From: Pseudodesulfovibrio sp.
Lineage (GTDB): Bacteria > Desulfobacterota > Desulfovibrionia > Desulfovibrionales > Desulfovibrionaceae
Length of the DNA: 64,000 nucleotides
Reading direction: 5' to 3'
Assembly: GCA_016744135.1 (NCBI GenBank)
Contig: JADGEX010000001.1
Location: 1,251,029-1,315,028 of the forward strand
Shown: positions 1 through 64,000 of the stretch, in pieces
Layout of the letters: each line of letters starts with the position of its first letter
Position numbering within the stretch: the stretch's first letter is position 1
The notes under the pieces: model-generated
The model's database searches: none
What the model was told of the DNA's origin: nothing
The model's input: the letters and a program-made list of their open reading frames with translations, nothing else
Translations under genes and position numbers: made by a program

Positions 1-1
1 A

Positions 2-1525
2 TATTCTCGTGAAGAGGAAATGGTCAGCGGTTGGTCTCGCGGTAGTCAGACCGATGTCAAAATCGGCTTCAAAAAGGATGGAACCCTGACCACCATGGAC
101 TTGGAACACTGGCAGGAAACAGGTTCCGGCGGCGACAAGTACCCCGCCAAGAACGCCATGCTCGCCACTGGTTCTGTTCTGTACTCTCACAACTGCCAGA
201 ACCAGCGCGGCAAGATTCACTACGTGAACACCAACCGTCAGCCCGCTGCAGGTTGGCAGGGGTATGGCGCTCCCGAAGGCACCTTTGCCGTGGAAACAAC
301 CATGGACATCGCCTCCTACGAACTGGGCATCGATCCCGTGGAACTTCGCAAGATGAACTGCATGCGTGCAGGCGACATTGATTCCGGTTGGGACCCGCTG
401 GTTTACAAATCTGCCCTCATTTCTTCCTCCGGCATTCGTGACTGCCTCGACGCAGGTGCGGAAGCTCTGGATTGGAAAAACACATGGCAGCACCCGGACA
501 AAAAGACGGGCCGTATCCGTCACGGCATGGGCGTGGCCATCTTCGCCATGGGCGCAGGTCGCCCCGGCCCGGGCAACTCGTCCGAAGCCATGGTTAAAAT
601 CTACCCCGACGGTTCTGCCGCTCTGGTCTGCGCCGTGGCCGACATCGGTCAGGGACAGCACACTGTCCAGTGTCAGATCGTAGCCGAAGTTCTCGGCCTG
701 CCTTACAAGAAAATCGGTCTTGTCTGTCACGACACCGACTCCACACCCTTTGCCACATTGGTCGCCAACAGCTGCGGCACATGGATTCAGGGTTGGGCCA
801 CATACGAAGCAGCCATTGATGCCAAGCATCAGGTTCTCAAACTCGCAGCAGGCGTCATGGGCGTTTCCGAAACAGAACTGGATATCAACGAAGACGGTGT
901 CTTCATGACCAATGACACAAGCAAGGGGATAACCTTTGCCGAGGCATTCGGTACACGCGGCCACTACGGCGGCATCCATGAAATCACCGGTTACTACGTG
1001 AACAACTCTCCCCATCCCAACGGTCTCAAGGATGGCAAGAAAGATCAGGTCTACATCCCCAAGGAGAAGGGCGCACAGTTCATCTCTCTGGATATCGACA
1101 CCGAAACCGGCATGATCGAAAACGCCCGCGTGACCATGGCGCAAAATGTAGGCAAAGCCCTCAACCCGAAAATCGTTGAAGGCCAGCTCTGCACCTCCCG
1201 CCACGGCGTTGATAACGCGATGCTCGGCAACGATTGCATCATCGACAAGCGCAATGGCTGGCTCATGACTCCCAACTGGGTTGATTATCGTCACACCACC
1301 ACCATGGATTGCGACGTTGATCCCATCGTCATCGAAAAACCCGGTGATCCGACCCATCCGTTCGGAGCCACGGCCTGTGGAGAAGGCGCAGCCTGCCCCA
1401 CATTGGCCGCATTCTCCAACGCCATTTACAACGCTATCGGCGTTCGTTTGACCGAAACGCCATACACCCCTGAAAGCATCCTCATTGGCCTGGGCAAAAT
1501 CAAGGCCAGAGGGAGGAAGAAATAA
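2..1525 (+). CDS. Molybdenum hydroxylase, molybdopterin-binding subunit (5' partial)
   Basis: This is the C-terminal part of a xanthine dehydrogenase/aldehyde oxidoreductase-family Mo subunit. The frame is open to the left edge, so the true start lies outside the window. Visible family marks are a Gly-rich cofactor segment (VADIGQGQHT, about residue 215 of the visible part) and a C-terminal ACGEGAACPTLAAF block whose Glu sits where the catalytic Glu of the family lies. A 2Fe-2S domain is not visible; it may lie upstream or be fused to the missing N-terminus. The stop TAA overlaps the next ATG by one base, so the FAD subunit is translationally coupled. Downstream mocA, yqeB, yqeC and xdhC genes suggest the selenium-dependent branch of the family. 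The substrate (purine, nicotinate or aldehyde) cannot be read from sequence. Confidence 0.9.
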   Translation, partial: YSREEEMVSGWSRGSQTDVKIGFKKDGTLTTMDLEHWQETGSGGDKYPAKNAMLATGSVLYSHNCQNQRGKIHYVNTNRQPAAGWQGYGAPEGTFAVETTMDIASYELGIDPVELRKMNCMRAGDIDSGWDPLVYKSALISSSGIRDCLDAGAEALDWKNTWQHPDKKTGRIRHGMGVAIFAMGAGRPGPGNSSEAMVKIYPDGSAALVCAVADIGQGQHTVQCQIVAEVLGLPYKKIGLVCHDTDSTPFATLVANSCGTWIQGWATYEAAIDAKHQVLKLAAGVMGVSETELDINEDGVFMTNDTSKGITFAEAFGTRGHYGGIHEITGYYVNNSPHPNGLKDGKKDQVYIPKEKGAQFISLDIDTETGMIENARVTMAQNVGKALNPKIVEGQLCTSRHGVDNAMLGNDCIIDKRNGWLMTPNWVDYRHTTTMDCDVDPIVIEKPGDPTHPFGATACGEGAACPTLAAFSNAIYNAIGVRLTETPYTPESILIGLGKIKARGRKK

Positions 1526-2508
1526 TGAAACGTTTCAATCATTTTGACGCCACCTCTGTTGAAGAGGCGGTTTCTCTCTTAAACGGTAGTGAAGGCCCGG
1601 CCTACGTCATGGGCGGAGGCAGCGACCTCATGGGTTGCCTCAAGGACAACCTCTGGATGGAGGCCCCCGAACGGATCATCAACCTCAAGACCATCCCCGG
1701 TCTCAAGGAAATCCGCGTAGAAGATGACGGCCTGCACATCGGTGCACTCGTCACCCTAACTGAAGTCGCTGAATCCGACATGGTCAAGGAACAGTGGACC
1801 GGACTGGCCGAAGCGGCTCGCCGCACAGCATCTCCGCTGTTGCGCAACATGGGCACTATCGCCGGTAACATCTGTCAGGAAAACCGCTGCTGGTACTACC
1901 GTTACCCCGACAAAATTGGCGGTCGCATCGACTGCGTACGCAAAGGCGGCAAACGTTGTCTGGCCGTACCCGGCGACCACCGTTTCCACTCCATCTTCGG
2001 TGCAGTCAACAAATGCATCGCGGTGAATCCCAGCGACACGGCCCCTGCCTTCATCGCTCTGAACGCTACAGTCAAGACAACCAAACGCGAAATCGCCATT
2101 GACGACTTCTTCTCCGCCGAAATGGGAGCACAGTCCACAATTCTGGATCGGGATGAAATAGTCACTGAAATCGTGGTTCCGTTGCCGGAAGCCGGTCCGA
2201 CCAGTGCTTTCCGCAAAATTGCCTACCGCAAATCCATCGACTTCGCCCTGGTCAACTGCGCTGCATCTGTCAGCGTGGTCGACGGCAAAGTCACCAGTGC
2301 TCGCATCTGCCTCAACGGAGTGCATAACAACCCGCGCCGTTGTGAAGCTTCGGAAGAACTGCTCATCGGCAAGGAGCTAACTGAAGAACTGGCTCAGGAA
2401 GCCGGCAAGGCCGCTGTTGCCGAAGCCAAGCCCCTGCTCCAGAACGGATTCAAGGTACAAATGGCACAGACCATCGTGGGTGATACCCTGATGGACTGCC
2501 TCAAGTAA
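1525..2508 (+). CDS. Molybdenum hydroxylase FAD-binding subunit with extra Cys cluster
   Basis: This 327-aa protein has the CoxM/XdhB FAD-binding fold: an N-terminal VMGGGSDLM motif for FAD pyrophosphate and a central TIAGNI segment. Directly after TIAGNI come cysteines at residues 117, 122, 137, 145 and 164 within an insert. Ordinary xanthine dehydrogenase FAD subunits lack this insert. It resembles the [4Fe-4S]-binding loop of 4-hydroxybenzoyl-CoA reductase beta subunits (HcrB) and of FAD subunits from selenium-dependent hydroxylases. It passes electrons between the Mo subunit and an acceptor. ATG at 1525 overlaps the upstream stop. The cluster assignment is inference from Cys spacing. Confidence 0.9.
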   Translation: MKRFNHFDATSVEEAVSLLNGSEGPAYVMGGGSDLMGCLKDNLWMEAPERIINLKTIPGLKEIRVEDDGLHIGALVTLTEVAESDMVKEQWTGLAEAARRTASPLLRNMGTIAGNICQENRCWYYRYPDKIGGRIDCVRKGGKRCLAVPGDHRFHSIFGAVNKCIAVNPSDTAPAFIALNATVKTTKREIAIDDFFSAEMGAQSTILDRDEIVTEIVVPLPEAGPTSAFRKIAYRKSIDFALVNCAASVSVVDGKVTSARICLNGVHNNPRRCEASEELLIGKELTEELAQEAGKAAVAEAKPLLQNGFKVQMAQTIVGDTLMDCLK

Positions 2509-2531
2509 CCATTAATACAAGGATGTTTGGC

Positions 2532-3146
2532 ATGCCCCACCAACTCGCCAACGTCTCCGGCGTCATTCTTGCCGCCGGCCAAGCCTCCCGAATGGGTAGG
2601 GACAAATTGTCCCTGCCCTTCCGGGGACTCCCCATATTGCAACATGTGGTGAACGCCGCACGCAACTCCACCCTGCGCGACGTGACCGTGGTTCTGCCCA
2701 AGGGGTCTGAACTGCGACGCACAGTGGACCTCTCTGGTTGCAACGTCGTCACCAGTGTTCATCGTGACATGGGCCAGGCCGAGTCTCTCAAGACCGGTCT
2801 GCGCTCAGTCATAGACACTGCCGACGGGTGTATGGCCCTCTTAGGAGATCAACCACTTATTACAGCCTCGGCCATCGACATGCTTGTGGGTGCATTCACC
2901 CAACAACCCGAGTGTTGGGTCGCTCCAGTGCAAGAAGGTATGCGCGGCAACCCCATCACCATACCGTCTACATGGTTCCCCAAAGTCTTTGAACTGGAAG
3001 GCGACACAGGTGCTCGTCCGCTGCTCGGCTCTCCGGGACTGACTTTGCGCCTGGTTCGAATCCACGAGGTCGGACCTTTCATTGATGTGGATACCGAAGA
3101 ACAATATCAACGACTTCTTACCAACTACGGCCAAAAGACCGCTTAG
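2532..3146 (+). CDS. mocA: MocA-like molybdenum cofactor nucleotidyltransferase
   Basis: The MobA/MocA-type NTP transferase adds CMP (or GMP) to molybdopterin for Mo hydroxylases. The N-terminal GVILAAGQASRMGRDKL is the nucleotide-binding signature LAAGxSxRMGxxK, and LLGDQPLIT carries the metal-binding Asp. Xanthine dehydrogenase-family enzymes normally use the cytosine dinucleotide cofactor, so CTP is the likely substrate. An alternative ATG lies at 2523; I prefer 2532 because AAGGA at 2519-2523 is then 8 bases away. It sits 23 bases after the FAD subunit in the same operon. Length (204 aa) is normal for the family. Confidence 0.85.
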   Translation: MPHQLANVSGVILAAGQASRMGRDKLSLPFRGLPILQHVVNAARNSTLRDVTVVLPKGSELRRTVDLSGCNVVTSVHRDMGQAESLKTGLRSVIDTADGCMALLGDQPLITASAIDMLVGAFTQQPECWVAPVQEGMRGNPITIPSTWFPKVFELEGDTGARPLLGSPGLTLRLVRIHEVGPFIDVDTEEQYQRLLTNYGQKTA

Positions 3147-3155
3147 GAGCACATT

Positions 3156-3962
3156 ATGAGTGCCATTCAAACCCCAACAATCACCATTCGCGGCGCAGGC
3201 GACCTTGCTACAGGCGTTGCCTTGCGACTCTATCAAGCCGGGCTGACCCGACTCCTGCTTTTGGAAACGGCCAACCCCCTCGCCGTACGCCGAACCGTGG
3301 CTTTTTCCGAAGCCATATACCACGGTGAAATGACCGTTGAGGGGATCAAAGCCGCACGAATTTCTTCTCCTGATCTCACTGAAAAAGCATGGAGCAACGG
3401 CACAATTCCCGTTCTCGTTGACCCGGAAGCCTCCTCTCTGGGTCAGGTAAAACCTGACGTACTGGTGGATGCCATCCTTGCCAAACGCAACATCGGGACA
3501 ACTATGGATCAAGCTCCGCTGGTCATCGGTCTCGGACCGGGATTCACGGCCGGTCAAGACGTACACAGAGTCGTTGAGACCAAGCGCGGTCATCACCTAG
3601 GACGCGTCATCACCGAAGGGCCTGCGGCCGCGAACACAGGTGTCCCCGGTGTGATTGACGGCTTTTCCATAGAGCGCGTTTATTGGGCCGAACACGAAGG
3701 TACTTTCACAACCCCCTATGACATCGGCCAACTGGTCAAAAAAGGCGATATCATCGGTTCTGTCGACGACACCCCGGTTGTTGCAGCCTTATCCGGCGTT
3801 ATTCGAGGTCTGCTCAGAAACAACACTCCGGTCGTCAAACGCACCAAACTTGGAGACGTGGACCCCAGAGGAACCATCTCCTACTGCGGTGAAACATCGG
3901 ACAAGGCTTTGTCCATCGGCGGCGGCGTTCTCGAAACCATCTGCGCACAACTTTTCCTCTAA
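3156..3962 (+). CDS. yqeB: YqeB family protein, selenium-dependent Mo hydroxylase maturation
   Basis: This 268-aa protein belongs to the EF2563/YqeB family that co-occurs with selenium-dependent molybdenum hydroxylases. It begins with a Rossmann-like TITIRGAGDLATGVALRL motif. Later PLVIGLGPGFTAG and GRVITEGPAAANTGVPG blocks are typical of the family. The exact reaction is not established; a role in making or inserting the labile selenium ligand is the usual proposal. It starts 9 bases after the MocA stop behind GGAG, and yqeC follows after 7 bases, so the three accessory genes are tightly coupled. Confidence 0.85.
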   Translation: MSAIQTPTITIRGAGDLATGVALRLYQAGLTRLLLLETANPLAVRRTVAFSEAIYHGEMTVEGIKAARISSPDLTEKAWSNGTIPVLVDPEASSLGQVKPDVLVDAILAKRNIGTTMDQAPLVIGLGPGFTAGQDVHRVVETKRGHHLGRVITEGPAAANTGVPGVIDGFSIERVYWAEHEGTFTTPYDIGQLVKKGDIIGSVDDTPVVAALSGVIRGLLRNNTPVVKRTKLGDVDPRGTISYCGETSDKALSIGGGVLETICAQLFL

Positions 3963-3969
3963 GGCACGC

Positions 3970-4800
3970 ATGAACGGGACCGTAACCCTAAGCGCTAGTG
4001 CCGCACTCACCTCGCCGGAACACCGGCTTATCACCGTCATTGGAGCGGGAGGGAAGACCTCTCTCCTCCACTGGATAGCCAAAAGCAGAATTTCTGCAGG
4101 GCAACGGGTGGTCATAACAACGACCACCAAAATCTTCCCGCTCCATGACGTAGATACCATCCTGATGACAGATGGCCCGGATTTTTTGAATCGACTGCGG
4201 CAAGCATTGATAAAAAGCCCTTGCGTAATCGCAGCCAAAAGATTTGACAAAAAAACCGGAAAAATCATCGGGTTAGACCCTGAAAGCGTTGATGCTCTTC
4301 ACTATTCGGAAATTGCAGACGCCATCCTCGTTGAAGCCGACGGCGCAGCCAGAAAACCACTCAAGGCACCGGCAGATCACGAACCAGTCATCCCGGTTGC
4401 ATCTGATATCTGTGTCGGTATCATGGGACTCGATGCTGTGGACCAGCCCTTTTCCGAAGACATTGTTCATCGATCCGATATTTTTGCTAAAATCACCGGA
4501 ATTTCTTTTGGAGAAGCAATCACTCCGACCCACATGATAAAAGCAGCGACGGCAGCTAACGGACTGTTTAAAGGCTGTCCTCAAAACTGTGAACGCATCG
4601 TACTACTCAACAAAATGGATATTCCCAGCGGAAAAGCACAGGTTGCAGAATTTACTGCCAAATTAAACGGAAGTGCCACAGCGTCGACTCTTTCATGGTT
4701 TGCAGGCAGTTGTCGTCAACATTGCTTGCACCACATCAATTATCAAAGCGTGATGTCCTGCGCTAAAAATAACCATCTTGAATTTTCATCTCAGTTCTGA
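3970..4800 (+). CDS. yqeC: YqeC family putative selenium cofactor biosynthesis protein
   Basis: The 276-aa protein has a P-loop-like TVIGAGGKTSLLHW near the N-terminus, VVITTTTKI, and a central AILVEADGAARKPLKAP block, all diagnostic of the YqeC family. The family marks the selenium-dependent Mo hydroxylase trait together with yqeB; its biochemical function is unknown. The frame stays open back to 3718, but ATG at 3970 is the sensible start because it follows the yqeB stop and has AAGG at 3961-3964. It ends 16 bases before the transporter gene. The last 25 or so residues look poorly conserved (low-confidence impression). Confidence 0.85.
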   Translation: MNGTVTLSASAALTSPEHRLITVIGAGGKTSLLHWIAKSRISAGQRVVITTTTKIFPLHDVDTILMTDGPDFLNRLRQALIKSPCVIAAKRFDKKTGKIIGLDPESVDALHYSEIADAILVEADGAARKPLKAPADHEPVIPVASDICVGIMGLDAVDQPFSEDIVHRSDIFAKITGISFGEAITPTHMIKAATAANGLFKGCPQNCERIVLLNKMDIPSGKAQVAEFTAKLNGSATASTLSWFAGSCRQHCLHHINYQSVMSCAKNNHLEFSSQF

Positions 4801-4816
4801 AAGGTTGGAGGGAACC

Positions 4817-6397
4817 ATGTCCAAACAAAAAAGTCCGCATACCCCGCTTCCAATGTGTCCGCCTGACAAAGGTGGCGTCTGCACCATATGTTTCTTTGGC
4901 GCACTCTCCATTATTCTGGCCGCGTGCATCCCTCTTCTGATGTACCCCGAAGCCGGAGAAAAAATCATCAACACCATGTTTCAGTTCGTCACCGTGAAAA
5001 TGGGATGGCTCTACATGCTGTTCGGAGCCGGTACTTTTACCCTGCTCATGTGGTTCGCTTTTGGCCCTTTCAGTCATAAACGACTCGGTGACAAAATTGA
5101 ATATTCCACTTTTTCCTGGATAGGCATGCTTTTCTGTGCGGGCGTAGGCGCCGGCATCATGTTCGGTGGGTCCATTGACTGGGCCTACTATGCAGCCTAC
5201 CCAATGCACGGCGAACCTGCCGGTTCACTCGAAGCCTACGAATGGGGCAGTGCGTACGGCATGTTTCACTGGGGACCAATCTGCTGGTCCATCTACGCGG
5301 TGTTAGCCGTGCCCATTGGCTATAGTTACTACGTCAAACGAGTTCCCATCCTGAACATTTCCCAGGCCTGTACAGGACTGCTCGGCGACAAGGTCAACGG
5401 CTGGCAAGGCAAAATCATCGACATCCTTTTCATGACCGGACTTGTAGCCGGCTCAGCCACAGCCCTTGGACTGGGTATTCCCATCGTGGCCGCAGCTATT
5501 GCCTCCGTTGCCGGTATTGAACATTCCTTCTGGTTGGAATTCGGCACCTTGCTTCTCGTCACTTCCATCTTCTGTGTATCAGCCAGCCTCGGCCTGAAAA
5601 AAGGACTGAGTAAACTTTCAGATTTCAACGTCATGATAGCCATGGCGCTTCTTCTGTTCGTTTTCATCGTCGGGCCCACGGTCTTTTTGACCGACATGGC
5701 CATCACATCGCTGGGCCTCATGTATTCAAAGCTCATCACCATGGCCACGTCGATGGACCCTATGGATTCCGTAGGATTTACCAAGGACTGGACCGTTTTC
5801 TATTACGCTTGGTTCGTGGCATACGCCCCGTTCATGTCCCTGTTCATTGCCAAAATCTCTCGTGGTCGCACAGTCCGCGAAGTAGTGCTTGGTCCGGTCC
5901 TCATTGCTTCATTGGGATGTGGCTGTTTTTATCTCGTCTTCGGCAACTTCGGTCTGTACCTCCAGCTTACCGGCCAACTTGATGTGGTGAGTATGGTTAA
6001 GACCGTCAAAGGCGCGACAGCCATCATGGCCATCGCGGACTTTATTCCCATGGCTTCACTCTATAAAATTGTCTTCGCCGGGGTCACCGCCATCTCCATG
6101 GCTACCACCTTTGACGCAGTTTCATTCGCTCTGGCCGCCACGACCACGCTCAAACTCACTCCCGATGAAGAACCTGCACGCTGGAACCGCCTGTTCTGGG
6201 CCATGTCTCTAGGCTTGGTCCCCACAGGGATTATGCTCATCGACGGGCCATTGTCCGTCCTGCAAACAGCTTCAATTGTAGTGGGGCTGCCCGTACTTGG
6301 CGTCGTCACCATCGGAGTTGTCGCATTCCTCAAGGAATACCGGCAAACCGGCTGGGTGGAATACGACGACACTGTATGCGCTCCGCGCGATATATAA
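4817..6397 (+). CDS. BCCT family betaine/carnitine/choline-type transporter
   Basis: This 526-aa membrane protein has about 12 predicted hydrophobic helices. The substrate-site helix contains GIMFGGSIDWAYYAAYP and the later segment WTVFYYAWFVAYAPFMSLFI, followed by ISRGRTVREVVLGP. Both closely resemble CaiT, the carnitine/butyrobetaine antiporter. A Met sits where, by my alignment, CaiT has the Met that replaces a sodium site, which would fit sodium-independent exchange; this is inference. The start at 4817 has GGAGGG at 4807-4812; the in-frame ATG at 4778 overlaps yqeC and is less likely. Its place inside the Mo hydroxylase operon hints that the transported quaternary amine and the hydroxylase may serve one pathway. 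Confidence 0.9.
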   Translation: MSKQKSPHTPLPMCPPDKGGVCTICFFGALSIILAACIPLLMYPEAGEKIINTMFQFVTVKMGWLYMLFGAGTFTLLMWFAFGPFSHKRLGDKIEYSTFSWIGMLFCAGVGAGIMFGGSIDWAYYAAYPMHGEPAGSLEAYEWGSAYGMFHWGPICWSIYAVLAVPIGYSYYVKRVPILNISQACTGLLGDKVNGWQGKIIDILFMTGLVAGSATALGLGIPIVAAAIASVAGIEHSFWLEFGTLLLVTSIFCVSASLGLKKGLSKLSDFNVMIAMALLLFVFIVGPTVFLTDMAITSLGLMYSKLITMATSMDPMDSVGFTKDWTVFYYAWFVAYAPFMSLFIAKISRGRTVREVVLGPVLIASLGCGCFYLVFGNFGLYLQLTGQLDVVSMVKTVKGATAIMAIADFIPMASLYKIVFAGVTAISMATTFDAVSFALAATTTLKLTPDEEPARWNRLFWAMSLGLVPTGIMLIDGPLSVLQTASIVVGLPVLGVVTIGVVAFLKEYRQTGWVEYDDTVCAPRDI

Positions 6398-6426
6398 TCA
6401 ATCATTCGCATCATATCGAGGTTATC

Positions 6427-7452
6427 ATGAAAACCATGCACGTTGAAAAAGCCGTGGGTACCGTCTTGTGTCAAGATATCACCCGCATCATCCCCGGCGG
6501 AGAAAAAGGCCCTGCATTCCGTCGCGGTCATGTGGTTACCGAAGCCGACATCCCGACATTGTTGGATATCGGCAAAGAACATCTTTATGTCTTCGATCCT
6601 CAGGACGGATATGTCCATGAAGATGACGCAGCACGACGTATAGCCGAAGCCGCCGCCGGTCCGGGCATTGAGCTGAGCACTCCGGTGGAAGGCAAAATCA
6701 CTTTGCGCGCCACCCATGACGGCTTGCTCGACATCAACACTGACACCCTGTTCAAACTGAACTCGGTCAAAGATGTCATCTTCGGCACCATCCATACCAA
6801 TCAATTGGTACGGAAAGGCCGCGCCATGGCCGGTACCCGTGTCATTCCACTGGTCGTTCCCGAAGCAATCGTTGCCGAGGCCGAAGCAGTACTCCGCGAT
6901 AACGCCCCGCTCATTCAAGTCCGTCCGCTCAAATCATGCCGCATCGGCATCGTCACCACGGGCAGCGAGGTCTACAATGGCCGCATTGAAGATAAATTTG
7001 GTCCAGTCATCCGCAAAAAATTCAAAGGATATGGTTCAACCACCATCGGACAGAAGCTCGTTTCCGATGACCCGGAAATGACCAAGGGAGCCATTCTGGA
7101 CTTTATCGAAAACGGGGCTGACTTCGTTGTTGTCACAGGCGGTATGTCCGTGGACCCGGACGACCAGACACCCACTTCCATCCGCATGACCGGGGCCGAA
7201 GTCGTCACCTACGGTGCACCGACATTTCCCGGAGCCATGTTCATGCTCGCCCGCCTCGGAGACGTCCCTGTCGTCGGTCTTCCCGGTTGCGTCATGTACT
7301 ATCGCGCCAGCATTTTCGACCTGATCATACCACGCATTCTGGCAGGTAAGGACGTAACACGCGAAGACATCATCAACCTCGGCCACGGTGGATTCTGTGA
7401 AGGGTGTGAGACCTGCCGCTACCCCGTGTGCAGCTTCGGTAAAGGGGCATAA
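6427..7452 (+). CDS. Molybdopterin-binding (MoaB/MoeA-like) protein of the Mo hydroxylase operon
   Basis: This 341-aa protein has a MoCF_biosynth domain: residues around RIGIVTTGSEV and VVTGGMSVDPDDQTP match the molybdopterin-binding fold of MogA/MoeA. The C-terminus carries a Cys-rich tail with C-x2-C-x2-C spacing (CEGCETC) plus a further Cys, common in the stand-alone family found beside xdh-type genes. It probably handles molybdopterin or molybdate for the upstream hydroxylase. The frame is open from 6376, overlapping the BCCT gene, but ATG at 6427 gives the conserved start MKTMHVEKAVG. Confidence 0.85.
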   Translation: MKTMHVEKAVGTVLCQDITRIIPGGEKGPAFRRGHVVTEADIPTLLDIGKEHLYVFDPQDGYVHEDDAARRIAEAAAGPGIELSTPVEGKITLRATHDGLLDINTDTLFKLNSVKDVIFGTIHTNQLVRKGRAMAGTRVIPLVVPEAIVAEAEAVLRDNAPLIQVRPLKSCRIGIVTTGSEVYNGRIEDKFGPVIRKKFKGYGSTTIGQKLVSDDPEMTKGAILDFIENGADFVVVTGGMSVDPDDQTPTSIRMTGAEVVTYGAPTFPGAMFMLARLGDVPVVGLPGCVMYYRASIFDLIIPRILAGKDVTREDIINLGHGGFCEGCETCRYPVCSFGKGA

Positions 7453-7454
7453 AA

Positions 7455-8432
7455 ATGCAGAACGTCTTTGCATCCATCATGGAGGCCTTGGGAAAAGGCC
7501 AATCCGTTGTCAGGGTTTCTGTCATGAAAAGCAACGGATCCACTCCGCGCTCTGCCGGGGCAGTTATGGCCGTCTTCGAAGGCGGTTCCACCGCCGGCAC
7601 CATTGGCGGCGGATCTGTTGAAAACGCGAGCCACATGGCCGCGAAAAAGATGCAGCCCGGCACATCAACTATCCGCGAATTCGATCTGACAAACGCAGAT
7701 GCAGCCAACCTCGGCATGGTCTGCGGCGGCAACATGACCGTCCTGTTGGACTCGCTGTTGCCTGATGACGCGAATATTACGCTTATCAAAAAGATGCTCG
7801 CCCATTGGCAAGCAGGCGAACATCGTCTGCTCGTGACTTCGCTGTCCACATCCGGCACAGTGACGAATCGTGAAATCTTCCCCTTGGGCGGGACTTTTCC
7901 CGATACAGTTCGTACACCGATGACCACGGAAACACCTGACTCAATCCAGTTCGTGGAGCCGGTTCACATCCCGGAAACAGTCCATTTTATCGGAGCGGGC
8001 CATGTGGCCAATGCCACGGCCAAACTGGCTGCTTTTGTCGGTTTTCGCGTTGTAGTGGTGGATGACCGTGAAGAATTCGCCAATGCTGTTCGATATCCCG
8101 AGGCCAGTGAAATTCGAGTCGAAAAGTCCCTGACAAAGTGCCTGCCGGAATCATTGGACAAAAATGATTTTATCGTCATCATGACACGCGGTCATATGCA
8201 TGATCGCGATGTTCTGGCTCAAGCCTTGAGAACAAAAGCGGGCTATATCGGCATGATTGGCAGCAAAAAGAAAAAAGCGGCAGTGTATAAATCACTTCTC
8301 GAAAGCGGATACACGCAAACCGCTCTCGACGCGGTTCACTGCCCTATCGGTTTGACCATCGACGCAGACACGCCGGAAGAAATAGCCATCAGCATCATGG
8401 GCGAACTCATTCAAAGCAGAAAACAAAACTAA
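7455..8432 (+). CDS. xdhC: XdhC/CoxI family maturation factor
   Basis: The 325-aa protein has an N-terminal XdhC-CoxI domain (RVSVMKSNGSTPRSAGAVM and GTIGGGSVEN) and a C-terminal Rossmann domain (VHFIGAGHVANATAKLA, VVVDDREEFAN, GYIGMIGSKKK). XdhC proteins bind the molybdenum cofactor and support its sulfuration before insertion into xanthine dehydrogenase-type enzymes. It begins 2 bases after the previous stop, behind AAGGGG, and closes the operon. No other gene follows in this orientation before a 12-bp hairpin at 8470. Confidence 0.9.
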   Translation: MQNVFASIMEALGKGQSVVRVSVMKSNGSTPRSAGAVMAVFEGGSTAGTIGGGSVENASHMAAKKMQPGTSTIREFDLTNADAANLGMVCGGNMTVLLDSLLPDDANITLIKKMLAHWQAGEHRLLVTSLSTSGTVTNREIFPLGGTFPDTVRTPMTTETPDSIQFVEPVHIPETVHFIGAGHVANATAKLAAFVGFRVVVVDDREEFANAVRYPEASEIRVEKSLTKCLPESLDKNDFIVIMTRGHMHDRDVLAQALRTKAGYIGMIGSKKKKAAVYKSLLESGYTQTALDAVHCPIGLTIDADTPEEIAISIMGELIQSRKQN

Positions 8433-8469
8433 TCATACACCACGCTTCCCAACTCCTTTTCCACGAATA

Positions 8470-8506
8470 TTCCCTGCCAAAAACCAATATGGAATTTGGC
8501 AGGGAA
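8470..8506. terminator. 12-bp perfect hairpin after xdhC
   Basis: TTCCCTGCCAAA at 8470-8481 pairs with TTTGGCAGGGAA at 8495-8506 across a 13-base loop. No T-run follows on either strand, so this is either a weak or factor-assisted terminator or an mRNA-protecting 3' stem for the Mo hydroxylase operon. Confidence 0.45.
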
Positions 8507-8573
8507 ATCCAGTACGCTCACACAGGTTTTTGTGAACGCATGACGATAGAATATCCGTGGAAAAGGAGTAAAC

Positions 8574-8960
8574 GTGACTTTCCGAAAAATCATTTGTATT
8601 GCAGCGGCCTTCATGCTGGCCGCAACCACCCTATTCGGCGCTTGCACCAATTACACTCGTGAACGCGGTGTAGAAAACACATGGCGCAGCATCGACCTGT
8701 CACAAATCGTTCCCGGCACGACTACACAGATGGAAATCGTCAAGCAACTCGGCCCACCATCACAGATCATCGACCTCAAGGCCGGTCCGGCGTTCTATTA
8801 TCTTGCTGAACAGACACAGGGCGGCGGCGTAATTCTAATCCTCTTCAATCACATGGATGAAAAAATCACCTACGATCGGGCCGTTTTCTTCTTTGATACG
8901 CAGGGGGTACTTCTCGACTATTCCTTAAGCAAGGAATCCATCTCACATGAGAAGAAATAA
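8574..8960 (+). CDS. Small lipoprotein, BamE/SmpA-like in outline
   Basis: This 128-aa protein starts at GTG with AAGGAG 5 bases upstream. It has a signal peptide ending in the lipobox LFGAC (Cys about 24), so it is probably a lipidated envelope protein. The segment VPGTTTQMEIVKQLGPPSQ resembles the repeat of small SmpA/OmlA-type outer membrane lipoproteins (threonine-rich start then LGPP). The function is not known. The next gene overlaps its end by 14 bases and encodes a similar lipoprotein, so the two probably arose by duplication and act together. Confidence 0.75.
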   Translation: MTFRKIICIAAAFMLAATTLFGACTNYTRERGVENTWRSIDLSQIVPGTTTQMEIVKQLGPPSQIIDLKAGPAFYYLAEQTQGGGVILILFNHMDEKITYDRAVFFFDTQGVLLDYSLSKESISHEKK

Positions 8961-9552
8961 AGCCTTCAAAACTCTTACCGCCGTATTGATGATCCTTGCC
9001 ATCCTTTTCGGGTGTACCATCATACGTTCCGAACCAGCCCATATTGAAAAGTTTGACACGACCCGCTATGACTCCGGCACGCACTACAGCGAAATCTTGC
9101 ATGACATAGGTCCTCCGACCAAAATGTCACAACTCGGCACTGGTATGGCGTGGCTCTATGAAGATGTTGTACTCAAGGAAAAACAAATCGGCTTTGGTCC
9201 TGTCAGCGGCCCGCTCTCAATTTTCAAATTAAATTTCGCCACAGGTGACGGGGAATATCAGGGGACCGTCCTAACCTTTGATCAGGATGGCCAATTGACA
9301 AGCGCAGGAGCCATGAATGAGGAACTCAACCTCGGCGAAGGCATGGCCTTTCAATTCGTCTTTGCAGTTTCAAGTCTGGTGGACATCGGAGATATTCGCC
9401 AAACCCCAAACCAGCATACATGGGGAAAATCCATGTTGCAGGATGTCCCTGCAGGGTTAAATCGCCAACAAGACCTCGATACAGGTGCTCATGGAGTAGA
9501 ACTCATGACCACACCACAATTCACAGGCCAGCAGTCACTGGCAAACCCATAA
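8947..9552 (+). CDS. Hypothetical lipoprotein
   Basis: This 201-aa protein has a positively charged N-terminus, a hydrophobic stretch and the lipobox ILFGC (Cys about 23). The segment YSEILHDIGPPTKMSQLGTG parallels the upstream lipoprotein's EIVKQLGPPSQ region, pointing to a shared fold of the SmpA/OmlA kind. No enzyme motif is visible. The start overlaps the previous gene by 14 bases, indicating coupled translation. Function unknown. Confidence 0.75.
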   Translation: MRRNKAFKTLTAVLMILAILFGCTIIRSEPAHIEKFDTTRYDSGTHYSEILHDIGPPTKMSQLGTGMAWLYEDVVLKEKQIGFGPVSGPLSIFKLNFATGDGEYQGTVLTFDQDGQLTSAGAMNEELNLGEGMAFQFVFAVSSLVDIGDIRQTPNQHTWGKSMLQDVPAGLNRQQDLDTGAHGVELMTTPQFTGQQSLANP

Positions 9553-9572
9553 CCAAACAAGAAAATATCCGC

Positions 9573-10190
9573 ATGCTCGAACTCATTACCGTCACCATCT
9601 TCATGCTCCTTGCCGCCATGGCACCGGGTGCCGACTTCGCATTGGTGGTCCGCAACTCGCTGCTTTATTCCCGCCGTTCTGCGTGCTTCACCGCTATTGG
9701 CGTCGGAGCCGGGCAGTCTATCCATACGACATACAGCGTTCTCGGACTGACTGTACTCATATCCAAATCCCTGATGCTCTTCACCATCGTCAAATATGTT
9801 GGAGCCGCCTATCTTTGTTATCTCGGAATCCGCAGTCTCATGGCCGGAGGCGGGCCACACGCGACAGAAATCAAACCAGCCGAAAAGGATATTTCCGCCT
9901 TTGCGGCCTTCAAACAGGGACTCATCTGCAACACTCTAAACCCCAAGGCTCCGCTCATTTATATCGCATTTTACAGCGCGGTTCTGCCACCGGACATTTC
10001 TCAACTTGGTAAAATTCTCTACGGCCTCGAATTCATACTTATCGTTGGAGGCTGGTTCGTCTTCCTCGCCTGCATCATCACCCACCCCACTGTAAAAAAC
10101 GTCCTTGGACGTGTGCAGCGGATACTGACCAAAGCCCTTGGCGGCATGATGCTTTATTTTGGTATTCGACTGGCTTTCATCGAACAATAA
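9573..10190 (+). CDS. LysE family (RhtB-like) exporter
   Basis: The 205-aa protein has about six hydrophobic segments and the family N-terminal motif APGADFALVVRNSL, followed by GVGAGQSIHTTYSVLG. The LysE/RhtB family exports amino acids or related small metabolites across the inner membrane. The frame is open from 9420 inside the lipoprotein gene, but the hydrophobic MLELITVTIF start at 9573 is typical. It is 20 bases after the lipoprotein stop. The substrate cannot be predicted. Confidence 0.85.
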   Translation: MLELITVTIFMLLAAMAPGADFALVVRNSLLYSRRSACFTAIGVGAGQSIHTTYSVLGLTVLISKSLMLFTIVKYVGAAYLCYLGIRSLMAGGGPHATEIKPAEKDISAFAAFKQGLICNTLNPKAPLIYIAFYSAVLPPDISQLGKILYGLEFILIVGGWFVFLACIITHPTVKNVLGRVQRILTKALGGMMLYFGIRLAFIEQ

Positions 10191-10192
10191 TC

Positions 10193-10228
10193 ACAAAAAA
10201 AGGGTATCCGCAGACACGAATACCCTTA
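10193..10228 (-). terminator. Intrinsic terminator for the FUSC gene (minus strand)
   Basis: AAGGGTAT and ATACCCTT arms (10200-10206 and 10220-10227) form a hairpin. Read on the minus strand the stem is followed by a run of about eight T, so it terminates the leftward FUSC transcript. On the plus strand it is followed by ACAAAAAA, so it is weak for the lysE gene. Confidence 0.7.
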
Positions 10229-10251
10229 CAAAAAACCTTGCTTCAAGCCGT

Positions 10252-11313
10252 TCAGGAAGGAATTTCCTTATTCTCGACGGCCTCATATTCCTTGATAACT
10301 TTAATGACATATTCACCAAGATGCTGGGCAGAACTGATAAAACCAAGCACCTGAAAGAGACGTTGTGCACCGAAACGACTGGTCACGCCCTGTCGACGCA
10401 ATTCAATAAACCGTATTTCAATATTAGTCACAGCCTCTTCCAAACGTTTCGTGTCATGGGGAACTCCCATCCCGATGGCACGTAATGCGGTCGTGGTGGA
10501 TCGCGTCAATTCTGTCAGTTCCGGAGCAAGAATTATATCAAAGCCCACACCTTCCACCTGGTTCAACAAGGTGAGCATGGCCTGCAACCGTTCGAGCACA
10601 GAACGAAAAACACTGACCTGTGTCGAAAGCAGGTTGACGTCATCCCTGAAAAATCGCCGTTCCATGGAAAAAACCTTGTGGAACATCTCCTTATTCTTCT
10701 CGGTCGTGCCCGCAAAATCATCAAACAAATCAGGATCAGTCTTTTGTTGCAGAGAAAGAAAATTATTCATGAGCAACGTATACCGGACTGCCAATTGCCC
10801 GTATTGATGTTCCAAACGCTCACGCAATGCGGCGCCAGCCCTTCTGGGCCATAATATCACGGAAACAAGAAAGGCACAGGACACACCAACGCCGATCTCT
10901 GCCACTCTGGACAGGGTAAACAGTATACGATGCTCGTCGGTAAGACTGGTCAGATATACAATAGCCACCGTGATGGCCGCCATGCGAAAACGCACATTAT
11001 ACCGCGTCAGGTAAGCACACACCCCGGTACCGACAAATATACCCATCAAAGTATACATGGGCGTTGCCGGGAAAATGAGGATAAGCAAAATACCCATCCC
11101 CGCACCAATGGCGGTTCCGGTAAAGCGATACAGACACATGTGAATGGAGTCCGCCACATGGACCTGCATGACGATAACCGTGGTAATGACGGCCCAGTAA
11201 GCATATGGCACGCCCACAAAGCCGGATACGACATATGCGAGAACACTCGCCACCCCGACCTTGATACCGTGCCGGATGTGACTGCTTGCGATGATTCTTT
11301 TGATGTAGGACAT
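10252..11313 (-). CDS. FUSC family membrane protein
   Basis: This 353-aa protein has an N-terminal block of about six membrane segments (VPYAYWAVITTVIVM, then repeated hydrophobic helices) and a C-terminal helical cytoplasmic domain of about 180 residues. The first half matches the FUSC/aromatic acid exporter (YhcK/YccS-like) outline, with the usual RFTGTAIGAGMGILL motif. Such proteins are proposed efflux components; the substrate is unknown. It is alone in its transcription unit, convergent with lysE, with a terminator just downstream. Confidence 0.8.
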   Translation of the reverse strand: MSYIKRIIASSHIRHGIKVGVASVLAYVVSGFVGVPYAYWAVITTVIVMQVHVADSIHMCLYRFTGTAIGAGMGILLILIFPATPMYTLMGIFVGTGVCAYLTRYNVRFRMAAITVAIVYLTSLTDEHRILFTLSRVAEIGVGVSCAFLVSVILWPRRAGAALRERLEHQYGQLAVRYTLLMNNFLSLQQKTDPDLFDDFAGTTEKNKEMFHKVFSMERRFFRDDVNLLSTQVSVFRSVLERLQAMLTLLNQVEGVGFDIILAPELTELTRSTTTALRAIGMGVPHDTKRLEEAVTNIEIRFIELRRQGVTSRFGAQRLFQVLGFISSAQHLGEYVIKVIKEYEAVENKEIPS

Positions 11314-11474
11314 TTTTCTAGTCGGATTCGGGAATTATGGGCAGCGAAAATCGCCAACCGTTATGAACAACCGACGCACGGCTCTCACACATTGCGGTCA
11401 GAGGGTCAACCATTAAAGATCTTACAATATACATTCTCCGCACAATTGACACACATAACAAAAAGGGCTTTGGG

Positions 11475-12869
11475 CTATTTAAAGCTCCCGGCGTTCACAT
11501 CAAGCCGCTTGAGAATTTTCTGCAAAGCGACTCTGGACAGCCCACTCTGACGAGCGGCTTTGGAAACATTACCGCGTGTACCGGAGAGTAATTCTTCGAC
11601 ATATGTACGGGTGAAGTCATCCACCACTTTTTCCTTGGCATCCTTATAGGGCGTCAAACCCTGCGATTCATCGCCAGGAAGCCCTTCAAGACCTTCCACG
11701 AGACGAAGGTGAACCAGTTCCAAAGACTCACTGGAAGAAAAAACGGCCAATCGACGGATGAAATTCTGCAATTCCCGAACATTTCCGGGCCAATTTTTTG
11801 TGGTCAGATACGCCACGGCGTCTGGTGCCATGGCCTTTGGGTTCACCTTCATTTCTTCGCAGGAAATAGTCAAGAAATGGCGGGCGAGTATAGCAATGTC
11901 ATCATTACGGTCACGAAGTGCTGGCACATTCAGATTAAGAACATTAAGACGATAATAGAGGTCTTCACGGAAGCTGCCGTCCTTAATCTTCTCCTCAAGA
12001 GGCTGGTTGGTGGAGGCAAGAATACGCACGTCCACCGGAACGGTCTTGCTGGAACCAACTGGACGGATCTCTCCTTCCTGCAATGCTCGAAGTAACTTGG
12101 TCTGAATACCCGGAGAAATGTCACCGATTTCATCAAGAAGCAGAGTACCTCCGTCCGCTGAAACAAAAATGCCTTTGTGATCCCGGTCTGCGCCGGTGAA
12201 CGCCCCCTTGACGTGACCAAACAATTCACTTTCCAGCAATTGATCGGGAATAGCCGGACAATTGACCGTCAACAACGGCTTTCTGCTCCGTCCGCTCAAC
12301 TGATGGATGGTTCGGGCCACCAACTCTTTACCTGTCCCGGATTCTCCACGAATCAAAACGGTATATTCGGACTCGGCCACGGCTGCCACGCCATCTTTGA
12401 GCCGACGTATAGCAGAACTCTCACCCACGAATTCATTGGGACCGATCTGCTTGGCGAGCAATTCCTGAAGACGGGCGTTTTCCCCAAGAAGACGACTGCG
12501 TTCAAGTCCCCGTTCAACAACCTGAAACAGGTCTTTAGGCTCCACCGGTTTTGTCAGGAAATCGTAGGCCCCGATTTTTAACGCATCCACTGCGGTCTCC
12601 ACAGTCCCATAAGCAGTCAACATGACCACACTCATGTCAGGATGCATTTCTCTAGCCCGACGAAGTAATTCGACACCATCCATGCTCGGCATGTTCAAAT
12701 CAGTCAGCATCAAGCCAAAGACATCGTTTTCCAATGCAGCTATGGCCTCTGGCCCGGAAAGCACGGCCATGATATGTTCATCTGGATACTGTCTGCCCAG
12801 CAAACGAGCGAGTCCGGTGGCAAAATCCTTTTCATCATCAACGATGAGTATGCCTATGGCGTTTGTCAT
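11475..12869 (-). CDS. NtrC-type sigma-54 response regulator
   Basis: The 464-aa protein has a receiver domain (acidic DD at 11-12, phospho-acceptor Asp57 in LTDLNMPSMDG, Lys in TKPVEP), an AAA+ domain (Walker A GESGTGKE at 175-182, sigma-54 contact loop GAFTGAD at 222-228, then GNVREL) and a C-terminal Fis-type helix-turn-helix (NVSKAARQSGLSRVALQKIL). It activates sigma-54 RNA polymerase. Its ATG overlaps the kinase stop by 4 bases, so they form a two-component pair. The divergent yeiH promoter at 15509 is a strong sigma-54 site and is the obvious target. Confidence 0.93.
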   Translation of the reverse strand: MTNAIGILIVDDEKDFATGLARLLGRQYPDEHIMAVLSGPEAIAALENDVFGLMLTDLNMPSMDGVELLRRAREMHPDMSVVMLTAYGTVETAVDALKIGAYDFLTKPVEPKDLFQVVERGLERSRLLGENARLQELLAKQIGPNEFVGESSAIRRLKDGVAAVAESEYTVLIRGESGTGKELVARTIHQLSGRSRKPLLTVNCPAIPDQLLESELFGHVKGAFTGADRDHKGIFVSADGGTLLLDEIGDISPGIQTKLLRALQEGEIRPVGSSKTVPVDVRILASTNQPLEEKIKDGSFREDLYYRLNVLNLNVPALRDRNDDIAILARHFLTISCEEMKVNPKAMAPDAVAYLTTKNWPGNVRELQNFIRRLAVFSSSESLELVHLRLVEGLEGLPGDESQGLTPYKDAKEKVVDDFTRTYVEELLSGTRGNVSKAARQSGLSRVALQKILKRLDVNAGSFK

Positions 12870-15295
12870 TGTTCGCTCCGAGTGGAATCGCTGTTGACCG
12901 GAAGATGCACTGTAAAGACAGCACCATTATCATTTTCCATCTCAATGCTGCCGCCGATGTCCTGGGCCAATCCATAAACCACGGCCAACCCCAGCCCTGT
13001 CCCTTTACCCACTTCCTTGGTGGAAAAAAACGGATCGAACAACTTCAGCATGTCCCCTTCCGGGATACCTGGACCGTTATCTGCCACCCGAACATCAATG
13101 GTATCTGAATCAGATTTATAGTGTGCTGAAACAATAATATGCCCGACCTTTTTCGTCACCGCATCCAATGCATTTTTGAGCAAATTGGTAAGAATTTGCT
13201 CCACAGCCTGTTCATTGGTAATGATAGAAGGCAAACCGTCTTCGACTTCCGGCACGACTTCCACGCCCTTCTTCTCTGCTTGCACACGAAAGATGTTGAT
13301 GGCATCAGCGACAACCCTGCCCACATTCAAATCAACCGGCTCCGATTTCTTGGGACGCGCAAAATTGAGCAAATCCTGCAGAACAGTCTCGGCCTGCGAA
13401 GCATGCTTGATGATAATCTCGGCGTCAGAAGATATTTCCTGTCGAGACTCAGCTCCCCGCAGCAACTCGGCATAGCACTTGATAACACCCAACGGATTAT
13501 TAATTTCATGGGCCAACCCTGCGGCCAATTGACCGACAGTTGCCAACTTTTCACTCTGCTGCATAGTAGCAAGCATCCGCTTTTCCTGTGTCACATCACG
13601 CACATAAACAACACCATGTGCTTCTTTGGCAGCACCTTCCGCCACAGGAAAAACACTGATCGAAAAGGACCTGCCATCTGCGGTTTGCACCTCACGGGCC
13701 ATGGCCTCTCCATGTTCCAGCGAAGACTTCAGTGGACAATTCTCAAACACGCCGCCCTGCCTAAACAAAGTGGAACAGGCGGTGTCAGCCACGGCTCCCC
13801 CAAAGGACACGCACAAGGAGCGAGCGGCTTCATTAGCCAAAACCACACCGCAAGCGCCGTCCATAAGTAAAAGAGGATCACTGATGCCTTCGACAATCGC
13901 CTGGAGCATGTCTTTTTGACGAAGAAGATTGTGCAAGGCCGCCAGATTTTCCATGGCGATGCCAAGCTGCTGACCCAACGCCCGCAAAACGTTCCGGTCC
14001 TGATTCGTTATTATGGTTCCCTCATCCCAGATTAAACACAAAATTCCCTCGGAAGACGCATCACTGGCCCAGACCGGAATGTATGCCTTGCCCGGCTCAT
14101 AATACGGCTCAACTTCAGTAATAATTTCTTTCCAGTTATGAGGAAGATCGGGCTTGGGCGTCTCTTCGGGCCACGTATAATATGTCTGGGAGGCGAGCAT
14201 GCAGATAAAGCCGCCAAGACTGGCTCTGAACCGCTGCACAATAAGTGGCAAAGAGTGTTGCCACATCTGCCGTCGAGTATGACTTTTATTCAACCCATCA
14301 AGAAGCTGCACAAACAAACCGACATCCGAACGCCGTTCCTCGGCCTCAAGTTTCAATTCACCGGTACGGACCTCGACCATCTGCTCAAGATTCTCCGAGT
14401 GCTGACGCAACTGATAGTTCATCTCATGGACATGATCGCCAAGCTCTTCAAGCCCCTGAACAACCTCTTCTATTTCGTCAACATTTTCCAACTTTTCCAT
14501 AAATCCGAGTTCCTCGTCTTCCTGAAAAAGCTTCCGGAACTTGTCAGTCAACCTATGTAAGTTAGTCATGATAAGACGATTGAAAAAGATCTGAACCAAA
14601 GCAAAGAAAAGCAGCATGCCACCGCCATAGAGAGCGGCATAGCCGATGGTGGCTTCACGAATCTTCCCGACCGCTCCGTCAATAGGAACGCCGACAACGA
14701 CCAAACCAGCAATATCACCCAACGTATGACCGAATCCTCGCTCCGTTCCATACCGTTCAAGCAGGACAGGAGGAGAGTCCTCCGGCACGCCATGACACGT
14801 CATGCACGATTTTTTAAACTCCACAGGACGTGCCTTGACGAAAAACTCCTTACTATCAATCTTGCGGTACCCTTCCCAATATTCCTTACCCGGATTTTTC
14901 CTGAAATATGCCAGGAGTTCACGCTCACTGTCCTTGATTTCAAAGAGCGGATTACGCGCATTATCCGCTACCCGACGATAATAATACTCCGAATGACGCA
15001 AATTGAGCCGATCCATAATGGCTCGAGAAATATACGATGAAGACATGGCCTCGATAACAAACTCCCCTTCCGGCAAAGTCTGATACATTTTCGGCCTGAG
15101 TATTTCCCGCACATACCCCTGCACGCTGGACACCTGATTCAGCACAAGATCAGCCTTATCCTTGACCTGAGTATCCAGAAGTGAACTGAGATGAAAATAC
15201 AAACTCGAAGCGAAAAACAAGCCCAGCAAAAAAACGATGGTTCCCAATCCAAGAAGGAACTTGGCCTGAAGGTTTTTTGGTCCGAAATTACCCAT
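12866..15295 (-). CDS. Sensor histidine kinase with periplasmic c-haem (Tll0287-like) domain
   Basis: In this 809-aa kinase, TM1 spans about 13-36, followed by a periplasmic Tll0287/DUF3365-type domain with a c-type haem motif CMTCH at 164-168. TM2 spans about 217-239. A coiled region, a GAF-like segment (about 320-440), a PAS segment, HisKA ([20 protein letters not shown]) and an HATPase domain ([23 protein letters not shown]) follow. A covalently bound haem suggests redox or ligand sensing outside the membrane. The SD GGAG precedes ATG at 15295, and a GGGCG/CGCCC mini-hairpin abuts it. The cognate regulator follows with a 4-base overlap. Confidence 0.9.
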
Positions 15296-15371
15296 ATATT
15301 TCTCCGGGCGTTACGCCCATTTCATTCAAAATTCCACCGTCCGCAATGGTGGCACGCCCCTGAATCGTAGC

Positions 15372-15456
15372 GCACTTTTTACTTTTTTAACAACTTGCCT
15401 TCCCCGCACGCGAAAAGTGCAAACTCCACGTTAAAAACTGCTAACTCAAGTTAGCA
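15372..15456 (+). promoter_or_regulatory. Candidate enhancer region for the sigma-54 activator
   Basis: A perfect 18-base palindrome (TGCTAACT, CA, AGTTAGCA) lies at 15439-15456, 52 bases upstream of the -24 element. A second inverted pair, GCACTTTT at 15372-15379 and AAAAGTGC at 15413-15420, lies further up. Positions suit binding by an enhancer-binding protein such as the adjacent response regulator. The binding itself is inferred. Confidence 0.5.
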
Positions 15457-15508
15457 TATCAAACTGCATTGCAAAAAATAAATCAAGTAAAATCAGTAGC
15501 ATCTCTTT

Positions 15509-15523
15509 TGGCACGCACTTTGC
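15509..15523 (+). promoter_or_regulatory. Sigma-54 promoter of the yeiH cluster
   Basis: TGGCACGCACTTTGC matches the -24/-12 consensus (TGGCACG-N4-TTGC) at every defined base except the last optional A/T, and GG and GC are exactly 10 bases apart. The predicted start is near 15535, about 37 bases before the yeiH ATG. Confidence 0.88.
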
Positions 15524-15571
15524 CTTAGGGAAAGCCAGACCACACACAAAAAACCAAAGGAGAGGTTTGGT

Positions 15572-17212
15572 ATGGCTCAAGCAACTGTCGGACGTCCCGA
15601 CAACACACCCGTATGGATCATCAGTGGTATTCTACTGGCATACGGCGTTCTCGTTTCCTCGGGAGCACTGACTGGTCTTCTGACCACATTCAAAGTCCAT
15701 AAGGCAATGGACCTGATGCAGACCATGGCTTTCGTGGGCGGCGGACTTGGTGTCGCTACTGCGATGCTCAGGCAAGCACGTTGGAATAAACCCCTCAACA
15801 ACTTTGACACCTTTGTACTGGAAACCATTCCGGGCATTCTGTTCATTGTGGCCTTGGCCATGGGCATCCGCTGGTTTGCAGAGCCGATGGTCAAACTCGC
15901 AAGTTCAGCCATGGTTCCAGCCCTCGGCTTCAAGCTCTACAAGGTACTGAACCTGAACTATGTTGTCCTCGGTATTCTCGTCGGTATCATCATCACCAAC
16001 AGCTGGGGTATCCCAAAATTCGCAGCATCAGGCGTCAAAACCGCCCGCTTCGTGTTGAAGATGGGTGTTATCCTGCTGGGTGCCCGTTACTCCTTTGCAG
16101 AACTGGCAAAGCTGGGCATGGTTTCAGTCTGGATGATCGGCTTCTTTGTTCTGGGTACCGTATTCTTCGTCCTGTTCCTGGGTAAAGTTTTCAAACAACC
16201 TAAGACCATGACTGGCGTCCTGTCCGCAGGCATGGGTGTTTGCGGCGTATCCGCAACTGTTGCCTGCGCCCCGGTCGTCAAGGCCAAATGCTCCGAGATG
16301 GCCTACACCATCGGCACCATCCTCGGCTTTGGTATCCTGTGCATGTTCGTCTTCCCCACCGTTGGTAAAATCGCGGGCATGAACGCTACCCAGTTCGGCG
16401 CATGGGCCGGCACCGGCATCCTGAACTCTGCTCAGGTCGCTGCCGCCTGTCTCGCATTCAACGCTGTTGACATTAAGACCCTGAAAGTCGGTGAAATCTT
16501 CAACATCACCCGCGTTCTGTTCCTGCCCGTCATCGTTCTGGTGCTCGCCACATGGTACGGCAAGCAGTCCGGTCAAAAGTTGAGCTTCAAGGAAGTTGTC
16601 ATCGACAAGTTCCCCATCTTCATCATCGGCTTCCTTATCCTGTTCTTCATGTCCTCCCTGGGGCTGTTCTCACCAGCAGATCACTACAAGGGCAAATACC
16701 TCGACTTCAGCTACAACGAACGCACCGAAGTCACTCCTGAAGAACTGACCATACTGAAAGCTGCGGCTGTCGCAGGCATTCAAGGGCTTAACGTGCAGGA
16801 AACCGCATCGTTGGATAACCTTGTCAAACAGCACCAGATCGCCGGTAACTTCGACGATCGTGGCGACAAAACCAAGTTCGACACTGTGGCCCGTGAACGT
16901 ATGGCCGGTCTGGAATCCATGATCGCCCGTGCAAAGGGTGGCGAAGTGACGATTTCCACAGACGTCAAATCAGCACTCTCACACGCGATCAAGCAGGTTC
17001 ACAAAAAATCCAAGACTATTGTTACCCTGACCAACGCCATGATCTGGTTCTTTGCTTATGGTCTCATCGGCCTTGGCATGCAGATCACAGGCAAGTCCCT
17101 TGCTCAGGCAGGCGGCTGGCCGCTGGTCATGGGTGGTATCTCCGGCGTTGCCAAGGCGACCCTGTCCTTCATCGTCGTCATGTACTTCGTCAAGGACGTC
17201 GTCCTTCACTAA
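15572..17212 (+). CDS. YeiH/PSE family putative sulfur-oxyanion exporter with large insert
   Basis: The 546-aa membrane protein belongs to the putative sulfate exporter family (YeiH, UPF0324). Core motifs include ARFVLKMGVILLGARYSF and VLSAGMGVCGVSATVACAPV. YeiH proteins are usually about 340 residues; here an extra hydrophilic stretch of about 110 residues (about 370-480) sits before the last two membrane segments (about 490-540). Its charge and lack of hydrophobic runs suggest a soluble regulatory domain. The start has AAAGGAGAGG upstream, and the gene is first behind a sigma-54 promoter. The substrate (sulfate, sulfite, or sulfonate-derived anion) is not proven for the family. Confidence 0.85.
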   Translation: MAQATVGRPDNTPVWIISGILLAYGVLVSSGALTGLLTTFKVHKAMDLMQTMAFVGGGLGVATAMLRQARWNKPLNNFDTFVLETIPGILFIVALAMGIRWFAEPMVKLASSAMVPALGFKLYKVLNLNYVVLGILVGIIITNSWGIPKFAASGVKTARFVLKMGVILLGARYSFAELAKLGMVSVWMIGFFVLGTVFFVLFLGKVFKQPKTMTGVLSAGMGVCGVSATVACAPVVKAKCSEMAYTIGTILGFGILCMFVFPTVGKIAGMNATQFGAWAGTGILNSAQVAAACLAFNAVDIKTLKVGEIFNITRVLFLPVIVLVLATWYGKQSGQKLSFKEVVIDKFPIFIIGFLILFFMSSLGLFSPADHYKGKYLDFSYNERTEVTPEELTILKAAAVAGIQGLNVQETASLDNLVKQHQIAGNFDDRGDKTKFDTVARERMAGLESMIARAKGGEVTISTDVKSALSHAIKQVHKKSKTIVTLTNAMIWFFAYGLIGLGMQITGKSLAQAGGWPLVMGGISGVAKATLSFIVVMYFVKDVVLH

Positions 17213-17227
17213 AAGGAGAATTGAAAA

Positions 17228-17392
17228 ATGGCTGAAGATATCAAATGCAATGTCAACACTGATGATCAGGCGGAAAACGAAGAGCGCGCACTGTCCGTCT
17301 TCGCTTCCGAAAAAAGTGAAGATCTGACCGCCCTTGTGCTCGTCATGATCGTGACCTTCCTGGTCCTGCTGTTCACCAAGTGGATGGCCTAG
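17228..17392 (+). CDS. 54-aa single-pass membrane protein
   Basis: A short gene lies between yeiH and the stress protein. ATG at 17228 has AAAAGGAGAATTG upstream and TAG at 17390-17392. The product has an acidic N-terminal half (MAEDIKCNVNTDD, then more Glu/Asp) and one C-terminal membrane helix (LTALVLVMIVTFLVLLF) ending in KWMA. Strong ribosome binding, tight spacing (15 bases after yeiH) and hydrophobic pattern support a real gene. It could be a small subunit of the YeiH transporter. I do not recognise a family. Confidence 0.75.
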   Translation: MAEDIKCNVNTDDQAENEERALSVFASEKSEDLTALVLVMIVTFLVLLFTKWMA

Positions 17393-17412
17393 TAATCGAT
17401 ACGTAAACCTCG

Positions 17413-17451
17413 CCGTATACGGAGGGGGACGCATGTTCCCCTCCCATACGG
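17413..17451 (+). other. Intercistronic hairpin
   Basis: CCGTAT pairs with ATACGG (17413-17418 and 17446-17451), enclosing GGAGGGG and CCCCTCC arms. No T-run follows. In this position between two genes of one operon it could cap the upstream message and set different levels for the transporter and the stress protein. Confidence 0.5.
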
Positions 17452-17475
17452 AGATCAAAAAAAACGAAGACTGTC

Positions 17476-17919
17476 ATGAAGCATATACTTCTCGCAACAC
17501 ACGGCACCCCCGGCGCACGCAAAGCTGAAAAGCTGGCCCGCCAATGGGCAGACCAGTACGGCGCAAAAGTCACCGTCCTTTCAATCATCAATGAAGCATG
17601 GGGCGATATGACCTGCGACGACTGGTTGAATACCTCCACCACGCGTAATGTCTTCGGTTCCTATGTAGCGAGTGAAATCGCCAAGGAAATCGATACGGTC
17701 TGGGACCGTCTGCGCACGGATTTTGATGGGGTGGAACTCGATTTTCTCAGCAAAGGCGGCAAGCTCGACAACGTGCTGGCCGAAGCTGCTGTCAAAATCG
17801 AGGCCGATGTAGCAATCATGGGTGCCTGGCAGAAAGAACAGGCCCCCGGCTTCAGAGACCGCTTTGAAAACAAGCGTCTGCACCCGCAGATGCCATGCCC
17901 ACTGGTGGTGGCACCATGA
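17476..17919 (+). CDS. Universal stress protein (UspA) domain protein
   Basis: This 147-aa single-domain protein starts with HILLATHGTPGARKAEKLAR, typical of the Usp alpha/beta fold, followed by VTVLSIINE and a C-terminal ADVAIMGAW/PCPLVVAP segment. The usual ATP-binding signature G-x2-G-x9-G-S/T near the C-terminus is not clear (GAWQKEQAPGFRDRF instead), so it may not bind ATP. It belongs to the yeiH cluster, and the next gene starts within its stop codon. Confidence 0.85.
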   Translation: MKHILLATHGTPGARKAEKLARQWADQYGAKVTVLSIINEAWGDMTCDDWLNTSTTRNVFGSYVASEIAKEIDTVWDRLRTDFDGVELDFLSKGGKLDNVLAEAAVKIEADVAIMGAWQKEQAPGFRDRFENKRLHPQMPCPLVVAP

Positions 17920-18527
17920 CATACGCATCCGAAACCATAGACCGTCGAGACCGCGCTCACGCGGACGTTGAAGAACTCCCCAGACCCGACGTCTGGATGG
18001 AGACCAACCTTCCTTGGAACACAGCCTTCTGGAGCGACCTCAAAGGGAAAACCCTGATGAGACTCAACCCTCACTGGCATGTTGAAAAAGACAAAATCAG
18101 CGAAGGCTTCCCCGTGGAAGACGTTCTGGTGGAAGCCGAGTTCAGGGCAACCCCTGAACTAACAGCCACAGCGGACACCTTTCAGGCATCCTTCCCGGAA
18201 ATCGGCCTGACCCTATCTGCCCGCAAATGCGAAGACGGTGCCAACACGGCCCTTTCCTTCACCATGGACGAGGTAGAGAACTGCCCCTTCACAGCTGAAG
18301 ATGCCGGACGCACCATGCAATACTGGCTGCCCAGCCTGCGTGAATACTACCGACTGCACGAGTCCAACTCACTCAAACATCGCGCATGGCGTTTCTTCAT
18401 GAACAAAGTCATGCTGACCATGAACCCCACCCAGCGCAGAATCAGTGGCTTCATGTTCAAACTCACCGTCCTCGAATGCCTGTTCATCGTCATCCTTGGC
18501 GTGGGCTGGTTCTACTACGGAGCCTAG
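17916..18527 (+). CDS. Unrecognised C-terminally membrane-anchored protein
   Basis: This 203-aa protein starts at the ATGA overlap with the stress protein stop (17916-17919). The first 170 or so residues are hydrophilic and rich in Trp, Pro and acidic residues. A single hydrophobic helix (about 178-200, LTVLECLFIVILGVGWFYYG) anchors the C-terminus, so the N-terminal domain is probably cytoplasmic. I recognise no family or catalytic motif. Overlap with the preceding gene shows translational coupling and a shared role with the YeiH transporter cluster. Confidence 0.8.
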   Translation: MTYASETIDRRDRAHADVEELPRPDVWMETNLPWNTAFWSDLKGKTLMRLNPHWHVEKDKISEGFPVEDVLVEAEFRATPELTATADTFQASFPEIGLTLSARKCEDGANTALSFTMDEVENCPFTAEDAGRTMQYWLPSLREYYRLHESNSLKHRAWRFFMNKVMLTMNPTQRRISGFMFKLTVLECLFIVILGVGWFYYGA

Positions 18528-18536
18528 GAGAAAATC

Positions 18537-18833
18537 ATGCTTAAAAATTTCTTTCACCACTTTATTGTTGGCCTCGGCGCACTTGGATACCTGCTGGCAG
18601 TCCCGGTGTTGTTGTATCAATACCTCGGCCTCATGAACAACTGGCCGCACCTGTTCCTCAGCATCGTATATGATTCTGCCGGAGACTGGTGGCTGGATGT
18701 TAACTGGCAGGCTCCCGCTCTATGGATTGCCGTAGGCTTTATCGTCTTGGCCGCCGCGACCCACGCCTTCTTCCGACGCAACGACACGCTCGGATACAGA
18801 GAAGCTGAAGTTCCAAGCGCACACGGATTCTAA
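18537..18833 (+). CDS. Small two-helix membrane protein
   Basis: This 98-aa protein begins MLKNFFHHFIVGLGALGYLL, with one membrane helix at about 8-32 and a second at about 60-76 (LWIAVGFIVLAAATHAFF), ending in a short hydrophilic tail. TAGGAG lies upstream of ATG, 9 bases after the previous stop. It is probably a partner of the preceding anchored protein and YeiH. No family recognised. Confidence 0.75.
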   Translation: MLKNFFHHFIVGLGALGYLLAVPVLLYQYLGLMNNWPHLFLSIVYDSAGDWWLDVNWQAPALWIAVGFIVLAAATHAFFRRNDTLGYREAEVPSAHGF

Positions 18834-19013
18834 TTTTTATGATGTTCGGAAGATTGCCTCCTCCTTCTTTTCGAACACCCAAAAAACCTCATTGCCTCTC
18901 GAGGTTGGCACTCCGAGAAAGTTGCGGTATTCTTCACCCCAAAGCCGCAACTTCCCGGAGTCCCTCTCGTCCGACCCATTTGATCCAGACTCCGCCCAGC
19001 CCAAGGACATCAC

Positions 19014-20294
19014 ATGTGGAGCGCACTGGAAAACGCTGCTCTTCGAGAGAGCCTCCCTTCTCCGCTCAAACCGGCGCAGTCCATTCACGACATCCTTATA
19101 GCCGGACAATTGGACCGGGGCAGATACAACCTGCATCACCTCGGCAGACGCCGCTCCAAACCATATCTTCTCAAACAATTCTACAGCATCGACACAAACG
19201 CTTTTCTACGCTGGCAGAATGAAGCCCGATTCATTCCTCTACTCCCGACAGAAGGATACGCATGGCCCTGTGAAGAATGGCGTGGTGGACTGATCACCCC
19301 ATTTCCAGAGGGACTTCCGATTGATGAATGGCTTGCTCAAGGTGGACATCCTATGCAGACACGGCTTGAAGTCGCGGCCATGCTGGCCGGACAATTAGCA
19401 CGCCTCCATGCTTCCGGCATCGCACATAGATGCCTCTCACCCGCATGTGTTCGTATCGAGAAAAAAGGAATTGTCATCACGGATTTCGGCTCCGCCCGAT
19501 GTGAACAGTGGGATGATTTCTGGACGGATTCAAGCATGAGTCCGAACGACGCGACCTGTGCTTCCCCGGAATCACTCAAGGGCGAAGAATGCGGTTATGG
19601 TGAAGACATCCACGCGTTTGGCGCTATCCTTTATCTCCTGCTCGCTGGCAAAACAGCATTCAATTCCATCAAACTCATGCTGCGCCCGCTCTTTCCGGGA
19701 CAGATCCCGCCAGACAAACTCTCCACAACGGCCGACGTTCCTGATCCGATTCGGGCTCTTGCTGCAGCCTGCATGTCTCTCGCTCCGTCAGACAGACCGA
19801 GCATGGATGAAATTGCCAGACAAATGGCGCACACTTGTTCTCACCTTACGTTGGACAAAAAAAAGATTTCCATCCCTACAGGCAATGCTTCGACCAAAGA
19901 CAAAAAAAAGATTTTAGTCTTCGTGAGTGATGACAACCGATCCGTACCAATTTTCGACACAGCCTTGAAATTGGCCGAGGCCAAGCCATCCGTCTTTCTC
20001 TTTGTCGGCCTGATCCCCTACAACCTGCCAAGCGGCCACACCGAACGTTTCACAGGAAATCTTTTCAAGAAGATGAGCCAAGGGTTACTCCGGTGCAGGG
20101 GAGCCTCTCTCGCCTGGAGCTTGCGCGTACTCACAAGCGCTGACCCAGAAAAAACAGCAGTGGATTTTGTCAGGCAATACAGGCCTGATCTGATCCTCCT
20201 CGGCGAAAATGGAAAAAGAAACAAACGGACCATACGACGCGGCTTTCATACACATCTTGCCGCAGAGAATGTACGCATCCACTCCGTTCGATAA
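19014..20294 (+). CDS. Predicted pseudokinase fused to a universal stress protein-like domain
   Basis: This 426-aa protein has an N-terminal (about 30-270) Ser/Thr kinase-like fold: beta3 Lys54 (YLLK), a candidate alphaC Glu70, catalytic-loop HRCLSPAC (138-145), DFG at 157-159, an APE-like SPE at 184-186 and F-helix DIHAFG. In the HRDLKPEN position Asp is Cys140 and Asn is Cys145, so the key catalytic residues are missing, although the DFG Asp remains. From about 295 a Usp-like alpha/beta domain follows (KKILVFVSDDNRSVPIFDTA, PDLILLGENGK). It is at the end of the yeiH cluster, 180 bases after the previous gene. A role as a scaffold or ATP sensor is inference. Confidence 0.75.
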   Translation: MWSALENAALRESLPSPLKPAQSIHDILIAGQLDRGRYNLHHLGRRRSKPYLLKQFYSIDTNAFLRWQNEARFIPLLPTEGYAWPCEEWRGGLITPFPEGLPIDEWLAQGGHPMQTRLEVAAMLAGQLARLHASGIAHRCLSPACVRIEKKGIVITDFGSARCEQWDDFWTDSSMSPNDATCASPESLKGEECGYGEDIHAFGAILYLLLAGKTAFNSIKLMLRPLFPGQIPPDKLSTTADVPDPIRALAAACMSLAPSDRPSMDEIARQMAHTCSHLTLDKKKISIPTGNASTKDKKKILVFVSDDNRSVPIFDTALKLAEAKPSVFLFVGLIPYNLPSGHTERFTGNLFKKMSQGLLRCRGASLAWSLRVLTSADPEKTAVDFVRQYRPDLILLGENGKRNKRTIRRGFHTHLAAENVRIHSVR

Positions 20295-20384
20295 GACTCT
20301 ATGCGCTTCAAAGAAATGTCACAGAAGAACAATTGACTTTACCGGCACAACCTATTTGAATGTCCAACAAAAAAGGGAACTGCC

Positions 20385-20684
20385 ATGTTTATTATTTCGT
20401 TGACCTATATTTGTGACCTCACTGAAATCGACCGTTTTCTGGACGAACACGTTGCCTATCTAAAAGAAGAATACGCACGCGGTCATTTCATCGCGTCCGG
20501 CCGCAAGGACCCCAGAACCGGCGGTATAATTCTCGCCAAAGCCAAATCCCGTACCGAACTCGATACGATTCTCGCAAAAGATCCATTCCACCGAGAACAT
20601 CTTGCCAAATATGACATTCAGGAATTTATTCCGACCATGACAGCTCTAGGATTGGAAGCCCTACTTGACCTGCAGGCTGAGTAA
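20385..20684 (+). CDS. YciI family protein
   Basis: The 99-aa protein has the ferredoxin-like YciI fold: MFIISLTYICDLTEIDRFLDEHVAYLKEEY, then FIASGRKDPRTGGIILAKA. The conserved His (HVAYL) and Asp-Pro positions of the family are present. YciI-like proteins are small enzymes or chaperone-like factors with varied roles. SD AAAGGGAAC precedes ATG. It stands alone between the pseudokinase and an amidase gene. Confidence 0.85.
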   Translation: MFIISLTYICDLTEIDRFLDEHVAYLKEEYARGHFIASGRKDPRTGGIILAKAKSRTELDTILAKDPFHREHLAKYDIQEFIPTMTALGLEALLDLQAE

Positions 20685-20818
20685 AGCTCACAGCAACCAC
20701 ACGGAAGACTGTTTCGCAAAAAAATACACCCTCAACAAGTCAACTATTTCTTTTAATTGCAAACATCATGACTGCACTCTATGTTTAGAACCATTAATAC
20801 AAGCAAAGGAGTCCATAC

Positions 20819-21862
20819 ATGTTTCGTAAAATACACTTATTCGCACTTATAATCCTAACGCTTCTGCTTCAGGCAACCCCTGCCGTTTCCTGCACACGTT
20901 TCATATATACGGCTGACGACAACCAGGTGTTAACCGGCCGCTCCATGGACTGGCTGGAGGACCTGCACAGTGATCTATGGGCGTTCTCTCGCGGCATGGA
21001 ACGCGACGGTGGCGCGGGTAAAGGGTCCATTAAATGGACAGCAAAATATGGCAGTGTCATTGCCTCCGGGTACGACGCGGCCTCAGCAGACGGCATGAAT
21101 GAAAAAGGTCTGGTTGCCAACCTGCTCTATCTGGCTGAATCGGAATACGGCTCACTCAACAACAAGCCGGGGCTGTCCGTGGCTGCATGGGTACAATATG
21201 TACTTGATAATTACGCCACAGTGAATGAAGCCGTGGACTCCATACGCAAAGAACCATTTCGTATCGTGGATGCCAAACTCCCCAACGGCTCTGCTCCGAC
21301 TCTGCATATGGCCATTTCCGACCCGACCGGCGATTCCGCCATTTTCGAATACATCAAAGGCAAACTGACCATTCATCATGGCAAGCAGTTCAAAGTCATG
21401 ACCAACTCTCCAATATACGACAGGCAACTTGCACTGGATGATTATTGGCAGGAAATCGGTGGTCTGACCATGCTCCCCGGCACCAACAGAGCCAGTGACC
21501 GATACGTCCGCGCCAGCTTTTATGTAGATGCCCTGCCCAAGTTCAAAGACAATCGCATGGCCGTATCCGCCGCATTCAGTGTCATCCGCAATGTCTCTGT
21601 TCCTATCGGCATCACCACCCCGGATCATCCGAACATCTCCACCACTATCTGGCGCTCCGTCTCAGACCAGAAGAACCTCATTTATTATTACGAATCCGCT
21701 ATCTCTCCCAATATTTTCTGGATCGATTTGAAAAAAATCGATTTCAGCTCGACCCAAAAACCTCGAAAAATCAGCCTGCAAGGGCATCCGATCTTCGCTG
21801 GCGATGTGTCTGGTAATTTTGTTCCGACAGAACCTTTCAAGTGGATGGTTCCTGAGAAATAA
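20819..21862 (+). CDS. Linear amide C-N hydrolase (choloylglycine hydrolase/penicillin V acylase family)
   Basis: This 347-aa exported Ntn-hydrolase has a signal peptide (1-24, ending PAVS) followed by the nucleophile Cys25, which becomes the mature N-terminus. At Cys+16 is Arg41 and at Cys+19 Asp44 (TGRSMDW), as in bile salt hydrolases and penicillin acylases. Possible substrates are N-acyl amides such as acyl-homoserine lactones or conjugated acids. SD AAAGGAG precedes ATG. A strong terminator follows at 21884. A paralogue lies at 42668. Confidence 0.9.
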   Translation: MFRKIHLFALIILTLLLQATPAVSCTRFIYTADDNQVLTGRSMDWLEDLHSDLWAFSRGMERDGGAGKGSIKWTAKYGSVIASGYDAASADGMNEKGLVANLLYLAESEYGSLNNKPGLSVAAWVQYVLDNYATVNEAVDSIRKEPFRIVDAKLPNGSAPTLHMAISDPTGDSAIFEYIKGKLTIHHGKQFKVMTNSPIYDRQLALDDYWQEIGGLTMLPGTNRASDRYVRASFYVDALPKFKDNRMAVSAAFSVIRNVSVPIGITTPDHPNISTTIWRSVSDQKNLIYYYESAISPNIFWIDLKKIDFSSTQKPRKISLQGHPIFAGDVSGNFVPTEPFKWMVPEK

Positions 21863-21883
21863 ACGATTCAATTCCAATTAGGA

Positions 21884-21921
21884 GGCCCGAAAGAACAGTG
21901 TTCTTTCGGGCCTTTTCTTTT
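21884..21921 (+). terminator. Intrinsic terminator
   Basis: GGCCCGAAAGAAC at 21884-21896 pairs with its complement at 21900-21912 through a 3-base loop, followed by TTTTCTTTT. The perfect 13-bp stem ends the linear amide hydrolase transcript. Confidence 0.93.
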
Positions 21922-21948
21922 ATTCATGTTCAACTTGAACAATTCAAT

Positions 21949-23556
21949 TTAATCCAAGGAAGGCATCTTGACCTTTCTTTGTTTCATCAATTTTTTTGCC
22001 TGCTCAATGGTCCTAAATCGAGAAATTGACAAGGGACCACCATAAGACTCACTCTGAACGGGTCGAGGAGGATATTTAATAAAGCTAGCCATCACTTTTT
22101 CAAGTTCACTGGTCATGATGGGTGCGGCCCACGTTGTCTCAGTCTGAGAATTCATGAAGATATCAACTCGTTCCTGAGGGTCCATCATCAAATCGTAGAC
22201 CTGCGGTACTGTTGCCACATATTTTTCTGCACCGACCCATCCAAGTTGTGGAGCAGAATGTGGCGCACCCGGCATTGCACCATTATCACCACGCATATTA
22301 AAGACAAACTTTAGCCGTCCAACCCGAATAGCCCCTGGAGACAATTCTCGTTCAGTAAAATAAAACCAAGAATCCCGTTCAGATTTTCCCGACCCAAACA
22401 AAATTGGGGACATATCATAACTATCAAAAACAATCGGCTTGCCCTCACGGTCCTTCGTGGGCAATGAAATATCAGCCAATTGGGCAAATGTAGCCATGAA
22501 ATCCAAGCCTCCGACTATATCATGCGACTCGCTTCCAGCTTTGATTTTTTTAGGCCACCACGCTATTGCGGGGACTCTGCTTCCGGCTTCTCGATCCGTA
22601 CCTTTTGTGCCACGGAAGGGAGTATAACCGGCATCAGGAAGTACATCCTGCCATGCGCCATTATCCACAGTATAAAAAACTATCGTATTTTCCTGAATAC
22701 CCAAATCTTTAACTTTTTTCAGAATTTGACCAATATGGTGGTCCAGCTCCATCACACTATCAGCATAATCCCACTTGCCGGGAGATTTCCCCTGAAATTG
22801 TTTGGAAGGTAAATTAGGCTGATGATTCTTACCAAAATTCACACTCATAAAAAAAGGAGCATCGCCCTTTGCATATTTTTCCATCGACTTAAGGACGGTC
22901 TTGGTCATTTCAACATCAAGTTCGGCAATATTTTCATCAGTAATCTTCGCATACTCACGAGCAGGCTTACCGGCCTCGCCTTCAAGCAAACCAGTCGTGT
23001 TCTTCTTAAAAAACTCCCTCAACTTCGGGTCCATAGTTTTATGCCAACTGTCCATCGCATATGTATACGCATTGAGATGATACAAAAAAGTATTCCTCAT
23101 CTCATCATATCCATGGGCGATAGGGAGAGCATAATCGGATTCACCAAGATGCCATTTCCCGGCAAAAAAAGTTTTATATCCAGCTTTTTTAAGCACCGAA
23201 GCCAAAGTCCATTCAGCTTTGGGGAGTCCTCCACCTTGTCCCTGAAACGCAACCGTTGTCATTCCACTCCTGTTGGGGTAACGGCCAGTCTGCATGGCGG
23301 CACGCCCGGGCGTACAGCTTGGTTGGCCGTAAAAAGACCAAAATTGCATACCCTCGTTAGCCATCGTATCAAGATTTGGTGTCGGCATTCCGCGCCCCAC
23401 ACCTCCACCGTAAACGCCAAAATCTCCCCACCCTGTATCATCAGATACGAGAAGAATTATATTTGGTTTTTGAGCGGCATCAGCCATTGGACTGCCTCCG
23501 AAGAAGAAAAAAAAGGACGCAAATAAAAAAACAATAAGAGAACAGACTCTTTTCAT
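21949..23556 (-). CDS. Secreted arylsulfatase-type sulfatase
   Basis: This 535-aa protein has a signal peptide (ends about ADA at 28). The metal site begins with LLVSDDTGWGD (Asp39/Asp40). The sulfatase signature CTPGR (Cys81, in PSCTPGRAAMQTGR) carries the cysteine that is converted to formylglycine. In an anaerobe this needs the radical-SAM sulfatase-maturating enzyme, which is not in this window. The SD GGAGGT lies 7 bases before the ATG at 23556; a longer frame begins at 23592 but has no such site. The outer membrane protein gene lies upstream in the same orientation. Confidence 0.9.
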   Translation of the reverse strand: MKRVCSLIVFLFASFFFFFGGSPMADAAQKPNIILLVSDDTGWGDFGVYGGGVGRGMPTPNLDTMANEGMQFWSFYGQPSCTPGRAAMQTGRYPNRSGMTTVAFQGQGGGLPKAEWTLASVLKKAGYKTFFAGKWHLGESDYALPIAHGYDEMRNTFLYHLNAYTYAMDSWHKTMDPKLREFFKKNTTGLLEGEAGKPAREYAKITDENIAELDVEMTKTVLKSMEKYAKGDAPFFMSVNFGKNHQPNLPSKQFQGKSPGKWDYADSVMELDHHIGQILKKVKDLGIQENTIVFYTVDNGAWQDVLPDAGYTPFRGTKGTDREAGSRVPAIAWWPKKIKAGSESHDIVGGLDFMATFAQLADISLPTKDREGKPIVFDSYDMSPILFGSGKSERDSWFYFTERELSPGAIRVGRLKFVFNMRGDNGAMPGAPHSAPQLGWVGAEKYVATVPQVYDLMMDPQERVDIFMNSQTETTWAAPIMTSELEKVMASFIKYPPRPVQSESYGGPLSISRFRTIEQAKKLMKQRKVKMPSLD

Positions 23557-23631
23557 GCCACAGACCTCCGGTTTATGATATTGACATCCCAAAAAACTCC
23601 ATCTTAATCAGTCAAACGCATTAACAAAATC

Positions 23632-24498
23632 TCATTCCAAAAACTGCAGGTTCAAGCCTAAAAATACCTGCCATTTTTCTTGATGGTCTCCACGCCTTGC
23701 GGCCGATATTTGAGGTTCCACAAAAAAATTGTAGACGACAGACCCTTTCTTAATAACCTGACCGATTCCTATGCCCACCGGAATATTATAATCCCCGCTT
23801 TGCAGGTTATAATCGAAGATAGGCGCAGCCCGTAAATATGTTCCACCTCCCAACTGATAAAAACCGAAAGGCTGAAAGGCAGCCACATTCACATCAGCTC
23901 GATCATCTTTACCCGCAAAACTATGCTGCCAGCTCAATAGATAGCCATACTGAACCGTATGTGACTCTGCATTAAACAAGACATTGACCAACCCGGCAGA
24001 CCATTTTTCACTTCCGAGTTCACTTTTTGAAGCGGTCGGCAAAGTGATTTGAGGCCCAATACCAAAACTGATTGCAGGGTCGCCGGTATCTAAGAGATAG
24101 GCTGCAAACATATTCAAATCACCCAACCCGTTTTCATTACTAAGACTAGATGAAGTTGGCATGGAGTTAACAGGCAACGACGCTCTCAAAAGCCATGGAG
24201 TCTCCGCGACTGAAAAAGGCTTGGCATACCGCAACCAAAACTGATTGGCGGGATCATCTGAGTTGGAAATATCGCCTATGAAATAATTTTGAATATTAAA
24301 AGCAGTCATCTTAGCCAAAGGATTATTGGCCTGGGCGGTAGCAGCAGCTTTCTCTTTTGTATCGCTAACAACGGTTCCGGCAGGCTGTTGCTCGTTGGCA
24401 TGGACAAAAGGAACAACCAAAAGAGAAACATACAACACAAAGGACACCAAACCAACTACTGATGTTTTGCATTGAGAAAACCGTAGGTTCACAATCAT
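23632..24498 (-). CDS. Putative outer membrane beta-barrel protein
   Basis: This 288-aa protein has a signal peptide (about 1-35) and then alternating hydrophobic and polar strands ([31 protein letters not shown]), typical of porin-like barrels of the DUF/'neuromedin U' annotation class. It ends in Phe-Leu-Glu rather than a terminal aromatic residue. The start ATG at 24498 has GGAGG upstream; the frame opens earlier at 24564 without a site. It probably forms an operon with the sulfatase and may let the sulfated substrate pass the outer membrane. Confidence 0.75.
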
Positions 24499-24708
24499 AT
24501 TGCCTCCACAAAAAGAATATTGATAACAACTCTTACATAAAAAAAGATTTAGATATAGGCTCATTCATTTTTATAACCTCCCCCCCCAATATTAAAATCA
24601 AAAATCATCAGCTTTTTAAGTCCATTGGGCTAAAGTTTCGCTAAGGACAAAATATTTGCCGCCTATCCAAAGACTCGATACAAACGGCCAAGCATCAGGA
24701 GGTTTATC

Positions 24709-25278
24709 GTGTTGGTTATCCTCGTCACGGAGATTTGGGGACGCACTCCACATGTCGATTTGATGGCTGAAACACTTGGTCTCATCTCGAATATGGTCAA
24801 AGTCGTTGATCCTTATGATGAAACCGACCAACAATTCACAAACGAAGAGGAAGCATACTCCTCTTTCATCACACGATGTGGGCATGACGAATATACCCGG
24901 CGAGTATCACATGCAGTTTCACAAGCCACGGCACCAGTGCACCTTGTTGGCTTCAGCGCCGGAGCCGGGGCTGTGTGGGCGACCGCCTGCGAAGAGATAA
25001 AGGACACAGTTCACGACGCCCTGTGTTTCTACGGGTCATCAATCCGTACCATGCTCGACGCGGTTCCAACCGTGCCTGTCGAATTAATTTTCCCCGAGCA
25101 TGAACCCCATTTCAACGTACAAGACGTGGTTCATACTTTGCGCGAAAAACCAATGACACAGTGCCACACCGTTCCTTACGGCCATGGCTTCATGAACCCA
25201 TTATCCGCCAACTACGATAGTGAAGGATATAAACTCTGGTCTCAATGGATTCAAAATCATTTAATTTCATTCCCTTAA
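24709..25278 (+). CDS. Alpha/beta hydrolase (dienelactone hydrolase-like)
   Basis: This 189-aa protein begins with GTG and a perfect AGGAGG 6 bases upstream. It has the nucleophile elbow GFSAG in VHLVGFSAGAGAVWA, an acidic region (FPEHEPHF) and a C-terminal His (YGHGFMNP), giving a Ser-His-acid triad. Length and layout fit the small dienelactone-hydrolase branch. The substrate is unknown. It is transcribed divergently from the outer membrane protein. Confidence 0.8.
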   Translation: MLVILVTEIWGRTPHVDLMAETLGLISNMVKVVDPYDETDQQFTNEEEAYSSFITRCGHDEYTRRVSHAVSQATAPVHLVGFSAGAGAVWATACEEIKDTVHDALCFYGSSIRTMLDAVPTVPVELIFPEHEPHFNVQDVVHTLREKPMTQCHTVPYGHGFMNPLSANYDSEGYKLWSQWIQNHLISFP

Positions 25279-25381
25279 GGGAATATCGCACAATAAAAAC
25301 GGACCTTGTCGAAGAGGAACGGGCAGTGTACATGAGCAATTGAATACACAATTCCCTGTAACTCACAGCTCGGAGGTCTCC

Positions 25382-27037
25382 ATGAGAACTACCTGCTCTC
25401 GTCTTCTTCTCGTTCTGCTCATCATTACAGCACTTCCATCAGCATCCTGTTCCGAGGGAAAACAAACATCCCTGCCCTATTCAACCACTCCCAATTTCTC
25501 AACTGATCCCTTTTTCTTGGGGCAGGAAGGAGGAGACTTCGGTACAGGGTTGGCCCTCGCCGACATCAATGGCGATGGATTCAAGGACATGGTAGTTTCC
25601 AGCGGCAATGACAAAGCCCTGCAACATGTTACGGTATATTTGAATCGTCAGGACGGAAGCTTTCCCCAAAGTCCGGACTGGATATCAGACGACACCGACC
25701 ACCACGGAACTCTTGCCGTGGGAGACATTGACGGTGATGGATTCAACGACGTCGCTGTCTCGGTATTCCTCGGAAAAGGACTGGAATATGAAAAAGGTGG
25801 AATAAAGGTCTATTACAACCAACGCGGGACCTTGAATCATCAGCCATCATTTACAGACACGGGCTACCCGTCCTTTGGCTGCGCGCTGGGTGACATTGAC
25901 GGCGACGGCGACCTTGATCTGGCTGTTGCCTGCGGAGAGCCTATTCCCGAAGTGGAAAGCTTCGCCACACAAGAATGCTCAAGAAACACAAAAACAAAAC
26001 ATACAAATACAAAAGAAAGCAGCCGCACAGATAACCCACAGCCCCCGTTCAAAGTACAGAATCGTATCTACATCAACCAGAATGGCCGTTACTCCTCACA
26101 GTCCAGCTCAATGTGGCTGACAAAAGACTCATTTGTGTCCATGGCCGTTACTTTTGGCGATGTGAACACGGATGGACTCATGGACGTTATTTTTGATTCT
26201 GCCCCGGTCCGCCTGTACCTTGGCCGACTCGGAACCACCCCGGCCACAACACCGGGATGGACATCCGAAAACCAGAACTACTACGGCAACGGGATTGATT
26301 ATGCGCCGTCCATTCATAGTGAACCAGCTCAACCTGACACCGTGCCCACCATAGCCTCTTCTTCCAACTGCTATATGGGCAAAGGACGCGGCGGCTTCTC
26401 GCTCTATCGATTCCTGTCCCCGTTCGTAATCCAATATGAACCGCGTACAAGTTGGCCCACATGGACATCCAAATACGGCGGCTGGGGATCTGCCATTCGC
26501 ATGGCCGACCTAAATAAAGACGGTAATCTCGACCTCATCACACACCGCTGGAACCCGCCGGAACGTAACGAACTTGCAGGCACCCTGCTGGTCTATCTTG
26601 GTAACGGATCAACCTATCCCGAAACCTGGGACTGGAATTCGTCCGACCAATACACCTCGATCATCGAAGCGATCGATCTGGCTGATCTGGATAAAAAAGC
26701 CCTCGCACAAGGTATCTACGAAGCCAATGTCGACGACAGCAATTGGGGAGAAGAACAGGACGGCCAATCCGTCTTTTATGTTGGTCCACAGATCATTGAA
26801 GAATTCACCATGGTCAAACGCTGGAGCCAAGCCAGCGGATGGGTACAGCTCCAGGCTGGCAAGGATTACACCTTTGTTCCTGGACGAAGCTGGATTTCTT
26901 TCACGGATCCCCTGCGAAGAGGAAACAAGGTACAAATTGTCTTTATGGCCTCGCCTGATTTGGACATCGTTTATACCAATTGGAACTGTGACAAGGGCAA
27001 CTTCATCTACAATTACCAACCAAACACTACACGCTAA
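25382..27037 (+). CDS. FG-GAP/VCBS repeat lipoprotein
   Basis: This 551-aa predicted lipoprotein has signal and lipobox SASC (Cys about 23). Several FG-GAP-like repeats with calcium-type loops DxNxDGxxD appear: ADINGDGFKDM, GDIDGDGFNDV, GDIDGDGDLDL, GDVNTDGLMDV and ADLNKDGNLDL. They suggest a beta-propeller. A Lys/Thr/Ser-rich spacer (about residues 195-225) interrupts the propeller. The start at 25382 has GGAGGT 5 bases upstream; the longer frame from 25340 lacks one. Surface binding or adhesion is likely but unproven. A terminator lies 6 bases after the stop. Confidence 0.85.
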   Translation: MRTTCSRLLLVLLIITALPSASCSEGKQTSLPYSTTPNFSTDPFFLGQEGGDFGTGLALADINGDGFKDMVVSSGNDKALQHVTVYLNRQDGSFPQSPDWISDDTDHHGTLAVGDIDGDGFNDVAVSVFLGKGLEYEKGGIKVYYNQRGTLNHQPSFTDTGYPSFGCALGDIDGDGDLDLAVACGEPIPEVESFATQECSRNTKTKHTNTKESSRTDNPQPPFKVQNRIYINQNGRYSSQSSSMWLTKDSFVSMAVTFGDVNTDGLMDVIFDSAPVRLYLGRLGTTPATTPGWTSENQNYYGNGIDYAPSIHSEPAQPDTVPTIASSSNCYMGKGRGGFSLYRFLSPFVIQYEPRTSWPTWTSKYGGWGSAIRMADLNKDGNLDLITHRWNPPERNELAGTLLVYLGNGSTYPETWDWNSSDQYTSIIEAIDLADLDKKALAQGIYEANVDDSNWGEEQDGQSVFYVGPQIIEEFTMVKRWSQASGWVQLQAGKDYTFVPGRSWISFTDPLRRGNKVQIVFMASPDLDIVYTNWNCDKGNFIYNYQPNTTR

Positions 27038-27043
27038 AATAGT

Positions 27044-27081
27044 AAAGGGCTTGGAAGCATTCCTTCCAAGCCCTTTATTTA
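27044..27081 (+). terminator. Intrinsic terminator
   Basis: AAAGGGCTTGGAAG (27044-27057) pairs with its complement (27063-27076) over a 5-base loop, followed by ATTTATT. The 14-bp stem ends the FG-GAP gene. A similar hairpin is at 39981. Confidence 0.9.
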
Positions 27082-27220
27082 TTGGGAAACTATAAAAATC
27101 AGCCCCTTTAAAACAAAAGGCAGGCCAACTTGCAATCTTTCAACAAAGCATAGTAGTCATTCTATCGTAAAGATGAATTCCACTTTTTGCTCAATAAAAC
27201 ACTCTTCAGGAGGAATCTGC

Positions 27221-28093
27221 ATGAAAAAAACAACCAGGTTCAGACAACTCATAAATGCTCCTGATATTCTCATGTTGCCAGTGGTCCACGACGGACTTTC
27301 TGCCATGGCCGTTGCTCAAGCGGGATTCAAGGCCACCAGTATCGCAGGGTACGGATCCGCCGGTAGCCTCTTGGGGCTGCCAGACTTCGGTTTACTGAGT
27401 TCCACCGAAATGCTTACCCATTATGCACATCTGATTGCCCGGGTCGACCTGCCCATCATGGTTGACATCGACACCGGATTTGGCGATGTCAACAATGTCA
27501 TCCGTACGGTGCGTCAAGTAGAACAAATGGGTGCAGCCGCACTCTTTATAGAGGATCAAACCTACCCCAAACGTTGTGGGCATATGAGTGGCAAATCAGT
27601 TGTCGATGTAGATGAATACCTGCCCAAACTACGCGCTGCATTGTGGGCTCGCAAAGACCCTGACTTCGTTATAATGGCCCGAACTGACGCCCTTGCTGTA
27701 TATGGACGAGACGAGGCCATACGCCGAGCCAAACTCTATGAAGAAGCGGGAGCTGACATGGTATTCGTTGAAGCGGTCACCTCGACCGAAGATATGCGCG
27801 AAGTCAATTCAGCGGTTTCGATACCCAGTGCGGCCAACATGATTGAGGGAGGCAAAACGCCTTTCATGACAGCCGATGAACTTCAAGAATTGGGATACGC
27901 GGTTGCCTGCTATCCATGCGGTTCAGTGTTCACAGCCGCCCGCGCCCTGCAAAAATGGGCTGAATACCTCAAGAGCAACCGCACCACGGCAGGCTTTTCC
28001 ACACAGGAGAACATGATGAGCTTCGAGGAGTATTTCCGTTTCATCGGCGCCGAGGACATTCGAAAACAAGAAAAACAATTTTTCAACAAATAG
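27221..28093 (+). CDS. Isocitrate lyase/PEP mutase family protein
   Basis: This 290-aa TIM-barrel protein has metal-binding Asp82/Asp84 in MVDIDTGFGD and a mobile loop KRCGH (117-121, catalytic Cys119). EDQTYP precedes it. The size and the loop suit the methylisocitrate lyase, 2,3-dimethylmalate lyase and oxaloacetate decarboxylase branch, not isocitrate lyase itself. The exact substrate needs biochemistry. ATG at 27221 has a perfect AGGAGG 7 bases upstream; an ATG at 27173 is in frame but lacks one. It is a single-gene unit ended by a shared terminator. Confidence 0.85.
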   Translation: MKKTTRFRQLINAPDILMLPVVHDGLSAMAVAQAGFKATSIAGYGSAGSLLGLPDFGLLSSTEMLTHYAHLIARVDLPIMVDIDTGFGDVNNVIRTVRQVEQMGAAALFIEDQTYPKRCGHMSGKSVVDVDEYLPKLRAALWARKDPDFVIMARTDALAVYGRDEAIRRAKLYEEAGADMVFVEAVTSTEDMREVNSAVSIPSAANMIEGGKTPFMTADELQELGYAVACYPCGSVFTAARALQKWAEYLKSNRTTAGFSTQENMMSFEEYFRFIGAEDIRKQEKQFFNK

Positions 28094-28111
28094 CTACAAC
28101 CTGCCCCCAAC

Positions 28112-28153
28112 GATTAAAGAGGTTATCCGATACTTTGGATAACCTCTTTAATC
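28112..28153. terminator. Bidirectional terminator between convergent genes
   Basis: A 17-bp perfect stem (28112-28128 with 28137-28153, 8-base loop) lies between the ICL-family gene (+) and mgsA (-). Its arms contain A/T runs on both outer flanks, so it can work in both directions. Confidence 0.75.
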
Positions 28154-28186
28154 TCACTCTTTAAAAAAGAATTAAAACAAAGAACG

Positions 28187-28666
28187 CTAAATTTCTTTCA
28201 TATCCCTGTTGGCGTATTCAAAGAACTCGCCATCCTTAATGTCGAATTCATGATCAAAAAAAGCCGATGAGATAAGGAACTCAGCAGACGAACGATTGTT
28301 GGCTGTTGGAATATTGTACAAAACAGCCAAACGAAGCAACGCTTTCACATCCACATCATGCGGTTGAGGCTCCATGGGGTCCCAAAAGAAAATGAGAATA
28401 TCAACTTTTCCGTCAGCGATCAGGGCGCCCATCTGTTGATCTCCGCCCAATGGTCCGGACTTCAACCGGGTAACCTTCTTGAGGTCGTGACTCTCTCCAT
28501 CCTTCGAAATTCTTTCCTTGAACAGGATCTCCACCATCTTACCGGTTGTTCCAGTCGCAATCAGATTGTGCTGCATCATCATGTTGCGATTGCAATCAAT
28601 GAAATCCAGAAGCTCACCTTTGCAATTATCATGGGCCACAACCGCTATATTTTTCACTTTATTCAT
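28187..28666 (-). CDS. mgsA: Methylglyoxal synthase
   Basis: The 159-aa enzyme makes methylglyoxal and phosphate from dihydroxyacetone phosphate. All family motifs are present: AHDNCK near the N-terminus, ATGTTG, SGPLGGDQQ with the phosphate loop, and DPMEPQPHDVDVKALLRLA with the catalytic Asp and His. The start has GGAG 5 bases upstream. It is a single gene convergent with the lyase. The function is a phosphate-starvation relief valve for glycolysis. Confidence 0.95.
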   Translation of the reverse strand: MNKVKNIAVVAHDNCKGELLDFIDCNRNMMMQHNLIATGTTGKMVEILFKERISKDGESHDLKKVTRLKSGPLGGDQQMGALIADGKVDILIFFWDPMEPQPHDVDVKALLRLAVLYNIPTANNRSSAEFLISSAFFDHEFDIKDGEFFEYANRDMKEI

Positions 28667-28887
28667 ATCAACTCCAGAGCGTAGCTCAATGTAGTAGTAT
28701 CAATTGTCACGCCAGAGCCTAATCTGCACCTTTCATTGAGGCACCTCAAGAACCATTTTAGTACATCCAAAATAAATCGCTCCAGTGTGTGCAAGACATT
28801 AAGAACGTCTCAGGAAAATACACAATCTCACGAGAATCTCAGAACTTTTCTGTGACGATCCCATGAAAATACCCCATACACAGAAAA
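28667..28887. other. Intergenic stretch upstream of mgsA, nothing recognised
   Basis: The stretch is AT-rich and has no open frame of support. It must hold the mgsA promoter. I see no convincing repeat or structure. Confidence 0.5.
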
Positions 28888-28890
28888 AGC

Positions 28891-28928
28891 GATGACGCCA
28901 GGCGGGGCACGCCTGGCGTCATTCTTTT
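28891..28928. terminator. Hairpin terminator downstream of the MFS gene
   Basis: A 12-bp stem ATGACGCCAGGC / GCCTGGCGTCAT (28892-28903 with 28911-28922) with a 7-base loop. ATTCTTTT follows on the plus strand and CGCTTTTTC on the minus strand. The likely client is the MFS gene, which ends leftward at 28992. Confidence 0.75.
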
Positions 28929-28991
28929 CATGCCCACTTTCCGAGGTGATGGGGGCAGTTACGGAGTGTGAGGCTAAGGGGTGTTTCTATA

Positions 28992-30332
28992 TTAACGAGC
29001 GGTCGCTGCAACCGTACCCGATTTTTTGTGTGCGAACTTAATGGATGTTTCCGGTGCCCAAATGTGACAAACGATGCCACCGATAATCAGGGTAGCGATA
29101 CAAGCACCAAGGGCAGCGTAGATACCAAAGTGTTCATTGACGATGGGCAGCAGGAATGCTCCACCACCGGCACCGATACGGCTGACTGCGATGGTCAGGC
29201 CAACGCCGGAAGCACGCAATTCCGTAGGGAACAGTTCGGGCGGGTAAGCGAACTCAAGAACAATGGAGATGGCAAGTACGGTTGAGAAGGCTGCGAGCAT
29301 AATCAGAGACAACATGCCAGGCATATCAGTCCACAAAGTCATGATAGTCAGGACTGCGCCTGCACCGTAGAATGTGAATAACAGGAACGCCCTGCGGGAG
29401 ATTCTGTCAATAAGCCATGTGCCGATCAGTACGCCGACAATGGTGAAGACGTTGTACATAACGCCGGAGGCATACGGATTCTCAATGTGCATGTTCGAAA
29501 GAACGAGCGGCAGGAAAATGCTGATAGCAAAGAAAGGCAGCACCTGACACAGGAAGAAAACACATGAAACAAGCGTGTTGTAACGAAGTTCGGGGCTGAA
29601 CAGACGAAACCAAGAAGCAGAAGGAGCTTCTTTGTCGGCAGCAGGCAGACCGTAATTTTTACCAAGATACCTGTGGATATTTTCCAAAGCCTTTGCAGCA
29701 TGACCGTTCTGAGCCAACCAGCTGGGAGATTCTGGCACACCAAACCGAAGCAGCATGGTAATGGCTGCGGGAATGGCGGAAGTACAAAGCACCCAACGCC
29801 AGCCGTCGTCCCCAAGGCCGTCCATGAAGAAGCCGACGATGTAGGCGATAACATAACCGACTGTCCAAGATACGAGCAACCAGGCAAGGAAACCCGAACG
29901 TTTCTTGGTGGGGGTCCATTCGCTCAACAGGGCAATACCGACTGTATAATCAGCACCGATACACATGCCGAGCACAAAGCGCAAAACAGCCAACAGCAGC
30001 GGGTCGGAAACAACGAACTGGGCAAGGGACAAAGCGAAAGAAGCAAACATGACTGTGGCGAAAAGAGGCTTTCTGCCAATTCGATCAGCCATAGGGCCAG
30101 CAACAAAACTTCCAAGCAGAATTCCAAACAGGGACGCGGCTCCAAGGACGCCGAGCCAAAAACTAGTCAGTCCCAAAGGTCCTGTCGCGTAGCTGAGAGC
30201 AATACCAACAATGCCGAGAATATACCCATCGGTAATCTGGCCCATGAATGCACCAGCGGCGATTTTGCGATGAATCGGGAAAGATGGAGCATCTTCAAAA
30301 CTTACACCTTGGTGCTTTTGCGTACCCTTCAT
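28992..30332 (-). CDS. MFS transporter (sugar/metabolite:H+ symporter type)
   Basis: This 446-aa protein has 12 predicted membrane helices. MFS signatures are GPMADRIGRKPLF between helices 2 and 3 and PELFPTELRASGVGL near the C-terminal half. It is close to organic-acid or aromatic-compound symporters rather than sugar carriers, but the substrate is unknown. ATG at 30332 has AAGG spaced 9 bases; a GTG at 30341 is less likely. It ends the minus-strand catabolic cluster and is the likely uptake route for its substrate. Confidence 0.85.
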   Translation of the reverse strand: MKGTQKHQGVSFEDAPSFPIHRKIAAGAFMGQITDGYILGIVGIALSYATGPLGLTSFWLGVLGAASLFGILLGSFVAGPMADRIGRKPLFATVMFASFALSLAQFVVSDPLLLAVLRFVLGMCIGADYTVGIALLSEWTPTKKRSGFLAWLLVSWTVGYVIAYIVGFFMDGLGDDGWRWVLCTSAIPAAITMLLRFGVPESPSWLAQNGHAAKALENIHRYLGKNYGLPAADKEAPSASWFRLFSPELRYNTLVSCVFFLCQVLPFFAISIFLPLVLSNMHIENPYASGVMYNVFTIVGVLIGTWLIDRISRRAFLLFTFYGAGAVLTIMTLWTDMPGMLSLIMLAAFSTVLAISIVLEFAYPPELFPTELRASGVGLTIAVSRIGAGGGAFLLPIVNEHFGIYAALGACIATLIIGGIVCHIWAPETSIKFAHKKSGTVAATAR

Positions 30333-30585
30333 AATTGTCACCTTTTGTAAAATTGTCCTGATTACAAATTATTTTTCAAATCCACCAAAGATTTTCTTAA
30401 TGAAAACGGCTTTTCTTCTTTGGTGATCGGCATGCGCAACATCCTTTTTTCAACAACAGTAAAAGCACTGTTATGCATGCAACCGAATAGTCGTGTTAAA
30501 ATCTGTATTGCCCTCCCCCTTCGTCACTCAAGATAAAATACACTGTATGTTTTCATCCTTTACCATCCTATGGACTGCGAAATAC

Positions 30586-31152
30586 CTAACGGTTGTCTTT
30601 CCACCGTGCGCAAAGCGAATTATCAATGCGCAGTTGATCAAGAAGACGACCGGAAAAATGCTGCAACATGTCATCAATGGTCGTTTTGGAATCGTAATAT
30701 GCAGGGCAAAACGGGGCGATGACAGCACCGGCCTCTGTCAAAGTCTGCATATTGCGGAGATGAATCATTGTCAGGGGCGTCTCTCTGGGGACGACTATCA
30801 ACCTCTTGCGCTCCTTCAGCGTCACATCAGCCGCACGATGAATGAGATTGACTCCGGCACCGCTAGCAATGGAGGCCAGGGAACTCATGGAACACGGGCA
30901 GATAATCATGCCGTCATGCTGCCACGACCCGCTGGACGGACCGGCCATCATATCCTTGATGTCGTAGACCTTATGGGCATGTTTTTTGAGCGACAGATCA
31001 CTGCCGCGAAATTCTGATTGCATGACCACTTCCGCGCCCGCCGACACGATAAGATGAACTTCCAGATCCTTGATTCCTGCGTAATGACGCAGAAGCTTTT
31101 CAGCCAGTGGCATACCACTTGCCCCAGTCACACCAACAACAATACGATGCAT
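30586..31152 (-). CDS. ubiX: UbiX family flavin prenyltransferase
   Basis: This 188-aa protein starts RIVVGVTGASGMPLAEKLL (FMN-binding P-loop-like) and has IICPCSMSSLASIASG plus PRETPLTMIHLRNM with the conserved Arg/Glu. UbiX makes prenylated FMN, the cofactor of UbiD-type reversible decarboxylases. No ubiD is visible nearby. The frame begins upstream at 31260; ATG at 31152 with GGGGAG upstream is the family start. It is in the catabolic cluster, so a decarboxylation step may belong to the pathway. Confidence 0.9.
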   Translation of the reverse strand: MHRIVVGVTGASGMPLAEKLLRHYAGIKDLEVHLIVSAGAEVVMQSEFRGSDLSLKKHAHKVYDIKDMMAGPSSGSWQHDGMIICPCSMSSLASIASGAGVNLIHRAADVTLKERKRLIVVPRETPLTMIHLRNMQTLTEAGAVIAPFCPAYYDSKTTIDDMLQHFSGRLLDQLRIDNSLCARWKDNR

Positions 31153-31293
31153 AAACACTCCCCGTCTCAATCTCGGCACCCTGCCCCGGACACCGTGAAA
31201 ATTCGATAAACCTTGCCCTCGACACACAACCTTTCGCCGTGCGGAGCAAGGGGCCAACAATGTCAGCCCCTCACCAGCAGACGTGTTTCGGTT

Positions 31294-31671
31294 TTATTCA
31301 ACCACGCAAATAGCATCCATTTCGATCAGGCAGCCGCCAGCGATATTGCTGACTTCTACGCAGACACGGGCCGGACGATGATCGCCCATGAAATTGGCGT
31401 ACACTTCATTAAACGCCTCGAAGTCATCCCAATTTTCGATAAAAACAGTGGTTTTCGCGATATCGGTGATCTTTAAGCCAGCCTCTTCGAGTACGGCATT
31501 CAGGTTGGCAAGCGTCTGTGCGGCCTGCTCGGCCATGTTTGATCCGACAATCGTCCCACCAACGGGATGAAATGGAACCTGACCGGAAAGGTAGTAAGTA
31601 TTTCCAGCCTTTACGGCATGTGAATATGGACCTACTGAGGCACAGGCTTTAGAAGCATGAACAAATTCCAT
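31294..31671 (-). CDS. ridA: RidA family protein (enamine/imine deaminase)
   Basis: The 125-aa protein has family motifs GPYSHAVKAG near the N-terminus, YYLSGQVPF, and RPARVCVEV with the active-site Arg near residue 101. RidA hydrolyses reactive enamine/imine intermediates to 2-oxoacids and ammonia. It is directly downstream of a FAD amine/amino acid oxidase, which would make exactly such imines, so the pair is functionally coherent. The start lies behind an AGGAGA-like site. Confidence 0.93.
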   Translation of the reverse strand: MEFVHASKACASVGPYSHAVKAGNTYYLSGQVPFHPVGGTIVGSNMAEQAAQTLANLNAVLEEAGLKITDIAKTTVFIENWDDFEAFNEVYANFMGDHRPARVCVEVSNIAGGCLIEMDAICVVE

Positions 31672-31737
31672 GACACTCTCTCCTTGAGGGGGGGCTTGTG
31701 GCTGCCGTTACGCAAACAGCCACAAGCATTGTATATT

Positions 31738-33060
31738 TTAGATTTCGTCTTTGGCGTTGAATTCTTCCCAGGCAAGACGGACGCGTGCACCGGCGGTACG
31801 GAAAGGATCCGGCGGCAACCAGCTGGGCTTGGCAATGCGGCGCAAGAAGTTAAGTTCTTCGCTCTGAACACCGCTGATCCACTCTGCAATGTAGTGACCC
31901 ATCATGCAGGTTTTCGCCACGCCGGCACCTTCACCACAGGCGGAGGCGAACAGGTTGGACGATTTCTGCATCATCAACGGACGATAGTTCATGGTCATGT
32001 TAATCATGCCGCCGTAGACAAATTCAAAGTTCACATGGCGAAGATTGGGGAACCGGTTTTCAAACGCCTTGCGCAACTTGGGAATGGACTGCTGAATGCG
32101 CTGATGTGATGTGGTGAGCTGCGAGTTGAAGGCAAAACCGTTACGCACGTAGATGCGTTGGTCAGCGGTATAACGCACTGTGGTTCCAGCAGGATGACCA
32201 GCAGTACACCCCCAAGGCTCGACGCCTTCAAAATCCCTCAGTTCATTGTCAGTCAATTTACGGGAAAATGCGCCGTAGGAAAGCACGGGGCAAAACACGT
32301 TCTTGACGATACCAAACTGTTCAATGAAAGGACCGCCGGTGACGATGACATGTCCACCGGTGATGGTTCTGCCATTCTTGAGGACAACAGACATTGTGCT
32401 GCCTTCGTCAATGCGCAGAACAGGAGTCTCTTCAAAGATTTCAACATTGTCAGGCAGGGTGGTGCAAAGGCCGCGAAGTACGTCGGCGGGGTTCACCAGA
32501 GTGGAGCCTGCGGTATACAAAGCCTTGGTATAGTACTTGGTACCGAGACGACGGTTCAACTCTTCGCCTTCGAAAATCTTGTAATTAACGCCCATCTTTT
32601 CAAGATCATGCACTTCCGTGTCGATCATCTTGTAGCTACGGGGATGGCAGCAGCAGACATATTTGCCGCTGTCACGCCAATCCACATCAATACCACTATT
32701 ATTGATCGTGTCACGCATTCTACCGATGATGGCGGTGTTCAGCTTGAAGTACATCTTGTTGTCTTCAAAAGAGGAACTACCGGTGTCACCAAAATCGTGA
32801 GGAACATCGATAATAAAACCGGCGTTCTTGCCACTGTCGTTGTTGCCGATCTTGATGGCCTCGATCAAGGCAATCGACTTGTCAGGGTTCAACTCAGCAA
32901 GACGGCTGGCTGCCCCGTACCCACCGTAACCACCGCCAACAATAATGAAATCGTACTTGTCACTCATGTCAGCAGGAGACTTGAAAGTGTGGTCTTTGTA
33001 AGAAGACATTTCAAGCCAGCTCTGCCCGGTAGTCGTTGGAAATAATTTTACTTCATGCAT
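31738..33060 (-). CDS. DAO family FAD-dependent oxidoreductase (amine/amino acid oxidase)
   Basis: This 440-aa enzyme has an FAD Rossmann motif FIIVGGGYGGYGAASRLAEL and a second FAD contact in SGKNAGFIIDV. The C-terminal family region is FVYGGMINMTMNYRPLM. DAO enzymes oxidise amines or amino acids to imines, which fits the adjacent RidA. The start is uncertain: ATG at 33060 has AAGGGAAG upstream, but an internal MSDKYDF near residue 32 is more like the usual family start. The electron acceptor in an anaerobe would not be oxygen, so it probably acts as a dehydrogenase. Confidence 0.85.
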   Translation of the reverse strand: MHEVKLFPTTTGQSWLEMSSYKDHTFKSPADMSDKYDFIIVGGGYGGYGAASRLAELNPDKSIALIEAIKIGNNDSGKNAGFIIDVPHDFGDTGSSSFEDNKMYFKLNTAIIGRMRDTINNSGIDVDWRDSGKYVCCCHPRSYKMIDTEVHDLEKMGVNYKIFEGEELNRRLGTKYYTKALYTAGSTLVNPADVLRGLCTTLPDNVEIFEETPVLRIDEGSTMSVVLKNGRTITGGHVIVTGGPFIEQFGIVKNVFCPVLSYGAFSRKLTDNELRDFEGVEPWGCTAGHPAGTTVRYTADQRIYVRNGFAFNSQLTTSHQRIQQSIPKLRKAFENRFPNLRHVNFEFVYGGMINMTMNYRPLMMQKSSNLFASACGEGAGVAKTCMMGHYIAEWISGVQSEELNFLRRIAKPSWLPPDPFRTAGARVRLAWEEFNAKDEI

Positions 33061-33268
33061 AATGATGCTTCCCTTATTTAAAGTAACGCTGTCAAAAGGC
33101 AGCTGACAAAAAACCTGTCAGAAAACAACCCGTTTTCGAAGCGTCTCTCCCTTTCCTCACAGCTCCGATCTGGGCGGTGGCGCGAAGGCAAGAGCTGCAG
33201 CTCCTACCTCGCAACCAATCGGGAGTTTGGGCTTACGGCTACTAAGGCCTTATCGCCCGTCCCTCCGG
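33061..33268 (-). other. Leader with alternative TGACAG/CTGTCA stems
   Basis: In the 208-base gap before the DAO gene the transcript contains three copies of a TGACAG/CTGTCA-type arm between about 33085 and 33125. Any two can pair and they exclude each other, and one loop is a T-run. This could be an attenuator or a processing site. The GC-rich half near 33150-33268 has several short inverted pairs but no riboswitch I recognise. Confidence 0.35.
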
Positions 33269-35422
33269 CTAATCGTTGGGATGCAACACAATCCGAGCAT
33301 CCGCCACGGCCAGCCCTTTTTCCCATGCGAACACGGGATTCAGATCAACTTCAGCGATCTCTCGTAACTCATTCACCATGTGCGAGATCACACATACCGT
33401 TTCCGCCAAGGCCTCTTTATCGCAAGGAGCAGAGCCTCGGGCTCCTTCCAGCAACTTGTGACCCTTGATTTCTTCCACCATCTGGCGACATGAAGGCATG
33501 TTCACCGGTGCGACGCGGAAAGAGATGTCTTTAAGAATTTCCACGAAGATTCCACCCAAGCCGAACATTACTGTGGGGCCAAACGTTGTATCGTGGCTGG
33601 CGCCGATGATGCATTCCACGCCACCGGGCAGCATGGGAGTCAGCATCACACCAAAGATGTCAGCGTCAGATTTATAGTTCAAACCGTTTGCCACGAGTCG
33701 TGCATAGGCTTCGCGAGCGGCTTGGGCCGAATCGATGCTCAATGCAACGCCTCCGGCGTCGGTCTTATGCAGGATATCCGGGGATACGATCTTCATGACG
33801 ACCTTGCCGCCAAGAGTCTCATATTTCTCAGCCGCTTCATCTTCGCTGCTGGCAAGCAGGCATTCCGCAAGCGGCAAGCCGTAGGCACTCAGCACTTCAC
33901 GGGCCTCAGTCTCCACCAGATTGATACGGCCGCTCTCGCGCACTGCACCAAAAATAGCGTCAACCTTTTCCTTACGATCAGCAGGCAAAGCCGGAAGTTC
34001 GGCTTGAGCCTCTTCCTGCAGGGCATTACGATTCTCGCTGTAATCAACCAGTGCACCCATGGTGCGCATGGCTGCTTTGACGGAATCGAATACCGGCACA
34101 CCCATATCACTGATATAAGCGAGGCATTCGGGACGCTGCGGAGCATAGATGGAGTGCATGACAACTGGTTTGTCAGAAGACTGCACACGAGTGATCATAC
34201 TCTTGGCAACATCCATTTCCAGTTCCCGGAATTCTTCAGACAGGTCGGCATATCCGCCGTAAAGTCCAACGATCACAACGCCGTCGATCTCTGGGTCTTT
34301 CAAAAGCACATCAAGACAGCGATCAAATACCCACATGTCAGCTTCGGGCGTACCCGCAAGGTCGACAGGGTTTTTGATGGGGCAGTGAGGCATCAGAATC
34401 TCAGCCAACTTTCCTTGTGTGGCCTCCGAAAGAACCGGAGCTTCCAGCTTAAAGCTTTCCGCGGAGTCCGTAGCCATAACGCCGTGACCGCCACCGTCTG
34501 TCAGGATAGCGATACGCTTGCCTTGAGCCGGTTTACACTTGGAAAAAGCCTCGGCAACATCCAACAATTCATTGGGGCTGTCTACACGGATGATACCGGC
34601 CTGCTTCAAGGCTGCATCAAAGATCTTTTCACTTCCGGCCAAAGAACCGGTATGAGATGCAGCGGCTCGAGCGCCGGCAGCACTGCGACCAATTTTAATT
34701 GCGGCGATGGGCTTTTTGGCAGCAACTTTACGAGCAGCTTCAAGGAATTTGCGGCCATCTTCCTCGGATTCGACACGCAGACCTTCCATGTAGAGGAGAA
34801 TGACCTTGGAGATATCATCTTCTTCAAGGTATTCCACGAAATCATGAAAACGCAGATCCATCTGGTTGCCAATGGTGGCCCAGCAGCTGTAACCGAGGTT
34901 ACGTGCCTTGGCATTGAAGTTCAGGTCAATGCCGAAGTTTCCACTTTGCAGCACCAGGCTCATGGGGCCGGGGGCGAGATCAATAATACTTGCGTTCATG
35001 CTCACGGCTGCGCTGTAAGTTCCCATGCAGTTGGGACCCTGAATACGCATGCCACCTTTGCGGGCAATCTCAAGCATCTGCCGTTCGATTTCCTTGCCTT
35101 CGGCACCGGTTTCACCAAATCCGGTGGAAACCACGATGGCACTTTTCACGCCTTTTTCCACACACTGCTCCACAACGGGAACAATATATTTCGGTGCAAT
35201 GGCGATGATAGCGAGATCGACATCCCCTTCCACGGACATAATATCCGGGTAGGTCGGGTGTCCCAGAATTTCTCCGCCAGAGCGAGAAATCAGGTAAATA
35301 TCGCCTTCGTATTTATTATCAAACAGGCTTTTTGCCGTCCAATAGCCATACTTTTTCGTGTCGCGCGAAGCACCAATCAGTGCGACGCTACGAGGGCGGA
35401 ACAGGGTCTTCAAATCAGACAT
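33269..35422 (-). CDS. ADP-forming acyl-CoA synthetase (acetate-CoA ligase type)
   Basis: In this 717-aa fused enzyme, the N-terminal CoA-binding and ligase-CoA domain covers about 1-460 (RSVALIGASRDTKKYGYW, and the catalytic region DGGGHGVMATDSAE). The C-terminal ATP-grasp domain runs from about 490 (GGKVVMKIVSPDILHKTDAG, GGIFVEILKDISF). It converts acyl-CoA, ADP and phosphate into free acid and ATP. The alpha and beta halves are fused, as in many bacteria. It sits just after the 2-oxoacid oxidoreductase subunits and should recover ATP from their acyl-CoA product. Confidence 0.92.
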   Translation of the reverse strand: MSDLKTLFRPRSVALIGASRDTKKYGYWTAKSLFDNKYEGDIYLISRSGGEILGHPTYPDIMSVEGDVDLAIIAIAPKYIVPVVEQCVEKGVKSAIVVSTGFGETGAEGKEIERQMLEIARKGGMRIQGPNCMGTYSAAVSMNASIIDLAPGPMSLVLQSGNFGIDLNFNAKARNLGYSCWATIGNQMDLRFHDFVEYLEEDDISKVILLYMEGLRVESEEDGRKFLEAARKVAAKKPIAAIKIGRSAAGARAAASHTGSLAGSEKIFDAALKQAGIIRVDSPNELLDVAEAFSKCKPAQGKRIAILTDGGGHGVMATDSAESFKLEAPVLSEATQGKLAEILMPHCPIKNPVDLAGTPEADMWVFDRCLDVLLKDPEIDGVVIVGLYGGYADLSEEFRELEMDVAKSMITRVQSSDKPVVMHSIYAPQRPECLAYISDMGVPVFDSVKAAMRTMGALVDYSENRNALQEEAQAELPALPADRKEKVDAIFGAVRESGRINLVETEAREVLSAYGLPLAECLLASSEDEAAEKYETLGGKVVMKIVSPDILHKTDAGGVALSIDSAQAAREAYARLVANGLNYKSDADIFGVMLTPMLPGGVECIIGASHDTTFGPTVMFGLGGIFVEILKDISFRVAPVNMPSCRQMVEEIKGHKLLEGARGSAPCDKEALAETVCVISHMVNELREIAEVDLNPVFAWEKGLAVADARIVLHPND

Positions 35423-35445
35423 TGTTTTCCTCTTGGCTCTACGGG

Positions 35446-35667
35446 TTAGTCCAACTCGACGACGCCGATGGCGACATCAGGACAGACGATGCGACACAGG
35501 CCGCACAGGACACAATCTTCAGGACGGACCTGTTCAACAACGTTATATCCTTGACCATTCAAGGTCTGACCGATGGCAAGGGTATCCTTGGGGCAAGCTT
35601 CAACGCACAAACCGCAAGACTTGCAGCGTTCGGCGCAAATAACGTGCTTTTTATTCTTGGCTTTCAT
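35446..35667 (-). CDS. 2-oxoacid:ferredoxin oxidoreductase ferredoxin (delta) subunit
   Basis: The 73-aa protein has two 4Fe-4S binding motifs, CxxCxxCxxxCP at about 11-25 and CVLCGLCRIVCP at about 52-63. It is the delta-like subunit that carries electrons from the TPP enzyme to free ferredoxin. Neighbours are the gamma subunit (5 bases away) and the acyl-CoA synthetase. Confidence 0.92.
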   Translation of the reverse strand: MKAKNKKHVICAERCKSCGLCVEACPKDTLAIGQTLNGQGYNVVEQVRPEDCVLCGLCRIVCPDVAIGVVELD

Positions 35668-35671
35668 AGTA

Positions 35672-36223
35672 TTACTCCGCAGCGCTGACGTAGAGGGCGC
35701 GACCCTTTTCCAGGGCTTTCAAGTTCATTTCCAGCAGGGCAGGCTTCTTGACGCCCATAAGCTCCCGCAACACTTCTTCCACGGTCTCAAACGTCAGGAC
35801 TTTCGTTGCTTCCAGCACAGCTCCGAGCATGACGATATTCGCGCAGCGCACGGAACCGAGTTCCACAGCGACATCAGAAGCCGGAATCAAAACCTGCTTC
35901 ACACCTTCGCGTTCACGAATTTCCGTAATCAAAGAACTGTTTGTCAGCACAAGGCCACCAATGGCCGATCCGTCTATGCAACCATCATAAATGGTCGGAC
36001 TGAGAGCAACACTCACATCAGCGTCGTTCTCCACAAGCGGATTGCCAATGCGGGAATCGGATACGACAACATATCCAGTGGAGTCTCCACCACGCTGCTC
36101 AATGCCGTAGGTCTGGGTCATCACGACCTGCAACGCCTGCTTCATGGCACCCTTGCAAATCAGCTTGGCGAGCAGCGCTGATCCCTGACCGCCGGAACCA
36201 GAAAATGTACACTTAGTTCTCAT
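35672..36223 (-). CDS. 2-oxoacid:ferredoxin oxidoreductase gamma subunit
   Basis: The 183-aa protein has the conserved start CTFSGSGGQGSALLAKL and later YGIEQRGGDSTGYVVVSD. This domain binds CoA or joins the complex. Its start (36223, with another ATG at 36226) overlaps the beta gene end by about 11 bases and has GGAG 7 bases upstream, so it is coupled to it. The frame extends upstream to 36364 but that part lies inside the beta gene. Confidence 0.9.
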   Translation of the reverse strand: MRTKCTFSGSGGQGSALLAKLICKGAMKQALQVVMTQTYGIEQRGGDSTGYVVVSDSRIGNPLVENDADVSVALSPTIYDGCIDGSAIGGLVLTNSSLITEIREREGVKQVLIPASDVAVELGSVRCANIVMLGAVLEATKVLTFETVEEVLRELMGVKKPALLEMNLKALEKGRALYVSAAE

Positions 36224-36974
36224 CATTCTGCTCCATCTCGTTTTTGAAAACTTGTGGCTTGAAGTATTCCACCATTTTTTCCTTGTTCCACTTGTAGGAG
36301 TCCGGCACGGAAAGCTTGAGGCCCGTGGGACAGGGGACAATGAATTCAACAAAGGAAAAACCAAGACCCTTCATCTGACAATCCAAGGCCTTGCGCACGC
36401 TGCTGGCAGCCTTGCGGATACTCTTGGCATCACACACGGATTCGCGAGCAACATATTTGGCTCCACGCATATCAGCCATCATTTCAGGGACACGCAGGGG
36501 GTAACCATGCTGATGCACATCACGGCCCTTGGGAGTGGTCGAAGTGACCTGTCCTTCAAGTGTGGCTGGCGACATCTGGCCGCCGGTCATGCCGAACAGG
36601 TTGTTGTTGATCATGAAACAGGTGACGGGAAGGCCACGGTTGGCTGTGTGCAACAGCTCTGCCAAGCCGATGGCACTGCAATCGCCATCGCCCTGGTAGG
36701 TGTAGACGATGTTATCCGGGTTCGCGACCTTGTACCCAACGGCGACTGCCGGGGCGCGACCGTGCATAGCCTCAATGGCATCAATGTCCATATAGTGATG
36801 AGAGAAACCGCCACAGCCGATACCGACAACGCTGACTGTACGCTTACGGATGCCCAACGCTTCAATGGCTTCCGCAACGAGGCGTGTTACAATGCCGTGA
36901 CCGCAGCCGGGGCAGTAACTGAACTTCTTATCCAGCAACAGTGTTTCGCCGTATATTTTTGCGAGTTCTTGCAT
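36213..36974 (-). CDS. 2-oxoacid:ferredoxin oxidoreductase beta (TPP) subunit
   Basis: This 253-aa protein begins with a FSYCPGCGHGIVTRLVAEA motif and holds the TPP-binding GDGDCSAIG, followed by the INNNLFGMTGGQMSP block. It is the thiamine diphosphate-binding subunit of a KOR/VOR-type enzyme. I cannot tell from this alone whether the substrate is 2-oxoglutarate, branched-chain or another 2-oxoacid. It follows the alpha subunit with 11 bases between. Confidence 0.92.
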   Translation of the reverse strand: MQELAKIYGETLLLDKKFSYCPGCGHGIVTRLVAEAIEALGIRKRTVSVVGIGCGGFSHHYMDIDAIEAMHGRAPAVAVGYKVANPDNIVYTYQGDGDCSAIGLAELLHTANRGLPVTCFMINNNLFGMTGGQMSPATLEGQVTSTTPKGRDVHQHGYPLRVPEMMADMRGAKYVARESVCDAKSIRKAASSVRKALDCQMKGLGFSFVEFIVPCPTGLKLSVPDSYKWNKEKMVEYFKPQVFKNEMEQNDEN

Positions 36975-36985
36975 ATCGTCTATCC

Positions 36986-38050
36986 TTACAGCAACGTGTT
37001 GATTTTATCGGTCATTTCAGCAAGGGTGCACAGCGGCATGTCGCCACCAGTTTTACCAAGGAAATGCACAGGGACACTGCCGTTCACTGCCAGACGTACG
37101 TCGTCAACCATCTGACCGTGGTTCATTTCCACCACCACCATGGACTTCACGGACTCAGGCAGATTTTCGAAGGGTTTATTCGGGAAAGGCCACAGGGAAA
37201 TCGGACGAATCAGGCCGACTTTCTTGCCTTCAGCGCGCATGTTTTCCACCAAATCCTGACCCATACGGCCATGGATGCCAAAAGCAACCAATACGACTTC
37301 GGCGTCGTCCACCTGAATCTCTTCCCAACGCTGTTCATTTTCCTGAATATTCTCGTACTTAGCGAGCAAGTGCCGGTTCAGCTCTTCACCCTGAGCATGG
37401 GTGTAACTACCGGTCAACAGATAACGCTTGGAATGATCACCCGTGCCTGTGTAGGCCCAAGAAGAAGTGTCGAATTCGGCAGCGTAATCGTGTGCATCCG
37501 GGAAAATGGCAGATTCTGTCATGGTGCAGGTTACACCGTCGATCACGAACAGCACGGGGGTGCGGTAGGTGTAGGCCAGCTTCACGGCATCAGGCATAAT
37601 GTCCACGATCTCCTGACCGCTAGCCGGGGCGAGCACGATGACACGGTAATCACCATGCCCACCGCCACGCGTGGCCTGAAAATAGTTGCTCTGTGCACCA
37701 ACGATATCACCGTCACCGGGACCGACGCGCATGGCATCAAGCATGATGCAAGGCAGCTCGCCGCCAGCCATAAAAGAAATGGTCTCCTGCATGAGGGACA
37801 TTCCGGGACCGGATGTGGACGTTGCGCCCAACTTGCCGGTACAGGCACATCCTGCCAAAGCATTGGCAACTGCCAACTCGCTCTCCATCTGCACCATCCG
37901 TCCACCGTACTGAGGAAGAATAACAGCTGTATGCTTCATCACTTCCGTCGCAGGCGTAATGGGGTATGCAAAATGATAACGCACCCCGCACCGCACCATT
38001 GCCTCAGCAAATGTCTGCGCATTTTTCAGGAACAAAGTCTCTGATTTCAT
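36986..38050 (-). CDS. 2-oxoacid:ferredoxin oxidoreductase alpha subunit
   Basis: The 354-aa protein starts with the NAQTFAEAMVRCGVRYHFAYPITPATE block typical of KorA/VorB, including the conserved YPITP motif. Later segments (GATSTSGPGMSLMQE) match the pyrimidine-binding domain. It is the first gene of the minus-strand catabolic operon. SD GAGGG precedes ATG. The upstream 540-base region carries direct repeats that could bind the IclR regulator. Confidence 0.92.
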   Translation of the reverse strand: MKSETLFLKNAQTFAEAMVRCGVRYHFAYPITPATEVMKHTAVILPQYGGRMVQMESELAVANALAGCACTGKLGATSTSGPGMSLMQETISFMAGGELPCIMLDAMRVGPGDGDIVGAQSNYFQATRGGGHGDYRVIVLAPASGQEIVDIMPDAVKLAYTYRTPVLFVIDGVTCTMTESAIFPDAHDYAAEFDTSSWAYTGTGDHSKRYLLTGSYTHAQGEELNRHLLAKYENIQENEQRWEEIQVDDAEVVLVAFGIHGRMGQDLVENMRAEGKKVGLIRPISLWPFPNKPFENLPESVKSMVVVEMNHGQMVDDVRLAVNGSVPVHFLGKTGGDMPLCTLAEMTDKINTLL

Positions 38051-38109
38051 GTAACCCTCACTTGCAATTGTTTTGAGGTTCGACCGTAATTTTCATCTAC
38101 GATCGCTTC

Positions 38110-38210
38110 CGTACTGTATTGTGTTATGCCGTACCACTAATAAAGCTGAAAAAAGTCAGCAAAACTCGGTAACTACGACTGTCGTACCACATTGTGTTTC
38201 GCCGTTCCAG
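38110..38210. promoter_or_regulatory. Two direct repeats upstream of the 2-oxoacid oxidoreductase operon
   Basis: The 28-base units at 38110-38137 and 38183-38210 share CGTAC, ATTGTGTT, GCCGT and CC at the same spacing, and start 73 bases (about seven helical turns) apart. The first copy also has imperfect dyad symmetry. They lie between the operon and the IclR gene and are good operator candidates. Confidence 0.5.
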
Positions 38211-38367
38211 AAAAATCTATTCCTCTCCGCCTTTTTCGTCAAGGAGTTTCAAGAAAAAATACGCTCCGTTTTTCATAAATATTTCCATGAAACAAGTTCA
38301 ATTAAACTTATTCATTAAAATGATTGGAAAAAACCAAAATTGTCCCAACCTCAAAAACAAGAAAAAG

Positions 38368-38398
38368 CTTTCATGCGACAACTCAATCGCATGAAAGC
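38368..38398 (-). terminator. Minus-strand terminator 2 downstream of the IclR gene
   Basis: A 12-bp stem GCTTTCATGCGA / TCGCATGAAAGC (38367-38378 and 38387-38398) with an 8-base loop. On the minus strand TTTTTCTTGTTTTT follows. Confidence 0.85.
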
Positions 38399-38460
38399 CC
38401 ACTGTTCACTTATAATTCGGTAAGCAGAATTTGTTGAGTTTCACCTGACGAAAAATCAAT

Positions 38461-38496
38461 AAAAAAAAGTAGCGATCTTTAAAGATCGCTACTTTT
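38461..38496 (-). terminator. Minus-strand terminator 1 downstream of the IclR gene
   Basis: A 13-bp stem AAAAGTAGCGATC / GATCGCTACTTTT (38465-38477 and 38484-38496) with a 6-base loop. On the minus strand eight T follow. With the next hairpin it forms a tandem block that keeps IclR transcripts out of the oxidoreductase operon. Confidence 0.88.
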
Positions 38497-38592
38497 ATAT
38501 TTCAATTCCATACCAACTCAATCAAAACCATACCGCCAATGACATGACGAAAACATGGTCAGATAAATCACACTGAATGTAAAAAACAATTT

Positions 38593-39384
38593 TTATGCCT
38601 GTTTCTCCGGCGGGTAACTGCTGGCACCTAAGCGTATTGAAAGCTGCTCAGCGGCCTTGAATAACTCCCGGCTCGCCATTTCTCGCACACCAGGAGAAAA
38701 TCGAACACTCGGAACGGAGGTTCCGATGGCCGCGACAAACTCATCATTGCAATCAAACACAGGCACGGCCACACAGCACACACCCTGATATATTTCCTCA
38801 TTGTCATACGCAATGACGTTTTCCCGTGCTGCTTCAATTTCTTTTATAAAATAAGCCATCTCGGCGGGACCAATCGCTCCATCCGATTCTTTTCGAATAT
38901 TTTCCAACAATGAACCGGACTTCATGGGGTCTAAAAAGGCAAGGCAAACCTTCCCGGAAGCCGATTGATAGATAGGGAATGAACGCCCAACAATCGAATC
39001 CTGCCGCAACACCTGCTTTGTCACAAGCCTGTCGACAACAACCATTTCCGTGCCGGAATACACACTGAGATTGATTGTTTCCCCGACGGCCTCAAGCAAT
39101 CTTCTTCCGTATGGTCTGGCCATTTCCTGAATACTTGCATGCTCAGTAACCAGACTTCCCATTTTAAAAAGCTTGAATGTCAATGCATACGCACTTTCTT
39201 CTTCGCCCTGTGAAACATAACCAAGATCCTGCAAAGTCAACAAAAACCGATGAACCGTTGTTTTGGGGATACCAACTGCCCGACTCAAGTCTGCAAGTTC
39301 CCATTTATGCTGTTTCGTCATCTGCTCCAGAACAGAGAACACTTTTACCACAGATCCAATTGTATAATATGCGTCTTTCGCCAT
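38593..39384 (-). CDS. IclR family transcriptional regulator
   Basis: The 263-aa protein has a winged helix in the N-terminal part (ELADLSRAVGIPKTTVHRFLLTLQDLGYV, about 30-60) and a C-terminal effector domain with GETINLSVYSG and GVCCVAVPVFDCNDEFVAAIG. GGAG lies 5 bases before ATG at 39384; the longer frame from 39399 lacks a site. It is the probable regulator of the neighbouring 2-oxoacid catabolic operon, sensing a pathway metabolite. It reads in the same direction and is separated from the operon by two terminators. Confidence 0.9.
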   Translation of the reverse strand: MAKDAYYTIGSVVKVFSVLEQMTKQHKWELADLSRAVGIPKTTVHRFLLTLQDLGYVSQGEEESAYALTFKLFKMGSLVTEHASIQEMARPYGRRLLEAVGETINLSVYSGTEMVVVDRLVTKQVLRQDSIVGRSFPIYQSASGKVCLAFLDPMKSGSLLENIRKESDGAIGPAEMAYFIKEIEAARENVIAYDNEEIYQGVCCVAVPVFDCNDEFVAAIGTSVPSVRFSPGVREMASRELFKAAEQLSIRLGASSYPPEKQA

Positions 39385-39399
39385 ATCTTCTCCATTCAT

Positions 39400-40020
39400 A
39401 TTTTCTTACCATTCTCATGATTACGGAGCCACGAAAAACACCTCTAATCATGTTTGGTGACAGCCATAGCTTATCACTGCGGTAATATTTCAATTCATAC
39501 GTTCACGAAGCAAACTGTAATCAAGCAATCATCCAAAGATATAAAATCATTGGTATGACAAAAAACCAAAGGACCATGTCCTTTAAAAACCAGCCCCAAA
39601 AGGCGGAGGCAGGTGTCATTGTGCGCCCAAATTTTGTGATAAATATTGGTATGAATCCAGTCTTTGAAACAAAATCACTGGATCGCTCTGATGAGGTCAG
39701 ATGTAATATTGAACAAAAATCTTGAAATCAACAGCCAACTGATTGCCTGCCATTCTACACTGCAATTCTATAATTATTCCCAACGGACACTTTTTTATTT
39801 CAACATGCCACGTGTTCAAGAAAGAACCGGCACTGAATATAGCTTGCAAAACTATGTAGCTATGGTATCCGTTTTCATATGTCAAGATGGCGTAACACCT
39901 TCTGGTACAAAAGGAAAGTCTATTTTTACACAATACCAAGCAAAGCCTTGCCAATATACTCCTACAACACGCTAAATTTAAACGGCTTGGAAGAAACACC
40001 TTCCAAGCCGTTACTTTTTC
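39400..40020. other. Gene-poor stretch with possible decayed gene end
   Basis: Only weak frames are present. A 103-codon frame (39664-39975, +) ends in Thr-Thr-Arg, stop, and a strong terminator follows 6 bases later. The FG-GAP gene at 25382 ends the same way (Thr-Thr-Arg, stop, 6 bases, similar hairpin). The frame has no recognisable domain and its codon use is AT-rich, so I treat it as a possible remnant of a second copy, not as a confirmed gene. Confidence 0.3.
39981..40019 (+). terminator. Intrinsic terminator
   Basis: AACGGCTTGGAAG (39981-39993) pairs with its complement at 40000-40012 over a 6-base loop and is followed by ACTTTTTC. No well-supported gene lies immediately upstream; it ends whatever is read through 39975. 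Confidence 0.85.
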
Positions 40021-40187
40021 ATAGAGGACTGTGGATGGATTCTCTTGAAAGCCATGCAAACGATCATCCAACATTCCTACTGTTCCGTTGCACTCCCGGA
40101 AATATCCTGTATGCTCAAAGAGAATTGAACTCTTTTCAATTATTCGACCACCCGTAAAAATGGGCTTCCGAGGGAGAAGGAGAGGAT

Positions 40188-41900
40188 ATGAAACGTCTCG
40201 CTTTAATCATCTTCTGTCTCATAACGATATTTACCGTCGTTCTGGTCACCTATTTCATATCCATGAATCAACAGATCAACACCGCGTGGCATAATTCCAA
40301 AATCCAACTTGAAACATCACAAAGTCTTTTTCTTGATAAAATCAACAAATATAAACATTTACCATTTACAGTATCCAAAAACAGGACGATTCTGAGACTT
40401 TTCGAAAACCGTGCAGACTACATCAAAACGGGAATATTGATCAAGGCTATTCAAGTCCGCTCAGGCGCAGCCGTCGTCTACATCATGGACAAACAAGGCA
40501 ACACAATCGCGTCGAGCAATTATGATGAACCGGATAGTTTCGTCGGCAAAAACTATGAATTTCGGCCCTATTTTCAACGGGCTATGGATGGTCGGGAAGG
40601 GTCCATGTATGCCATCGGCGCTACAAGCGGCATCCCCGGCTACTATCTCTCCCATCCCATCATGCTGAACTCCGAAATCGTCGGCGTGGCAGTGGTAAAA
40701 TTCGAACTCTCGGAACTTCAAAATACATGGAAGGCCACGAACAACATCGTCATGGCAAAAGATCCCAACGGCGTCATTGTCCTTTCAAGTCGAGAAGACT
40801 GGATCAACAAAACTCTTGCCCCTTTGCCGAAACGACTCCTAAAAGCAGCCCGCAAGGGACGTTTATACAAGGGTGCTCCACTTGCCCCGCTTGCTGTTTC
40901 CACCGGAAAAAGCTTGGGTACTCAGTGGATCGAAATCGACCAGACACGATACCTACTCAATGAACAACGGGTCCTCGGCAAACAATGGGAATTGCTTGTC
41001 CTTGTTCCATGGTCTGACATGGTAGACAACAGCATGCGAAAAAGTCTCATTGCCTTTTTGGCAAGCCTCGCGGCCGCGGCCGGCATACTCCTCATCCAGG
41101 CACACTTTCTTAAAAAACGCATGGAACGAAGGATCGAAAGGGCCAGACGGACCCGACGAATTGACTCGGAAAGAGAGGAATCGCTCAGGCAACTTGCAGA
41201 CTCCATCGCCCACCAGATTCGCAACCCGCTCATTGGCATAGGAGGCAATGCCAACCTGCTGAAACGGAAAATCCCGGAGGACGAGAACATGATTGAACAC
41301 CTTGGAACAATCATGAACTGTTGCCACGATCTGGAGCAACTGGTTGTCTCTGTCAGGGATTATATTGACATCATGCCAACGGAAGCCATTCCCTTCGATT
41401 TGGAAACATTGGTCGAGAAAGCCCATTTTAAAGTCATGGCTGACGTAAATCCGCCACTCGAAGCTGTCCATTGGCGCATCAGCATAGCCCCGGTTTCATT
41501 GCCCATGGACGAAATTCTCATCGGTAAAGCTCTCCATGAAATCCTTACCAATGCGTTGGAGGCAAGAAACTCCGACACCATTTCAATCGAAATTATCGGC
41601 GAATGGAAGACAACAAAAGAATGCGCTAGCAAATTCGATCTTCCCAGCGAGAAGTGCTATGTGCTCACGATCTACGACTCAGGCAGTGGCATTGATGCAG
41701 ACATTTTCAATCATGTCATGGAACCTTTCTTCTCGACCAAACCGCACGGCTCAGGTCTCGGCCTCGCCAAAGCAAAACGCGTCGTACAGCTATTCAACGG
41801 CGAGTTCGCCATTGCTTCACCTGTTCCCGGACACACGGAATGGAGTACCATGGTACAATTGACCATGCCATTTCTGGTCGATCTGAAAATCGAACAATGA
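40188..41900 (+). CDS. Orphan sensor histidine kinase with periplasmic Cache domain
   Basis: This 570-aa kinase has TM1 at about 4-24, a periplasmic double-Cache-like domain (25-290; AAVVYIMDKQGNTIASSNY, FRPYFQRAM) like DctB-type C4-dicarboxylate or amino acid sensors, TM2 at about 288-306 and a coiled coil. HisKA has phospho-acceptor His in SIAHQIRNPLIGIGGNAN, and the ATPase core has ILTNALEARN and GSGLGLAKAKRV. No response regulator lies next to it. SD GGAGAGG precedes ATG. Confidence 0.9.
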   Translation: MKRLALIIFCLITIFTVVLVTYFISMNQQINTAWHNSKIQLETSQSLFLDKINKYKHLPFTVSKNRTILRLFENRADYIKTGILIKAIQVRSGAAVVYIMDKQGNTIASSNYDEPDSFVGKNYEFRPYFQRAMDGREGSMYAIGATSGIPGYYLSHPIMLNSEIVGVAVVKFELSELQNTWKATNNIVMAKDPNGVIVLSSREDWINKTLAPLPKRLLKAARKGRLYKGAPLAPLAVSTGKSLGTQWIEIDQTRYLLNEQRVLGKQWELLVLVPWSDMVDNSMRKSLIAFLASLAAAAGILLIQAHFLKKRMERRIERARRTRRIDSEREESLRQLADSIAHQIRNPLIGIGGNANLLKRKIPEDENMIEHLGTIMNCCHDLEQLVVSVRDYIDIMPTEAIPFDLETLVEKAHFKVMADVNPPLEAVHWRISIAPVSLPMDEILIGKALHEILTNALEARNSDTISIEIIGEWKTTKECASKFDLPSEKCYVLTIYDSGSGIDADIFNHVMEPFFSTKPHGSGLGLAKAKRVVQLFNGEFAIASPVPGHTEWSTMVQLTMPFLVDLKIEQ

Positions 41901-41917
41901 CAATCAATTTGGATAAA

Positions 41918-42385
41918 CTATTTTGCAACCGTAGCGAACAAAGCACGGGTCAACGTCGCAAGATCATATGGAGAAAGTTCGATATCCACTCCCCTGCGCC
42001 CGCCACTCACAAAGATGGTTTCGTACCCTTCTGCCGAAGCATCGACGACTGTCTTGAGCGACTTTTTCTGACCAAGGGGACTCACGCCGCCAACAACGTA
42101 ACCGGTCACCCGCTCAACCATTCCGATGTCTGCCATCCCCACTTTCTTCACCCCGATGGCCTTGGCCAGCAGCTTCATGTCCAACTGTTTTGAAACAGGC
42201 AGGACAGCCACTGTCAAATCTTTCGTATTGCTCCCGACAACAAGGGTCTTAAAAACTCTTTCAGGAGCAATTTTTAATTTTTGAGCCGCTTCCATGCCAT
42301 ACGATTCAGCAGTTGAATCATGCTCATATTCGTGAACAAAAAAAGTAATACCGGCCTTCTTCGCCTTATCAATAGCTGGGGTCAT
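41918..42385 (-). CDS. ybaK: Cys-tRNA(Pro)/Cys-tRNA(Cys) deacylase YbaK
   Basis: This 155-aa protein has the YbaK/EbsC fold: FKTLVVGSNTKDLTVAVLPVSKQLDMKLLAK with the catalytic Lys, VTGYVVGGVSPLGQKK with the conserved Gly-rich loop, and TIFVSGGRRGVDIELSP. It removes cysteine mis-charged on tRNA-Pro. ATG at 42385 has AGGA upstream; the longer frame to 42433 has no site. It is convergent with the orphan kinase gene. Confidence 0.95.
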   Translation of the reverse strand: MTPAIDKAKKAGITFFVHEYEHDSTAESYGMEAAQKLKIAPERVFKTLVVGSNTKDLTVAVLPVSKQLDMKLLAKAIGVKKVGMADIGMVERVTGYVVGGVSPLGQKKSLKTVVDASAEGYETIFVSGGRRGVDIELSPYDLATLTRALFATVAK

Positions 42386-42667
42386 TGTCTTTTCCTGTGA
42401 TATCTTGATCGAAAGGACTCCATCCCCGACCATGCGTTCAATGAGTTTCGCCTACCACCGAACCATCCCTGACCACAAGCCGATCCATCCCATAAAAAAG
42501 GACAATATGATCTTCATAAAAGCCCATTTCAAACAAACAAAATGATTGGCTCCATTGAGAATGGAATTATTCAGGACTAAATGGTATCGGACAAGTAATA
42601 TATACACCCGAAATGATACAGACTGACGCCCTAAAAAATCCAGTAACCTTCACCAAGGAAGGATCAC

Positions 42668-43771
42668 ATGTCTCATTCGCGCTTTAACGTCACCCTACTT
42701 TTGCTCATCGCTTTGCTGCTCGCATGTCCACACGGGGCGCAGGCCTGCACCGGAATGCGCGTCATTGCCCAGGACGGTTCCGTTGCCTTTGCCCGTTCAC
42801 TCGAATTCGGTTTTCCTTCAAAGTCCGACATCATGGTTGTCCCACGCGGCATGCAATGGACCGCCTCCGCGCCTGACGGCAAAGACGGATTGCAATGGAC
42901 CAACACATACGCCTTCGTCGGCCCCAATGCCTTTGGATTGAATCGCCCCCTTGAGGGCATGAACGAAAAAAGTCTCTATGTAGCCGGGTTCTGGATGACA
43001 ACCGGAGAAACCAATTTCCCCAAAGTCAACCCAGCGGATTACCCCAAAGCGATCTCTCAATTAGACATGTGCGCCTGGGTTCTCAGCAATTTCGCGACCG
43101 TTGCAGAAGTAAAAAAAGGTCTTTCCAAACAAAAACTGACCGGAGTGACCCTCGAAGCCATGCACACAACACCCCTTGCCCATTGGTATGTGATGGACAA
43201 GACCGGCAAGGCAATCGTCATCGAATCCATAGACGGAAAAATCCAATTCTCAGACAACCCTGTTGGTGTCGTCACTAATGCCCCGTACTTCGGATGGCAT
43301 CTCGACAATTTACGCAATTACATCAATTTACGCCCCGCAAATGTTGAACAATTCAAACTCGGCGAGTATACGGTACGTCCTCTGGGCGAAGGAACCGGCC
43401 TTCTTGGGTTGCCGGGAGACATGACTCCTCCCTCACGCTTTGTCAGAGCCGCTTTTTTTGCAAACATCGCCATCCAGCCTACCGACGCAGACAGCGCCGT
43501 CACCTTGGGTATGAACCTGATCGCCAACTTTTCTATCCCCAGAGGGATCACGTCATCCGTTGATTCAGAGGGAAAACGCGGCTACGACTATACACAGTGG
43601 ACGACCGTTTATGATTTAAGCAGAAAGGCCTTGTACTACCGAACTTACATCAACCAAGACTATAAGGTCATACACTTCGACAAACTCCCGCTGAATGGGA
43701 AAAAACAACACACCATTCCCCTATGGGGCGTCAAACCTACCTACGAAGACGTCAGCCAAAAGACGCAATAA
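42668..43771 (+). CDS. Linear amide C-N hydrolase, second paralogue
   Basis: This 367-aa exported protein has a signal peptide to about residue 26 (HGAQA), then nucleophile Cys27. Cys+16 is Arg43 as in the family, but Cys+19 is Glu46 instead of the conserved Asp (ARSLEFG). It may therefore differ in substrate or activity from the copy at 20819. The Gly/Asn-rich centre matches penicillin V acylase-like proteins (TTPLAHWYVMDKTG). SD AAGGAAGGATC precedes ATG. The gene stands alone with its own terminator. Confidence 0.88.
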   Translation: MSHSRFNVTLLLLIALLLACPHGAQACTGMRVIAQDGSVAFARSLEFGFPSKSDIMVVPRGMQWTASAPDGKDGLQWTNTYAFVGPNAFGLNRPLEGMNEKSLYVAGFWMTTGETNFPKVNPADYPKAISQLDMCAWVLSNFATVAEVKKGLSKQKLTGVTLEAMHTTPLAHWYVMDKTGKAIVIESIDGKIQFSDNPVGVVTNAPYFGWHLDNLRNYINLRPANVEQFKLGEYTVRPLGEGTGLLGLPGDMTPPSRFVRAAFFANIAIQPTDADSAVTLGMNLIANFSIPRGITSSVDSEGKRGYDYTQWTTVYDLSRKALYYRTYINQDYKVIHFDKLPLNGKKQHTIPLWGVKPTYEDVSQKTQ

Positions 43772-43786
43772 CAAGAACACCGAAAA

Positions 43787-43822
43787 AAGAAGGCTTGAAA
43801 GGTATTCTTTTCAAGCCTTCTT
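43787..43822 (+). terminator. Intrinsic terminator
   Basis: AAGAAGGCTTGAAA (43787-43800) pairs with 43809-43822 over an 8-base loop. The 3' arm ends in TTCTT. It ends the second amide hydrolase gene. Confidence 0.8.
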
Positions 43823-44180
43823 GCATATCTCCAACAATTGACACCTGTCATCAGATCAGGCAGGGGGATTCCATAAGACTAAATCAAGGAGTGTTGATGA
43901 TCATTTGTTTTATTGATCTTGTGTCTGAAGTTGCCAAAGAGCAAGGCAATCAAAAGGCTTAAACGGTTTTCACCCACATGCTATTGTGGCGTATGGTCAA
44001 ATCTCGCAGGCCAATTTGATGTGTGTTTCTTCCGAAACCACTCCTTTGTTTTGCCCTCCCTTTTTTGCAACACATTCATCATTGGTTATACTTCCAAAAC
44101 CTTTGCCCTTGCGCCATAGGTTTTATGACTATGAATCGCGGCTGGATTTTCAAGCCGCCACAATAAAATGGTGATGACAC
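43823..44180. other. Intergenic stretch with a short possible peptide
   Basis: An AAGGAG-led frame at about 43892-43962 could encode a peptide of some 22-24 residues (MIICFIDLVSEVAKEQGNQKA). It has no recognised family and may be chance or a truncated gene. Otherwise I see nothing in this stretch except the rsgA promoter region. Confidence 0.3.
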
Positions 44181-45290
44181 ATGACAAATCATATCGAATT
44201 ACAATCAAAAAAATCCTTTGACCCAACACGACTCGGCGAATTGGGATGGAATACATACTTTGACCTCCAATTGGCGGACATAGATGTGGCAAACAGCCAC
44301 ATTGCCCGTATCATAAGCATACAGCGCGGCCAATTTCTGGTGACAGACGGACACAACGAACAATTGTGTTCTGCAGCAGGCAGACTTCTGCATACAAAAG
44401 ACCGGGATTACCCCATCACAGGAGACTGGGTGTTAATTGAGGGCACCATAATTACGGGCGTCATTCCCCGCAAAAACATCCTTTCCCGAGGAGAAGCCGG
44501 TTCACGCAGCAATCGAACAAGGACCGCAAAACGCGAACAACCGATTGCCGCGAATCTTGATACCGTATTCATTGTTTGCGGGCTGGACCGTGATTTCAAT
44601 ATCAGACGACTGGAACGTTATCTGACGCTGGTCCACAATTATGGCCTTCCTCCGGTCGTGGTGCTCACCAAGGCAGACCTCCATGAAAACCCGGAGTCAT
44701 TCCAACAGGACGTTGAAAGCATTGCTTTCGGCGTATCCGTCGTGTTGACCTCCATGGAAGATGGAAGAGGCAAGGCCGAACTGGAAAGCTACCTTGAATA
44801 CGGACAAACCGTAGCCATGATTGGTTCGTCAGGTGCAGGAAAGTCCACCCTGGCAAACATGCTGCACGGCAGCGACATTCAGGCCACCGGAGCGGTCAGT
44901 GACAGCGTCGGCAAAGGACGCCATACCACGACAGTGCGAGAAATCATCCGCATGCCGCAAGGCGGATTGCTCATGGACAACCCCGGCATCCGCGAAATTG
45001 CATTCCATGAAGAAGGCAGTGGCATTGAAAACACTTTCGCCGACATAGAGGAATTGGCTACAATGTGCCGCTTTGCCAACTGCTCGCACCAACAAGAACC
45101 GGATTGTGCAGTCCTGCATGCCGTAAAAACCAGCAAGCTCCCGCACGAACGACTGGCAAGTTTTCGCAAGATGCAAAGTGAAATGGACTATCTTTCGACA
45201 CGCCGCACCAAAAGCGCAGATCGTGTCGAAAAAGAACGCTGGCGAGGAGTCTCCCAACGTATTAAAAACATGAAAAAAGGCAAAAATTAA
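44181..45290 (+). CDS. rsgA: Ribosome small subunit GTPase A
   Basis: The 369-aa circularly permuted GTPase has an N-terminal OB fold. The GTPase motifs come in the order G4 VVLTKADL, G5, G1 GSSGAGKSTL, then G3 DNPGIRE. A zinc-binding Cys/His group follows (CRFANCSHQQEPDC). RsgA matures 30S subunits. A terminator lies 21 bases after the stop. It is a single-gene unit. Confidence 0.95.
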   Translation: MTNHIELQSKKSFDPTRLGELGWNTYFDLQLADIDVANSHIARIISIQRGQFLVTDGHNEQLCSAAGRLLHTKDRDYPITGDWVLIEGTIITGVIPRKNILSRGEAGSRSNRTRTAKREQPIAANLDTVFIVCGLDRDFNIRRLERYLTLVHNYGLPPVVVLTKADLHENPESFQQDVESIAFGVSVVLTSMEDGRGKAELESYLEYGQTVAMIGSSGAGKSTLANMLHGSDIQATGAVSDSVGKGRHTTTVREIIRMPQGGLLMDNPGIREIAFHEEGSGIENTFADIEELATMCRFANCSHQQEPDCAVLHAVKTSKLPHERLASFRKMQSEMDYLSTRRTKSADRVEKERWRGVSQRIKNMKKGKN

Positions 45291-45311
45291 CGAACGCCCA
45301 AATGCACCCAA

Positions 45312-45349
45312 AAGGCTGAGAAGAAAAGTCTTCTCAGCCTTATTCTTTT
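45312..45349 (+). terminator. Intrinsic terminator
   Basis: AAGGCTGAGAAG (45312-45323) pairs with 45330-45341 over 6 bases, followed by ATTCTTTT. It ends rsgA; on the minus strand only a weak T-run follows. Confidence 0.85.
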
Positions 45350-45417
45350 GGATATACCCCCGATCAAACATAAAATTAACAAAGGGTAAAAGGATAAATT
45401 AACTGACTTTCAAATCG

Positions 45418-48400
45418 TCATCCTCTAAACAAGTCGGCAGCAGTCTTCAATTCCTGACAAAGCGGAGAATCTTCTCCACAATTGGCAAGGACAAATTCGG
45501 CTGTCACAAGAACTTTTTTCCAACGGGGCTTCTTGGGCAAAGTTTCTTCATCAAGGTACTTGTCCAAAGTCTGCGTTCTAAAATACCCATCTCTCTCCAT
45601 GTAAACATTCCATAGACCGGATTGTTCGGCCATATCAGCCTTTGTGGAACCGATTGATTCGACCCAACAGTCAACAGCCAAATTCATGACCGTTACGGCC
45701 AAAGACCGCTTTTCATCAACCGTGCCCAACGACATTCGCGAACTCATCTCTTCAAGCAACAGATCAAGAGATTTTAAATCGTCCAGCGCTACCTGCTGAT
45801 TTTTTACATCACCGGACTCGAGAGAAAGAATGGTTTCCTCCAGACTCACAAGTCGTTGACGATTTGAATCTAGCGCCTCATACAACTGCGTGGAAATGGA
45901 CACGGCGTGTCCCATGTCCATGGGACCAACCGGTCGAACAATCATTAGGCACAAAGACTCTTCTTCAATCTCCATCTGCGTCACCCAAAAGGAGACCTTG
46001 AGTTCACGACCTTCACTGGCAAAGACTACGACATCATCTACCTGACTCGGCAAATCGGACGCCGCTGATTGAAGGTGGACGGAATCAAGCAAAGCCGCAC
46101 ACTGCTGCGCCTCGACATTAACCAGCAATGACGCAAGAGGGCGGCCAAGCATGGTATCGGCAACATTTCCGGTGAGCACTTCAAAAGGATGGTTGCAAAA
46201 GGCAATCTCGTTACTCAAATTCACGCCGACAATGGCATCATCCAAAGAATCCAAAATCTTTGCCAACTTCGCCTGCATGAACCGAAGTCCGCTTTCCGTT
46301 TTCCGTCGAAGTTCAACTTCCCGCTTCAATGCCACATTCTCTTCCAACGCAGCATAGGCCTCTTTTAACTTAAGTTGTGTCGCAACGCGCGCTCCCAACT
46401 CCTCTCGTGAAAACGGTTTTGTAAGATAGTCATTCGCACCAGCGGCAAAACCTTTGATAACATCTTCAATACGATTCTTTACGGTCAACAAAACTATAGG
46501 TAAAACCGAGGCCGGATATTCCTTTCGCAATTCACGACACACCGCATACCCGTCCATAGCCGGCATCATGACATCCAACAGTACCATATCCGGCTCTTTG
46601 CCATTTTTAATCATCTGCAATGCCATAGATCCACTCTCAGCCGTTCGAAAAGAGATTCCGGCAAGATTCAGAATGGATGCAACCACCTGCAGATTAACAG
46701 GCTCATCATCCACCACCAGAACCTTATATTCCCCGTCTGAAGACAAAGCGTGACTCTGTAAGGATTCAACCGTCACGAGAGCTGACGAATTCATCCCTTC
46801 CATGGGAGAATCAACAAGAGGAAAGACCTCTGGCGTGGTGGACAGCGAAACGGTTGAATCGCCGGAAGAAAAGGCGTCTGCCAAAGGCAGGGAAAAAGAA
46901 AAGGAACTCCCGACACCCTCTTCAGAAATAACCGCAAGTATTCCGCCATGCAGTTCCACAAGATGACGGGTAATGGAAAGCCCAAGTCCTGCCCCACCCG
47001 AACGGGAAGTACTCCCCTGAGCATATGCATCGAAGATCCGCTCCTGATCCTCGGCTGAAATGCCCATTCCAGTGTCTGTAACAATGATTTTTGCGATGCC
47101 TTCATGAGATTCGGCTGAAACAATGATCTGGCCGGCCTCAGTAAACTTGAGACTGTTTCCAACCAGATTAAACAATATTTGTTCAAGACGATCAGGATCA
47201 GCTTTCACTGCGGGAAAATCCATTGGAATGGCATTAATCAACAAAGTATTGCCATCACGTTTCAATGCTTCGCCCAACGCGAGAACTCGTCGCACAGCGG
47301 CATATGGCTGAACAGACTCGACCCGTAACACAACATCACGATGCTTCAATCGAGAAAGATCGAGCACATCATTAATAAGCTTTGAAAGCCGTTTACCGCT
47401 ATGCACGACAACCTTCAACTGTCTGGCTGTCGTACTGGATAAATCCGCCCCCCCCCTGGCAAGCAGAGAGTCAGCGATACCGACCATCCCGGCCAGTGGC
47501 GTTTTCAATTCATGCGTTGTGTTGGCGAGGAACTCATCCTTCAATCGGTCCAACTGCACCAGGCGAACGTTGGTCATTTCCAATTCTTCAGAAAGAGCCT
47601 CCGTCTGGGCAAATGCATTGGAAAAACGGAATGCGAGATAAAAGGCGTAAGAAAAAATGAAAACAAAAACCCCAAGAGGACGAAGTGAGGCTGAATTAAT
47701 GATGTGCAAGTCAAAAAACAGGTCAACCAATTCCGAGAACACCAGGGCGAGGTAGCCGACAACAAGTATTCCGACCCCTCTTTCTCTGCGAAACAAGTCA
47801 ACGGCAAAACAGCAAAACATATAAACCAACACGAGACTACTAACCCAAAAGTATAAAAACAACACGACATCATACGCATTGGGAGGCGTTATGAGAATAT
47901 ATGCGACATAGAGCAGACCGATGCCCCAATACACACGCTCCATGAGCCAACCATATTTTTTGGGAAACAACCGATGATAAAACATCAACATCAATGGAAC
48001 GGTCACCCCATACGGCAACACGGAACAATTGATATACCATTCCCACGAAAGGGACGGGATCAATATGGTCGCCAAAAAGCCGGATGAAGGACTAAAAAGA
48101 ATGGCAACACACCAAAACAAACAAAACAGTCCGAAATAAAAATATTCTTTCCCGGACTGACGCATACAAAAAAGAGCAATATACAATAAACTCAGGCAAA
48201 AAACGGCGCTTGCCATACACGCACCGAGAAGCCGAGGTAGAGTGTAAAAATCAAGAATTTGCTGAGAAGTACCGAGAAATATATCGCTATTCAAACCGCC
48301 TTGCGCGTTGTGATAATTAGAAACGCGAAGCTCGATTTCCATAAGCCGCCCTGATATCGGGCACTCAGCTATCACGTAATGCCGCATGGGATTTTCGGAT

Positions 48401-48867
48401 CCAAAACTCTTACCGAGAGTTCCGCTCGACGCTCTCTTTATCCCGTTAATCCAAACCTCACAGACCGACATGCCACCCGTGACAAGAATGGCCATCTGCT
48501 CTGGATAATTTGAGGGCATATTGAAACGAAGACGATAAATCCCGTTGCCCTTCGAGCTCAACACACGCCCCTGGGCAGTCTGCCCCTCCCACAGTCCAGG
48601 CACATGAAAACGATCACTTCCTTCGAAGCCATTCGCTTGTGTCGAAAGAAAACCCTCGTCCTGCCCCCTCCACTGAAATCCCCACTCTCCGAAAAGACGC
48701 ACAGGCCCGTCACTGTCAAAATCCCATGACGAAAGATCGATGGCGCCACCGAAAGCCCGCGGGGCCTGCTCTTGCGGAGTGCATCCGAAAAAAGCCAACA
48801 ACACAACTGCGATCAAAAGGATAAAACGAACCGAAGCCAAATGTGTTCCATTTCTACGCAGCGTCAT
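45418..48867 (-). CDS. Hybrid sensor kinase/response regulator with 7TMR-DISM sensor
   Basis: This 1149-aa protein has an N-terminal hydrophobic segment with a lipobox-like AFFGC and a DISM-type carbohydrate-binding-like extracellular region (about 35-200). Seven or so membrane helices (about 205-410) follow. HisKA has FLANTTHELKTPLAGMVG and the HATPase has DTGMGISAEDQ and GGAGLGLSITR. A receiver domain lies at about 690-815 (LLDVMMPAMDGY with phospho-Asp, TKPFSREE). A PAS-like segment (about 845-950) and a helical C-terminal region follow. It likely senses a small ligand or cell-surface glycan. No output regulator lies nearby. Confidence 0.9.
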   Translation of the reverse strand: MTLRRNGTHLASVRFILLIAVVLLAFFGCTPQEQAPRAFGGAIDLSSWDFDSDGPVRLFGEWGFQWRGQDEGFLSTQANGFEGSDRFHVPGLWEGQTAQGRVLSSKGNGIYRLRFNMPSNYPEQMAILVTGGMSVCEVWINGIKRASSGTLGKSFGSENPMRHYVIAECPISGRLMEIELRVSNYHNAQGGLNSDIFLGTSQQILDFYTLPRLLGACMASAVFCLSLLYIALFCMRQSGKEYFYFGLFCLFWCVAILFSPSSGFLATILIPSLSWEWYINCSVLPYGVTVPLMLMFYHRLFPKKYGWLMERVYWGIGLLYVAYILITPPNAYDVVLFLYFWVSSLVLVYMFCCFAVDLFRRERGVGILVVGYLALVFSELVDLFFDLHIINSASLRPLGVFVFIFSYAFYLAFRFSNAFAQTEALSEELEMTNVRLVQLDRLKDEFLANTTHELKTPLAGMVGIADSLLARGGADLSSTTARQLKVVVHSGKRLSKLINDVLDLSRLKHRDVVLRVESVQPYAAVRRVLALGEALKRDGNTLLINAIPMDFPAVKADPDRLEQILFNLVGNSLKFTEAGQIIVSAESHEGIAKIIVTDTGMGISAEDQERIFDAYAQGSTSRSGGAGLGLSITRHLVELHGGILAVISEEGVGSSFSFSLPLADAFSSGDSTVSLSTTPEVFPLVDSPMEGMNSSALVTVESLQSHALSSDGEYKVLVVDDEPVNLQVVASILNLAGISFRTAESGSMALQMIKNGKEPDMVLLDVMMPAMDGYAVCRELRKEYPASVLPIVLLTVKNRIEDVIKGFAAGANDYLTKPFSREELGARVATQLKLKEAYAALEENVALKREVELRRKTESGLRFMQAKLAKILDSLDDAIVGVNLSNEIAFCNHPFEVLTGNVADTMLGRPLASLLVNVEAQQCAALLDSVHLQSAASDLPSQVDDVVVFASEGRELKVSFWVTQMEIEEESLCLMIVRPVGPMDMGHAVSISTQLYEALDSNRQRLVSLEETILSLESGDVKNQQVALDDLKSLDLLLEEMSSRMSLGTVDEKRSLAVTVMNLAVDCWVESIGSTKADMAEQSGLWNVYMERDGYFRTQTLDKYLDEETLPKKPRWKKVLVTAEFVLANCGEDSPLCQELKTAADLFRG

Positions 48868-49048
48868 GAGGAGTTCCCGGAAGCAGTATGTTCTATGTGG
48901 TATGAGTCTTCATCATGTGACCCGCCCTCATCATTATGTCTAGTCTTTTCAAATCAAAAGGTTAAAAAAAATAGCACACACCAATTGTATGCTCTGTAAT
49001 AAGCAAACACAGGATTCGGGCAAATCAAATAAGATGAAAACGACGCTA

Positions 49049-49093
49049 AAAAAAATAAGAACTACGGCCAAAATAGGAATCTTGGCCGTAGTT
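49049..49093 (-). terminator. Minus-strand terminator of the aconitase X operon
   Basis: A stem AACTACGGCCAA / TTGGCCGTAGTT (49060-49071 and 49082-49093) with a 10-base loop. On the minus strand it is followed by CTTATTTTTTTT. Confidence 0.9.
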
Positions 49094-49104
49094 AAATAAA
49101 CGTA

Positions 49105-49530
49105 TTATGCTGTGAGGGTAATCTCGCCAGCAGTGCTGTCGACTGTCGCCTCACCCGCCTGACTGAGGATTTCCATGCCTGCTTCATTAACACAGACAAC
49201 GGGCATTTCCTTTTTGTAAAACTCACGCATAACCAACGGACCAGTCAAAAGGACCGTGTTGGTGCGAAGATTCACCAAAGCCTTTGGCGCTTTGCCAACC
49301 CGTGCCAGTTCGAGCAAGACCAATCCAGCCCCGCTGGACCCCTTGCCAAAAGGGAAGACAAGGATTTTATCGGCCATTGACTGCCCGTATTGGTCGCTCA
49401 ACGGATCTTGAATAATGCCGTTTTCAGGATCAACACCACCAATAAAACTCAATGGCTTGCGAGAAAACAAAATTTTACCGGCCACTTTCCCTTTGACAAC
49501 ACCTTTGCACTCAATTGTGGTTAATGCCAT
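49105..49530 (-). CDS. Aconitase X small (swivel, DUF126) subunit
   Basis: The 141-aa protein has the DUF126 fold: GKVAGKILFSRKPLSFIGGV then the GKGSSGAGLVLLELA motif with conserved Ser and Gly. It pairs with the large subunit encoded just upstream, whose gene it overlaps by 10 bases. In AcnX enzymes this swivel domain completes the active site. Bacterial homologues dehydrate cis-3-hydroxy-L-proline; archaeal ones dehydrate mevalonate 5-phosphate. Confidence 0.9.
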   Translation of the reverse strand: MALTTIECKGVVKGKVAGKILFSRKPLSFIGGVDPENGIIQDPLSDQYGQSMADKILVFPFGKGSSGAGLVLLELARVGKAPKALVNLRTNTVLLTGPLVMREFYKKEMPVVCVNEAGMEILSQAGEATVDSTAGEITLTA

Positions 49531-50777
49531 GATTTCGCGCTCCTTTGCATTGTGCCGGCAACAGCAGTTTCAACACAATCTTCAAGACTTCCATACACCG
49601 GTTTAATTCCGCTATACGAAAAACAATATGTGCTAAATTTGCCGGAGTTACTCATAATCCCAGTAAAATTCCATCGGTCAAACGGCGAAGACATAGGGCA
49701 GCCGTCGGTGTAAATTTTCACACCGCAACGCCGCAAAGCCTCGTACATCCCATTTTTTTCCATGTGCTGTTTATTACAACGGTTGGTAAAAGCCCAAAAC
49801 TCCATCGATGAGTGAACCGTTCGCCCTGCAAACGCTGTCAACAAGCTCTCACACTCGGCATGAGAAAGATGAGGGCAGCCAACAGTAACCATATTGATTT
49901 CCTTGGGAGAGGAGTTGCTCATGCGTTCTTCTGATTCACGAAGACGTTCAGGAGTGACGATCACCACATCCTTGGGCTTTTTACCGTGAAAAGCCATTTC
50001 GAGAGTCTGCGCTTCTGGAGTCAGTCCGATAAGATGGAACAACCCCACACCGCCGGAAGAGGCGGAAGTCGCCGAGAATCGCTTCAGGCCATCAATTTTA
50101 CTATGAAGAGGCAGCCCTTCCATTGCGCCAATCCGGTCGCCGACGATTTCACCATGTACATACCCAAGCATGTCATAAATGGCGTCATCTAAAAAATCAT
50201 CCTCTTTAAATCCTTCAAGTTTAATAAGGACTTCCGCTTTACGATTTTCAGGACAATGCAAACCTTGATAAGGAACTCGCCCTGTCAAACCAGCACAAAG
50301 ATCAAGTAAGCCGGCATACCGCTCAGTACGGGCCCCGATGATAGAATTCACATAGTTCGTCGCGTTTGATTCTGCCCAGGCAACTTGTTCACCAAAACGA
50401 GGCACAAACCCCGCAAAATAGGGAGCGCAAGTCCATGAAGCAGAAGCGCCAAGGGAAGTGTGCGCTTTTTCGATACGTTTATGGATTATGTATAATTCAG
50501 GATCAAATCGTTGCTCTTGCCACTTTTCCAAATCCATCAAACACGAATTCAACGAGGTCGGTACACAAAATTTTCCTCCCAGGTCGACGAGATGTTCCGC
50601 GAACTCCAAAGCGGCAAGTCCGCTATACCAAGCGCTGTCATCATGGACCATGGAAATGGAAATCATCTTTTCCGCCCCCATGGTTTCACCAAGGTCGGTG
50701 AGAATACTCATCCCGATCCGTGCGGCCTCACCGAAGTCTCTATTCAACAAAGACTTGTCATAATCGGTTAAATACAT
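49521..50777 (-). CDS. Aconitase X large (catalytic, DUF521) subunit
   Basis: The 418-aa protein matches the AcnX catalytic domain: ISMVHDDSAWYSG at the start, the mid-region ESNATNYVNSIIGARTERYAG with conserved Ser/Asn, and a Cys-rich C-terminal half (TVGCPHLSHAECE, YTDGCPMSSP). Cysteines in the C-terminal half are placed to hold the Fe-S cluster. As the two parts are separate genes, this is a split type. A role in hydroxyproline breakdown is likely because the cell is a bacterium, but a mevalonate role is not excluded. Confidence 0.9.
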   Translation of the reverse strand: MYLTDYDKSLLNRDFGEAARIGMSILTDLGETMGAEKMISISMVHDDSAWYSGLAALEFAEHLVDLGGKFCVPTSLNSCLMDLEKWQEQRFDPELYIIHKRIEKAHTSLGASASWTCAPYFAGFVPRFGEQVAWAESNATNYVNSIIGARTERYAGLLDLCAGLTGRVPYQGLHCPENRKAEVLIKLEGFKEDDFLDDAIYDMLGYVHGEIVGDRIGAMEGLPLHSKIDGLKRFSATSASSGGVGLFHLIGLTPEAQTLEMAFHGKKPKDVVIVTPERLRESEERMSNSSPKEINMVTVGCPHLSHAECESLLTAFAGRTVHSSMEFWAFTNRCNKQHMEKNGMYEALRRCGVKIYTDGCPMSSPFDRWNFTGIMSNSGKFSTYCFSYSGIKPVYGSLEDCVETAVAGTMQRSAKSWH

Positions 50778-50832
50778 TCCTTATTTCTCCTTACATTATA
50801 TACCATGAAACATCTGTTGGTGTTTCTGGATA

Positions 50833-50849
50833 TGGCAGGCAGCGTCCCA
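50833..50849 (-). promoter_or_regulatory. Candidate sigma-54 promoter of the aconitase X operon
   Basis: On the minus strand TGGGACGCTGCCTGCC keeps GG and GC 10 bases apart, with three departures from the consensus (C-to-G, T-to-C and the optional last base). The predicted start lies about 45 bases before the large-subunit ATG. Confidence 0.4.
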
Positions 50850-51548
50850 CCCGATTTCCAAACAACCTTCACCAAATACGGCGCCTTTCACGACACTGTT
50901 TCAAACAGACTATATTTTTTGCTCAAACCATCGTACCGAATTAAGACACATCGTTCCATTTATTGAATATATTAACGTCCTTCCACTTTTGTCAACCAAA
51001 ATCAAAAAGCCCTATCGCAAGCAATACTCATTTAAAATCATATAGTTAAACATATTGTGGCGGCCTGTTTCTAACTCTTACTGTGCACAGGAGCACCATG
51101 ACAATTCTCGGTTGATTCTTAATTTATTTTCTCTCTCCACTGCTCATTTCTTTTAAAAAAAAGGCCAATAGGATATCACCTCATTCCCTGCAGCACGCAA
51201 ACGTTCTTTCAAATATTCCATGTAAAAAAACTTAAAAGAAAAATCTTCTAAGCCTTTACTTTCTTGTGGTGGAGCTGAGGAAAATCAAGCCCTCATCATC
51301 TTGAATAGCATTTTACACTCCATTATTGAGACGTTCCATCCTTTTTTGGCAGCATACACAGCATCATAAAACCATTATGAATGTCTGTCTGCAGCGCTCT
51401 AATCGTGTGCTTTCGGTTTTTCAACGAGTTTGATGTACACATAAAAAAACAACTTAAAACATCAGTAGTGACTCAAGGAAACGGATCTCATTTTTAATCA
51501 TCCTGAAGCGCGGTTTTCATTGGCTCGACAGCATGCTACTTAAAACTC
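50850..51548. other. Gene-poor stretch upstream of the LuxR gene
   Basis: No supported gene is seen. On the minus strand 51280-51375 reads YDAVYAAKKGWNV, which has a faint GGDEF-domain C-terminus flavour but is preceded by a stop. A degenerate hairpin at about 51226-51262 resembles the window's other terminators with mismatches. These may be decayed remnants. Confidence 0.3.
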
Positions 51549-52763
51549 ATGGATGACTCGAAAACACAGACCATAACACTGACCGAGCCTAGCGATGTTG
51601 TCGCAGTCTTGAATGACATCTTTCTCTATACGGACAATCATGGATTAGTGGTTAAGTCTAATGGTGCCAATTTTACATACCTTCCCAACACAGAAAAATG
51701 TGGACTTTTTTTCTGGGAAGCATTGCCTTTGAACACAGATTCTCTGGAAAACACGTTAAATAAATACCCCCCTCTCGAAGTTCGGGAAATTTTTTGTGAC
51801 AACCACAATAGCTTTCTGCTTAGGATCCTCCCATTACCTTCAATAGACTCCTCGCAAAACGGTTTTGTCATCGCGGCCACAGACAATCGCCCAGTTGAAG
51901 CTCTCTGTGAAAACTATGAAGAACGGCTTGAAAAAAAGACAATAGCATGGTCGGATTCAATTACATTGTTCAACGCTTTCTTTGACACAGCGCTGGATGC
52001 AACGTTTCTTCTTGATGAAAATGGAGAAATCGTTGCAGCAAACAAGGCAGCACAAAAACAACACGTTAAGTCAGAGCAAGCTTTAACCGGTGAAAATTTC
52101 AAACGATTGGTGGGGAGACGTTTTTACGCAACCCTTCGCAACTCCATGCACACGCTTGATGCACAGGCAACGTGGACGGGAAATATTGTGGCCATTGATG
52201 GAGATGGGGAAGGATTTCCTGTAGCGGCCACTCTGCGCAAAATTGTTTTTTCCAACTATTCTCTCTTTCAACTTATTCTTCATGATCTGACTGCCCATGT
52301 GGAACTCAAAGAACATCTGCAAGAAAAACAAGCCGAAGTGAAGGAAAAGGATATCGCCCTTAAACAAGTCATTAACTCGGTGGAAAAAGACCGTCAGGAA
52401 ATGCGCGAACAATTAACCAGCCAAGTCAAGAAACAGATGCTTCCAGCCCTGGAACGTCTCACCTCTTCAGACACCCCGGAAGTGCGAGAAGGATACAAGG
52501 CTGTGATTGAGGACCAATTGGTAGATATTGCAAATGACTCATCTGGTGAATTTGATTCAGAGTTATTACGTCTATCACCTCGTGAAATGGAAATTTGCCA
52601 ACTTGTTCAGCTTGGTAGAAGTGGAAAAGATATCGCACAGCTTCTCACGATGTCGTTTGAAACAGTTCAAACTCATCGAAAGAACATACGAAAAAAGCTT
52701 GGGTTACGAGGATCAAAAGTACCATTATTTACCTATCTTCGCCAAAAGCCCTCACTCTCATAA
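51549..52763 (+). CDS. PAS-LuxR family transcriptional regulator
   Basis: This 404-aa protein has a PAS-like segment around residues 135-250 (ATFLLDENGEIVAANKAAQ, then LFQLILHDLTAH), a coiled-coil linker (about 255-320) and a C-terminal LuxR/FixJ helix-turn-helix (about 340-395; LSPREMEICQLVQLGRSGKD, VQTHRKNIRKKLGL). It probably senses a small ligand or redox state. No kinase gene is adjacent. It lies just upstream of the proVWX operon and is the obvious candidate regulator. Confidence 0.9.
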   Translation: MDDSKTQTITLTEPSDVVAVLNDIFLYTDNHGLVVKSNGANFTYLPNTEKCGLFFWEALPLNTDSLENTLNKYPPLEVREIFCDNHNSFLLRILPLPSIDSSQNGFVIAATDNRPVEALCENYEERLEKKTIAWSDSITLFNAFFDTALDATFLLDENGEIVAANKAAQKQHVKSEQALTGENFKRLVGRRFYATLRNSMHTLDAQATWTGNIVAIDGDGEGFPVAATLRKIVFSNYSLFQLILHDLTAHVELKEHLQEKQAEVKEKDIALKQVINSVEKDRQEMREQLTSQVKKQMLPALERLTSSDTPEVREGYKAVIEDQLVDIANDSSGEFDSELLRLSPREMEICQLVQLGRSGKDIAQLLTMSFETVQTHRKNIRKKLGLRGSKVPLFTYLRQKPSLS

Positions 52764-52909
52764 TTCAGGTATTCCTGATTAATTCAACCCCATCACATCC
52801 ACTTGTTGGTCGTGTGTAGAGTCGTTTTCATAAGTAGTAAAAACACCTCGCATCACACCGAAATGCCATTCCTGAAGAGCCACTAAAGACCGTAACACTC
52901 GCCCCCCCA

Positions 52910-52923
52910 TCGGGTATACCCGA
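52910..52923. promoter_or_regulatory. 14-base perfect palindrome upstream of proV
   Basis: TCGGGTATACCCGA is a perfect inverted repeat about 270 bases before the proV ATG, followed by more ATACCC-type elements up to about 52950. It is a candidate operator for the PAS-LuxR protein. Confidence 0.45.
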
Positions 52924-53193
52924 ATACCTGAAACATACCCTATACCCCCCCTTGATAGAAACTGTTCTGGAATATAAGATTAATGAATTGAAAATGCACC
53001 TTATTGGTTTATTTTCATATTCCCCAATATCTTATGTATATACCAAACCCAACATAACACCCTCGACTCTAACGAACGACAAAGGCCCCAGCTGCCTAGC
53101 GAGAATGAGTCGAATGTGCTGCTCGGCAATTCAGATGAAAGTTGAACAACCTTCATCCTTGGCGGGCGTGCAATATTGAACTATGGAGAATTA

Positions 53194-54411
53194 ATGGAAA
53201 AAATTCGCGTTGAAAATCTTTATAAGATATTTGGCAATAAGCCTCAAAAAGCTCTAGACATGCTTAATGATAATCATGACAAACAGTCTGTCTTTGATGA
53301 AACCGGCATGACTGTAGGTGTGAACAATGCCTCATTTGCTATAGAAGCAGGAGAGATATTCGTCATCATGGGACTATCCGGTTCGGGCAAATCCACCATT
53401 GTCCGCATGCTCAACAGACTCATCGAACCGACCGCAGGCCGTGTTATTGTTGACGGACAAGATGTAACAGCCATGAACAATGAGGAATTGGTCAAATTTC
53501 GACTCCACAACATGAGCATGGTTTTCCAGTCGTTTGCACTTATGCCCCACCAAACGGTTCTTGATAACGCCGCATTCGGGTTGGAATTGGCCGGAGTAGA
53601 AAAAGAAAAACGTTACCAACGGGCTCGTGAAGCTCTGGCGCAAGTCGGACTCACAGGTTGGGAAGACCAATACCCAGATCAACTCAGTGGTGGTATGCAA
53701 CAGCGCGTTGGACTGGCTCGCGGTTTGGCTGTTGACCCGGACATACTGCTGATGGATGAAGCTTTTTCCGCTTTAGATCCACTCATTCGAACCGAGATGC
53801 AAGACGAATTGCTCAAGCTGCAGGAAGAACAGGAGCGCACTATTGTTTTTATCTCTCACGATCTCGACGAAGCCCTTCGTATTGGCGACCGAATAGCCAT
53901 CATGGAAGGTGGCAATGTCGTGCAGGTGGGCACTCCTGATGAAATTTTACAAAACCCGGCAAATGATTACGTTCGGGCATTTTTCCGAGGCGTGGACCCT
54001 ACCAATGTCATCAGTGCCGGGGATATCGTAAGCGATACGCACCCAACCATTGTCATTACCAAAGAAGGCAGCCTCCGCACGGCCCATGAGATCCTCAGCA
54101 GAAGTGAACGTGAGCATGGCTATGTTCTCGACACAAAGCATCGTTTACTTGGCGTCATCTCATCAGAGGAGATTAGGGAAACTTTGGAAAAAGGGATGCC
54201 GGACCAACCAATCAGCCAAGCGTATATCGATGATGCTGAACCGGTAAATTTTGATGAATCAATGCAGGATATCCTTCCGATGATCGCATCCAGCCCTTGG
54301 CCTGTCCCAGTAATAGATGCCGACGGCGTCTTTAAAGGAGTGGTTTCCAAAAACCGATTTCTGCGAACGCTGCACTATGCGGAAGAAACTATCCATAAGT
54401 CGGGAGCATAA
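53194..54411 (+). CDS. proV: Betaine/proline ABC transporter ATP-binding protein with CBS domains
   Basis: The 405-aa protein has Walker A MGLSGSGKST, the ABC signature LSGGMQQRVGLARGLA, Walker B ILLMDEAFSALDP and His in FISHDLDEALR. A C-terminal region from about 290 holds two CBS-type segments, as in osmotically regulated ProV/OpuA. The start ATG at 53194 has GGAG 5 bases upstream; an upstream TTG at 53176 has none. The permease follows 2 bases after the stop. Confidence 0.93.
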   Translation: MEKIRVENLYKIFGNKPQKALDMLNDNHDKQSVFDETGMTVGVNNASFAIEAGEIFVIMGLSGSGKSTIVRMLNRLIEPTAGRVIVDGQDVTAMNNEELVKFRLHNMSMVFQSFALMPHQTVLDNAAFGLELAGVEKEKRYQRAREALAQVGLTGWEDQYPDQLSGGMQQRVGLARGLAVDPDILLMDEAFSALDPLIRTEMQDELLKLQEEQERTIVFISHDLDEALRIGDRIAIMEGGNVVQVGTPDEILQNPANDYVRAFFRGVDPTNVISAGDIVSDTHPTIVITKEGSLRTAHEILSRSEREHGYVLDTKHRLLGVISSEEIRETLEKGMPDQPISQAYIDDAEPVNFDESMQDILPMIASSPWPVPVIDADGVFKGVVSKNRFLRTLHYAEETIHKSGA

Positions 54412-54413
54412 TA

Positions 54414-55244
54414 ATGTTTGAAGAAGCGATAATTCCTCTTGATCAATGGGTTACCACCCTTGTCGACTGGCTTGTGGACGACTATAGGGAGGTTTTCCAG
54501 CTCCTTAAATGGCCTATTGAGCAAATGCTCAACGGATTTGAACACGGACTTACAAGTCTGCATCCGCTCATTGTTATTCTTATTATTGCGCTTGTGGCAT
54601 TAAAATTCTCCGGGAAACGACTAGCGGTTTTTAGCTATTTGGCAATGCTCATAATAGGATTTCTGGGACTTTGGGAAGACGCCATGGTGACTTTGGCCAT
54701 GGTCTTGTCATCAGTAATTGTCTGCACAATATTGGGTGTCCCCCTCGGAATCATGGCTGGTCGAAGCGACCATTTTGAAGCAGCACTCAGACCAGTGTTG
54801 GATGCCATGCAAACCACGCCAGCGTTTGTTTATCTAGTTCCCATTGTCATGCTCTTTTCCGTGGGTAACGTGGCTGGTGTTCTTGCGACCATTATCTTTG
54901 CATTGCCCCCTATAATAAGACTGACTGGATTGGGAATACGACAAGTTCACCCGGAATTGGTCGAAGCTGCTCAAGCCTTTGGAGCCAGCCGTTGGCAAGT
55001 CCTAATTAAAGTACAAATTCCCCTTGCTTTGCCGACCATTTTGGCTGGCCTGAACCAAACTATAATGATGGCGCTTTCCATGGTGGTCATTGCTGCACTC
55101 ATTGGCGCTGGCGGCCTTGGCTCCCCGGTTATTCTCGGTCTGAACACCTTGGATATAGGCCGTGCTGTGGTCGGTGGCGTCGGTATTGTGCTCATGGCAA
55201 TCGTGCTGGATCGCATCACCCAATCAATTGCTCAAAAAAAGTAA
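54414..55244 (+). CDS. proW: Betaine/proline ABC transporter permease
   Basis: The 276-aa permease has about seven membrane helices and the binding-protein-dependent transport loop EAAQAFGASRWQVLIKVQIPLALP, the EAA motif that docks on the ATPase. It sits between proV and proX. Length is shorter than E. coli ProW but normal for one-domain OpuAB-like permeases. Confidence 0.93.
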   Translation: MFEEAIIPLDQWVTTLVDWLVDDYREVFQLLKWPIEQMLNGFEHGLTSLHPLIVILIIALVALKFSGKRLAVFSYLAMLIIGFLGLWEDAMVTLAMVLSSVIVCTILGVPLGIMAGRSDHFEAALRPVLDAMQTTPAFVYLVPIVMLFSVGNVAGVLATIIFALPPIIRLTGLGIRQVHPELVEAAQAFGASRWQVLIKVQIPLALPTILAGLNQTIMMALSMVVIAALIGAGGLGSPVILGLNTLDIGRAVVGGVGIVLMAIVLDRITQSIAQKK

Positions 55245-55269
55245 TACAAATAGAATCTGAGGAGGTTCC

Positions 55270-56274
55270 ATGAAACTGTTGAAGATGACCCTCGCCGCAA
55301 TTTGTGCGGTTCTGATCGTGTCCTCTGCCATGGCAATGGAAATGAAACCGGGTAAAGGGGTCACTCTGACGCCAGCCCGTGCTACCTGGAATACTGGTTT
55401 TTTCCAGGAAGCTCTGGCTCGCAAGGGCCTGGAAGAGTTGGGCTATAAGGTCAAAAAGACTAAAGATCTTTCCAACCCCATTGCCTACAAGTCCATCTAT
55501 CTGGGAGACATCGACTACTGGTGCAACGGCAACTTTCCACTGCACAACGAACAACTTCCCAAGAATTTCGAAAAGAAAGCTGTGATCCTTGATCCGATCA
55601 TTAAAGCTGGTGGAATGCAGGGCTACCTCGTCTCAAAGAAAGAAGTTGAAAAATACAACATCAAATCTCTCGATGATTTCAAACGCCCTGAAGTGAAGAA
55701 AGCATTCGATTTAAACGATGACGGCAAAGCCGACCTCATTGCATGCCCTCCGGGCTGGGGTTGTGAAAAAGTCATCGCCCAGCACATGAAAGCGTTTGAC
55801 TTGGACGATCATATCAACCCCGTCAAGGCCGCCTATGAAGCTGGTATGGCATCCGCATTGGGTGCTTACAAAGCTGGCAAGCCCGTTTTCTTTTATACTT
55901 GGACACCCAACTGGACTGTCTTCAAGTTTAAGCCTGGCAAGGACGTAATGTGGATCAATGTTCCGGCCGAGGGTAATACAGCCGGAGAAGTCTCTGGCGT
56001 CGAAGGAGCCGTCTCTGATCCCCTGAGAAATGGCTTCATGGTCTACGACATTACCGTTGTGGCGAATAAAAAATTCCTTGAAGAAAACCCTGCTGCGGCA
56101 TCCTTCCTGAGCAGTTTCAAACTGACCATTGGTGACGTGAGCGCCCAGAATACCCGCATGAACGAAGGCGAAAAGTCCGATAGGGATATCGCAAAACACG
56201 TGGATGAATGGATCTCCAGCAATCAGGCCAAATGGGACAGCTGGCTCGACAGCGCCCGCAAGGCCGCTCAATAA
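55270..56274 (+). CDS. proX: Betaine/proline ABC transporter substrate-binding protein
   Basis: The 334-aa protein has a signal peptide (ends AMA at about 22) and no lipobox. Trp-bearing ligand-site segments resemble E. coli ProX: DYWCNGNFPLH, GWGCEKVIAQH and FYTWTPNWTVFKFKPGKDV. The three Trp positions around the quaternary ammonium box are kept in type, so glycine betaine or proline betaine is the likely ligand. SD GAGGAGG precedes ATG. Confidence 0.92.
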   Translation: MKLLKMTLAAICAVLIVSSAMAMEMKPGKGVTLTPARATWNTGFFQEALARKGLEELGYKVKKTKDLSNPIAYKSIYLGDIDYWCNGNFPLHNEQLPKNFEKKAVILDPIIKAGGMQGYLVSKKEVEKYNIKSLDDFKRPEVKKAFDLNDDGKADLIACPPGWGCEKVIAQHMKAFDLDDHINPVKAAYEAGMASALGAYKAGKPVFFYTWTPNWTVFKFKPGKDVMWINVPAEGNTAGEVSGVEGAVSDPLRNGFMVYDITVVANKKFLEENPAAASFLSSFKLTIGDVSAQNTRMNEGEKSDRDIAKHVDEWISSNQAKWDSWLDSARKAAQ

Positions 56275-56345
56275 AGAGATTCTCCAAACGTCAATGCAGA
56301 GCCCTCCTCTCATGAGGCTCTCTGCGTGAGTTTCCAGCTCTTTAA

Positions 56346-56390
56346 AAGCCCCCCATGCCGAGAATTATTCGGCATAGGGGGCTTATTTTG
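56346..56390 (+). terminator. Intrinsic terminator
   Basis: A 16-base near-perfect stem (56346-56361 and 56369-56384, one mismatch), followed by ATTTTGTTGT. It ends proVWX. On the minus strand GGGCTTTTAAAG follows, so it may also stop the convergent formate dehydrogenase transcript. Confidence 0.85.
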
Positions 56391-56454
56391 TTGTAAAACA
56401 GAAAAGGAAAACCCCACAACTCAATTTCAATTCTTCACTTCTCCAAATCTAAAG

Positions 56455-56498
56455 GCTGCACCAGATACCCTCTCAAACTATCTGGTACAGCTTTTTTT
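56455..56498 (+). terminator. Second intrinsic hairpin after proX
   Basis: GCTGCACCAGATA (56455-56467) pairs with TATCTGGTACAGC (56479-56491) with one mismatch, followed by seven T. It backs up the first terminator in the convergent gap. Confidence 0.8.
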
Positions 56499-56601
56499 CA
56501 GCAGACCGTCACCCCATACATTCCGGTCTGTGCCCCAGCCCTTCTCGAATTTTCATACACCACTTCAATACCGAGTAAGATAGACTTACGATTCCATGTT
56601 T

Positions 56602-59364
56602 TCAATTCACTGGATAATCGATTCTAACAGAGCATGCTTTGTATTCGGCCGTATCCGAAATCGGATCTGCAGCTGAATTAGTAAGCCAGTTCGAATTATT
56701 CTTATAGAAATGAAACGCCATCCAAACCATTCCCTTGGGGACCTCATCCGTTACACGAGCTCGAACTGTGATGGTGCCACGCCTTGAGGTGAGTTGAATC
56801 ATTTCACCAGTTTCAAAGCCCAACTGTTTGGCGTCAACAGGCGCGATATCGACTATTTCTTCGCTGAGCAAATCATTGAGTCCAATCGCGTTGGCTGTTT
56901 GCGAACTGCAATTGTAATGATAAAGTCTTCTGCCTGTACTCAAGATAAAAGGGTACTCCTTGTCAGGCGTCTCCGCAGATGGTGTCCAATCAACAGCTTG
57001 AAAATGAGCCTTCCCCTGTTTGAATTTTACGTCACGGAACAAATGCGGCGTATCCTTGAACAGATGCGGTGTACCGGGATGCAAAGAATGCGGAACCGGC
57101 CATTGCAACGATTCATTTTCCAATCGGTCATAGGTAATTCCATTCAGCATAGAGCATTGCGGCGCCATCTCATTGTCCCAGATGTCCTGAGCACTGGAGG
57201 ATTCCCAAGTGTCTCCCATGCGCTTTGCCAGCTCACGGAAAATCCACCAATTGGGCCGAGCCTCTCCAGGGGGAGGAGACACCTTACGAACGCGGTTGAC
57301 TCGACGTTCCGTATTAATGAATGTCCCGTCATCTTCGCTCCAGGCAGCGGATGGAAGAACTACGTCCGCATATTCAGTCGTTTTCGTAGGGAAGATGTCG
57401 TTACACACCATAAACTCGGCAGACGAGAGGCAACCGTGGACATGGTGCATGTCAGGTTCGGTTGTAGCCGGATCTTCACCGAAAACATAGAATCCACGAA
57501 CCTTTTTTGTTTTCAAACCTTCGAGCATGGCGGGAAGCCGCAACCCCTCATAGCCGAGGAGGTTGCCAACATTCCACGCTTTTTGGAACTTCTTACGAGC
57601 AGCCGGGTTATGCACTTTCTCATAGCCGGGGAAAGAATCCGGCAGAGCACCTGCATCACATGCGCCCTGAACATTGTTTTGACCTCGCAATGGGTTTACG
57701 CCCCCACCGGGTATACCAATGTTTCCAAGCAATAATTGCAAATTTGCGCAGCTGAACACGTTATGAACACCAGAAGTATGTTCCGTTATACCAAGAGTAT
57801 ATATAAGCATTGCGGGTTTTGATTCAGCCAACAGTCGTGCGAGATCAACGACTTGTTCAGCGGGAACTCCTGTGACCTTTTCGGCCTCTTCAGGAGTGTA
57901 CCTGAGTACGGTTTCCTCAAGCTCATCAAAACCATCAACCCACTGCTCTACGTAATCCTTGTCATACAGATTTTCCGTGATCAAAACATTCATTATGGAG
58001 TTGATCAACGCGACATCAGAGCCGACTTTCAGCCGCAAGTGCATATTCGCCCACTCTGTAAGCTTGGTTGCCCGAGGATCAACGACAACCAGTTTTGCAC
58101 CTTTCTGAACGGCATTATGAACAAACGTCGCAACCACTGGATGGGCTACGGTCATGTTCGAGCCGATAACGAGTATTGTGCTCGCCTTTTCGATATCTTC
58201 AAAGTTATTAGACATTGCACCGGAACCAAGCATTGTCGTCAGACCGACGACCGATGGAGCGTGTCAGGTTCGTGCGCAATGATCGATGTTGTTGGTGCCT
58301 ATGGTCGCCCTAAAGAGCTTCTGCATGTTATATGAATCTTCGGTAATACTTCGGGCGCAACTCAAACCTGCAATTGCATCTGGACCGTATTCGTCACGAA
58401 TCTCCATAAATTTGGAAGCAACAAGATCGAGAGCCTCATCCCATGACGCTTCCCTGAATTTCCCATTTTCCTTGATAAGAGGCGCTGTGAGGCGATTTTT
58501 GGAATAGATAAAATCGTATCCAAAGCGTCCCTTCACACACAATCGCCCCTTGTTTGGCGCAATATTTTCATCGGCTGTGACTTTGATGATCTTTTCGTCC
58601 TTAACGTGAAGGATCAACTGACAGCCAGTCCCGCAATATGGACATGTCGTCTGGACTTTTTTGACTTTTTTTTTAGTTATCCCAAGTGCTTTCTTGTCAA
58701 AAAGGGCTCCAACAGGACACGCCTCAATACATTGACCGCAATGGGTGCACTTTTCCATATCGACAGTTGGATGCCATGTTCCATTAAAAGAATGACGGGA
58801 AATAGCGCTCTGGCCAATGTCCTGGCAGGTTGCGATGCATTGGCCGCATTTGATGCAACGACTGTAATCTCGAGCAATAAACGGAGAGCGATTGTCAACA
58901 ACCGGCGTCTCAATTTCTAAGGGAACATCCCTGACAGGCACCTTGTGCTTCCCTGCCATTTTCTGAAGGACACACGCCCCTTTTGCCGGGCATTCGTGAT
59001 CGTGCCACTCCATGTCCCTGGCTTCAAGATGGCCGGGTGCGCATTTCCCTTCCGGTAGCTTGGCTGTAAAACAGTTGTGCGCCCCGGTAGAAAAAATAGA
59101 CGTCAATTTAGTTTTTCGAGCCTCAAAGACTTTGGGAGACTCGGTTGTGATGTTCAACCCTTCCACGGCAAGCGTGGTCGATGTTGAAATCAACTCTCCC
59201 GTATCTATATTTTCAGCGATGCTGAGTTCACAACTATTGTCACAATAACATGTCTCGCTCTGGCACAAAGTCGGGATGCTGATACCTGCCTGAGATGCAA
59301 CGTCCAGAAGTGTTTGATTCTCTCGGAATTCTATCTTCTTATCGTTTATAATGACGTGTCGCAT
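56602..59364 (-). CDS. fdhA: Selenocysteine formate dehydrogenase catalytic subunit, UGA read as Sec
   Basis: The single 920-aa gene is read through an in-frame TGA at 58264-58266 (residue 367). Upstream ends NNIDHCART and downstream starts HAPSVVGL, the active-site context of FDH selenoproteins. Domains: a 2Fe-2S fold (CYCDNSC, residues 1-75), a NuoG-like His-Cys cluster (HDHECPAKGAC), two 4Fe-4S motifs (CIKCGQCIATC and CTHCGQCIEAC, about 165-220), the Mo-bis-MGD N-terminal 4Fe-4S motif CPYCGTGC, then the catalytic domain. The layout suits soluble NAD- or hydrogenase-coupled formate dehydrogenases. A hairpin just after the UGA fits a SECIS. Tools that stop at UGA would call two genes. Confidence 0.95.
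58235..58266 (-). promoter_or_regulatory. Predicted bacterial SECIS element of fdhA
   Basis: On the minus strand GTCGTC (58246-58251) pairs with GACGAC (58235-58240) around the loop GGTCT (58241-58245). The GGU of the loop is at bases 22-24 after the start of the UGA, the same place as in E. coli fdhF, which is the SelB contact. Confidence 0.85.
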
Positions 59365-59421
59365 TGGTTATCCTTTGTATTATATAAATAAAATATGTTA
59401 TTCTGGAACTTTTATGCGTGG

Positions 59422-59940
59422 TTAAGACGCATCCTTTTTGAAAACGGAAAAAAACATTTCCATGCAATGCTTCGAACAAAAATCGAAACTTTCATCGATT
59501 CCACCTCCTGCGGGGACCTTGGTGAAGCTATGCGATTCATCTTCTACAGCGTTGAAACGCATTCCACACTGATCACAAATTTTTATGTTGCTTGTAATAA
59601 AGGCACTGACGCAATTTTCGGAACACAACGGAATATCTCCCTGCGTTTCTCCATAAATACGTCTGCCACAAACATGACAAAACACCGCTTCATCTGGTGA
59701 CGAATTCAAAGCCCCTCCGCACAAAGGGCAAAAATTTGAAGGTCGGGATTCCACTGTATGGTGGCAATGCGGACAACTTGAACGCAAAGCCGTTTTGCAG
59801 TGGGGGCAAGCGGAAGAGGCAACCGAATTTTCTGTCTCAATTGAAAATACGTTAAAATACGATTCTGGCTCATGTTTCGTATTCAAATGAGGACAGTGAG
59901 GGTTGGGACAATACATATAAATCGAGTGGTCTTTTTTCAT
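59422..59940 (-). CDS. Cysteine-rich zinc-ribbon protein, unrecognised
   Basis: This 172-aa protein has at least six CxxC-type knuckles (CPNPHC, CPHCKTAL, CPHCHHTV, CPLCGGAL, CHVCGRRI, CDQCGMRF) plus CSENC and CSKHC, so several zinc ribbons are likely. There is no signal peptide and no known fold beyond this. It lies 57 bases upstream of fdhA in the same orientation and may serve in formate dehydrogenase regulation or metal handling. A terminator directly upstream separates it from the urea channel gene. Confidence 0.75.
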   Translation of the reverse strand: MKKDHSIYMYCPNPHCPHLNTKHEPESYFNVFSIETENSVASSACPHCKTALRSSCPHCHHTVESRPSNFCPLCGGALNSSPDEAVFCHVCGRRIYGETQGDIPLCSENCVSAFITSNIKICDQCGMRFNAVEDESHSFTKVPAGGGIDESFDFCSKHCMEMFFSVFKKDAS

Positions 59941-59969
59941 GGCATAACTAATTTTGCTAATGAGTTGAT

Positions 59970-60014
59970 AAAAAAAGGCTGGAGATTAATGAGGCGATTG
60001 ACCTCCAGCCTTTT
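59970..60014 (-). terminator. Minus-strand terminator of the urea channel gene
   Basis: AAAAGGCTGGAG (59973-59984) pairs with CTCCAGCCTTTT (60003-60014). On the minus strand seven T follow. It separates the urea channel from the zinc-ribbon/fdhA unit, whose promoter must overlap this region. Confidence 0.85.
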
Positions 60015-60082
60015 ATAAAAGCCGATCGATACCTTTAGATGCAGCTAGATGCTGTTCATCCCGAAACTATTTTCTCCAAAAA

Positions 60083-61075
60083 CTAAGGGTGTTTCAGATT
60101 GCTTTCGGGCGTACCAAGCATCTCTGCCGGAACCGCGGCTATATGACCAAAACCTTTGCTTGCGAACATAAACATCCAGGTAACGATGACAAATGGCCAC
60201 GTGAGTGACGGCATGCCGATGGGAGCAAGAAGTACGCTTATAGATGCCTGAGCTATGGAACCGATGATCATGCAGAAAGTCGCATAGAGAAATGTTTTCC
60301 AATTGAGATAATAAAAAAGCCCGCCCAATGCGATGGCACAAAGCACCGAGTTATAACCATACAATCCAAGACGAAGCGGGGCTTCTGGAGACTGCATGAC
60401 CAAAGCGGTGAGCAGGCCAATCAGGGAGCCGAAAACCGCAAAGAATGCAGATATTCTGGAATTGACGAGAATGGCTATGACAAAGATAATTCCAGTGACA
60501 ACGCTATCTTCGAACATGACTTCACCAACGCCTTTGGTCACGCCATCCAGGAAAGTCATTGCTGAAATTTTGCCAACGGTAATCGTGGTGTGCGGATCAG
60601 GAATCGAAGTTGCCAGCAATGACCCAGCCTCCAGAATGCCGAACTTGGAGGCACAGAACATGAGAATCCAGGTGGCCAGCACAAAGGGTGCCGTTAAAGC
60701 AGGCATGCCCCATTTGCCCAAAAAATTCATGAGTGCACTCATGATAATGGTACTGAGTGCAGCGTTGATAACCACGTAAAGCAACAACTCGGGGCTATAG
60801 ACGAAATAAAAAGGCAGTGCGATACCCGCGAGTGTGCCGTTAAATCCGAACAACCCGGCCTTGATAAGACCTTTGTCCGCACCAAGGGCTATGGCAACAA
60901 AGGTTGACGCGGCAGTCCCAAGAACAGCACAGAATCCCAATTCCCAGGAATTATAGAATATCCCTATAAAAAAAATAAAGCCGGTCACAGGGTTATTCTG
61001 AAACATGACCTGTCCGCATCCGCGTAGGCATGCGTCTACAAATTGAAATAGCGAATTGTTTTTTGGCGCTTCCAT
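60083..61075 (-). CDS. Urea transporter (UT) family channel
   Basis: The 330-aa protein has an internal duplication: [15 protein letters not shown] with [10 protein letters not shown] in the first half and [16 protein letters not shown] with [10 protein letters not shown] in the second. These are the signature loops of the urea channel fold with about ten helices. It conducts urea or related amides. The fmdB-like gene lies just upstream in the same unit. Confidence 0.9.
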
Positions 61076-61115
61076 GATCGTTATATCTCCTTGAATGATG
61101 GTGTGCAGGTGTTGT

Positions 61116-61349
61116 CTATACCGTTTGAGCTTCCAGTTCCTTTTTGAGCTTGTCGCGCTCCTGAGACTTGTGCATGGCGCTCATCATGTTTTTCATCCAG
61201 TGATCAGCATGGCGGTAGGATGTGAGAGAAATGTATCTGTGCGTATCGGCGGAGCCACAATGAACACAGGGAATTGTCTCATCGCTTGAGTGAGCGAGTG
61301 TTTCAAAATCGGTGTCGCAGCCGTTACAATGCAGTTCGTAGATTGGCAT
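61116..61349 (-). CDS. FmdB family zinc-ribbon regulator-like protein
   Basis: The 77-aa protein begins [16 protein letters not shown], the FmdB signature, with two CxxC pairs (CNGC, CVHCG) for zinc. FmdB is named from formamidase operons and is a putative regulator of amide use. The frame begins upstream at 61400, but ATG at 61349 has GGAG 6 bases before it. It is 41 bases upstream of the urea channel gene, so the pair may serve amide or urea use. Confidence 0.88.
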
Positions 61350-61383
61350 AGTCTTCTCCGTGAAAAGGTTGTGACCTCTCCAT

Positions 61384-61399
61384 TGCGACAACTGTACCA
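61384..61399 (-). promoter_or_regulatory. Candidate sigma-54 promoter of the FmdB-urea channel operon
   Basis: On the minus strand TGGTACAGTTGTCGCA has GG and GC exactly 10 bases apart, with three departures from TGGCACG-N4-TTGCA. The predicted start is near 61373, 24 bases before the fmdB start. A sigma-54 activator gene is adjacent. Confidence 0.5.
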
Positions 61400-61638
61400 A
61401 CTTCTAGAGAACTGATAAATGCATGGTTATTATGGATAAATTAAAATAATCACGAGAGGATTCAAAGAGAAGGGTTACAACGAAGATTGTTGTTTTAAGA
61501 ACTGAAGAGAATGGAGTGCGAACTGAAAGGGCTGAGCCCTTACAATGAAATCGGTGGCTACAACTTTTCTTGTAAGAGTTGGTTTGATACAATCAACAAT
61601 TTGCAAAAGAAAAACCAAAAAAACTTTGGATGGCAGAA

Positions 61639-61685
61639 TGCGTCAGAGCAATTTATCTCCATAAGAGACAAATTGCTCTGACGCA
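61639..61685. terminator. Long 21-base inverted repeat
   Basis: Arms at 61639-61659 and 61665-61685 match except for one base and enclose a 5-base loop. It lies 48 bases after the sigma-54 regulator stop and has no T-run directly after it on either strand. It may be a terminator, a stabilising stem, or a binding site for the adjacent activator. Confidence 0.45.
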
Positions 61686-61732
61686 CACATTTAATAATAG
61701 AACTCTTGGCTTTTTTCTATGAGAATAAATGA

Positions 61733-63166
61733 TTAATTATTTATTTTCTTGAGCTTAAGACTCAATGACTGTTGCGAAATACCAAGTATTCGTGCGGCGG
61801 CACTCTGATTTCCACCAGACCGTTCCATGGCTGTATTTATGAGTGTTGTAGATATTTTTGTAACGACTTCTTTAAGCGGGGGAAGGCTTTCAGGCGAAAA
61901 ATTCACCGTATCCCACGAACTGGTTTCTTCAACATGAGGTATCACTCCCCCAAGTGAATCTTCGCTGTGGATATGATTCTTGAAACTGGCTGAAGACAAC
62001 ATGCGTGAACAATGCTGACTCACGGCATCACTGGCCATAGCTTTCAACTCTCGCACATTCCCAGGAAACGAGTATGTCCGTAAAAAGTTTATGAGTTCAG
62101 GATGGTATGCTGGCTTCTTCTTATCTTGTTCAGTTGCCTCACATTCCAAAAAATAATCCAAAAGCAGGGAGACATCATCAAGCCTTTCGCGCAATGGGGG
62201 GAGCGTAACCTGATGGCCGACAAGTCTATAATAGAGATCTTCCCTGAACTTCCCTTCTTGTTTCAAGGTGGACAAATTCTTCAATGTTGACGTCACGACG
62301 CGGACATTGGCTTTTTTAGGAAGGTCAGAACCGACCGGAAAATATTCTTGTTCCTGCAACAATCGCAAGAGTTTTACCTGCGAACTCAGGCTCAGGTCTC
62401 CAATTTCATCAAGAAACAGAGTACCTCCATTGGCCTGCTCGACCAACCCTTTGCGCGCCTTATCAGCACCTGTAAATGCTCCACGCACATGACCAAATAA
62501 AGAATCCGCAAAAACTGGATCATCAAATGCAGCCACATTCACTGCCACAAATTCACCACAGCGCATGCTCAGATGATGAATGGCCTGAGCAATCAACTCC
62601 TTGCCAGTTCCGGTCTCCCCTGTAATCAAAATGGGATTCTGACTACCAGCCACCGCTTCACAATATTTGAAGATAGAAAGCATTTTGGGGTTTTGCGTAA
62701 GAATTTTTGAGAACATTTCCGGGTGTTTCAGTTTGGTCTCAAGGATTTGTTCACGCAGTCTAGCGTTTTCCTGTTCCATGTCCTTAAATTCGAGCGTGCT
62801 CCTCACCCTTTTCGCCAATTCGGTCTTGTCTACGGGTTTAAACAAGTAATCTCTGGCTCCGTCCCTCATACATTGTATGACTGATTTCCCATCACTGATT
62901 GCTGAAACAATAATGATGGGAATCCATGGATATTTTTCTTTGATCATCTTAAGTAAAGCAGGCCCACTAATATGAGGCATCACTAAATCAAGTAAAACAA
63001 GACTGAATTGTTTTTTCTTCATCAAAGACATAACTTTTCTGCTGTCATCACAAGTGATTACATTTGAGTAACCAGATGCATACAAGGCTATTTCGAAACT
63101 TTGCAACGCAGATTTCTCATCGTCGACAACAAGAATCGGATGTGAAGGACACAAATGATTTTCCAT
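61733..63166 (-). CDS. NtrC-type sigma-54 response regulator
   Basis: The 477-aa protein has a receiver (DD at 15-16, phospho-Asp60 in LLDLVMPHISG, KPVDK), an AAA+ domain (GETGTGKE, GAFTGADKARKG with the sigma-54 contact loop, GNVREL) and a Fis-type HTH at the C-terminus (NQSAAARILGISQQSLSLKLKK). The kinase lies 28 bases upstream. The unit reads toward the FmdB/urea channel operon, whose promoter looks sigma-54 dependent. Confidence 0.93.
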   Translation of the reverse strand: MENHLCPSHPILVVDDEKSALQSFEIALYASGYSNVITCDDSRKVMSLMKKKQFSLVLLDLVMPHISGPALLKMIKEKYPWIPIIIVSAISDGKSVIQCMRDGARDYLFKPVDKTELAKRVRSTLEFKDMEQENARLREQILETKLKHPEMFSKILTQNPKMLSIFKYCEAVAGSQNPILITGETGTGKELIAQAIHHLSMRCGEFVAVNVAAFDDPVFADSLFGHVRGAFTGADKARKGLVEQANGGTLFLDEIGDLSLSSQVKLLRLLQEQEYFPVGSDLPKKANVRVVTSTLKNLSTLKQEGKFREDLYYRLVGHQVTLPPLRERLDDVSLLLDYFLECEATEQDKKKPAYHPELINFLRTYSFPGNVRELKAMASDAVSQHCSRMLSSASFKNHIHSEDSLGGVIPHVEETSSWDTVNFSPESLPPLKEVVTKISTTLINTAMERSGGNQSAAARILGISQQSLSLKLKKINN

Positions 63167-63194
63167 AACTCACCTCATTTACAATCTATTGTAA

Positions 63195-64000
63195 TCAATT
63201 GGAGCCTGTGAAAGACAGGGTTACGCATGTTCCTTGTCCCTCTTCTGAATCGATAAAGATATCACCGCCATGCTCCTTGATAATTCCCGCTGAAACAGAC
63301 AAACCAAGCCCAGTGCCGCCCCACTCTCTTTTCGTCGTATAGAATGGGTCCCTAACGTGCTTGAGGTCTTTCTTTGAAATACCAATTCCCTGATCTGTTA
63401 TTTTAAAATAGACCTTTTCTTCTATTGCGTAGGTCTCAATGAGAATAGAATTCTCTCGTGATTTCAACGCTTGACAAGAATTTTGGATCAAATTGACAAG
63501 GACTTGTTCGATCCGACGCAAATCGCCTTTGAACAAGGGCAGACAGTCATTAATACTTATGACAAAGTTGTCCGTGCTGTTCTTTATGAGATTGGTAAGC
63601 AGCATGTGGGCAGACCTGAAGGCCTTGTTGATATCCACATCTCCACCCATTTTGACCGGAGATTGTCTGGAATAATCTTTCAAATTTCGCACAATAGTTG
63701 AAACACGATCAGACCCCTCGTTAATACCGAGAAGCAATTTGGGCATGCTTTTCTGAACATAGCTCAAGGGCAAGTTTCCGATCCAGACTTCTTCACCCTC
63801 TTCATTCTGCTGTCTGAGATATTCCATCATGCCTTGCCATATCTCATCCATTGTTTGAGAATTCAGACTGATGAGATTCAAAGGATTGTTGATCTCATGT
63901 GCCATGCCAGACACGAGAATTCCAAGAGATGCCATCTTGTCTGCCTGATGCAAGGATTTGTAGCTCTGTTCCAATTCTTTGGTCCGCTTCTGGATTTTTC
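63195..64000 (-). CDS. Sensor histidine kinase, C-terminal part (partial at right edge)
   Basis: The frame is open to the window edge; its N-terminal sensor part is outside. Visible: a coiled stretch, HisKA with phospho-acceptor His in [15 protein letters not shown], and the ATPase core with VNLIQNSCQAL, TDQGIGISKKDL and GTGLGLSVSAGI. It is the partner of the response regulator 28 bases downstream. The first in-frame start-like codon in the window (TTG at 63974) is not the true start. Confidence 0.9.
   Translation of the reverse strand, partial: KIQKRTKELEQSYKSLHQADKMASLGILVSGMAHEINNPLNLISLNSQTMDEIWQGMMEYLRQQNEEGEEVWIGNLPLSYVQKSMPKLLLGINEGSDRVSTIVRNLKDYSRQSPVKMGGDVDINKAFRSAHMLLTNLIKNSTDNFVISINDCLPLFKGDLRRIEQVLVNLIQNSCQALKSRENSILIETYAIEEKVYFKITDQGIGISKKDLKHVRDPFYTTKREWGGTGLGLSVSAGIIKEHGGDIFIDSEEGQGTCVTLSFTGSN

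Follow-up and report, generated by a model that had tools for sequence, protein, structure and literature searches.

The closest known relative of the locus described here is DVU0539-DVU0545 of D. vulgaris Hildenborough, in which a response regulator (RR) and a histidine kinase (HK) lie divergent from a universal stress protein (Usp), a putative sulfate exporter (PSE) transporter, a 133-aa one-helix protein and a second Usp. The regulator DVU0539 activates the DVU0542 promoter in E. coli (PMC3333781; PMC10102598) and also binds the promoters of the lactate operon and the lactate permease (PMC3333781). When D. vulgaris grew with molybdate, DVU0540 and DVU0542 were important, and the cells benefited from disruption of DVU0543, DVU0544 and DVU0545, which encode the transporter, the 133-aa protein and the second Usp (PMC10102598). 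The available portions of a D. desulfuricans nitrate/NO transcriptome study (PMC5701242) and of the LurR paper (PMC6456213) name DVU0539 but do not otherwise describe an operon of this type. In Salmonella, YeiH is the main sulfite-resistance factor, and its deletion causes sulfite sensitivity (PMC12880088).

We analyzed a stretch of 64,000 nucleotides from Pseudodesulfovibrio sp. (the 64-kb window) and confirmed six ORFs, A to F, on its forward strand at positions 15572..20294 (Table 1). A sequence-only reading of this DNA had presented them as an undescribed six-gene cluster. The cluster is real, deeply conserved and bigger than that reading described: A to E are linked, but a divergent kinase/regulator pair found in all 24 wide loci had been omitted. 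Nor did that account include the sigma-54 promoter or recognize a START-like fold in D. The label "undescribed" is half correct, since the short-form counterpart DVU0539-DVU0545 is already in print.

Table 1. Features of the locus, with positions in the 64-kb window.
Feature	Position	Strand	Evidence or occurrence
Response regulator, NtrC type, 464 aa	11475..12869	-	Pfam PF00072 receiver, PF00158 sigma-54 AAA+, PF02954 Fis HTH; 24/24 wide loci
Sensor histidine kinase, 809 aa	12866..15295	-	Pfam PF11845 E 1.7e-35, HisKA, HATPase; 24/24 wide loci
CMTCH heme-c attachment motif, kinase residues 164-168	14792..14806	-	CxxCH in 29/29 aligned kinases
Palindrome TGCTAACTCAAGTTAGCA, candidate enhancer site of the response regulator	15439..15456	+	at least 10/12 consensus positions in 22/24 loci vs 48/2327 background tiles
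Predicted sigma-54 -24/-12 promoter TTGGCACGCACTTTGCC	15508..15524	+	score at least 9 in 22/24 loci vs 161/2327 tiles
Gene A, YeiH/PSE family, long form, 546 aa	15572..17212	+	PF03601 E 1.3e-47
Insert of gene A, residues about 366-485, helical	16667..17026	+	missing from short-form YeiH next to the same regulator type
Gene B, 54 aa, one hydrophobic helix, motif VFxSE(K/R)xED	17228..17392	+	probable small subunit of the transporter
Gene C, Usp family, divergent member, DDWLN motif	17476..17919	+	PF00582 E 2.3e-5; 24/24 loci
Gene D, 203 aa, START/SRPBCC-like domain (residues 23-153), C-terminal membrane anchor (178-196)	17916..18527	+	
Gene E, two-helix membrane protein, 98 aa, GDWWLD loop	18537..18833	+	23/24 loci
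Gene F, 426 aa, degenerate Ser/Thr kinase, possibly Usp-like C-terminal half	19014..20294	+	partial kinase domain E 1.2e-11

The kinase, the regulator, A, B, C and D were each present in all 24 wide loci, E in 23 and an F-like gene in 17; D had served as bait for most of these loci, which makes its presence in them a matter of construction. Independent tests of linkage were provided by the family-wide queries with A and B, the insert in the order genomes and B alone across the phylum, in genome sets that were samples of their groups (149 for the family, 36 for the genus, 247 for the order and 395 for the phylum). Queries with full-length A, B and D found the same 9 of 149 family genomes among the matches listed, and B gave one extra weak match (G134), which also adjoins a YeiH gene (locus L028). 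The YeiH insert and D marked the same 23 of the 247 order genomes, an identity of sets that is not due to chance. Gene order from A to E was maintained across loci, and A-B-C-D also occurred in one Desulfobacterales and one Nitrospirae MAG. The tight packing or overlap claimed for the first five genes was confirmed, with C and D overlapping by 4 bp; gaps comparable to those in the window recurred in the 23 fetched loci (-2 to 63 bp for AB, 57 to 205 for BC, -49 to 2 for CD and 5 to 38 for DE). When the cohesion of the genes in related genomes was examined, they were found to stay together. Outside the cluster, no neighbor family recurred in more than 3 of 24 sources (23 loci and a 25-kb slice of the window), in a comparison with greedily chosen ORFs that can miss real genes. 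One unlabelled component in 15 loci was taken as an antisense artefact, as it overlapped cluster genes on the opposite strand where inspected. No Rfam family was found in positions 11000-24000 of the window.

The kinase was divergent from YeiH, together with its regulator, in 23 of 24 loci; in L108 the pair was on the same strand, downstream. Its periplasmic sensor is a Tll0287/DUF3365 heme-c Cache domain, which matched the Tll0287 structure (PDB 5b82, E 8.4e-6) and combines PF11845 with CxxCH as in sCache_heme sensors, here within a histidine kinase. The only His and Cys residues conserved in at least 28 of the 29 aligned sensor regions were those of CxxCH. Thus, whereas a Cys heme ligand has been reported for Tll0287, no equivalent second Cys was kept as a candidate ligand in the cluster kinases. 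A signalling-fused domain of the Tll0287 type, in one P. azotoformans protein described in a preprint, binds NO tightly (PMC12889525), and by analogy with that single protein the cluster kinase might sense NO.

Upstream of A, the predicted sigma-54 promoter was the best GG/GC-core match in the whole window (12 of 13 positions). As expected for an operon of the DVU0539-0545 type, a sigma-54 site and a candidate activator site, the palindrome, preceded A in 22 of 24 loci, with a spacing of 69 or 77-82 bp. The pair (each score at least 9, 65-85 bp apart) occurred in 22/24 loci against 1/2327 background tiles, with thresholds fixed after the loci had been viewed. Nine of the 24 loci, including several close relatives, supplied the palindrome consensus, and 13 of the 15 loci outside this set also carried the palindrome at 10/12 or better. 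Earlier background counts (43 and 31 of 2380) were redone more strictly with the 2327 tiles. No recognizable sigma-54 site was found before A in L105 and L108, and the paired elements at that spacing were absent in 16 of 21 short-form loci. Two sigma-70 promoters were found, and shuffled sequences gave 3.3. The regulator may well bind the palindrome.

Gene A scored above the curated cut-off of PF03601 (162.7 vs 24.5 bits; TC 2.A.98) and below that of the TIGR00698 YeiH subfamily (92.9 vs 232.6 bits), making it a member of the former but not the latter. The AlphaFold model of A was moderately confident (pLDDT 75.9). No PDB relative was found by sequence, and Foldseek returned only weak matches (CitS, NhaP, PIN and ASBT types) with citrate symporters at the top and none at E <0.001. 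The soluble insert noticed in the sequence-only reading is real, as these residues are absent from short YeiH proteins. Hydropathy alone gave no decision on its side of the membrane, but published PSE topology (PMC8396727) predicts it to be periplasmic.

The single-pass peptide that had been proposed for B was likewise found, with its one hydrophobic helix. Searching the phylum with B alone gave 10 places in 9 of 395 genomes, and all 10 adjoined a YeiH gene; four of them had been in the profile, and the six new places were all beside YeiH. This restriction to YeiH neighborhoods suggests that B is probably a small subunit dedicated to the transporter. Longer B homologues of 129-133 aa, adjoining short YeiH, were present in 20 of 21 short-form loci, and this fused form carries a barrel-sandwich domain with a biotin/lipoyl-like fold. 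They probably correspond to DVU0544, which they match by size and position. A strict either/or of insert and barrel-sandwich domain was rejected, since L106 and L107 have a short YeiH with naked B and D.

Among the remaining genes, the Usp assignment of C, the C-terminally anchored soluble domain of D and the two-helix nature of E all agreed with our analysis. The predicted fold of D has the helix grip of the START/SRPBCC superfamily. It gives a first structural guess for a protein that matched no Pfam or NCBIfam family. Relatives of E end in a YREPxxxSQPGF-type tail. The canonical Usp ATP motif is G-2x-G-9x-G(S/T). This motif was absent from all 24 C proteins, which is a weak test, as the pattern also missed five of six other Usp-like proteins. 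With F also lacking its catalytic residue, the stress-type nucleotide sensing once suggested for the cluster is unsupported.

F had been called a pseudokinase, and rightly so: in the window copy (HRCLSPACV) the catalytic Asp of HRD is Cys, and F lacks the HRD Asp with following Lys/Asn of active Hanks-type kinases. The HRD Asp was kept in 1 of 14 near-group F members and in 3 of 3 distant ones. Judged from these residues, F is a decaying pseudokinase whose distant homologues retain the catalytic motifs, and the locus is an example of conserved gene surroundings in which a kinase is losing its catalytic residue. The kinase-like part of the claimed kinase-like/Usp fusion stands, but Pfam detected no Usp half in the window F, only in the distant homologue L105 (E 4.4e-6). 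F was the least constant member and loosely linked; lying 180 bp away and missing from 7 of 24 loci, it was rejected as a firm operon member. C and F may function elsewhere than at the transporter. The kinase motif is intact in three loci, L105, L108 and L109, and each of these has a calcineurin-type phosphoesterase next to F. No such gene turned up in the window or in a scan of the 29 remaining fetched loci, which included loci carrying F, loci lacking it and some short ones. A phosphatase partner of F is suggestive at n=3.

In the central respiratory pathway of sulfate reducers, sulfite arises as a toxic intermediate, and nitrite or NO blocks sulfite reductase. We propose that the periplasmic c-type-heme Cache kinase would phosphorylate the NtrC-type regulator, which would bind the palindrome and activate the sigma-54 promoter. 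The operon product would be a membrane complex of the YeiH/PSE transporter A, bearing its periplasmic helical insert in the long form, and the dedicated single-helix subunit B. Usp C, the tail-anchored START-fold protein D and often the pseudokinase F would form a cytoplasmic layer on the transporter, with E within the membrane. Sulfite, or else a small oxyanion or sulfonate close to it, would be exported via A, a safety valve that would open when the heme sensor reports an NO or redox upset that would block sulfite reduction. We give this explanation as a whole, an inducible transport operon leading from heme sensor through sigma-54 to an exporting YeiH complex, about an even chance. Its starting point is what the sequence shows: which components are present, that they are linked, how the promoter region is arranged, which fold D is predicted to have and to which family the sensor belongs; the side of the insert, the direction of transport and the substrate are what we infer. 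Of the "regulated transport complex" put forward earlier, a regulated, membrane-associated gene set kept together in related genomes stood, while contacts of B, C, D and E with A are presumed. The most likely activity is export of such a compound, with sulfite itself our best guess, and the protection against sulfite suggested earlier is plausible, although A scores below the TIGR00698 YeiH cut-off. The benefit of disruption under molybdate in D. vulgaris runs against a simple protective exporter, unless molybdate enters the cell this way or expression carries a cost.

An alternative keeps the same complex and control, but the transporter would handle molybdate, a sulfate analogue or a similar oxyanion, perhaps by import instead of export. 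Sulfate reducers possess other oxyanion importers, which counts against it. We consider it unlikely, although a molybdate-importing transporter would make DVU0540 and DVU0542 important and disruption of DVU0543-DVU0545 beneficial, as reported; the authors of that study call the roles unclear (PMC10102598), and the growth defect of the Salmonella yeiH deletion was specific to sulfite, not sulfate (PMC12880088). Binding of DVU0539 to the lactate operon and lactate permease promoters (PMC3333781) means that the stimulus may be metabolic. It also favors a transporter for a small carboxylate or sulfonate (lactate/pyruvate overflow, isethionate or sulfolactate) as part of carbon control, as do the placement of the regulon under lactate metabolism and transport in the sigma-54 regulome paper, the relationship of YeiH to the citrate symporter family (PMC8396727) and the citrate symporters heading the weak Foldseek matches of A. 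However, DVU0539-0545 transcripts were negatively correlated with lactate genes and were not measured in regular growth (PMC3333781), and the flanking gene families recur in so few sources; a carbon-control role thus seems quite improbable.

B to F might instead be conserved neighbors that share only a promoter, within a general envelope-stress response and with no transporter complex. Usp, START and kinase-like proteins are generic, F is often missing, and in distant loci C is 36-61% identical compared with 67-82% for A. This view is hard to reconcile with the occurrence of B only beside YeiH, including in other families of the phylum, with the fused B form adjoining short YeiH, and with the joint presence or absence of the insert and D in the 247 genomes, and we hold it to be rather doubtful. 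In a broader form of the sulfite-export proposal, many PF03601 transporters would be two-part, consisting of YeiH and a single-helix VFxx(D/E)(K/R)xED subunit, either naked (54 aa, with insert-bearing YeiH in the order studied) or fused to a periplasmic barrel-sandwich domain. In the long form, a START domain anchored by its tail would act with a Usp and a retired kinase to gate the complex from within the cell, and the periplasmic heme sensor would couple NO/redox stress to sulfite export in sulfate reducers. Taken jointly, this reading is tentative, its chance falling somewhat short of even.

Among the entries listed by literature searches, none showed a dedicated exporter with a known sensor for sulfate reducers. 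What the locus offers for testing is a sensor of the heme type, a promoter prediction, a transporter and what is probably a new transporter subunit. The molybdate phenotypes of DVU0539-0545, so far unexplained, can be viewed within this framework.

Among known systems, OadB of oxaloacetate decarboxylase has as its partner OadG, a small one-helix protein. OadB is in the same CPA/AT superfamily as YeiH (PMC8396727) and short-form B includes a biotin/lipoyl-like fold, but the likeness is one of analogy. Salmonella YeiH belongs to the same PSE/PF03601 family (PMC8396727), and its regulator gene is divergent from the transporter gene, as in the cluster (PMC12880088). The Salmonella regulator YeiE, however, is a LysR protein that binds sulfite itself, in contrast to the heme kinase and sigma-54 control found here, and the available text on YeiE/YeiH mentions no B, C, D, E or F. 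With DVU0539-DVU0545, the cluster shares the divergent HK-RR pair, sigma-54 control, a PSE/YeiH transporter, a one-helix protein and a Usp; an HK and sigma-54 RR beside YeiH, with a one-helix partner and a Usp, were found in 24 of 24 loci. The cluster is a long-form variant of that little-studied system: its YeiH exceeds the short form by N-terminal helices and the 120-aa insert, its B is 54 aa and without the barrel-sandwich domain, no Usp precedes YeiH, and D, E and, in most loci, F come in addition.

We confirmed in the window the positions of all six open reading frames that a sequence-only reading had claimed as a cluster: A (a YeiH/PSE transporter of 546 aa), B (a 54-aa single-helix peptide), C (a Usp), D (a 203-aa START/SRPBCC-like, tail-anchored protein), E (a 98-aa two-helix protein) and F (a degenerate Ser/Thr kinase). 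The gene list stood, but its extent did not, as it omitted a divergent histidine kinase (HK, 809 aa) and an NtrC-type regulator (RR, 464 aa) upstream. Pfam assigned C to the Usp family and found a partial kinase domain in F; no family in Pfam or NCBIfam scored above cut-off for B, D or E. The host genome is 3.97 Mb in size.

Across 24 wide loci with long-form YeiH (carrying an insert, residues 366-485 in A), which were collected with D as bait so that D is present by construction, we counted RR, HK, A, B, C and D in 24, E in 23 and an F-like gene in 17. Counts drop beyond these genes, which sets the cluster boundaries at the RR gene on one side and E on the other; F is a frequent neighbour. 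The next genes were of the YCII type in 3/24 loci and of the choloylglycine-hydrolase type in 4/24. An all-against-all comparison of flanks (23 loci plus a 25-kb window slice), in which ORFs were picked greedily and real genes can be missed, revealed no family outside the cluster recurring in more than 3/24 sources. An unlabelled component of 15 loci, overlapping cluster genes on the other strand in the cases inspected, was set aside as an antisense artefact.

The cluster is conserved and regulated. D was found in 18/36 genomes of the genus set and 9/149 of the family set. The A query matched 98 of the 149, at full length in the same 9; beyond those, the matches listed were partial and covered the YeiH core only. 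B was found in the same 9 plus one weak match. In the order set, D occurred in 23/247 genomes, and the YeiH insert searched alone returned the same 23, with none discordant. In the phylum set, D was found in 5/395, including the own genome and a fragment with a stop. Scanning named genome contigs gave seven loci. Among these are one Desulfobacterales MAG and one Nitrospirae MAG, both with A, B, C and D consecutive in order.

We then considered the control region, where a palindrome, the candidate RR enhancer site, precedes a sigma-54 site. A sigma-54 site scoring at least 9 was present upstream in 22/24 long-form loci; its distance from the palindrome was 69 bp in 4 of them and 77-82 bp in 18, two classes that differ by about one helical turn. 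Requiring both elements to score at least 9 and to lie 65-85 bp apart, we detected the pair in 22/24 upstream regions (not in L105 or L108) versus 1/2327 tiles elsewhere in the same sequences. Single elements at that score were frequent (palindrome in 262 and sigma-54 in 161 of the 2327 tiles). This background control strengthens the promoter claim. At least some short forms (YeiH without insert) seem to share this control logic, as 5/21 short-form loci carry both elements: L031, L034, L036 and L037, of one genus, at 82 bp, and L021 at 80 bp. Paired elements at that spacing were not found in the remaining 16.

HK carries a Tll0287 (DUF3365) domain by Pfam, and a PDB search matched it to Tll0287 itself (5b82, E 8.4e-6). 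Its CxxCH motif is kept in 29/29 aligned kinases, five of which (L050-L054) lie beside a YeiH without insert or of another type. As described in parts of a 2026 preprint (PMC12889525), Tll0287-type domains bind heme c, and one fused to signalling modules holds NO tightly. Candidate stimuli of HK are NO, the redox state and a sulfur ligand. In a genome of the window's genus without D, a distant YeiH-like gene (~583 aa) lies near a homologous heme-type kinase/regulator pair.

A is a PF03601 member below the TIGR00698 YeiH cut-off. Its AlphaFold model is of moderate confidence only (pLDDT 75.9); no PDB relative was found by sequence, and fold matches were weak. The PSE topology given in passages of PMC8396727 (CPA/AT superfamily, N-terminus inside, 9 or 11 helices) suggests that the C-terminus of A would be periplasmic, and by counting back the insert too.

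We take B to be a dedicated small subunit of the transporter. Its core, NEERALSVFxSE(K/R)xEDLxAL plus helix, is nearly invariant. In short-form loci of other genera, a B homologue follows YeiH in 20/21 (L041 is the miss), with profile E-values of 9e-6 to 8e-3 backed by motif and position. These homologues come from L021-L040, two of which were also fetched over a wider span as L052 and L053; 18 have a called length of 129-133 aa, and an upstream start makes the other two ORFs longer. All eight submitted to Pfam (L052, L023, L028, L027, L035, L030, L051, L038) show biotin/lipoyl-like barrel-sandwich matches after the helix, at least one over cut-off each. Across 395 phylum-wide genomes, the B profile hit 10 places in 9 genomes, 10/10 beside a YeiH gene; as four were in the profile, the effective test is 6/6 new places. 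Separately, the YeiH of L106, L107, L137 and L138 measures ~430-445 aa, its first helix is followed by a long charged segment, and a naked B adjoins it; D and Usps are also present in L106 and L107.

Of the 14 F proteins in the near group (window, L042-L047, L110, L111, L114, L116, L118-L120), 13 carry another residue in place of the HRD Asp; the sole exception, L044, lacks the following Lys and Asn. HxDLKPEN and DFG are intact in L105, L108 and L109, and in these same three loci a calcineurin-type phosphoesterase adjoins F, which suggests a lost kinase/phosphatase pair. Neither the window nor any of the other 29 fetched loci that we scanned showed such a phosphoesterase. F would thus be a kinase retired from what may once have been a phosphorylation-based control layer. 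L105, from a phylum-level relative, also encodes a heme-c/Hanks-type kinase fusion two genes past F.

Features of the cluster, its surroundings and related loci
Feature	Location	Context	Detail
Palindrome TGCTAACTCAAGTTAGCA	window 15439-15456	upstream of sigma-54 site	
Sigma-54 site TTGGCACGCACTTTGCC	window 15508-15524	ends 47 bp 5' of A	best GG/GC-core match in window, 12/13 positions
Choloylglycine-hydrolase family protein	window 20819-21862	downstream of cluster	PF02275, E 1e-48; homologue in 4/24 loci
Sulfatase	window 21949-23592	downstream of cluster	PF00884, E 4.1e-50
Calcineurin-type phosphoesterase	L105:10134-10874 (Pfam); L108:9888-10601; L109:5178-5948	beside F	
Tll0287 heme-c domain/Hanks-type kinase fusion	L105:10894-12609		571 aa; E 5.6e-37 / E 2.1e-24
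Distant YeiH-like gene	L054:7515-9266		

Our strongest new claims concern B as a subunit, a START-fold D co-varying with the insert, and the wiring of a heme sensor to sigma-54 control; what A transports is a guess. Among the open-licence papers listed for YeiH, sulfate exporters with a Usp, the PSE family and DVU0539/DVU0543, no title or abstract opening describes B as a subunit, or D. Of the systems described so far, DVU0539-DVU0545 of D. vulgaris comes closest; there, in the passages cited, an HK and RR are divergent from a Usp, a PSE transporter, a 133-aa one-helix protein and a Usp. According to these passages, the promoter of the operon responds to the RR by activation in E. coli (PMC3333781), the operon belongs to the sigma-54 regulon, and the authors of that regulon study state that they had no data on the substrate of its TSUP and PSE transporters (PMC4641369). 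Under molybdate, mutants indicated that HK and the first Usp are needed, and that the transporter, the 133-aa protein and the second Usp are detrimental (passages of PMC10102598); for molybdate at least, these mixed phenotypes speak against an exporter with a simple protective role. The cited passages do not mention the insert, D, E or F for D. vulgaris. Compared with the operon as described there, the locus in the window represents a long form with these as additions, and the cluster is a new variant of a little-studied system.
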